From the IMG/VR virus record IMGVR_UViG_3300002242_000233, positions 1 through 29,397 of that record: 29,397 nt of DNA; one strand, 5' to 3'. The position numbers were made by a program, and so were the translations under genes. This DNA comes from a virus. The notes under the pieces were generated by a model. The model ran no database searches, was not told where the DNA came from, and worked only from the letters and a program-made list of their open reading frames with translations. Below are positions 1 through 29,397 of this stretch, piece after piece; position 1 is the first letter of the stretch; the number at the start of each line of letters is the position of its first letter.

Positions 1-1
1 G

Positions 2-265
2 TATGCCCTAAAATCGGACATACCACAGATACCAGACCTATCTCAGTATGCCTTAAAGTCCGATATTCCTACAATACCAAGCGACCTCATAACCTCATCC
101 AACATATCTCAATACCTGCCAGACTTATCTCAGTATGCCCTAAAATCGGACATACCACAGATACCAGACCTATCTCAGTATGCCTTAAAGTCCGATATTC
201 CTACAATACCAAGCGACCTCATAACCTCATCAAACATATCCCAATACCTGCCAGACCTATCTCAG
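2..265 (+). repeat. Two near-identical 132-bp tandem repeats, continuing degenerate to about 556
   Basis: Bases 2-133 and 134-265 match except at three positions, and all three changes are synonymous, so the encoded 44-residue units are identical. From 266 on the units diverge and shorten but keep the DLSQYALKTDIP and SSYVTDSELT themes. The window begins inside the array, so the copy number upstream is unknown. Confidence 0.95.
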
Positions 266-3200
266 TATGCCCTCAAGACAGACATACCAGACCTATCTTC
301 ATATGTAACCGACAGTGAATTAACCAGCACCCTATCTCAGTATGCCCTAAAATCAGACATTCCACAGATACCAAGCGACCTCATAACCTCATCCAACATA
401 TCTCAATACCTTCCAGACCTAACACCTTATGTAACTGACAGTGAATTAACCGGCACCCTATCAAATTACGCCCTCAAGACAGACATCCCAGATCTATCCC
501 AATACGCCCTCAAGACAGATATACCAGACCTCTCTTCTTATGTAACCAGCACAGATTTGGCCACCGCCCTATCCAATCAAACAGACACAATAGAGGCATG
601 GGTAAACGCTCAGGGATTCCTAACATCTCTACCAACAGACATAGTTTATTACAACGAATTAAACCAGATACTTCAGGATTATTTACCTGCAGGAGATTTA
701 GACACGAGGGTCAGCAGTTTAGGGTATATAAAGCCAGACTATCTAATCAACAACAACTATGTAACCATAACAGACCTCTCTTCTTATGCCACATCAGCAG
801 ACATAGAAACAGTAAATACAGAAATAAGCAATCTGAATACAGACATATCCAACATAAACAATCTCCTGGCCACCTATTATGTTAACACAGACGATTTAAA
901 CGCAGCATTAAGCAGTTTAACCGCCACCCAGATAGGATACAACGACACAGATGTAGGCACAGCACTGACTAATCTAAACGGAGACATAAACGCCATACCA
1001 TCGCAAATAAACGACACAAATACACCTATCGGCAGCGCATTAAACGCATGGAAGGAAAATAACAGCATATTGGACCACTCAGGATTATTGTCATCGATAA
1101 ATCCTACACTGCCGGGTGCAGACAACAACCTAATCAGCACCATACAGAGCGCAGCACTGACCACAGGGAGCATTTCAGGTAAGACCCCTATGGAATTACT
1201 CTCAGACTTCGTTAGCGTAAGAGGGACGCTCCCAGACAGTTTTCTATCAACATTAACACAAATCATATCAACAGACCCGCAGACGCCGCCAAATGCAATT
1301 GGGGCAGCAGATGTGCCGACACGCGCTGGAAGTGTTAAAACAGCTTTAAACGGCGATAAATACATAGATGGTATAGCCATATCTCTTTATACAATGCTCC
1401 ACACCAACCAAATAACGCCACCGGGCGGAATGTGGCCATTAGTGAATGTTGACACACAATGGAACGATGGATTTTTTAATAACGGATGGTACAAAACACT
1501 CGGCCATTGCGATCCCAACTGTAATTGCGACGCAAACGACATAGACGCAGCATATCTAACCCCTTATGGTGCAGAATACAAATGGTATAGGGATCACAAC
1601 AAATTAGATCCGGCGACTGGAATGCCAAAAACCAACTCCTCAGGCTCTATAATACTGACTGCACAGGAGTTTTCAGACCTATTTAATTACATATTCTCGA
1701 ATTCCTATTTTGTGCATTATGAGGATACAAGCCCAGATGACATTACTCAATATTGCAGAGTTATAGATTCTGAAAACGCAGCCACCCGACTGAACAGCAT
1801 ATCTACACAATTCAATTATACACGCATACCATCAGCACAATATGCAAAATTCTACTACATTGCCCTCGACGGCACTACATTCCAGTTACCAACAGACCCA
1901 TCACTATGGGCAAACCCAACGAATGTAGTAGATTACAACATCACACAGTTCTACAACACCATAGAGGCCTATCTGCCAGTGCAAGACCTTAATGCAGACC
2001 AGATGTTCAGCAGGAGCGAGATTCTCGCATATCTGTCCTCAACTGCAGGCCTCCAGAAGATATTTGAAGCAGTTAAGCAGTCCCAAGAGAACTCAAATGA
2101 CCTAAAGAACATACACCAGACCATAGACAGCATAACAACGGCAGTAGAAGGAAGCATAGACCCGTCAGAAATAAAAGGAATAATGAACGCCTTCATAAGC
2201 GGTGGCACTTATACAGACAGCACAGGCACAGTATTCGATTACACATCGAACGGCATTCCTTCAATCACAACAGCAAGTGTAAAAGACGGCATAGCAAAAT
2301 GGGGCTATTCCCTATTGCACGACACTCCCGGAAACCAGACCAATATGGAAAACTGGTATAGAGCGACTATATTCGGAGATCCAAACACAGACTTCTTATC
2401 TGCAATAAACTCATACATGCAGCAGCAGTCAACGCTCCCAACCATGAATATAACATGGTCCCCGGACCCATCAATAGCCAGCATGGAGGACTGGGGTAAT
2501 TGGGTAAACAGCAAACTAACTACTATAGGCATTACTAAACTATCAGACCTTCTAAACATCCAGAACCCTCAAGCATGGGCAGATTATACGCTACCTGACT
2601 TATTTAACAACCTGCCATCTGTATTTGAGCTGCCGCACATGCCTCTCCCATATCCGTTTAACGATTTTGACCTATCCGAATCGCTGGAGAAGATACTCAC
2701 AGACGCACAGACCAATCTAAAAGACCCCCTCAAATGGTTATTTGATAAGACCGACAGCATGGCAACCAGTCTAAAAAACGAATTTTCAGGCCTAAATACT
2801 GATTTTTCAGGATGGGATATATTATCAAAAGCACCATCAGGATGGACAACAACTCCCTTCGCAACACCCAACGACATGATTAACGACATCAAGACCAAGT
2901 TAGACGGTATAAAATCGGCGATGGACACATGGAAAAGCGTCGCAGATAGCCACATAAACACAATAATCAGTGAGATGAACGAAAGCATATCATACACATT
3001 CCCTCTCCAAGCGACAGAAACCTTCGATTTCAATGGTGCAGTAAGCCAATTGGTTGCCTCGTCTCCTTCAAACCCAATGAGTCTGGCCTCAATGGGTACT
3101 GCTGACAGGGCTGCCGTAGAAAGAATATTCCGCACGCTGACAATAAACGCCGGACACATGTTTAATGTTCTCCAAGACCTGCCAGACATGATGGATAAAA

Positions 3201-3436
3201 TGAAGGATATCGCTGACCACATGAAAGACGCACTTGATTCTATGCAGTCTATGATGAAGGTGGTAAACGACATACCATCTACACTATCTTCAAGGATGTC
3301 CAACATATCTGCTGGCATACCGGACATAGGTGCAATGCCAAACCTACCAGCAGGCACAAAACCAACAGACCTAATAGCCAACTTCGGGGATATAACCAAA
3401 TGGCCAAACCTAACAGACCTCTATGGTACCGGTTAA
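2..3436 (+). CDS. Tail fibre / adhesin, 5'-truncated by the window edge
   Basis: The frame is open from base 2, so 1144 residues are visible and the true start lies outside; the TTG at 557 is internal. Residues 1-185 are repeats built on LSQYALKSDIP and SSYVTDSEL, a pattern common in trimeric phage fibres. Next comes a Ser/Thr/Asn-rich region with a cysteine cluster, HCDPNCNCD, near residue 500, possibly a metal or disulfide site. The last 250 residues are largely helical (DMMDKMKDIADHMKDAL) and probably trimerise. No signal peptide can be judged. It is the only plus-strand gene and converges on the minus-strand operon with a 4-nt overlap of stop codons. By eye it is more AT-rich than the structural genes. 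The role, host attachment, is inferred from repeat architecture; a cellular surface protein is the alternative. Confidence 0.75.
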   Translation, partial: YALKSDIPQIPDLSQYALKSDIPTIPSDLITSSNISQYLPDLSQYALKSDIPQIPDLSQYALKSDIPTIPSDLITSSNISQYLPDLSQYALKTDIPDLSSYVTDSELTSTLSQYALKSDIPQIPSDLITSSNISQYLPDLTPYVTDSELTGTLSNYALKTDIPDLSQYALKTDIPDLSSYVTSTDLATALSNQTDTIEAWVNAQGFLTSLPTDIVYYNELNQILQDYLPAGDLDTRVSSLGYIKPDYLINNNYVTITDLSSYATSADIETVNTEISNLNTDISNINNLLATYYVNTDDLNAALSSLTATQIGYNDTDVGTALTNLNGDINAIPSQINDTNTPIGSALNAWKENNSILDHSGLLSSINPTLPGADNNLISTIQSAALTTGSISGKTPMELLSDFVSVRGTLPDSFLSTLTQIISTDPQTPPNAIGAADVPTRAGSVKTALNGDKYIDGIAISLYTMLHTNQITPPGGMWPLVNVDTQWNDGFFNNGWYKTLGHCDPNCNCDANDIDAAYLTPYGAEYKWYRDHNKLDPATGMPKTNSSGSIILTAQEFSDLFNYIFSNSYFVHYEDTSPDDITQYCRVIDSENAATRLNSISTQFNYTRIPSAQYAKFYYIALDGTTFQLPTDPSLWANPTNVVDYNITQFYNTIEAYLPVQDLNADQMFSRSEILAYLSSTAGLQKIFEAVKQSQENSNDLKNIHQTIDSITTAVEGSIDPSEIKGIMNAFISGGTYTDSTGTVFDYTSNGIPSITTASVKDGIAKWGYSLLHDTPGNQTNMENWYRATIFGDPNTDFLSAINSYMQQQSTLPTMNITWSPDPSIASMEDWGNWVNSKLTTIGITKLSDLLNIQNPQAWADYTLPDLFNNLPSVFELPHMPLPYPFNDFDLSESLEKILTDAQTNLKDPLKWLFDKTDSMATSLKNEFSGLNTDFSGWDILSKAPSGWTTTPFATPNDMINDIKTKLDGIKSAMDTWKSVADSHINTIISEMNESISYTFPLQATETFDFNGAVSQLVASSPSNPMSLASMGTADRAAVERIFRTLTINAGHMFNVLQDLPDMMDKMKDIADHMKDALDSMQSMMKVVNDIPSTLSSRMSNISAGIPDIGAMPNLPAGTKPTDLIANFGDITKWPNLTDLYGTG

Positions 3437-3987
3437 AACTCCGTCAGTCTCTTTCCCACGCTATAGCTCGCCCTCTTACCGAATTTAACGAAATTCAGTT
3501 GCTGTGGTAGGTTTAAACCCCATGTAAACCACGCCGTTGCGAACCACGATTTACTTTCATTACCTGTTTTACCGCTTGGAGTGGTAAAATTCAGCCTTTT
3601 ATCAAAGAATATGACCTGCACCCCATATCTCTTAAACAGTTGCTGTCTTTTAGCAGTCTCAAATGTAGTGAGTGGTAACAGCATAGCAAAAGGCTTCTGG
3701 AGGGCGTAGGCTCGCTCTAAGAACTGTTGCTTATACTTATAAGGCGGATTAGTTACAATCACATCATAGCGAGCCGCAGGCTCATACGTGAGAAAATTCT
3801 GTCCTGTCTTAATGTCTGTTGCAATAACAGCATATCCTTCTCTCTCAAATGCGCGTACGAGGTTTCCCTGTCCAGCAGCACATTCCCATATAACCCATCC
3901 TTTCGGGATGTATGGCAATAATGGGTATATTGCTTCTGGTGGTGTCTGAAAATCGTCTGGCGCACCTGCTTTAAGTGGTGGCTTCAT
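3433..3987 (-). CDS. Phage-type DNA N6-adenine methyltransferase (NPPY)
   Basis: 184 aa. Residues 12-16 are DFQTP, the N-terminal signature of a family of phage adenine methyltransferases. SAM-binding motif I is ECAAGQGNL (35-43) and the catalytic motif IV is NPPY (80-83), the form used for exocyclic amino methylation. No target recognition domain is obvious, as in the compact phage members. It overlaps the MazG-like gene by ATGA, with GGGGAGG as ribosome site, and is the last gene of the accessory operon. Its stop overlaps the fibre gene's stop by 4 nt. Likely role: modifying viral DNA against host restriction. A methyltransferase acting on another substrate cannot be excluded. Confidence 0.8.
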   Translation of the reverse strand: MKPPLKAGAPDDFQTPPEAIYPLLPYIPKGWVIWECAAGQGNLVRAFEREGYAVIATDIKTGQNFLTYEPAARYDVIVTNPPYKYKQQFLERAYALQKPFAMLLPLTTFETAKRQQLFKRYGVQVIFFDKRLNFTTPSGKTGNESKSWFATAWFTWGLNLPQQLNFVKFGKRASYSVGKRLTEF

Positions 3988-4256
3988 GGTAATTCCTCCC
4001 CCAACCTATCTGCCAGCCTCTTTAGTTTTTCCTCTTTATACTTGTCTATTGCTGATTCGGGGAATATAATGCGCATTTGCTCCATCATTATCTCCACATC
4101 AGCGATCTCGCTGCATACATCGTCTATGGTAGATCCATTTATCTCTCTGCCAAGTTTTGAGGCGGCTTTAATGAATTCTGCACATTCCTCTATGGCCATC
4201 ATTATTTGCGACCCATTTCCCCATTTGTCTATTGCTTTTTTGTATATATCTTCCAT
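3984..4256 (-). CDS. MazG-like all-alpha NTP pyrophosphohydrolase
   Basis: 90 aa, all helical, with EECAEFIKA (23-31) followed by EIADVEIMMEQ (50-60), the acidic metal-binding helices of the MazG/dUTPase-like fold. Such enzymes hydrolyse nucleoside triphosphates to monophosphate and pyrophosphate. Phage versions are thought to clean nucleotide pools or reduce alarmone signalling. Length matches single-domain phage members. Start is set by GGAGGAATAG just upstream, which is also the end of the preceding methyltransferase gene; two bases separate that stop from this ATG. Substrate cannot be told from sequence. Confidence 0.75.
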   Translation of the reverse strand: MEDIYKKAIDKWGNGSQIMMAIEECAEFIKAASKLGREINGSTIDDVCSEIADVEIMMEQMRIIFPESAIDKYKEEKLKRLADRLGEELP

Positions 4257-4258
4257 CT

Positions 4259-5782
4259 CTATTCCTCCATGAACTCATCCAAATTCTTTATATGCAGATA
4301 CGGCTTAATCCTCTTCATTGCTATCTCTATGTATTTAGGATTGGCCTCGATACCTACAAAGTTCCTTGCATTCTTTAGGGCAACCAACGCCGTTGTTCCC
4401 GAACCCATGAACGGGTCTAACACAACGCCAGGACGCCAGCCAGCATTACATCCACAATCAGTCCAGCCAACAGTCTCGTATCCAATACGCATTCTATATT
4501 TTGTAATATCCTGCTCATGTAGGGACTTATTTGGGTCTATGTCAGTCCCGCTTTTACCTGTCCCAGTGTTCTTTCCTGGCCTTGTGGGTTCATAATTCTT
4601 ATTTGTTATTCTCACTCTTGCCTCCCCACACTTCCTACATATCTGCTGAGGACATGCGGCCTTAATCATCGGCTCTACCAACTTCTCAGGGAACACTGCA
4701 AAATGGCTTTCTGGGAAGGGTTGTGTATTAATTGACCATAAATCACCCGATGTCAGTGTCTCTTTTTTCTCACCCAACCCCGTAAATACATCATATACTT
4801 TACTAACCAACTCAAACGGGATATTTGCTGCACTGAACACGATTCCGTCTTTGTCTTTCACTTCTATGCTGTATTTGTCTTCTTTAAATTCCCATACATC
4901 TCCCGGATTCTTACCTCTGTCATGAAAAGCATTCGGCTCTCCCGGCTCTGGTGCATTCCGCACACCTCCTGCCTTATAACTCTCGTCTTTAGTTTTCTTT
5001 CTGGTGGCTTGATATTGTTTCAAGTGCGAATCTTCAGATTTGTTATAACTGCTATTTGGGTATAGCCTCTGCCTTAAGACCCCATAGGGTCTTTTATCTG
5101 TAATACCAATAAACTCATGAGGCACCCGCACGCTGTCAAGGTCAAACCAATATTTTTTAGACTTTACCAGCATAAACACGGGCTCGTAAGCATTTGTAAA
5201 GCGGTCTTTCACGCTGGAGGGCATGTGGTTCGGCTTATGCCATATAACAATATTCCTTAAAATCCAGCCCTGCTCGTCTAACATGCGCAGAATAAGGCGG
5301 TAATTCTGCATTACTAAGCTTTTAGCCCTTAATTTACGCTGGGGGTTGGGTTTATCCTTATAAAGGTTGGGAATGGAAAGGCTCCGCTTATTATTGTTCC
5401 TTTTATCCCCCTTTCCGCAACCGCTCCCCCCATAACTGTCGCCCTGATTCCAGAACATCACGCCATCTTTTTTAAGGACCCGCTTAAGTTCCGCCGTTAT
5501 CTGTAATAAATGCTCTAAATACATTTCAAGCGTTGGCTCTAAGCCTAATTGGCCATACCAGGCCCCGCATTTAATACAGAATTTACCGCCTGATTCCCCT
5601 ATATCCCATTCATGGTCGCAATCGGGCGCCCCGCCCCAAATTGTATTAGAACCCTCTCCATAGTCCCGCAGTCCCCAATAGGGGGGTGAAGTTATTATAG
5701 TGTCAATAGATTCGGCTGGAAAGGTCTTAAGGACCTCTAAGGCATTTCCATGATATATTTTATTTACCTCTAAGCGCTCCAT
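4259..5782 (-). CDS. Beta-class DNA methyltransferase, TSPPYW type (probable N4-cytosine)
   Basis: 507 aa. Catalytic motif IV TSPPYW (31-36) lies before the SAM-binding motif DPFMGSGTT (456-464), the beta-class order; Ser in SPPY favours N4-cytosine over N6-adenine. HFAVFPEKL upstream of motif I is the usual motif X. Two Cys-rich patches, CDHEW plus FCIKCGAW near residues 54-74 and ICRKCGEA with DCGCNAG in the C-terminal third, look like zinc ribbons in the target recognition region. The gene starts after a GGTGGATTAA ribosome site ending the gene before. Its 3' third is nearly identical to the partial gene at the right edge, whereas its 5' part has the codon style of the structural genes, suggesting a mosaic. 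No restriction endonuclease lies beside it. Confidence 0.88.
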   Translation of the reverse strand: MERLEVNKIYHGNALEVLKTFPAESIDTIITSPPYWGLRDYGEGSNTIWGGAPDCDHEWDIGESGGKFCIKCGAWYGQLGLEPTLEMYLEHLLQITAELKRVLKKDGVMFWNQGDSYGGSGCGKGDKRNNNKRSLSIPNLYKDKPNPQRKLRAKSLVMQNYRLILRMLDEQGWILRNIVIWHKPNHMPSSVKDRFTNAYEPVFMLVKSKKYWFDLDSVRVPHEFIGITDKRPYGVLRQRLYPNSSYNKSEDSHLKQYQATRKKTKDESYKAGGVRNAPEPGEPNAFHDRGKNPGDVWEFKEDKYSIEVKDKDGIVFSAANIPFELVSKVYDVFTGLGEKKETLTSGDLWSINTQPFPESHFAVFPEKLVEPMIKAACPQQICRKCGEARVRITNKNYEPTRPGKNTGTGKSGTDIDPNKSLHEQDITKYRMRIGYETVGWTDCGCNAGWRPGVVLDPFMGSGTTALVALKNARNFVGIEANPKYIEIAMKRIKPYLHIKNLDEFMEE

Positions 5783-6076
5783 TTAATCCACCCCCCCGGA
5801 CTCTGGCGCTGGTCCCAATAACCAAACATGCGGGCCAATCTGCTCGCCCTTTATAGAAGGGTCCGCTAACATCTGAGGGCTAAGCCGATAAAGTGATATA
5901 TGCCCATATATTGCGCTTAATCCGCTCTGGTGTATGCGGGGCACCCGCCACTTTTTAACCTCTTCCATATAACGCCCCGCACGGCTTAGTGCTGTGCTGG
6001 CCCTGCTGGCCTCAATGATTAGAATCGCTGAGCCCGCCGGGGTCTTTATGGTTGCTTCCCAGATTACCAGGCGCAT
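5783..6076 (-). CDS. Unknown small protein, 97 aa
   Basis: Not recognised. The protein starts with a strand-rich MRLVIWEATIKT segment, then SAILIIEASRASTALSRAGRYMEEV, which reads as a beta strand followed by a long helix, a layout common in small viral regulatory or nucleic-acid binding folds. A His/Trp-containing tail follows. The start is supported by an AGGAGGTTGATTAA ribosome site made of the previous gene's last codons, with no intergenic space. Placement between other small unknowns and the methyltransferase suggests an early accessory function; nothing more can be said. Confidence 0.7.
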   Translation of the reverse strand: MRLVIWEATIKTPAGSAILIIEASRASTALSRAGRYMEEVKKWRVPRIHQSGLSAIYGHISLYRLSPQMLADPSIKGEQIGPHVWLLGPAPESGGVD

Positions 6077-6343
6077 TTAATCAACCTCCTGGGCTTCAAG
6101 ATTTAAGGCAAGCCTGAGCGCTTCAAGGGCGACCATAACCAGCCCTGAGCCATCACGGGCCGCAATCATTACACGGCCGACGCCCGCTTCATGGACCCTA
6201 TAGCCTGGCGGGGTCTTTCCGGCCAATATCTGGGCGGCGCTTTCCTCAGTTATGGTTAAAGAGCCTTTTAGTTCCCCATAAAGGCTATATTCCCTTATGG
6301 TCAAGGTGCCCGCTTCAAGGTCCCTTTTTATATCCCTATACAT
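6077..6343 (-). CDS. Unknown small protein, 88 aa
   Basis: Not recognised. The N-terminal half alternates strands (GTLTIREYSLYGELKGSLTI) and the C-terminal half ends in a helix (VMVALEALRLALNLEAQ). The reading frame is bounded by a very strong AAAGGAGGTGGATTAA ribosome site before ATG, and its own last codons supply the next gene's ribosome site, which explains the terminal EVD. Codon use matches its neighbours. Probably an expressed accessory gene of the virus. Confidence 0.7.
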   Translation of the reverse strand: MYRDIKRDLEAGTLTIREYSLYGELKGSLTITEESAAQILAGKTPPGYRVHEAGVGRVMIAARDGSGLVMVALEALRLALNLEAQEVD

Positions 6344-6955
6344 TTAATCCACCTCCTTTAAAAGAGCCTTCAACCTGTCCGCTCGCACGGTTGATTTACG
6401 CCCAGCGCTGGGACCCTCACGGTATTCAATGCGCACCATGCGCCCGCTGGGGTCTTTCGCAAGTTTATAAACTTCTTCTATGCTTTCCATCAAGCGCACT
6501 TTATAACCGCGATCGCTCAAGATTGAGCGCACCGCTGGGAATTGCAACGGGGTTAAATCTCTCAAATGATAAACCGCCGTGCGCTCTGGGGCGCCCTGTG
6601 GCGCTTTTTTAATGCCCAAGGTCTCTTTATCCTCTGGCGATTTATTTGCGCCCTCTGGTGCGCTCTGCGGCGGTTCTGTGGCGCCCTCTGATTCCTTAGC
6701 GGCGGCGATATCCTGTGCGACCTCTCTGATATATGCGGCCACCCGCCGGATTCTGGAAAGGTCCGCCCGCTGGTCAATAAATAGCGCAATCTCCGCCGCC
6801 CGGTCCAATTCCGCAAGCGCAAACACGAGCCCCGCTTCCAATCCTTTTAAAAATTCTGGGCTCTTATCCTGATTGGCGGTCAAGGCTTCTTTATTATGGT
6901 CCTTAGGGGAATAGGGGGAATATCCCCCATTTATAAAGGAGTTTAGGTCCTTCAT
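6344..6955 (-). CDS. Unknown protein with Pro/Ala/Glu-rich linker, 203 aa
   Basis: Start chosen at the ATG at 6955, which overlaps the upstream stop as ATGA and follows GAGGGGGGATGG; a longer frame upstream runs inside the neighbouring gene. Residues about 30-90 form helices (FLKGLEAGLVFALAELDRAA). Residues about 90-130 are a low-complexity linker rich in Pro, Ala, Glu and Lys. The C-terminal 75 residues look like a compact alpha/beta domain (VRSILSDRGYKVRLMESIEE) followed by a basic segment, RKSTVRADRLKALLKEVD. The basic tail could bind nucleic acid, but this is inference. No family is recognised. Confidence 0.7.
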   Translation of the reverse strand: MKDLNSFINGGYSPYSPKDHNKEALTANQDKSPEFLKGLEAGLVFALAELDRAAEIALFIDQRADLSRIRRVAAYIREVAQDIAAAKESEGATEPPQSAPEGANKSPEDKETLGIKKAPQGAPERTAVYHLRDLTPLQFPAVRSILSDRGYKVRLMESIEEVYKLAKDPSGRMVRIEYREGPSAGRKSTVRADRLKALLKEVD

Positions 6956-7422
6956 TCCATCCCCCCTCGCTGTTGCGCCATAGATAAATACTTCTCCCAT
7001 AGATAAGGGAAAGCGGCACGCATGGCAGCCATATTGTCCAAATCGGCATATATCAGGGATTGCCCCCAATGTCTGGCAAAATCCCCGCCATATTTATAAG
7101 CGGCCATTCCTACCTTATGCGCCTCAAGCCTCAGGCTTTCCCCCATAAAAAACCGCTCCAATTTATCGGGGTGCGGTAATAGGGCCGAGAATTGTGGGAC
7201 CGCATCGTCGCCATACATCTTTATACGCTTGAGCCCATGGCGCTTAAGATAAAGGACCAAGCGCCTAAATAACGCTGGTTCAATAACCACGGGGTCCCTT
7301 AAGCCCCCAATATTGCGGTCGCCAGGCATAACCGGCACCCAGAGGCCCTTATTGTCATTTTTGCACATAAGGATATTGTCATCGCCGGCGTATGGTTCCA
7401 GATTATAGCGGTAATAAGCCAT
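6952..7422 (-). CDS. Unknown protein, 156 aa
   Basis: Not recognised. Aromatic-rich N-terminus (MAYYRYNLEPYAGDDN), then VIEPALFRRLVLYLKRHGL, a helix-turn segment, and a second helical half with DFARHWGQSLIYADLDNM. The charged and aromatic composition suggests a soluble globular protein. The ribosome site GGAGGAGGTGGCC is formed by the last codons of the preceding gene, and the stop overlaps the next start as ATGA, so it is translated as part of the accessory operon. Confidence 0.7.
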   Translation of the reverse strand: MAYYRYNLEPYAGDDNILMCKNDNKGLWVPVMPGDRNIGGLRDPVVIEPALFRRLVLYLKRHGLKRIKMYGDDAVPQFSALLPHPDKLERFFMGESLRLEAHKVGMAAYKYGGDFARHWGQSLIYADLDNMAAMRAAFPYLWEKYLSMAQQRGGME

Positions 7423-7752
7423 TTAGGCCACCTCCTCCATGTCATCACGGGCCCGGCGCAATTGCGCCGGGCTTATCTCTACATAGGCTTGTATTCTTAT
7501 CATATTCCCCCAAGAGCCATGCCCTATAACATGGGTCGGGCACTCTAAATATTGTTCCAGCTTAGCCTTTTCTTTCCTATAGAGGGGCTCGGGGATATTT
7601 ACCGCCTCTCCCCTTTCCAGCGCTTCCAAGTGGTAGCCCAGAAGTCGGGGGCGTCTTTCGGTCTCTTCATCCCAGCCATGGCGAGGGGCCACGGCATCGC
7701 TCACATCCGCCACGGGGGCGGGGTTTTTGGTTGTGTGTTTTTTGGTTGCCAT
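7423..7752 (-). CDS. Unknown 109-aa protein, first gene of the accessory operon
   Basis: Start set at the ATG at 7752 (MATKKHTTKNP) because GGGTGGTGATAAA precedes it and a TATA box lies 32-39 bases upstream, leaving a short leader. An upstream in-frame extension of 41 residues would run across the promoter and is rejected. The N-terminal 30 residues are basic then Ala/Val-rich and probably disordered. A helical core follows (LGYHLEALERGEAV, YRKEKAKLEQYLECP), ending with SPAQLRRARDDMEEVA. As the first protein made from this promoter it could be regulatory, but no DNA-binding motif is clear. Confidence 0.65.
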   Translation of the reverse strand: MATKKHTTKNPAPVADVSDAVAPRHGWDEETERRPRLLGYHLEALERGEAVNIPEPLYRKEKAKLEQYLECPTHVIGHGSWGNMIRIQAYVEISPAQLRRARDDMEEVA

Positions 7753-7783
7753 TTTATCACCACCCAGGGTAAAGGCATTAAAG

Positions 7784-7791
7784 TATTTAAA
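7784..7791 (-). promoter_or_regulatory. Archaeal-type TATA box (TTTAAATA) of the accessory operon
   Basis: On the minus strand the sequence reads CTTTAAATACTTT, the archaeal box A consensus. An archaeal start site about 25 bases downstream would fall near 7761, just ahead of the GGGTGGTGATAAA ribosome site and the ATG at 7752. It lies in the first real gap after the structural operon ends at 8025. Confidence 0.65.
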
Positions 7792-7874
7792 GGCTTCCCA
7801 AATATGGGACATAATCACATATTGTAAATTATTGTTTATTGTTTTAGCCTCCTTTAAATAGGCTCGTGGCCTCA

Positions 7875-8017
7875 ATTAATGCTTAAAAGTTAAAAACGAA
7901 TTGAGGGGCGGGCACCGTGGCCGCCCCGGGGGGCGTGTGGTAAATGGCAACCGATTAAGGTCTCCGGTGCATGGCGCAATAAACGCCACCCGTCGGATAT
8001 AAGCATTAAGCATTAAT
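7875..8017. other. GC-rich island flanked by a perfect 12-bp AT-rich inverted repeat
   Basis: ATTAATGCTTAA at 7875-7886 and its exact complement TTAAGCATTAAT at 8006-8017 bracket 119 bases. The core is strikingly GC-rich and foldable. GGGGCGG pairs with CCGCCCC as a 7-bp hairpin around 7905-7927; GCACCG near 7912 can pair with CGGTGC near 7964; GGCG and CGCC form a small hairpin near 7973. No reading frame of note crosses it. It sits after the last structural gene and before the accessory promoter. It could be a non-coding RNA, a 3'-end processing or termination structure, or a replication or packaging site. Confidence 0.5.
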
Positions 8018-8024
8018 AAATTTA

Positions 8025-10304
8025 TCAAAAATGCACCAGAATAAGGACATTAAAGCGCTGTCCTGGGATTAAATCAGGGGCGCCAGGCACCTTAAAATAT
8101 CTATGTTGGCCCGTGTTGCCGTTTATTGTGGTATTGAGTCTTATCTTATCCAGGGTCTTAAAATATGGCGCCCATGAGGGGGTAAATGCGCCCGGGTGCT
8201 GTAAATCCAAGAGCGCTTTATAATGCTGGTCGCTACAACTCCCAGAGGGGCACGGGTCCCATGGCAAGGCGTGGCGAGCGCTGAAAGTTAAAAGGTAATA
8301 GTGCGCTTTACCGCCGTTTATATCCACCTCCCCAAGGTCCTTAATGAAAGAGTCCCCAAGTTCTGGACCATAAGCGCCATCGGCATAAAGCGCCACGCTG
8401 TCAAACGATTCAAAACCCGATATCTTTCCCCAAATGGAAAGTGCAATCGGTGCGCCTGTGCCTGTTAAATCTGGCGGCCTTATTGGCTCAAATTGCGCTT
8501 TAAGAGCGCTATAAACGCCAGGCGGCATATTGTTAAGATATAAGGTTGTGGTCTTATCTGGGTTTAAATCAAGCGCATAAACCTTATAATTCCCATCGTG
8601 GGCTGTGCCATGTAATCTTATAATTGCGCCAAGAATCTCGGGGCGATGCCCCCTAATCTTTATTGTGCCGCCCTTTAAATCATATTCAAGCGCTGCGCTT
8701 ATAGAGTCTATAATTGCCCTTAAATCTGTGGCGGCCGCTGGCAAATCCGACATCAGGGGGTAAAAATCCGCACCACTGGAACCTATCAAGTCATAGAATA
8801 AAGGCGCAACGATATCGCCAGCTCCGGAATCCTTTAACTTTATCCTGGCTGCGGGGTCTGGTCGGACATGGGGCATTATTGCCATATCCAAGATATCCCC
8901 ATTATTGCCGTAAAAGTCATAATCCACGCCGTTATAGATTGATTTAGCGGTTGCAATTGGCAAGGTGCTTATATTGTAATAGTTCCCCGCATAACCGCCC
9001 ATAACTCCCCGGGGGTCAAAACCAGAGGGCCAAATATCCCAGCCTTCAAGGGCTGCAATATGTTTTATTTGCTGTAAGCCTGCACCGCCCGCAATCCCTC
9101 CAATGTCCAGCCTCGTATTTAGTGAATCATAGCCCGTCGGTGCATAAAAGGCATTATTGAGCTGGACCAAGCGCTTTATAATGTCCCTTGTGGTTGTGTT
9201 ATTTGCGGGGATTAGGGGACCAAATAAATAAGAGCCATCGGGCGGGGAATCCCCCTTAATGCGCAATATGGTTTTATCCGTCGCCTTGTCGTAATAATAA
9301 GATTTATCCGCCGCCTTATCTGGGGGGCATGGTGTAAGGCGCACCATTGGGGCGGGGCCATCCGGGGAATATGAATTTATATCGCCGCTGCTGTTATATT
9401 CCACAAATAAGCCCATATCTCTATAATCTGAATCCTGCGCACGATTGGCCAGATAAACTTTTTTTGTATTGTTGGAATCAGTTATAGAGATTATAAGGTA
9501 ATAGGGGCGGCCGCTGTAAAGTTTCCCGGAATAGGTCAGATTCCTTAAAAAGTTCTGGACCGGTGCGCTGCTGTTATATTCTGTCAGGGAGTCGTAATTT
9601 AGGGTCGTGCTGGCAATTTTAGAGCCCAAGCGGGGAAAGGTCTTTATCTGACCGCCCTCAATGGCCAACCCCTCCCAGAGTTCCAGATTTACGGCCGGGG
9701 TTGTGCCCGTGGTTCCTGGCTCTCTCGCTAATGGCACGCTAAAAACCCAATCGGTATTTAATAGAGGGGCGGGGGAGTCAATGTAAATAAGCGCACCCTT
9801 CCCCCAATTGGTTATATATTCCCAATCCGCCACGCCCTCTTTATAACCGCCAGAGGGGCAAATATCAGAACCAGAGGGGTTATAAACAACCATCGGCCCG
9901 GGTTGCCAAGGGCCATTTAAAGAGGCCTGGCCTTTTGTTAATGTAAGATATTGATATAATCCGCTATGGGCTCCAATCATGGCGGGCGCATTTGTGGAAA
10001 GGCTGTAATCCATGCTTAAGGCATTAACCGTTATTGTGGTGCCATCAGGGGCGCCGTTAATATCGGTTATAATCCCCCTGAATATAATGGCCTGTGAGCC
10101 GCTGATATCGGAATAAACCCTTAAAAAGTCCCCCTTCTTTATGCTATGTCCCAGCCGCTCCATTAGTTTATAGTTAAGGACCGCCTGGACGGCGTTCTGG
10201 CCGTTGCTGTTTATCAGGGCAAGATTTACCTTATAATCCAATACCAGCCCTTCCGCCATGGCTCCAAATTCCCCAGAACCAAGCCCGATTTTAAATTCAA
10301 TCAT
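8025..10304 (-). CDS. Tail tip / baseplate hub protein, 759 aa
   Basis: Position directly after the tape measure and distal tail genes suggests the tail tip. Residues 20-110 (KLMERLGHSIKKGDFLRVYS, then IFRGIITDI) match the barrel domain at the start of hub proteins of the gp27/gpD/Tal type. Residues about 150-310 form a strand-rich insertion with Trp and Asn/Ser loops, resembling a carbohydrate-binding sandwich. A hub-like segment RDIIKRLVQLNN follows, and the last 150 residues are again beta-rich. No peptidase or lysozyme motif was seen. Starts at ATGA overlap with the preceding gene and is the last gene of the structural operon. Confidence 0.7.
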   Translation of the reverse strand: MIEFKIGLGSGEFGAMAEGLVLDYKVNLALINSNGQNAVQAVLNYKLMERLGHSIKKGDFLRVYSDISGSQAIIFRGIITDINGAPDGTTITVNALSMDYSLSTNAPAMIGAHSGLYQYLTLTKGQASLNGPWQPGPMVVYNPSGSDICPSGGYKEGVADWEYITNWGKGALIYIDSPAPLLNTDWVFSVPLAREPGTTGTTPAVNLELWEGLAIEGGQIKTFPRLGSKIASTTLNYDSLTEYNSSAPVQNFLRNLTYSGKLYSGRPYYLIISITDSNNTKKVYLANRAQDSDYRDMGLFVEYNSSGDINSYSPDGPAPMVRLTPCPPDKAADKSYYYDKATDKTILRIKGDSPPDGSYLFGPLIPANNTTTRDIIKRLVQLNNAFYAPTGYDSLNTRLDIGGIAGGAGLQQIKHIAALEGWDIWPSGFDPRGVMGGYAGNYYNISTLPIATAKSIYNGVDYDFYGNNGDILDMAIMPHVRPDPAARIKLKDSGAGDIVAPLFYDLIGSSGADFYPLMSDLPAAATDLRAIIDSISAALEYDLKGGTIKIRGHRPEILGAIIRLHGTAHDGNYKVYALDLNPDKTTTLYLNNMPPGVYSALKAQFEPIRPPDLTGTGAPIALSIWGKISGFESFDSVALYADGAYGPELGDSFIKDLGEVDINGGKAHYYLLTFSARHALPWDPCPSGSCSDQHYKALLDLQHPGAFTPSWAPYFKTLDKIRLNTTINGNTGQHRYFKVPGAPDLIPGQRFNVLILVHF

Positions 10305-10705
10305 AGCGGCTTAACCTCCCGTGCGCTTATTTGCCATTCTATTAAGTCCGTATCAACCCGCACGGGTCGGGCTATGGCCTCAATTCTTAGATATTTGCCG
10401 CTAAGTTCCTGAATCCCTGGCGGTAAATTGGAGTTTATGGCCTGCACTTTCCAGAGCCATTTAAGGCCATCTGCTAAATCGGTTAATTGGTGCGCATTAT
10501 TAAGGCCGCTAAGGTCCCAAGCCCGCCCTTTATCTCTCATATAAACAGAATAGCCGGGGCCGCTGGCATAGAGCGGGTTTAAATTCTTTATCTCTGGTCC
10601 ATCTCTGGGCGTTGCGCTCTGGACTATATCCAAATATACGGTTTTGCTTCCGCCCGGGGGCGTTCCCCCGCTCTCTGAATAACTCTTTAATGTAATGTCC
10701 GCCAT
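10301..10705 (-). CDS. Distal tail / minor tail protein, 134 aa
   Basis: Start taken at MADITLK (10705), preceded by GGGGGGCTTAAGC; an in-frame ATG five codons earlier lies inside the tape measure gene. The protein is beta-rich with WDLSGL and WLWKVQAI segments and ends in a strand pair, EWQISAREV. No family is named with certainty; its place between the tape measure and the hub, and its small size, fit a distal tail protein. Stop overlaps the hub start as ATGA. Confidence 0.6.
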   Translation of the reverse strand: MADITLKSYSESGGTPPGGSKTVYLDIVQSATPRDGPEIKNLNPLYASGPGYSVYMRDKGRAWDLSGLNNAHQLTDLADGLKWLWKVQAINSNLPPGIQELSGKYLRIEAIARPVRVDTDLIEWQISAREVKPL

Positions 10706-10707
10706 GC

Positions 10708-11523
10708 TTAAGCCCCCCATCTAATAGCCTGACTTATTTTATTTGCGAGCGTGTCCATATCCACGGGTGCCAAATAGCCATTTATGCTTATATTTATGTT
10801 CTGGTGCGCTCTGGTGCGCTCTGGCTCGCTGACTCTCCCTATTTGCTCCCCTTCATGGACCAGAACCACCCCCGTTTTTTCCACGGTGCGCACCTCGCCC
10901 GGCTCAGTCTGGGCGCTGGCTTTCAGAGAGGCCAAATATGTTAAGCCGCCACCTATGGCCGCCGTGAGAATTCCCGCAATGATTGGGGCTGCTGGTCCCC
11001 AACTCGCAACCTGTGCGCTGAATTCCGCCGCCGCCTGTGTCCATTTAGCCGCTGCAAGCCCAAGGGTTGCACCCGTTAAAACTGATAAAAGCGCCCGTTG
11101 CTCTTTACTCTTAGCGTTTATCGCCATGTATGCAAGCGCCACGCCGCCCGCTGCAACCGCAAGCCCTGTATAAGCCGCTATTTGCGCCTGTGTGGCGTTG
11201 GCCATCTGGCGGGCAATCACTAAATACATTTGCCCAGCGCCGGCGACCATGTCTATCGCCCCCTGAACCTTAGCCAACTTTTCCGCCGTGTCCTGACTGA
11301 CTAAGCCCGTGGCGCTTAATCCACCTCTAAATTTACTTATTGCCCCCCCGAATCTGTCCAGCGCTTCAATATTGGCAATAAAGGCCACATTCTCGGCCAT
11401 CTGGGCATTGGTTAAGGATTCCGTGCTTTCCTTAAGGTCCTCTGTGGCTCCGCTGGCCTGGTTGGCCTTATCGGTGTAGTCATCCTGTAGGGTCAGTTTA
11501 ACCTTAACTTCTTTATCTGCCAT
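10708..11523 (-). CDS. Short tail tape measure protein, 271 aa
   Basis: Identified by place, right after the frameshifting tail chaperone pair, and by composition: a charged, Ala/Gln-rich helical N-terminal half (DDYTDKANQASGATEDLKES), then hydrophobic helices (AAYTGLAVAAGGVALAYMAI; APIIAGILTAAIGGGLTYLA) typical of tape measure proteins. The last 70 residues (EVRTVEKTGVVLVHEGEQIG) resemble the C-terminal domain of many tape measures. At roughly 0.15 nm of tail per residue, 271 aa implies a tail of about 40 nm, short for a siphovirus. ATG follows the frameshifted stop with no gap. Confidence 0.7.
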   Translation of the reverse strand: MADKEVKVKLTLQDDYTDKANQASGATEDLKESTESLTNAQMAENVAFIANIEALDRFGGAISKFRGGLSATGLVSQDTAEKLAKVQGAIDMVAGAGQMYLVIARQMANATQAQIAAYTGLAVAAGGVALAYMAINAKSKEQRALLSVLTGATLGLAAAKWTQAAAEFSAQVASWGPAAPIIAGILTAAIGGGLTYLASLKASAQTEPGEVRTVEKTGVVLVHEGEQIGRVSEPERTRAHQNINISINGYLAPVDMDTLANKISQAIRWGA

Positions 11524-12101
11524 TTATGGCGCCTCCAATCTCTTTTTAATGCGCTTTATGTCCTGCATATAACTAAGGACCGTAAAGGCACCAATGCTTA
11601 ACCGCTCCATATCCCAGGGCATAAGCGCCGGGTATGCGGCCCAGAGTTCCACGGTGCGACTTAGGTCCCGCCAATATGGTTTTTTTTTAAATCCTCAATG
11701 TCTGGCGGTGCGAAATATGCGCTCGCCTGGTCTATGAATTCCTTAAGTTCATCTGACTTTAAGGCATTAAAGAGCGCCTGCACATCCTCAGGGCTTAAAT
11801 TTGGATTAACGGTTATGGCCGAAATCAGGGCCGAATAATAGGGCGCTGCAATCTCGTTAAAGCGGGCAACTTTAAAAGAATCCTCAGGCTCCGCCTTTCC
11901 TGCGGCTATGCGCTCATATATTAAGACTAACTCGGGTTCCATCTCCATTATTGCCCTGTGCGCCTCTTCAAATTCCGCAAGAATTTTAAGTCGCTCTATG
12001 GCCCCTAATTCCTTAACTTCTATATCCCCAGCCCCAGGGATTGAGATTTTGCCACGGCGCACCCGCCCCGCCAGGAAAGCCCCTAAATCAAATTCAGGCA
12101 T
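11524..12101 (-). CDS. Tail assembly chaperone, -1 frameshift extended form (gpGT-like), 192 aa
   Basis: A ribosome reading the chaperone gene meets GAT TTA AAA AAA AAC. Slipping back one base after codon 140 gives an open frame of 52 more codons, beginning KPYWRDLSRTVELWAA, continuing YPALMPWDMERLSIGAF and ending KRIKKRLEAP, with TAA immediately before the tape measure ATG. Both the UUUAAAA and AAAAAAC heptamers are in the correct phase. Without the shift the stretch 11524-11660 has no gene. The layout, short and extended proteins just before the tape measure, is the conserved lambda G/GT scheme; the extension would recruit the tape measure while the short form coats it. A sequencing error in the nine-A run is the alternative. 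Confidence 0.8.
11661..12101 (-). CDS. Tail assembly chaperone, unshifted form (gpG-like), 146 aa
   Basis: Small acidic helical protein starting MPEFDLGAFLAGRVRRGK, followed by VKELGAIERLKILAEFEEAH, and a C-terminal half with NPNLSPEDVQALFNALKSDE. This N-terminal pattern (short strand, then helices) is typical of siphovirus tail chaperones. The start lies 8 nt inside the tail tube gene, after AGGGGGTGGAGTTG. The zero frame ends six codons after the slippery run (NHIGGT). In this family the short form greatly outnumbers the frameshifted one. Confidence 0.75.
   Translation of the reverse strand: MPEFDLGAFLAGRVRRGKISIPGAGDIEVKELGAIERLKILAEFEEAHRAIMEMEPELVLIYERIAAGKAEPEDSFKVARFNEIAAPYYSALISAITVNPNLSPEDVQALFNALKSDELKEFIDQASAYFAPPDIEDLKKNHIGGT
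11679..11691 (-). promoter_or_regulatory. Slippery site for -1 ribosomal frameshifting
   Basis: Minus-strand TTTAAAAAAAAAC contains U UUA AAA (11685-11691) and A AAA AAC (11679-11685), two canonical X XXY YYZ heptamers in the reading phase. Either gives the same extended protein. No strong downstream hairpin is evident by eye. Confidence 0.75.
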
Positions 12102-13053
12102 TTAACAACTCCACCCCCTCAAATTCTAAGCGTGCGGGGTATTCTAAGGCCGACAACTCTTTAATATCAAGGTCAAACGGCTTTATAATCCCATTTGAGA
12201 GCCTGATTTTTTTAGAAGGCACGCCAGAGAGCCCGCCCGGCGGTGTAAAGATTAAATCCACATATTCCACAGGTTCCCCATTATAAGAGCGTTCCCACCA
12301 TGTCCAATTATTAGCCCCAAGATTGATTATAAGGGCCGCTGTGGCTTTTTGCTCTGAATATGCTGCGGGGAGCGTGTATATATTCCCATCAGCGCCGGTT
12401 AAACGGCCCATGTAAGCGCTTATATCCCTCGTAATCTGCAAGGCCCAGGACCTCAGAGGGGCGGGGGTTTCTTCCGCCCCGTCAATCTTAACGACCTCCC
12501 GCACATGCGCACCCAGCCAGGGCTTTATTTCTGGTTCTGGGTGCTGGACATAAAGCGGGCTGTTATTTGAGCCTACAAATCCCTTATACTCTGAGCTGGC
12601 GCCCGCCATCTGGTCCGTAATCTGAATATAGCGAGCAATCATGTCAATAGAGAGGCTAAGGGGCGTTGTATAGCCCTCCTTATTTAGCGTTATGCCCTTA
12701 TGCACCGCACCTATTGCCAGAGCCGCCTTATATCCGCCTGGGCTGGCTGCCCCTTTCCAAATCTCCCATGTCTGACTTTTAATATTGTCATCAAGGGCGG
12801 GGCTTATAAGGTTATAAAAATGCTCGCCCGCTGGTTGTATGGTTGCGCTTAGCGCTGGGTTATATCCCTCTTTACTCCACCCCTGCGGCCATTCAGAGCC
12901 CAGCCCTGTTAAATCTGTGATATTCAAGCCATGGGTTAATTTATATTCCTTCAATAGCCCGGGGTAATAATACTCGGTGCCGTTGGGCGGGGCGCCGACC
13001 GTGGGCTCATCTATAAATACCGCTCTGTGTTCCTTTCCGCCTAATATGCTCAT
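12094..13053 (-). CDS. Major tail tube protein, 319 aa
   Basis: Start set at MSILGGKEHRAVF (13053), preceded by GAGGAGGTTTAAA; the frame extends five codons upstream but lacks a ribosome site there. The protein is beta-rich with regularly spaced aromatic residues and sits between the tail terminator and the chaperone, the usual place of the tube gene in siphoviruses. An N-terminal segment with SEWPQGWSKEGYNPALSATI and a C-terminal half with VEYVDLIFTPPGGLSG suggest two related beta domains, so its length is above that of a single-domain tube protein. Function is inferred mainly from synteny. Confidence 0.65.
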   Translation of the reverse strand: MSILGGKEHRAVFIDEPTVGAPPNGTEYYYPGLLKEYKLTHGLNITDLTGLGSEWPQGWSKEGYNPALSATIQPAGEHFYNLISPALDDNIKSQTWEIWKGAASPGGYKAALAIGAVHKGITLNKEGYTTPLSLSIDMIARYIQITDQMAGASSEYKGFVGSNNSPLYVQHPEPEIKPWLGAHVREVVKIDGAEETPAPLRSWALQITRDISAYMGRLTGADGNIYTLPAAYSEQKATAALIINLGANNWTWWERSYNGEPVEYVDLIFTPPGGLSGVPSKKIRLSNGIIKPFDLDIKELSALEYPARLEFEGVELLNA

Positions 13054-13054
13054 T

Positions 13055-13459
13055 TTAAACCTCCTCATGAGTTCTTAACTGAATGTCAATTATAAACCTG
13101 TAAATGGTGCCCTCTGGGGCGGGCTCGTGCTGTGGCTTCACTGATTGGACCAAGAACCAAGCCGCCGCACCATTGGCCGGCTGAATCTCTCTTAGATTAA
13201 GGCTATTTACGACCGCCGTCGCCTGAGAGCGGGCGCTTTCTTCATCTGGCGCCCAAACATTGGCCCATAACTCAGATATTACGCCGATTCCCTGGCCTGT
13301 CAAGTCCTGATTATAATCGGGGTCTATGCTTATAAGATTGGTTGTTATCTCTAAGCCAGGGGGCACAACCCAGCCGGGCCAACCTGCATATATAGGCACT
13401 ACTGGGAATTGCGCTTTAAGCGTGTCTATTAATATCTGCTCTGGGTCCAGGTCTCGCAT
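13055..13459 (-). CDS. Tail terminator / minor tail protein, 134 aa
   Basis: Start at MRDLDPEQILIDTLKAQF (13459), overlapping the upstream stop as TAATG after AGGGTGG; a GTG three codons earlier is less likely. Pattern: N-terminal helix, then strands and EESARSQATAVVNSLNL, a helix typical of the gpU/gp17 tail terminator fold, and a final strand RFIIDIQLRTHEEV. Place between the head-tail adaptors and tail tube agrees. It would cap the growing tail and mate it to the head. Confidence 0.6.
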   Translation of the reverse strand: MRDLDPEQILIDTLKAQFPVVPIYAGWPGWVVPPGLEITTNLISIDPDYNQDLTGQGIGVISELWANVWAPDEESARSQATAVVNSLNLREIQPANGAAAWFLVQSVKPQHEPAPEGTIYRFIIDIQLRTHEEV

Positions 13460-13647
13460 TATATCCACCCTAAGGCGTGCGCTGCTTCAAGGGCTATAAG
13501 AATGAGCCCAGCGCCGCTTATATGCTTTTTATAGCGTTTTAAAAGTGCGCCAACCCGCACCTTAACGCTTATATCTGCCTTTCCGTCGCCCGTTATGTCC
13601 TCTTCTACTTCTATATTTTCCCTTTTTGGGTTATATCTTATTTTCAT
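13459..13647 (-). CDS. Small single-pass membrane or assembly protein, 62 aa
   Basis: Basic, strand-rich N-terminal half with DITGDGKADISVKV, which resembles an EF-hand-like calcium loop in DGDxD-type repeats, followed by RYKKHISGAGLILIALEAAH, a short hydrophobic helix that could cross or lie on a membrane. Starts within an ATGA overlap with the head-tail adaptor gene. Not recognised as a family; it could also be a buried structural peptide of the neck. Confidence 0.55.
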   Translation of the reverse strand: MKIRYNPKRENIEVEEDITGDGKADISVKVRVGALLKRYKKHISGAGLILIALEAAHALGWI

Positions 13648-13985
13648 GTCTTAGCCTCCTTTACTGCTATCTCAATCTGCAAGTCGGTTTTATGAAGGGT
13701 TAATATCCCATAGCGCCGGCCCGCAATCTCTATTAAGTCCTGTGCTCTTATATTGGCGTCTCTCTTTATATAGATATTCAAGCCTTCGCTTATGCTCTGG
13801 GTGCGCTCTCCGGCCTCTATGGGCTCGCTGATTGGTTGCACAATGGCCAACTCCTGGAATGGTTCCCCTTCAACCCAAACCGCCCGCCCCTTTAAATCAG
13901 GGTTGCCCCGCTCTCTGGGGATTATAGTTATTTGCTGCTTAAATTCATTTAAGAACCCATCAAATAAAGCGCTATAGGCTCCCAT
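13644..13985 (-). CDS. Head-tail adaptor / head closure protein, 113 aa
   Basis: Small beta-rich protein with the pattern of SPP1 gp16-like head closure proteins: an N-terminal strand QITIIPRERG, a central acidic strand region, then NIYIKRDANIRAQDLIEIAG and RRYGILTLH, where the RAQDLIEIAGRRYGI motif is a common signature of this family. It follows the gp6-like connector and precedes the tail terminator, as expected. The ATG lies 14 nt inside the preceding gene with GGAGGCTAAG as ribosome site. Confidence 0.7.
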   Translation of the reverse strand: MGAYSALFDGFLNEFKQQITIIPRERGNPDLKGRAVWVEGEPFQELAIVQPISEPIEAGERTQSISEGLNIYIKRDANIRAQDLIEIAGRRYGILTLHKTDLQIEIAVKEAKT

Positions 13986-14619
13986 AACTTAGCCTCCTGA
14001 TTGGGCTTAAAGCCTCTTTCCAGCCCTCTAATAGGGCCGCCGCTTTTTGATTATTGCCACCATAGGAAAGGCTAAGAGCCCCCTCCCCAATGCTGCTTAA
14101 GCCCTGTGGGTTTATGTCCCCGTCAATCTGCATTAAGGAATAAGCGGCCGCAAGGCGGGCGTTTATGTCCCTCAATATCCCCGGCATGTCCTCAGGCTCA
14201 TAGCCCGCAGTATAATGCAACCATGTCGCCCCTGGGGGCTCTGGGAATATTCCGCCATCTATGCGCTCTATAATTCCAGATTTCCCCTTATACCTTATTA
14301 CGCCCTCCCCTGTCTGTGGGTCAAATATGCTTAATTCTATGGGTGCTTCATTGAGCGCATAGCGCACCTTAACCCCTAAGAGTTCTATAATGGGGTAATC
14401 ACTAACAATAAGGCGGCCGGTGCCATGATTGCTTAAAATCCATTCCTGGACCTCATGAAGTTTAAAGGTCCCACCTAAATAAGAATCCATAAGGTCCGCT
14501 GTGCGGGCAATTAAAACCTCTATATATGAGGCCGCCAATATGTCCGCCGTTATGCCAAGCGCCCGCACATCCTCAACGCTGCAATAGCCGGGGCCTATGT
14601 CCTCAGTTAATACGGTCAA
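13972..14619 (-). CDS. Head-tail connector (gp6/gp15-like adaptor), 215 aa, TTG start
   Basis: Start chosen at TTG 14619: it overlaps the upstream stop as TTGA and follows GGAGGGGGTGG at the normal distance, while the ATG 31 codons earlier lies deep inside the neighbouring gene. The N-terminal helices (SVEDVRALGITADILAASYI then ARTADLMDSYLGG) match the helical bundle of connector proteins that bind the portal, and a strand-rich insertion follows (EWILSNHGTGRLIVSDYPII). The last 60 residues are helical. Would sit between portal and head closure protein. Confidence 0.7.
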   Translation of the reverse strand: MTVLTEDIGPGYCSVEDVRALGITADILAASYIEVLIARTADLMDSYLGGTFKLHEVQEWILSNHGTGRLIVSDYPIIELLGVKVRYALNEAPIELSIFDPQTGEGVIRYKGKSGIIERIDGGIFPEPPGATWLHYTAGYEPEDMPGILRDINARLAAAYSLMQIDGDINPQGLSSIGEGALSLSYGGNNQKAAALLEGWKEALSPIRRLSYGSL

Positions 14620-16973
14620 ATTAAGCCACCCCCTCCGCCTGGCAAGTCCGCCCCTGTTGGCGCATGGGCCGGCGGTTGTAAGCCTGAATTGTCGGGGTCT
14701 ATAACCCGCCATTCATACTTAAGCAAATAGCCGGGCTTATAGAACGATAAAAGATAAAAGCCAGAGTCTAAGGCCATTTGCCACATTCCAGAGGCATCGG
14801 AATAAGCCCGGGCTAAAACCCGCTCAAATATCCCATCCCCATCTGAGTCGGCAAATGCGGTTATTCTGGCGCCTTCAACCGCTGCGCCTGAATCATTAAC
14901 TACGGGGCCAGAGCCCACGGGGTAAAATTGGTTATTGGCATAATAACCGCCCTGGGTGTTGAGATATTGCCCCGACCCGGGGAATTGGGCACTTATGAGC
15001 GTGTCCTTTATGCTCTCCATGTCATCTTTAACCCTATGTCCCATTAATAAAATACCGCCTGTCTCAGTCCTCACGCCATCATAATCCCCGAGCTTTTCCT
15101 GCACGGTTGCGATATCATAGGGGCCAAGGCTGGAAAGAATGGCGGTAATATCCGCACTGAGCGCAATAAGGCGGGCGGTTATGTCCTCAGCGCCAGGGTC
15201 TCCAATGGCGTTTAAGAGTTCTGTTATATCTAACTGAATCGCCGTTATTTCAGAATCAAGTGCATTAATGTTTTGGAGATTAACCGCTATGTCCTCAGAG
15301 ATAGAGCCCGCCGTCGGCGTGCCAAGCGTGGCGGTTATGTTATCAAGGATTCCCCTTAATGCGCTTAGCCCGTGCGCCGTGTCCTCTAATATGGCCTTTA
15401 TGCTCTGGCTCTGGGCCGTTAAGGTGCCATAGGTGCTTATATCCCCCTGGTTGCTTATGGCGCTATCTATAGCGCTCTTAATAGCGCTCAGGCCGTAAGC
15501 TGTGGAATCAAGGCGGCTTATAATGCTGTCAATCTTAGTTATTGAAAGGGCGACCTGGTCCTCTAAGCCGTTTATATCTCCCCAAATAGTCCCCGCCGTG
15601 GGCGTGTCCCCTGCAAGCCCAAGGCGGTTTAATACCTCTGAGATATTAAGGCCGTTGCTGTCCGCCTGTCCCTTTATTGCGCTTAATCCATCCGCCGGGT
15701 CCTCTAAATCAGAGAGGGCCACTTTAATATTATAAAGGACCGTGTCCGCTGAATTGTCAGGCGTGCCTATTGAATCCTGCACGGCGTCTATTAGGATTTT
15801 AAGAGCCGATAAGCCATGGCCGGAGTCTATGAGTTCCCCCATGATTCCAGAGAGCCGAGCGGTTATATCCTCAGAGCCCGGGTCGCCTAAGCGGGTTAAT
15901 ATGTCATCAATTGCGCCCTTTATTGCGCTTAGGCCTGTGCTGGAATCCTCTAAGTCCGCCTTAGAGCCATCCGCCGCTGCTGTGCCACGGGTCAAATAAT
16001 CCGCTGTGGAATTGGCCCCCTCTGTCCCATCTGGCGCATATTCCCATATCTGGCGGGCATTGGCGCCCGCTATGGAAAGGCTGGCGATATCGTCTTTTAT
16101 ATTGTTGTTATCCCCTGAATCCCCGGAATATGAGCCTATTTTATCATGGAGCGCACCATCGCCCGCCGCTGGTGTGCCAACTGAGGCCGCTAAGTCGTTG
16201 AGCGGGTTTATAATCCCCTGGTCCTGGTTGTCTCTGAGGGCCGCTAAGCCGTGGCTGGGGTCCTCAACCTCCCCTTTAAGTTCTGTTATATCCGCTTCAA
16301 TTGTGGCGCTGGCACGGCTGCTTATAGTGCTGTCTATGTAATCAGTCCAAGAGCCCACATAAAGACTTATGGCCTCACTTTCCATGCCTTCAACTAAAAG
16401 GGTATAAAAGCCCGCTGGCTTAGTGCCAACCTCATAAACGCCATAATCCCCGATATAGGCCGCTGGGTAATACTCTGTTATCGTTGCACCTGTGGAATCA
16501 TAAAGGGTCGCCTCTGGCCTTAACATCAATTCCCCAACCATCTTATAACCTGGGTCAGGGGAAAGCGGCCAATCCGCACTACTCCCCGCTGAGTCATCGC
16601 ACGGGGCGCCAGAGCCCTTAAGGGCAAGGTGCAAGGTATAATCGGCGCCATCCGTGGGCATAAAATCTGTTATTGCCCTTTCCGCATAGTCCCCGGCCGC
16701 AACGCCGCTTAAATAACTCCCTGATATGGAATCGCTATAAACAATTGTGCCGCTGCTGTCCTCTTTAATTGTGAGGCATATAAAAGCCCCGCTGGACCAA
16801 TCCACCCCCTCAGGCGGTCGGAACCTTATAAAATTGAGCGGGTGCCCATTCCCCGTAAAGGTTGCATATATGTCGGTTGTGCTTTCCATGCGGTCATAGG
16901 GCGCACTATAGAATATATGCTTTTTTGCTTTCGTGGCCACAACCCGCACGAATTCACTGCTTCTAAATCTCAT
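14616..16973 (-). CDS. Repeat-containing fibre protein with C-terminal carboxypeptidase-regulatory-like domain, 785 aa
   Basis: Residues 1-120 (DIYATFTGNGHPLNFIRFRP; TDFMPTDGADYTLHLALKGS) resemble the beta domain that anchors receptor-binding proteins of the BppU type. Residues about 230-620 hold at least six copies of a unit ending GLSAIK or GLSALR followed by a short helix with Ile at heptad spacing, as in trimeric coiled-coil fibres. The end (VVNDSGAAVEGARITAFADS; SDGDGIFE; GFYLLSFYKPGYLL) fits a carboxypeptidase-regulatory-like beta sandwich with a possible calcium loop. It lies among head and connector genes, so it may be a head fibre or a neck whisker rather than a tail fibre. ATGA overlap with the gene before. 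Confidence 0.65.
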   Translation of the reverse strand: MRFRSSEFVRVVATKAKKHIFYSAPYDRMESTTDIYATFTGNGHPLNFIRFRPPEGVDWSSGAFICLTIKEDSSGTIVYSDSISGSYLSGVAAGDYAERAITDFMPTDGADYTLHLALKGSGAPCDDSAGSSADWPLSPDPGYKMVGELMLRPEATLYDSTGATITEYYPAAYIGDYGVYEVGTKPAGFYTLLVEGMESEAISLYVGSWTDYIDSTISSRASATIEADITELKGEVEDPSHGLAALRDNQDQGIINPLNDLAASVGTPAAGDGALHDKIGSYSGDSGDNNNIKDDIASLSIAGANARQIWEYAPDGTEGANSTADYLTRGTAAADGSKADLEDSSTGLSAIKGAIDDILTRLGDPGSEDITARLSGIMGELIDSGHGLSALKILIDAVQDSIGTPDNSADTVLYNIKVALSDLEDPADGLSAIKGQADSNGLNISEVLNRLGLAGDTPTAGTIWGDINGLEDQVALSITKIDSIISRLDSTAYGLSAIKSAIDSAISNQGDISTYGTLTAQSQSIKAILEDTAHGLSALRGILDNITATLGTPTAGSISEDIAVNLQNINALDSEITAIQLDITELLNAIGDPGAEDITARLIALSADITAILSSLGPYDIATVQEKLGDYDGVRTETGGILLMGHRVKDDMESIKDTLISAQFPGSGQYLNTQGGYYANNQFYPVGSGPVVNDSGAAVEGARITAFADSDGDGIFERVLARAYSDASGMWQMALDSGFYLLSFYKPGYLLKYEWRVIDPDNSGLQPPAHAPTGADLPGGGGGLI

Positions 16974-17263
16974 AACCCACCACCTACAAACTTTAATAAT
17001 AGAGCCATCAAGGCGGCAAATCCAGCCGCCCCGCTAACTGTTATTGTTATTTTAAGTTCCCTGCTGGCATCGCTGAACCTGAAAGGCGCCCGCCTAAAAT
17101 TCCTTAATTCCACTTCAAGCGCCGTTAAGCGCCGCTCATGGTTTAACTGAGCCTCCCCATAGGTTTTAAGGAAAGAATCTAACTTTTTAGAGTTCCGCTT
17201 AACCTCTGACTTGAGATTAAGGACCGCCTCGGTCAATTGCCCTAACTCTCTTTCCCCGCTCAT
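16970..17263 (-). CDS. XhlA/holin-like protein: coiled coil plus C-terminal membrane helix, 97 aa
   Basis: Residues 1-60 form an amphipathic helix (EVKRNSKKLDSFLKTYGEAQ, then RRLTALEVELRNFRR) and residues 70-97 a single hydrophobic segment (ITITVSGAAGFAALMALLLK). This layout is that of haemolysin XhlA and of small phage holin or spanin-like partners. Predicted to sit in the membrane with the coiled coil in the cytoplasm. In this virus the gene lies between head-fibre genes and not with a visible endolysin, so a structural membrane anchor is also possible. Starts at an ATGA overlap. Confidence 0.55.
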   Translation of the reverse strand: MSGERELGQLTEAVLNLKSEVKRNSKKLDSFLKTYGEAQLNHERRLTALEVELRNFRRAPFRFSDASRELKITITVSGAAGFAALMALLLKFVGGGL

Positions 17264-17511
17264 GCTATCCGCTCAATATACTCGCTTTCCTGTCCAGCAT
17301 TATAAACCCGCCAAACCTCTTTAACATCCACCGGGTCGGCTGGACCTAAATCGGTCATAGTCCCATCTGGGTTTAATTGCTTTTTGTGCCCTTGGACCTG
17401 ATAAAGGATTATATGAACGCTGGAATCTGTGGGGTCCGCCGTATCTGTCAGAGAGTCCGCCACATAAGAGGCCCTGGCCTCTATTGCTGCTATTCTATCG
17501 CTTAGTTTCAT
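17260..17511 (-). CDS. Unknown small protein, 83 aa
   Basis: Start at MKLSDRIAAIEARAS (17511), overlapping the upstream stop as ATGA with GGAGGTAGTG as ribosome site. One N-terminal helix, then strands with HIILYQVQGHKK and VKEVWRVYNAGQ. It may be a small accessory of the fibre module, since the neighbouring genes on both sides carry fibre or coiled-coil features. No family recognised. Confidence 0.6.
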   Translation of the reverse strand: MKLSDRIAAIEARASYVADSLTDTADPTDSSVHIILYQVQGHKKQLNPDGTMTDLGPADPVDVKEVWRVYNAGQESEYIERIA

Positions 17512-18185
17512 TGCACTACCTCCACGCACTTTTTATTAAACTGCGCAATCGTGGTTATATATGCCCTGTCCCCGCCAATGTTTTTTATCCAAACATGCGG
17601 GCGCTTTATATACCCTGGCACATCGTAAAGCGGCGCTTCAAACGCCTTAAACTCAACGCCAGGGTATCCGCTGATTGAATAAGAGGGGTTAAAACCTCCC
17701 GTGTAATCCACATTACATAAAATAAGCCCCTGGTCTAATGCACGGGGGATATTATCATGGTCTATAAACTGCAATTCAGAGCGGAGTTTATAAAAAGTGT
17801 TATCTAAGACTTCGGCCAATAACACTTTAACCCTTATATCTGTAATCTTTCCATTAAGAACGACCCCCGGGTCAGAGCTGGGGAATATTATATATAACTC
17901 ATCCCCGGGGTCTAACTGTGAGCCCTCAATCCGCACATATCCCAAATAATCCGCCGTGCAGCCACCGCCGCCTTCTATTGATTCCACCGCCGCCTTAATA
18001 TCCGCAATATCAGGGGTGCTTAAATCTGAATCGGCTTTAATGGCCTCAACGGCCGCCTTAATGTCCGCAATGTCCCCAGAGTTCCCACCCTGTCCAGCCT
18101 CTATATTTGCCACAATAGCCTTTATCCTGTTAAGGGCCTCCTGGGTTGTTAAAACCCTATCCGTTGCCGTTCCTTCATCAACCAT
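17508..18185 (-). CDS. Head fibre / capsid decoration-like protein, 225 aa
   Basis: Residues 35-75 contain a duplicated helix, DIADIKAAVEAIKAD and DIADIKAAVESIEGG, of the same style as the repeats in the 785-aa fibre. A Gly-rich hinge and a 150-residue beta-rich domain follow (LGYVRIEGSQLDPGDELYII; DIRVKVLLAEVL; RPHVWIKNIGG). A trimeric helical stalk plus beta head is inferred. It lies two genes after the major capsid gene, where head decoration or fibre proteins are usually found. Start has AGAGGCGATTAA. A TATA-like TTTTAAA about 35 bases upstream could give an internal promoter, at low confidence. Confidence 0.55.
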   Translation of the reverse strand: MVDEGTATDRVLTTQEALNRIKAIVANIEAGQGGNSGDIADIKAAVEAIKADSDLSTPDIADIKAAVESIEGGGGCTADYLGYVRIEGSQLDPGDELYIIFPSSDPGVVLNGKITDIRVKVLLAEVLDNTFYKLRSELQFIDHDNIPRALDQGLILCNVDYTGGFNPSYSISGYPGVEFKAFEAPLYDVPGYIKRPHVWIKNIGGDRAYITTIAQFNKKCVEVVQ

Positions 18186-18237
18186 TTAATCGCCTCTTAT
18201 TGTCTTATTAAGGGGTTTAAAATGGGAAAGGGTTTTT

Positions 18238-18253
18238 AGCGGCTCAGGCCGCT
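18238..18253. other. Perfect 6-bp hairpin over the end of the 49-aa gene
   Basis: AGCGGC-TCAG-GCCGCT overlaps the stop codon of the small gene. On the transcribed strand it is followed by an A-run rather than a T-run, so it does not look like a simple terminator; it might modulate translation or RNA stability between capsid and decoration genes. Confidence 0.35.
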
Positions 18254-18393
18254 TTAAAGTTCTTTCCGGGCTTAACCGCCGCCTTAACCTTTCCGCCAGG
18301 ATAAACCAGAACGCCGCCAGCCCTGGTCGGGTAATCCCCTGTATATATCCATGTTTTAGGCTTAGGTTCCGCCCCGCTCTTTTTTTTGCTCAT
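18244..18393 (-). CDS. Small basic protein following the capsid gene, 49 aa
   Basis: ATG at 18393 follows AGGGGATAAT 26 bases after the capsid stop. The protein starts MSKKKSGAEPKPKTW, continues IYTGDYPTRAGGVLVYPGGK and ends in AAVKPGKNFKAA; it is Lys/Gly/Pro-rich with a central beta hairpin. It fills an otherwise empty 230-bp gap in the structural operon and keeps the codon style of its neighbours. It might be a capsid-associated or DNA-binding peptide; no family is recognised. Confidence 0.6.
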   Translation of the reverse strand: MSKKKSGAEPKPKTWIYTGDYPTRAGGVLVYPGGKVKAAVKPGKNFKAA

Positions 18394-18419
18394 ATTATCC
18401 CCTGATTCTAAGGGCACAT

Positions 18420-19322
18420 TTAGGCGCTCTTTATAACCGCTGTATATGGGGCATTCAGGACCTCAGCGCCCAGGCTCATCGTTGCAATAAGCCGGGTCGC
18501 TAATTTACCAGCCGGGGCAAGGTCCGCCTCAATTACGGTTATATCCTCACCTAAGGCCTCTGCAATTGAGCGGGCCGAGAGCGCTAAGCCACTATATACC
18601 TCTACATTGTTGTTATTCTGTGCATGGGGTATATTGGTTGTTGTGAGAATCTGGGCGCCAAGGAACGCCGGAATCTCTCCGCTCTGGCCCGGGGTGCTGT
18701 TGCCGTATTTGCTGGCATTTACAAACTGCTCGTCGGCCCATAGTGCCGCCTTCTGGTGCGGGTGCATTATAACCACATAGGGCTCGGGGGCGTTGTTGCT
18801 TTCCAGCGCTTCAAGGGCCGCCTTTATGCTGTCCGTGTCCATCACATCCGCCGCCGTGATTGAGTCATCGTTGGGGGCGTCATTCACCCGTATTATATGC
18901 CCTGCGCCTGCAATGGCCTTATTTATAATATAGGTATCCTCTTTCTTAGCCAGGGCTTCCCCGAGCGCTCTGGTTGCCTCATCGTAAAGATTGGCTTTTG
19001 AGCGCTGGAGGGCATTACGGCTTATATCCACAACGGCGTTAAACCGTGTAAGCGCTATTTGCACCTCGCTAATTGGGAGAACAGAGCCGCTTAGGGTTGT
19101 ATCCTCTGCACTATTGGGCATTTCCAGGGCGTCAAGGCCGCCAATCTTAGCGATTGTTATGCTCTCCCCTGGGCCGCCCTGTAATTCTGTATTGAGAACC
19201 GCAAGGTTGCGCATATAACGCTTTTCGGCTGCTATCTGCTCAACCAGAGCGGCCTTAATCTCTGGGATTAATGCGGCTGCTGCTGGCGAATCCGTGAGGG
19301 CTCTCTTTATGTCTATTGGCAT
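18420..19322 (-). CDS. Major capsid protein, HK97 fold (N4-gp56-like)
   Basis: 300 aa, directly after the prohead protease gene. The first 55 residues are helical and could be the N-terminal arm. SEVQIALTRFNAVVDISRNA matches the strand-helix start of the capsid core, YVVIMHPHQKAALWADEQF is the typical P-domain segment, and IPAFLGAQILTTTNIPHA precedes the last strands, a pattern shared with the N4-gp56 capsid family. About 120 copies of this size class usually build each T=2 or larger shell, but the T number cannot be deduced. Ribosome site GGGAGGTTTTAAC overlaps the protease stop. Confidence 0.85.
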   Translation of the reverse strand: MPIDIKRALTDSPAAAALIPEIKAALVEQIAAEKRYMRNLAVLNTELQGGPGESITIAKIGGLDALEMPNSAEDTTLSGSVLPISEVQIALTRFNAVVDISRNALQRSKANLYDEATRALGEALAKKEDTYIINKAIAGAGHIIRVNDAPNDDSITAADVMDTDSIKAALEALESNNAPEPYVVIMHPHQKAALWADEQFVNASKYGNSTPGQSGEIPAFLGAQILTTTNIPHAQNNNNVEVYSGLALSARSIAEALGEDITVIEADLAPAGKLATRLIATMSLGAEVLNAPYTAVIKSA

Positions 19323-19323
19323 G

Positions 19324-20250
19324 TTAAAACCTCCCTGCTTCTTCCAGGACCTTTAAAAGGTCTTTCCTGTCTATCTGTCTCAGGTCCTTAGGTTCTACGG
19401 CGGTAATGGTTGCGACCGCCATACCCCGCCTGGGCTCTGGCTCAACCTTTACCTCCTCTGCATTCTGGACCTGGTCGGAATTATCCGACGCTGGCTCTTC
19501 AGGGCTCTGATTAGAGGCCAAGGCCTCAACCATTGCCCTAAGTTCCCCAAGTGCCCCCTCTAAGGCGGCGACCTCCCCTTCTAAGGTCTCAACCCTGGCC
19601 GTAAGGTCCGGGGTTGCTGTGTCAGGGGCGGCCTCTGGGGCCTGGGTTGCTGGTTCCTCTGGGGCGGTTGCCCCCTGTCTTTCCTCTGTGATTTTATCAC
19701 CTCTGGACTCTGATATATCCGCTAAGCGCACGGCTTTAAAACGGGCGGCGCTATTGGCTGGTAAATCCACTACTGAGATTTCCACGAGCCTAAAATGGGT
19801 TATAACGCCCACATCCTCGCCGTCTATATTCTCCCATTTAATATCGCTTTCCCGCTCAATCTGGCCGCCTATGCTAAACCCGTTTATTACTTCCTGTTTA
19901 ATCAGCGCCCAAGCCTCATCGGCGGCCTGGGTGCCTGTGGCAATCTCTGCAACCACAAATAGGCCATCAGAGCGCACGGCGGTTTTTAGGACCTCCCCGC
20001 TCTGGGTCTCATATTCCGCAAGGACCCGCCCGATTGGGGTCTCATGCTGGAATCTTAACACGGGTGCGGTCATAAAATCCTTTAAGGCCTCTTCTAAGGC
20101 CTCCGCTGTAAATATGGTCCCGTAAGAATCAACTACCGAGGGCACTGAGGCAAGCCCGGCAATAATGCGGGGCTCAGGCTGGCCCTCTGGCGTGGCCTGT
20201 GTGCTGCTTATGCGCTCAAACTTTCCACTTATACTTAATACCGCTGTCAT
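19324..20250 (-). CDS. HK97-type prohead protease with C-terminal scaffold-like tail, 308 aa
   Basis: The N-terminal 165 residues match herpes/HK97-type serine prohead proteases: His69 in RFQHETPIG and Ser126 in GFSIGGQ are the expected catalytic pair, and VEISVVDLPANSAA is the conserved strand after them. Residues about 170-210 are a Pro/Ala/Glu-rich linker. Residues 215-245 form a coiled coil (ARVETLEGEVAALEGALGEL), like the delta/scaffold domain that guides capsid assembly. The stop leads directly into the capsid gene, and the start overlaps the gp10-like gene as ATGA with GGAGGTAAAG. Confidence 0.85.
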   Translation of the reverse strand: MTAVLSISGKFERISSTQATPEGQPEPRIIAGLASVPSVVDSYGTIFTAEALEEALKDFMTAPVLRFQHETPIGRVLAEYETQSGEVLKTAVRSDGLFVVAEIATGTQAADEAWALIKQEVINGFSIGGQIERESDIKWENIDGEDVGVITHFRLVEISVVDLPANSAARFKAVRLADISESRGDKITEERQGATAPEEPATQAPEAAPDTATPDLTARVETLEGEVAALEGALGELRAMVEALASNQSPEEPASDNSDQVQNAEEVKVEPEPRRGMAVATITAVEPKDLRQIDRKDLLKVLEEAGRF

Positions 20251-20744
20251 GTATTCTTTACCTCCTGCATTCTGTTAATAACCGCCTTTATCAATGCGCC
20301 ACGGTTTAAAGCGCTCTGGAATGGTCTTAAAAGGAAAGGCTGGGGTTCTGTGCGTGGGCGATTGCGGGGGACATAATGGCCTTTACTAAATGCAAACTTA
20401 GCCCCTGAGCGTGGGGCCCGTGCGCTTAGCCGTGCAATCCGACCAACCTCCCACCTTAGCGCTTTCCTGCGGCGTGGTGCGACCCAATGGCGTTTATATC
20501 CATCATGGACCGCCGCCGCATAGGGCGCCGTGTATTTTATGGTAATTGCGCCCTCTTTAATGTCCAATAATCCAGATTCCCTTAAAACGCCTGTGTCCGC
20601 CGGGCATTCCTTAAGACTTTCCCTATAAACCTGTGTCATGAAGTCCCCGGCGCCCGCCTTAAACGCCTCTGGGTATTTGTCTTTTATCTGCTTTATAAAG
20701 CCGTCAAGGCCGTTTATCTCCTCGGCGTCAAATACCAAGCGCAT
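20247..20744 (-). CDS. HK97 gp10-like protein, 165 aa
   Basis: ECPADTGVLRESG followed by KYTAPYAAAVHDGYKRHWV is the signature of the HK97-gp10 family (neck/tail completion or minor head protein). The middle is strongly basic (PRRRKALRWEVGRIARLS), and RTEPQPFLLRPFQSAL is the usual C-terminal motif. It lies between portal and protease instead of after the connectors, where most siphoviruses keep it. Overlaps the portal stop as TAATG. The exact role in the neck is not certain. Confidence 0.75.
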   Translation of the reverse strand: MRLVFDAEEINGLDGFIKQIKDKYPEAFKAGAGDFMTQVYRESLKECPADTGVLRESGLLDIKEGAITIKYTAPYAAAVHDGYKRHWVAPRRRKALRWEVGRIARLSARAPRSGAKFAFSKGHYVPRNRPRTEPQPFLLRPFQSALNRGALIKAVINRMQEVKNT

Positions 20745-22882
20745 TAAACCACCTCCTCAGAGCCAACTATAAGCCCGGCCTCAAGCGCTTTATTATATTC
20801 TGAATCTGTCAGGGGTGCAGTTATACAACGGCAATTAGGATGTGATGGGGGCAAATAGCGGGTGTCAGATATGTTAAATATCTTTCCATCCAGAGCCCGG
20901 CAAATATCGGACTGTCTGGAATCCCTAACGCCTATACGCTTATATGCTTTAGTTCCCATGCGTTGCATTGAATTAACCCGGGCACGGTTGGCTATATGAT
21001 TAAAGCGGGTGCGCTCTATGCGCTCTAACTTCCATTGCTCAGATTCCAGGACCTCGGGTATATTATCCTCAATGGTTGAAGTGAGTTTATAAAGGCTTAT
21101 ACCGCCCTCTGCAATTGTGGAATCTATAAGGTCGTTTATCTGGTCCGCTAAATCTGCGCTAAAAGTCTTAATGGGCTTTATGCCTAAGTCCTGATTGATT
21201 GAGTCTAAAAGGTCCTTAGGGAGAGCGTCAGGGTCCGGCGGGGTGCCGCTTATGCTGGCCTCCCCTTCAAGCCATAAATCTATACTCTGGGTCGCTGATT
21301 GCTCTATAAGTGCGCCCGTGGCCTTATCTATGATTCCCTGCACCTCGCCCTTAAAGGTATCTGGGTTTATTACCTTATGCTCTGAGCGCTGGGAATCCCC
21401 AAGCGTGCGCCTATATAGCGCCCTTATGCCCGCAATGATATCGCCCTTCAACTGCTCGGCGTTCTGGTGCGCTATGTCCTGAGCGGCGTTATAAATGCCC
21501 CCTGGTGTGTTGAAAGTGTGGGGGGTTATATTATCCCCTGTTGCGCTTTCCGTGCCTGCACCGCCCACCGTGTCGGCCCTGGGGGTGAGAGTTCCCCCCA
21601 GAGCCTTTTTATTAAGGAGGGATTGCTGGGGTTCAGCCTGAGAGAATAAAGCGGGCGCCGTTGCGGCTGGTGTTATGGTCTTATCCCCGTTGGGTAATGG
21701 GGGGAGGCCTATAACATCCCTTAACTCGTTGGGCGTTAAGGCCTGCTTATCAAGTAAGAGCCCATAGGCACTTATTAGGCTGGGGTCTATGAGGGGGCGG
21801 GGGGACCTGATTTTAAATTTATAGCGTGTCAGGCCCAGGCGCTCTTTAAAGAATCTGTTAAAGGCCGCTTCAAGAAGGGCGTTTAAGGCGTCTATGGAAT
21901 CATAAAAAGCGCTTATCTGGGTTGTGCCTGTAATCATTCCAGCGCCGCCGGTCTCACTTATGCCTATCTTAATCTGTGGCACCTTGTAAATTGATAAAAT
22001 GCGGGTCTCCATATAGCGCAATAAGGCGTTAAACTCCATGTCCTTATTAGAATCTGAGAGGGGGGCGACCGTCATCTGGGGCGTATTTATGAATGTATAA
22101 CCGCCGGCCTCTGAATCCATGTCGCTTTTTATCTGATTTATAAGGCGCTCTATTGCTGGATTAGGCACATCGCCAAGGTTAATAAGAGCCTTAGGGCGAC
22201 CATGGTTAAAATAATAGTCGTGGTTGTATTCTATGGCCCTAAGCCATGTTGCTATAAGAGCCTTGGCCGCCACCATGGGAGGGGTTCCGTAATGCGCACC
22301 AGGGCCAGGATTAAGGGCGATATGTATTACATCCCCCGGCTCAAAATCTATATTCTGCTGGCCATTGCCCGGCTGTTGCTTATATCCTATTATATCCCCG
22401 CTCTTAGGGTCCTGTATTATAGTCATCTGTTGCGGGGGCAATAGCCAGAGTTTAAAGGGCTCACGGCCTATTACTTGGCCGTTCAGATTCTTTAAAACCT
22501 TATATTGCACTTCAACCCAAGCATCGCCGAATATCTCAAGGCTTAGAATTATGCCCTTTAAAAATTCAGAGCCCGTTAAGAGTCCGCCCGGGGAATTTAA
22601 AAGCGCCTCTGCTTTATCTCTTAAAATTTTTTGGCTCTGGCTGAGCGGGGCGCCCTTAGCCTGGTCCTCAAATAAGAACCCTTTACTTATTGCTGTCTCC
22701 GCAATCGTATTAATGGCCGCATTTAACGGCGCTGTTTTTAGATATGCCGACCACATAAGAGGGCGGGTAAATCCAGAGTCTCCATAACGGGGCGTAATAG
22801 TGCGCCCTTGGGCGTGGGCGCTCTTATAACCCTTATCCTCAATGGAGGCCTCTCCATGGCGGAACCGGCTCAGGAATCCCAT
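20744..22882 (-). CDS. Portal protein fused to a MuF-like head morphogenesis domain, 712 aa
   Basis: Residues 1-400 resemble HK97-type portals: LPPQQMTIIQDPKSGDIIGY, then FEPGDVIHIALNPGPGAHYG and an ISETGGAGMITGTTQISAFY segment. A 90-residue linker rich in Ala, Gly and Thr follows. Residues 560-712 form a MuF/SPP1 gp7-like domain, with ERTRFNHIANRARVNSMQRM, then RDSRQSDICRALDGK and the hallmark PPSHPNCRC (678-686). In most phages these are two genes. It is the first gene of the structural operon, with a TATA box 35-42 bases upstream and only a short leader without a strong ribosome site. Confidence 0.85.
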   Translation of the reverse strand: MGFLSRFRHGEASIEDKGYKSAHAQGRTITPRYGDSGFTRPLMWSAYLKTAPLNAAINTIAETAISKGFLFEDQAKGAPLSQSQKILRDKAEALLNSPGGLLTGSEFLKGIILSLEIFGDAWVEVQYKVLKNLNGQVIGREPFKLWLLPPQQMTIIQDPKSGDIIGYKQQPGNGQQNIDFEPGDVIHIALNPGPGAHYGTPPMVAAKALIATWLRAIEYNHDYYFNHGRPKALINLGDVPNPAIERLINQIKSDMDSEAGGYTFINTPQMTVAPLSDSNKDMEFNALLRYMETRILSIYKVPQIKIGISETGGAGMITGTTQISAFYDSIDALNALLEAAFNRFFKERLGLTRYKFKIRSPRPLIDPSLISAYGLLLDKQALTPNELRDVIGLPPLPNGDKTITPAATAPALFSQAEPQQSLLNKKALGGTLTPRADTVGGAGTESATGDNITPHTFNTPGGIYNAAQDIAHQNAEQLKGDIIAGIRALYRRTLGDSQRSEHKVINPDTFKGEVQGIIDKATGALIEQSATQSIDLWLEGEASISGTPPDPDALPKDLLDSINQDLGIKPIKTFSADLADQINDLIDSTIAEGGISLYKLTSTIEDNIPEVLESEQWKLERIERTRFNHIANRARVNSMQRMGTKAYKRIGVRDSRQSDICRALDGKIFNISDTRYLPPSHPNCRCITAPLTDSEYNKALEAGLIVGSEEVV

Positions 22883-22916
22883 AAGTGCAACCCAATATAG
22901 ATATATGGCGCACGAC

Positions 22917-22924
22917 TATTTAAA
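22917..22924 (-). promoter_or_regulatory. Archaeal-type TATA box (TTTAAATA) of the structural operon
   Basis: Minus strand CTTTAAATAGTCG, identical in core to the box before the accessory operon. A start site about 25 bases on would be near 22894, 12 bases before the portal ATG. It lies in the 53-bp gap after the large terminase. A second AT-rich stretch (CATATATCTATATTG) just downstream is an alternative. Confidence 0.65.
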
Positions 22925-22935
22925 GATATGGTGGT

Positions 22936-24378
22936 TTAAATGCTGAATTTATCCCCACGGGCACCTAAGGTCGGCGGCGCTCTATGGGTCTTTATTATGG
23001 TTGCTGTGGGCTCTGGCGCACGGTTCAAATATCCCCAGAGGGCAAGGGCGGCGCTGTCGGGGTAGTCATCATTACCGCCCGGCCTGTGGTGTATGCTCAT
23101 ATATTGCCCCTTTACCTCACGCTGTAAGGTTATATTCTGGGATATAAAGCGCTTTAAGGACTGCTGGAGGCTCAAGGCCCGAGGGGTTATTGCAATATCT
23201 GGGGCGCTCTGGGGCAATAATAGCCGCCGGTCCTCTATTGCCCGGAGATATTCCTTATAAAGGGCGTCTTTCCCCGGCATTGAGAATATAAAAGGCTTAA
23301 AGGGTATATCTGGCCGTGCGCTTTTAAACCATTCAATCACGGGGTCGCCGGCGCCCGTGGTGTCCGCCGTTATGCTCTGAATGAATGGAAAGCGGCCAAA
23401 AAGGCTTAAGAGTTCCTGTAATTGCGCCTCATAACCTATTTGCCTCAATTCAACCCATGAGGCAATAAATGGTCGGCCCTCTGAGTCTTCTATAACAACC
23501 GTGGCGACCGTTGAATCGTCATATTTAGCCAAGTCCAAGCCAACCCATGCGGGGGCCTCTGAATATGTCAGAGCCTCAGGCGGTCCCCGTTCCTGCATGG
23601 CCGCAATATCCCGGGGCGTGATTGGTTGGCCAATATCAAATAACCACTCTAAGCCATATTGCCGTCGGTATGCGGGGGAATCTGGCCCCAATTCCGCCCG
23701 TTGTCTTTCCAGATATAAGCCATATTGCGGGTTATGTTTAACCACATCGTCGGTATTTGTGATATAGTGCTTTAATGTTGAGTCCCCCAAGGCCGTATAA
23801 AAAAAGTTAGGGGTATAACCCGGCGTGCCCATATAGACTTTAAGAGCGTTATAGTGCGCACCCATAGGGTCAATACGGTCGCTTTTAACCTGGTCCTCTA
23901 TGTCCTGGGCCTCATCAATTATTATAAGATTGAAAGACTCGCCTACAATATGGGCGGTCTTATTCCCAGGGAGCGCTTTTAAGAGCGTGCCCCCCGGATA
24001 TTCAAGCCAGCGCTCCAAATCCTTAATGGGGATTATTCCCCGCTGTCTAAGTTCTGGCGCCATGAGCGCCAATTTACCTTTAACTTTCCGTGCCAATAAG
24101 AGCGCTTGGCCCTCTGAGGGGGCAACCACGCCCGCTTTAAGCGGCCAAGGTGTGCCGCCCGCTGCACTCAATACTATAAGATAAAAAAGCGCCATGGCCA
24201 CCGCCTCGGACTTTCCAGATTGGCGGGGATAAAGGGCGGTTATGGTGCGCCCTCGGCGCTCTAAAAAAGAGCCCACAATATCAACCATTAAATCCAGCTG
24301 GTAAGCATAAGGACCAGCCCAATTATTGCCGTGGCTCCGGTCCCATTGCTTTAAGAATTGCCTGATATTAAGCCTCAA
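22936..24378 (-). CDS. terL: Terminase large subunit, 480 aa, TTG start
   Basis: DNA packaging motor. The ATPase has Walker A YPRQSGKS (50-57) and Walker B LIIIDEAQ (151-158); MGTP (183-186) fits the coupling motif. The RNase H-like nuclease has its acidic residues in GLDLAKYDD (280-288), TADTTGAGDP (337-346) and NDDYPDSAALALW near residue 440. Start is TTG at 24378, overlapping the stop of the small terminase candidate as TTGA; no ATG is nearer in frame. No intein or split is seen. Packaging type (cos or pac) cannot be inferred. Confidence 0.92.
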   Translation of the reverse strand: MRLNIRQFLKQWDRSHGNNWAGPYAYQLDLMVDIVGSFLERRGRTITALYPRQSGKSEAVAMALFYLIVLSAAGGTPWPLKAGVVAPSEGQALLLARKVKGKLALMAPELRQRGIIPIKDLERWLEYPGGTLLKALPGNKTAHIVGESFNLIIIDEAQDIEDQVKSDRIDPMGAHYNALKVYMGTPGYTPNFFYTALGDSTLKHYITNTDDVVKHNPQYGLYLERQRAELGPDSPAYRRQYGLEWLFDIGQPITPRDIAAMQERGPPEALTYSEAPAWVGLDLAKYDDSTVATVVIEDSEGRPFIASWVELRQIGYEAQLQELLSLFGRFPFIQSITADTTGAGDPVIEWFKSARPDIPFKPFIFSMPGKDALYKEYLRAIEDRRLLLPQSAPDIAITPRALSLQQSLKRFISQNITLQREVKGQYMSIHHRPGGNDDYPDSAALALWGYLNRAPEPTATIIKTHRAPPTLGARGDKFSI

Positions 24379-24935
24379 GCGTTCTTTATCCGTTTTTTAA
24401 CCCCCTTTTTTTTGCTCTTTTTTGAGCGCTTAGAGCCCGAGGGCTTAGGGGGCTCTGGGGCGGGCATGTCCTCAATACCGAAAAAGGCTTTAACAGATTC
24501 CCAGGACCCGCCGCCCATGCCGCCGGGCGTTATGTTTATATTGCTGACTCCCAGAGCGCTAAAAGCCTTTTCGGCCAGCCTGTCCCTCATGTTCCGATAT
24601 CTTATGGCCAGGTCATCACGCCCCTCCCTCTCAAACCGCTTTATCAAATGCTCATATTCCTTTATTGTGTCCGTATAATAGCCAAGCGCCCAACTTATAG
24701 CCTCCTGCACCTCTGGGAGCTCAGAGCCATAAGCCCTTATGCCCTCTCTTAGCGCCCTCATATCTGAGCGCACGGCCACAACCCCCCAGCCTTCCCACCA
24801 TGGGAGCCGCTGTAATTCTTCTAAGGCCTCAGGTGCGCTATAGCCCCGCAATAAATAGCGCAATACGGCAAGCCTGCGCCTGCGGACCTTTATCGTATGG
24901 CCCAGCACCTTATCGCTTAAGTCCATTATTACCAT
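24375..24935 (-). CDS. Probable terminase small subunit, 186 aa
   Basis: Start chosen at the ATG at 24935 (MVIMDLSDK), which has GGTGATT ahead; an ATG six codons earlier lacks a ribosome site. The N-terminal region RRRRLAVLRYLLRGYSAPEA reads as a helix-turn-helix. A central helical stretch (YYTDTIKEYEHLIKRFEREG) may oligomerise, and the C-terminal 30 residues are very basic (SGSKRSKKSKKKGVKKRIK). This order and its direct coupling to the large terminase by TTGA fit a small terminase that binds the packaging site, but no diagnostic motif exists, so this is contextual. Confidence 0.65.
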   Translation of the reverse strand: MVIMDLSDKVLGHTIKVRRRRLAVLRYLLRGYSAPEALEELQRLPWWEGWGVVAVRSDMRALREGIRAYGSELPEVQEAISWALGYYTDTIKEYEHLIKRFEREGRDDLAIRYRNMRDRLAEKAFSALGVSNINITPGGMGGGSWESVKAFFGIEDMPAPEPPKPSGSKRSKKSKKKGVKKRIKNA

Positions 24936-24970
24936 ATAATCACCTATTCCCATTTATTGGCTCTTTTTTT

Positions 24971-25010
24971 AACATATAAGCATATTGGCGTATATGTTTA
25001 TAATGCTTAT
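24971..25010. repeat. Two interleaved 8-bp inverted repeats between tRNA-Leu and the small terminase
   Basis: AACATATA (24971-24978) pairs with TATATGTT (24991-24998), and ATAAGCAT (24976-24983) with ATGCTTAT (25003-25010). Minus-strand TTATAAAC lies within and could be a TATA element for the terminase genes. The overlapping dyads suggest an operator or a tRNA 3'-end processing structure. Confidence 0.45.
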
Positions 25011-25020
25011 GCAAGTGCAA

Positions 25021-25100
25021 GCCTGGGCGGGGATTTGAACCCCGGACCCGCTGCCGGACCAGCTCTTAAGGTTGGCGCTTTACCGCTCAGCCACCCAGGC
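25021..25100 (-). tRNA. tRNA-Leu (anticodon UAA)
   Basis: 80 nt. Acceptor stem GCCTGGG/CCCAGGC has 7 perfect pairs. D-stem GCT/AGC has a 9-nt loop with GG. Anticodon stem CCAAC/GCTGG has one A-C mismatch and loop CTTAAGA with anticodon TAA. A 14-nt variable arm contains CCG/CGG, the T-stem is CGGGG/CCCCG and the T-loop TTCAAAT. The long variable arm and UAA anticodon fit leucine. Odd points: the discriminator is U73, where LeuRS normally needs A73; no CCA is encoded; and the first 21 nt serve as the last codons of the upstream methyltransferase. It could supply UUA decoding, since TTA codons are common in these genes. Confidence 0.85.
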
Positions 25101-26294
25101 ATTAAGGCGGCTCTGTCCTTTCCACTTCTTAAGGCGCTCAAGGGCATAAAGGATATATTCCTTATTAATATCTATGCCAACCCACGGGCGCCCATTCCGC
25201 TCGGCCGCTTCCGCTGTGGTTCCAGAGCCGACGAATGGGTCCAATATAACCCCGCCCGTTGGGGTCTTAGTGAGTTTAACTAAATGGTCAATTAGACTAA
25301 GAGGCTTTACGGTTGGGTGCGGGTTATCCCCCCGCTCTGAGGGCGAGGCCTTAGCCACATAAAAAAAGCGTGAGGGGCCGCCAGAATCATTAAAGCCCTG
25401 TGGCTGGTATAAAATAGGCATGGCCTCCCCTGTATTATTTGAATGGCGCCAGCCAATCTTTTTAAATCCCAATGGTCCGCTCTTAGAATTCCCCGCCTGA
25501 CTGTCAAGCATAGCGGCGGCCTCTGGGTCTAATATGATATTGGCCGGAAAGCGCCCCACATGCTCTTTAAAAACCCCACCGCTCAGGCCAATGCCATTAT
25601 ATCCTTTTGAATCCCCCTTAGTCATTATAACATCGTTGCCAATCCTGGCCTCCTTGATATTCATGCCCGCCACGCCCCATTTAAGCGCATTCTCCGCATA
25701 GGTGCCGCTTAGGGGCTTCATGGCCATTATTATCGGCTCATAGGCCGGCTTAAGCGCTGTGGTCTTAAATCCGCTCCATGCCTTAGCCGCTGGGGTTGCT
25801 GGCGCCGTTATATCATATTCCCCACCAAACGAGCCGTCAAGCGCCCCGTTTAAAACTTTCCTGCTCTTTCCGCTCTGGCCTTTACCTATGCTCTCCCTTT
25901 CCGCACCGAGCCGCTCATCTATGAGCCGGCTTATATCCTGAGCCTTAGGGAATCCAGAACCATAAAGCCACATTAGGATATCTTTAAGGATAAACCCGGA
26001 GTCCTCAATATATACGGCCAAGCGGTGAAAGGTGCGGGGTCCGCCAAATATTAAGGCGATTCCGCCGGGCTTCAAGACTCTTATACATTCTTTCCAAATC
26101 TGCATAGGCGGGAGGGCTTTATCCCAATCCTTAGCCATGAAGGAAAGGCCATAAGGGGGGTCGGTTATAATTGTGTCTATTGAGTTATTGGGGATTGTTT
26201 TTAATGCTTCAAGGGCATCAGCGTTTATCAATTCCCCTAAGCCCACTTTATAGCGCTCTAATTTGTGAGAGGGGGCGGGGGCGGCCTCTGGCAT
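25080..26294 (-). CDS. Beta-class DNA methyltransferase, DPPY type (probable N6-adenine), 404 aa
   Basis: Motif IV TDPPYGL (44-50) precedes HPTVKPLSLIDHLV (motif X) and DPFVGSGTT (352-360), the beta-class order; DPPY favours N6-adenine. A long insertion between them (KAWSGFKTTALKPAYEPIIM; NNTGEAMPILYQPQ) should hold target recognition. Start is ATG 26294 after GGGAGGAGGCTTAAGAGCA. The C-terminus is unusual: after the expected end near LERLKKWK the frame continues into the tRNA-Leu, whose first 21 nt encode AWVAER and the stop. It could protect viral DNA before packaging, as the terminase genes follow. Confidence 0.85.
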   Translation of the reverse strand: MPEAAPAPSHKLERYKVGLGELINADALEALKTIPNNSIDTIITDPPYGLSFMAKDWDKALPPMQIWKECIRVLKPGGIALIFGGPRTFHRLAVYIEDSGFILKDILMWLYGSGFPKAQDISRLIDERLGAERESIGKGQSGKSRKVLNGALDGSFGGEYDITAPATPAAKAWSGFKTTALKPAYEPIIMAMKPLSGTYAENALKWGVAGMNIKEARIGNDVIMTKGDSKGYNGIGLSGGVFKEHVGRFPANIILDPEAAAMLDSQAGNSKSGPLGFKKIGWRHSNNTGEAMPILYQPQGFNDSGGPSRFFYVAKASPSERGDNPHPTVKPLSLIDHLVKLTKTPTGGVILDPFVGSGTTAEAAERNGRPWVGIDINKEYILYALERLKKWKGQSRLNAWVAER

Positions 26295-26299
26295 TGCTC

Positions 26300-26446
26300 T
26301 TAAGCCTCCTCCCATGGAATCCAGCGTATAACCTGGCCCTGATATTCCCCTTCTTTATCCAACTTTGTTAAGGTCAAATAGCGCATTCCTGAGCGCACGG
26401 CCTCTATTTTAGGGGCATAAGTCAGGCTCATAACCCAGCGCTTCAA
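26300..26446 (-). CDS. Small protein, possibly a short ASCH-like fold, 48 aa, TTG start
   Basis: TTG at 26446 overlaps the upstream stop as TTGA and has CAGGAGGCGG as ribosome site; the stop is followed after five bases by the methyltransferase ATG, and its last codons (WEEA) supply that gene's ribosome site. The segment MSLTYAPKIEAVRSGMRYLT recalls the start of ASCH domains, proposed RNA-binding modules, and VIRWIPW is a terminal strand. The protein is shorter than full ASCH domains, so the family call is tentative. The next in-frame ATG (MSLTYAP) is a possible shorter start. Confidence 0.6.
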   Translation of the reverse strand: MKRWVMSLTYAPKIEAVRSGMRYLTLTKLDKEGEYQGQVIRWIPWEEA

Positions 26447-26775
26447 TTTACCGCCTCCTGAGGGCATTTATAAGATATATTCAAGCGCTGGGACTCATGG
26501 CCTTTTTGCGCTTCAATGCTAAGGCTGCATCGCTCAAACACTAATGTAAGATTAGAGCCTAAAAACTTAGCCCTGATAAAATCGCCCGTATCAATGCGCA
26601 ATAGAGAGGGCACCTCTGGAATATCAACGCCAAAACGGCCAGGATTAAGCGCAATTAACTTAATGCCATTTATGCCTATAATGCTTTTAGAGCCGTGCAA
26701 CTTAAAGCCAGAATCACTTTTTAAGAGCCCCTCAATGCTGCTTATTATATCCGCAATTATGGCCTCTGTCCTCAT
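26443..26775 (-). CDS. Unknown protein, 110 aa
   Basis: Not recognised. An N-terminal helix (AIIADIISSIEGLLKSDSG) precedes a series of strands (IIGINGIKLIALNPGRFG; NLTLVFERCSLSI), as in small alpha+beta domains. Starts at an ATGA overlap after GAGGAGGGCGG. It belongs to the operon led by the ribbon-helix-helix gene and leading to the methyltransferase, tRNA and terminase. Two cysteines lie in the last third, too few to argue for zinc binding. Confidence 0.65.
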   Translation of the reverse strand: MRTEAIIADIISSIEGLLKSDSGFKLHGSKSIIGINGIKLIALNPGRFGVDIPEVPSLLRIDTGDFIRAKFLGSNLTLVFERCSLSIEAQKGHESQRLNISYKCPQEAVN

Positions 26776-27338
26776 AGTCCGCCCTCCTCTAATAATTTAT
26801 AGTCTCCGCCCTCATAAGCGGCATATGGCACATATTCAAGGCGCACATAGGCAATATTTGCCGCCTTAACATATTCAGGCACATCAGAGGGGGGGAGCGC
26901 TTCCGGGGGCGTTGCCCTTTTAACCCTGCAATGCAAGGTTAAGCGCTGGTTGCTCAATATTACCGACTCAATAGGGACCCATAAGGTCCCTTTCCCTGCG
27001 GTCCTTATGGCCGCTATGTCCTTTTTGGTTGCTGTCCTGTGTATTTTCATATTTACCACATCCTTAAAACGCTTAAACCGATAAAACATAATTCTATTGC
27101 GGCTTTTAGAGCCTGAAAGATAAACCCGCTTAGCCTCTAAAAATCCAGAGCGGGCGCCAGCCGAAAGCATGAGCTTAAGTTTATCTATGCTATAATGGGG
27201 GTTAAACGGCGCTGGGATTGATTTTTTAGAATTGGCCAGGCCGTTTATAACATAGCGGGCACTAAACCACTCGGGCAAGTCCTCAACCACGGCGGCCAGG
27301 ACATCCAGATTAAGCCTTAACTTCTCTTTACGATTCAA
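26772..27338 (-). CDS. Unknown protein, 188 aa, TTG start
   Basis: TTG at 27338 overlaps the upstream stop as TTGA after GGGGGCGG. Residues 5-80 (RLNLDVLAAVVEDLPEWFSA; KLKLMLSAGARSGFLEAKRV) read as helices with a winged-helix-like layout, followed by strands YLSGSKSRNRIMFYRFKRF, so a DNA-binding role is possible. The C-terminal half holds strands and a Pro-rich stretch (RATPPEALPPSDVPEYV). The family is not recognised. Confidence 0.6.
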   Translation of the reverse strand: MNRKEKLRLNLDVLAAVVEDLPEWFSARYVINGLANSKKSIPAPFNPHYSIDKLKLMLSAGARSGFLEAKRVYLSGSKSRNRIMFYRFKRFKDVVNMKIHRTATKKDIAAIRTAGKGTLWVPIESVILSNQRLTLHCRVKRATPPEALPPSDVPEYVKAANIAYVRLEYVPYAAYEGGDYKLLEEGGL

Positions 27339-28024
27339 TCAACCGCCCCCGCCCTGCTTTCATATTTCATTATTGCCCGCTCCATTCTTTCCAATTCCGC
27401 CTTATTGGCTTTATTAACCATTAGGGCGATTTCTGAGCGCTTCAAGTCCTCATAGAGCGCTTTAATGTCCTCATCTGTTATTTGTATTAAAGAGCGATTG
27501 GCTTTCCTTTTTAGCGTAATAATGCGCCCCTTATATCTCTGCATAAAATCAGCCATAGAGGCCGCCATAACATCCCCCTCGTCATATTCCAAATACCTAT
27601 ATAACCAATCTGGCAAATCTGACTTTCCCCCTTTATCAATTCTCCGCTTATTGGGATGGGTCAAATAAACCGAGGGCTCATATTCATTAATCCAGCCCTT
27701 GATTTCTGATATAAAGGCCTGCTTAGATTGCTGTATTTTAAGAGCCGATAAGCGCCTCGCTTCTATATCTCTTAATTGCGCTTCAACTTCAACCATCAGG
27801 GCATTGAGCGCTTCAATCTCTGAGCTTAGCGCTTCTTTTTTAGCGTTTAAATAACGCTCTTTAAGTTCCAGCGCTCTTAAATCCCCCTCGGAAAGGGCTT
27901 TATCTAAAATTGCGCTCTCAATATAAGCCCCCATGCCTCCATTTTGCTTATTGGGTGCTGATTCCTTTAAAATATTCAATACCTCAGGGCTTAGGGTCGT
28001 GTCTAATCTTATTTTGCGGGCCAT
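27335..28024 (-). CDS. Ribbon-helix-helix-like regulator with coiled coil, 229 aa, probably leaderless
   Basis: Start set at ATG 28024 (MARKIRLDTTLSPEVLNILK). The TATA box centre lies about 26 bases upstream, so the transcript would begin at or next to this ATG; an ATG five codons earlier would lie upstream of the RNA start. Residues 3-45 fit the strand-helix-helix of RHH regulators (KIRLDTTLSP, then GMGAYIESAILDKAL). A coiled coil follows (KKEALSSEIEALNALMVEVE) and a helical C-terminal part with WLYRYLEYDEGDV. As first gene of the operon next to tandem pentamers it could autoregulate. RHH assignment is from pattern only. Confidence 0.65.
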   Translation of the reverse strand: MARKIRLDTTLSPEVLNILKESAPNKQNGGMGAYIESAILDKALSEGDLRALELKERYLNAKKEALSSEIEALNALMVEVEAQLRDIEARRLSALKIQQSKQAFISEIKGWINEYEPSVYLTHPNKRRIDKGGKSDLPDWLYRYLEYDEGDVMAASMADFMQRYKGRIITLKRKANRSLIQITDEDIKALYEDLKRSEIALMVNKANKAELERMERAIMKYESRAGAVD

Positions 28025-28044
28025 GAGAGCGGCATACATTGAAG

Positions 28045-28056
28045 GTATATAAGTTT
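28045..28056 (-). promoter_or_regulatory. TATA box (AACTTATATACC) of the regulator-packaging operon
   Basis: Located 21-32 bases upstream of the ATG at 28024, the archaeal spacing for a leaderless mRNA. Upstream lies a pentanucleotide array that could be an activator or repressor site. Confidence 0.65.
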
Positions 28057-28064
28057 TATCCTCT

Positions 28065-28086
28065 TAGGATAGGATAGGATAGGATA
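28065..28086. repeat. Four tandem AGGAT pentamers beside the promoter
   Basis: Bases 28065-28086 read as uninterrupted AGGAT units (ATCCT on the transcribed side) and are bracketed by CTCTT (28061-28065) and AAGAG (28087-28091). Their place 10-35 bp upstream of the TATA box is where archaeal regulators bind. Confidence 0.7.
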
Positions 28087-28103
28087 AAGAGTATAACTTA
28101 ATT

Positions 28104-28139
28104 GGTTGTGTGTGTGTATAGGTTCTGTGTGTGTGTATA
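28104..28139. repeat. Two tandem GGTT-(TG)n-TATA units
   Basis: GGTTGTGTGTGTGTATA (28104-28120) is followed directly by GGTTCTGTGTGTGTGTATA (28121-28139). The GT-dinucleotide core and adjoining AT-rich bases suggest an unwinding or protein-binding element, or simple slippage. Confidence 0.7.
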
Positions 28140-28169
28140 ACTCTATAACATTAAAGACTTAATCAACTC

Positions 28170-28249
28170 ATAAACACAACCTTAAAAAAGGAGAGGGCGG
28201 GGCGCTGGCCCGCAAACCCCGCAATCATGATAAAGGAAAGGTTGTTTAT
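28170..28249. other. GC-rich core flanked by AT-rich inverted repeat at an operon boundary
   Basis: ATAAACACAACCTT (28170-28183) pairs with AAGGTTGTTTAT (28238-28249) apart from a 2-nt bulge. Inside, GCGGGG (28197-28202) can pair with CCCCGC (28217-28222), or GCGGG with CCCGC. No gene is seen in the 271-bp stretch from 28025 to 28295. It lies downstream of the 181-aa gene, matching the position of the similar structure at 7875-8017. Confidence 0.4.
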
Positions 28250-28295
28250 AAGTCTATTGCTCTGAATATCTAAAAAAAGAATAGGGGAAAGGGGT

Positions 28296-28841
28296 TTAAT
28301 CTGTGTCCTCAGCCTCTTTATATTCTGTGTCCCCGGTCTCTATATAATGCCTTATGCGCTCCGCTGTCTCCATCAATTGAACAAACCAACCGATAGGGAA
28401 TTTTTTAAAAGAGGGGTCGTTTAATTGTGGGGATTGAGCGGCCGCCAATACTGCAAACGAGCGGGCAATCACGGCCTCCCTGCTGGTGTCCGGCGCATGG
28501 GGGGCGGCGCTTTCCTGTCCCTCTGGTTCTGGTGCCGTCTCCTTATTAAAGCCCGCTAATTCCTCAGGGGTTGCGGGGCGTATTACGAGCGGCCTTAAGA
28601 ATTCGTGGCCATCTCTTAGGTCTTTCCAGAGTTCCACATAAACCAGAGAACCAACGGCTGGAAAGAATCCCTTAAATGGTGCCCATATCTCAGAATGGAA
28701 AACCTGAGTTATTAAGGATTCCCCGGCACGGCTAAGCGTGAGGCTCTGGTATATATTGCCCCAACGATTGGTTTTACTTTCCAGGCGCTCAACCTTATAA
28801 ACGCCCTTAATATCTGGCTCTGGTGCGCTTTTATCTTTCAT
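28296..28841 (-). CDS. OB-fold, ssDNA-binding-like protein, 181 aa
   Basis: The first 90 residues are a run of strands (GVYKVERLESKTNRWGNIYQ; LITQVFHSEIWAPFKGFF; GSLVYVELWKDL) fitting a five-stranded OB barrel as in phage single-strand DNA-binding proteins. A 35-residue Pro/Glu/Ala linker follows, and a helical C-terminal domain (PIGWFVQLMETAERIRHYIE) ends in an acidic tail, EYKEAEDTD, similar to the interaction tails of SSB. The function is inferred from this shape; no diagnostic motif is present. Strong GGAGGTGGATTAA ribosome site supplied by the preceding methyltransferase gene. Last gene of its operon. Confidence 0.55.
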   Translation of the reverse strand: MKDKSAPEPDIKGVYKVERLESKTNRWGNIYQSLTLSRAGESLITQVFHSEIWAPFKGFFPAVGSLVYVELWKDLRDGHEFLRPLVIRPATPEELAGFNKETAPEPEGQESAAPHAPDTSREAVIARSFAVLAAAQSPQLNDPSFKKFPIGWFVQLMETAERIRHYIETGDTEYKEAEDTD

Positions 28842-29397
28842 TTAATCCACCTCCTCTTTAAAGTCATCTAAGCGTTTTAAATGCAAATAGGGCTTTAACC
28901 TCTTCATTGCTATCTCTATGTATTTAGGATTGGCCTCAATACCTACGAAGTTCCTTGCATTCTTTAGGGCAACTAACGCCGTTGTTCCCGAACCCATGAA
29001 CGGGTCTAACACAACGCCAGCCCGCCAGCCAGCATTGCACCCGCAATCAGTCCAGCCAGCAGTCTCATATACAATACGCATTCTATATTTTGTAATATCC
29101 CGCTCATGTAGGGACTTATTTGGGTCTATGTCAGTCCCGCTTTTACCTGTCCCAGTGTTTCCTGGCCTTGTGGGTTCATAATTCTTATTTGTTATTCTCA
29201 CTCTTGCCTTCCCGCACTTCTTACATATCTGTTGAGGACATCCTGCTTTAATCATCGGCTCTACCAACTTCTCAGGGAAAACTGCAAAATGGCTTTCAGG
29301 GAAGGGTTGTGTATTAATTGACCATAAATCACCCGATGTCAGTGTCTCTTTTTTCTCACCCAACCCCGTAAATACATCATATACTTTACTAACCAAC
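28842..29397 (-). CDS. Second TSPPYW-family DNA methyltransferase, truncated by the window edge
   Basis: Only the C-terminal 184-185 residues are present; the 5' end lies outside. It aligns along its whole visible length with the C-terminus of the gene at 4259-5782 at over 90 percent identity by eye, including VFPEKLVEPMIK, the zinc-ribbon cysteines (ICKKCGKA, DCGCNAG) and DPFMGSGTT. The last residues differ (RLDDFKEEVD against NLDEFMEE), because here the end of the gene carries the GGAGGTGGATTAA site for the OB-fold gene. Whether the missing N-terminal half also matches cannot be seen. Confidence 0.85.
   Translation of the reverse strand, partial: LVSKVYDVFTGLGEKKETLTSGDLWSINTQPFPESHFAVFPEKLVEPMIKAGCPQQICKKCGKARVRITNKNYEPTRPGNTGTGKSGTDIDPNKSLHERDITKYRMRIVYETAGWTDCGCNAGWRAGVVLDPFMGSGTTALVALKNARNFVGIEANPKYIEIAMKRLKPYLHLKRLDDFKEEVD
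28863..29397. repeat. Direct repeat of 4274-4811 (methyltransferase 3' region)
   Basis: These 535 bases match 4274-4811 in the same orientation with scattered substitutions and one 3-nt deletion (at the PGKNTG/PGNTG difference). Identity rises toward the window edge: the last 120 bases differ at only about two positions, so the repeat probably extends beyond. Confidence 0.9.

Follow-up and report, generated by a model that had tools for sequence, protein, structure and literature searches.

A probable lambda G/GT-type tail assembly chaperone gene with a -1 frameshift at a nine-adenine run in a virus that is likely archaeal

The window analyzed here is the whole of a 29,397-base stretch of viral DNA, IMG/VR virus record IMGVR_UViG_3300002242_000233. 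Its head module is recognizable from profile matches to the large terminase subunit (TerL), a portal fused to a Mu-F domain, a prohead protease, an HK97-type capsid protein, and a head-tail adaptor. The tail tube, chaperone, and tape measure genes of the window have no phage family match in Pfam or PHROGs. Two overlapping frames sit between the putative tube and tape measure genes, both of which are named by position only (with composition for the latter). The distance from the chaperone stop to the next start is 137 nt, the largest in the head and tail module; the other junctions range from -97 to +58 nt. The features of the locus, all on the minus strand, are as follows:

12094..13068, minus strand, putative tail tube protein of 324 aa (assigned by position only)
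11661..12101, minus strand, zero-frame tail assembly chaperone, a G-like product of 146 aa (assigned by position, flanked by the putative genes for tail tube and tape measure)
11661..11694, minus strand, 34-nt overlap that confines the shift, from the -1 frame TGA to the zero-frame TAA
11685..11691, minus strand, in-phase heptamer T_TTA_AAA, overlapping A_AAA_AAA (sequence scan)
11682..11688, minus strand, in-phase heptamer A_AAA_AAA (sequence scan)
11679..11685, minus strand, in-phase heptamer A_AAA_AAC, also present in the haloarchaeal virus HCTV-2 and in Blf4 (sequence scan)
11680..11688, minus strand, A9 slippery run, the sole nine-A run of the window (read directly)
11524..11679, minus strand, T-like -1 frame extension of 51 codons plus TAA (coding-phase score; GC by codon position)
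10708..11523, minus strand, putative tape measure protein of 271 aa, whose ATG at 11523 abuts the -1 frame TAA (assigned by position and composition only)

The 3' end of the chaperone gene, read along the minus strand, is GAC ATT GAG GAT TTA AAA AAA AAC CAT ATT GGC GGG ACC TAA. The first-pass annotation of this DNA described a nine-A run followed six codons later by the stop of the 146-aa chaperone, and this description is accurate: the run occupies 11688..11680, and the TAA is the sixth codon past AAC. The same annotation counted two in-phase canonical heptamers. The sites are indeed canonical and in phase, but there are three of them, namely A_AAA_AAA (11688), A_AAA_AAC (11685), and T_TTA_AAA (beginning at 11691), the last of which was missed. 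Because the -1 frame is closed just upstream of the slippery site by a TGA at 11697..11695, any shift must occur within the 34-nt overlap. At this genome's frequencies, the probability of a canonical heptamer arising by chance in a stretch of that length is 0.046, and that of an A6N heptamer is 0.0097. Neither of the accessory signals sought around the site stands out: downstream RNA structure does not exceed that of shuffled sequences (z of -0.3 and -0.2), and the upstream Shine-Dalgarno-like match is at background level, with 35% of windows matching equally well.

Beyond the overlap, the -1 frame translates as PYWRDLSRTVELWAAYPALMPWDMERLSIGAFTVLSYMQDIKRIKKRLEAP before its stop. The frame had been described as open for exactly 52 codons up to the tape measure start; it is flush with the next ATG, but comprises 51 sense codons plus the stop. 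Whichever heptamer slips, the product of a shift is 192 aa (141 + 51), and only the junction varies: slippage on T_TTA_AAA or A_AAA_AAA gives LKKK-PYW, whereas slippage on A_AAA_AAC gives LKKN-PYW. A codon-phase model trained on the remaining minus-strand genes gives the 51-codon tail a score of +9.8 in its own frame, a value reached by none of 288 out-of-frame windows (mean about -32) and by 78% of true-frame windows (mean 13.7, sd 5.2). In the other two frames the same stretch scores -14 and -26 and contains stops. Random sequence of matching dinucleotide composition stays open over 51 codons with a probability of 0.055. The score above every out-of-frame window speaks for coding constraint in the -1 frame, which the first-pass annotation took to encode a sensible helical protein, and the tail is very probably coding.

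The best explanation of the locus is probably a tail assembly chaperone gene of the lambda G/GT type, with a -1 frameshift at the A9 run. What the sequence shows directly is the layout of the frames, a slippery site in phase, and a -1 frame of coding character, and the likeness to lambda G/GT noted earlier is well supported by both anatomy and codon statistics. We infer slippage itself, its rate, and the chaperone role as follows. Most ribosomes would produce the 146-aa G-like protein, and a small fraction would shift backward by one base at the A9 run. The best reading of the mechanism is tandem slippage on the A-run, in which the P-site and A-site tRNAs would re-pair with AAA AAA, most likely on A_AAA_AAA or A_AAA_AAC. 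Ribosomes that had slipped would continue through the 51 further codons, and their product would be a GT-like protein of 192 aa. If the roles are as in lambda, its G part would coat the tape measure protein, and recruitment of tail tube subunits would fall to its T part.

The frame change could also arise during transcription. RNA polymerase slipping on the A9 template would add one A to some mRNAs, and conventional reading of these would give the 192-aa product. Runs of nine As or nine Ts slip efficiently with bacterial RNA polymerase, as in Thermus dnaX (PMC5009743, PMC1088944), and an A9 run exceeds what a heptamer needs, six or seven As being sufficient in HCTV-2 and in the Methanoculleus virus Blf4. 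However, this evidence comes from bacterial polymerases, whereas the host of the window virus is probably archaeal; the A9 run also forms a slippery site that is in phase and has an overlap to match, and the runs of the archaeal counterparts look too short for a transcriptional route. The A6 or A7 runs in HCTV-2 and Blf4 point to ribosomal slippage there. Polymerase slippage is accordingly an unlikely source of the longer product here, and the narrower proposal that polymerase slippage at the A9 run accounts, in full or in part, for the G:GT ratio in an archaeal host is doubtful, slightly more so. If true, this route would be unusual for a tail chaperone and, to our knowledge, undescribed for archaeal transcription.

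Two further readings dispense with slippage altogether. An assembly or sequencing error would mean that the real run is A10 and that one continuous gene of 192 codons encodes the chaperone. Homopolymers are prone to error, a single inserted A joins both frames, and the coding signal of the tail is as compatible with an error as with a programmed shift; taken alone, that signal cannot tell programmed shifting from a miscounted homopolymer. Against an error stand the usual layout at this place in tail gene clusters, which yields separate G and GT products, the need for a frame change in five out of six archaeal tailed viruses compared (perhaps also in the sixth, HHTV-2), and the intact frames in which the window's other A8 runs (18380 and 24406) lie. 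Miscounting of the run is therefore very improbable. Least likely, and barely credible, is that the 51-codon tail is a separate small protein with its own start, produced for instance by reinitiation at an internal ATG. The -1 frame does contain ATG codons (M20 and M24), but the whole tail scores as coding, including the part upstream of them, and no ATG, GTG, or TTG occurs in the -1 frame from the TGA up to the point where the tail begins. Ribosomal -1 frameshifting in a G/GT-type gene remains the preferred reading.

Searches of IMG/VR returned no protein relatives of the chaperone, the tail extension, the distal tail protein, or the tail tube, and no relative of the 192-aa product was found among phage records. 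Portal and TerL searches yielded remote relatives only (23-33% identity), and homologs of the window's tail genes were not found in the loci of these relatives. A single-sequence AF2 model of the chaperone, of low confidence (pLDDT 57), places an N-terminal beta hairpin before helices and has no fold match at E up to 0.001; the model of the tail tube is unusable (pLDDT 32).

The first-pass annotation took the sequence for that of a probable archaeal virus. The claim is plausible from several features: the best match of the portal among phage records is Methanobacteriales virus vir080, the N4/N6 methylase is near those of phiH and Blf4, TATA-like boxes lie close before some starts (e.g., that of TerS), and a tRNA-Leu without an encoded CCA has the anticodon loop CUUAAGA, which we take to be archaeal in appearance. 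Against it, the terminase is nearest to those of Streptomyces and Thermus phages, and no host genome was matched by TerL alignment or by the tRNA-Leu pattern. In our judgement, which is not a computed result, an archaeal host is likely.

Several other features of the window merit description. The tRNA-Leu (anticodon UAA) lies at 25020-25100 on the minus strand, where about 20 nt of it overlap the 3' end of a methylase gene. Its discriminator position reads U; in leucine tRNAs this position is usually A. Positions 4287-4811 and 28876-29397 are 94% identical, the latter being part of a second copy of an N4/N6 DNA methylase gene, cut off by the end of the window. Overlapping degenerate repeats, 83-95% identical, occupy positions 1-547 directly upstream of a 959-aa ORF. 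This ORF looks like a fibre or structural protein, and the repeats may be incomplete copies of a gene for a variable tip protein.

The comparison for a frame change covered six archaeal tailed viruses: HCTV-2, Blf4, and psiM2 (-1), PhiF3 and vir080 (+1), and HHTV-2 (perhaps). In Blf4 (MZ171369, 13336-13620), a coding -1 extension of the chaperone, T-like, precedes the tape measure gene, and A_AAA_AAC is in phase in all nine loci of its group (Blf4 and eight IMG/VR relatives). Variable columns in the -1 tail of this group fall mostly at third codon positions (26, versus 11 first and 7 second; eight aligned members, 40 codons); the stretch upstream of the slip site, disrupted by indels in this group, was left out of the comparison. 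Several Blf4 relatives carry AGGAGG about 7 nt upstream of the heptamer, a motif that resembles the Shine-Dalgarno stimulator of dnaX but occurs here in archaeal viruses. The run in the Blf4 group consists of six or seven As, compared to nine in the window, and the tail of the window has no detectable similarity to the T domain of Blf4. In psiM2 (NC_001902, 13712-13948), ORF19 carries A_AAA_AAG in phase, and past its stop a -1 extension of some 55 codons is coding. The extension of psiM100 is 48% identical to that of psiM2, and there is no canonical heptamer near the psiM100 stop. Neither Blf4 nor psiM2 is annotated with its -1 tail as a fusion, and the Blf4 paper makes no mention of frameshifting. 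PhiF3 (17857-18036) and vir080 (24217-24441) likely have their chaperone extension in the +1 frame; methanogen viruses thus seem to use both shift directions. Blf4, psiM2, PhiF3, and vir080 are analogies, and none is related in sequence to the chaperone of the window.

Together with the window, the Blf4 and psiM2 cases suggest that -1 recoding extends past haloviruses to the viruses of methanogens. Because Blf4 infects a cultured methanogen, archaeal -1 frameshifting is directly testable in that virus. With the window itself, a deeply divergent lineage joins the viruses that apparently use -1 recoding in the tail chaperone. In practice, gene callers overlook the GT product.

The first-pass annotation pointed out that a recoding signal of bacterial phage type appears to work in what looks like an archaeal virus; earlier work shows that such a case is not new. 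Frameshifting of the -1 G/GT type has been reported in archaeal tailed viruses since 2013, including HVTV-1 and HCTV-1, -2, and -5 (PMC5009743, PMC8211752). Hardycor1 uses a -1 frameshift at the heptamer G_GGA_AAT (PMC7911831), whereas the HF1 group apparently shifts +1 instead (PMC7230728). As HCTV-2 shares even the A_AAA_AAC heptamer, the -1 G/GT signal in an archaeal virus is already known, and the window is a further, sound example.

In lambda, as probably in the window, a zero-frame chaperone undergoes a -1 shift near its end (at low frequency in lambda), and the resulting extension ends before the tape measure gene (PMC5009743). The lambda ratio of gpG to gpGT is about 30:1, and G/GT shifting is widespread in long-tailed phages (PMC5009743). 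No sequence relation between lambda and the window was found here. The slippery heptamer of lambda, G_GGA_AAG, also differs from those of the window. The dnaX gene of Thermus thermophilus resembles the locus in having an A9 run inside a gene with two products, but there the products arise by transcriptional slippage (PMC5009743, PMC1088944), unlike in the best reading of the window.

Genes 40/41 of Haloarcula californiae tailed virus 2 (HCTV-2, Saparoviridae) have the same order as the window: tail tube, chaperone, -1 extension, and tape measure. The presence of A_AAA_AAC in HCTV-2 was confirmed, and its GenBank CDS joins both frames. Its run is A6 rather than A9 and starts ten bases ahead of where the stop codon ends, its extension is about 160 codons compared to 51, and the comparison established no similarity in sequence to the window. 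HHTV-2 shares the portal/Mu-F fusion with the window, and the tail tubes of both HHTV-2 and HCTV-2 occupy the same place, at about the same length, as the window's putative tube. In HCTV-2, whose tape measure is short like that of the window, the tube, chaperone, and tape measure are 326, 158, and 435 aa long, compared to 324, 146, and 271 aa in the window.
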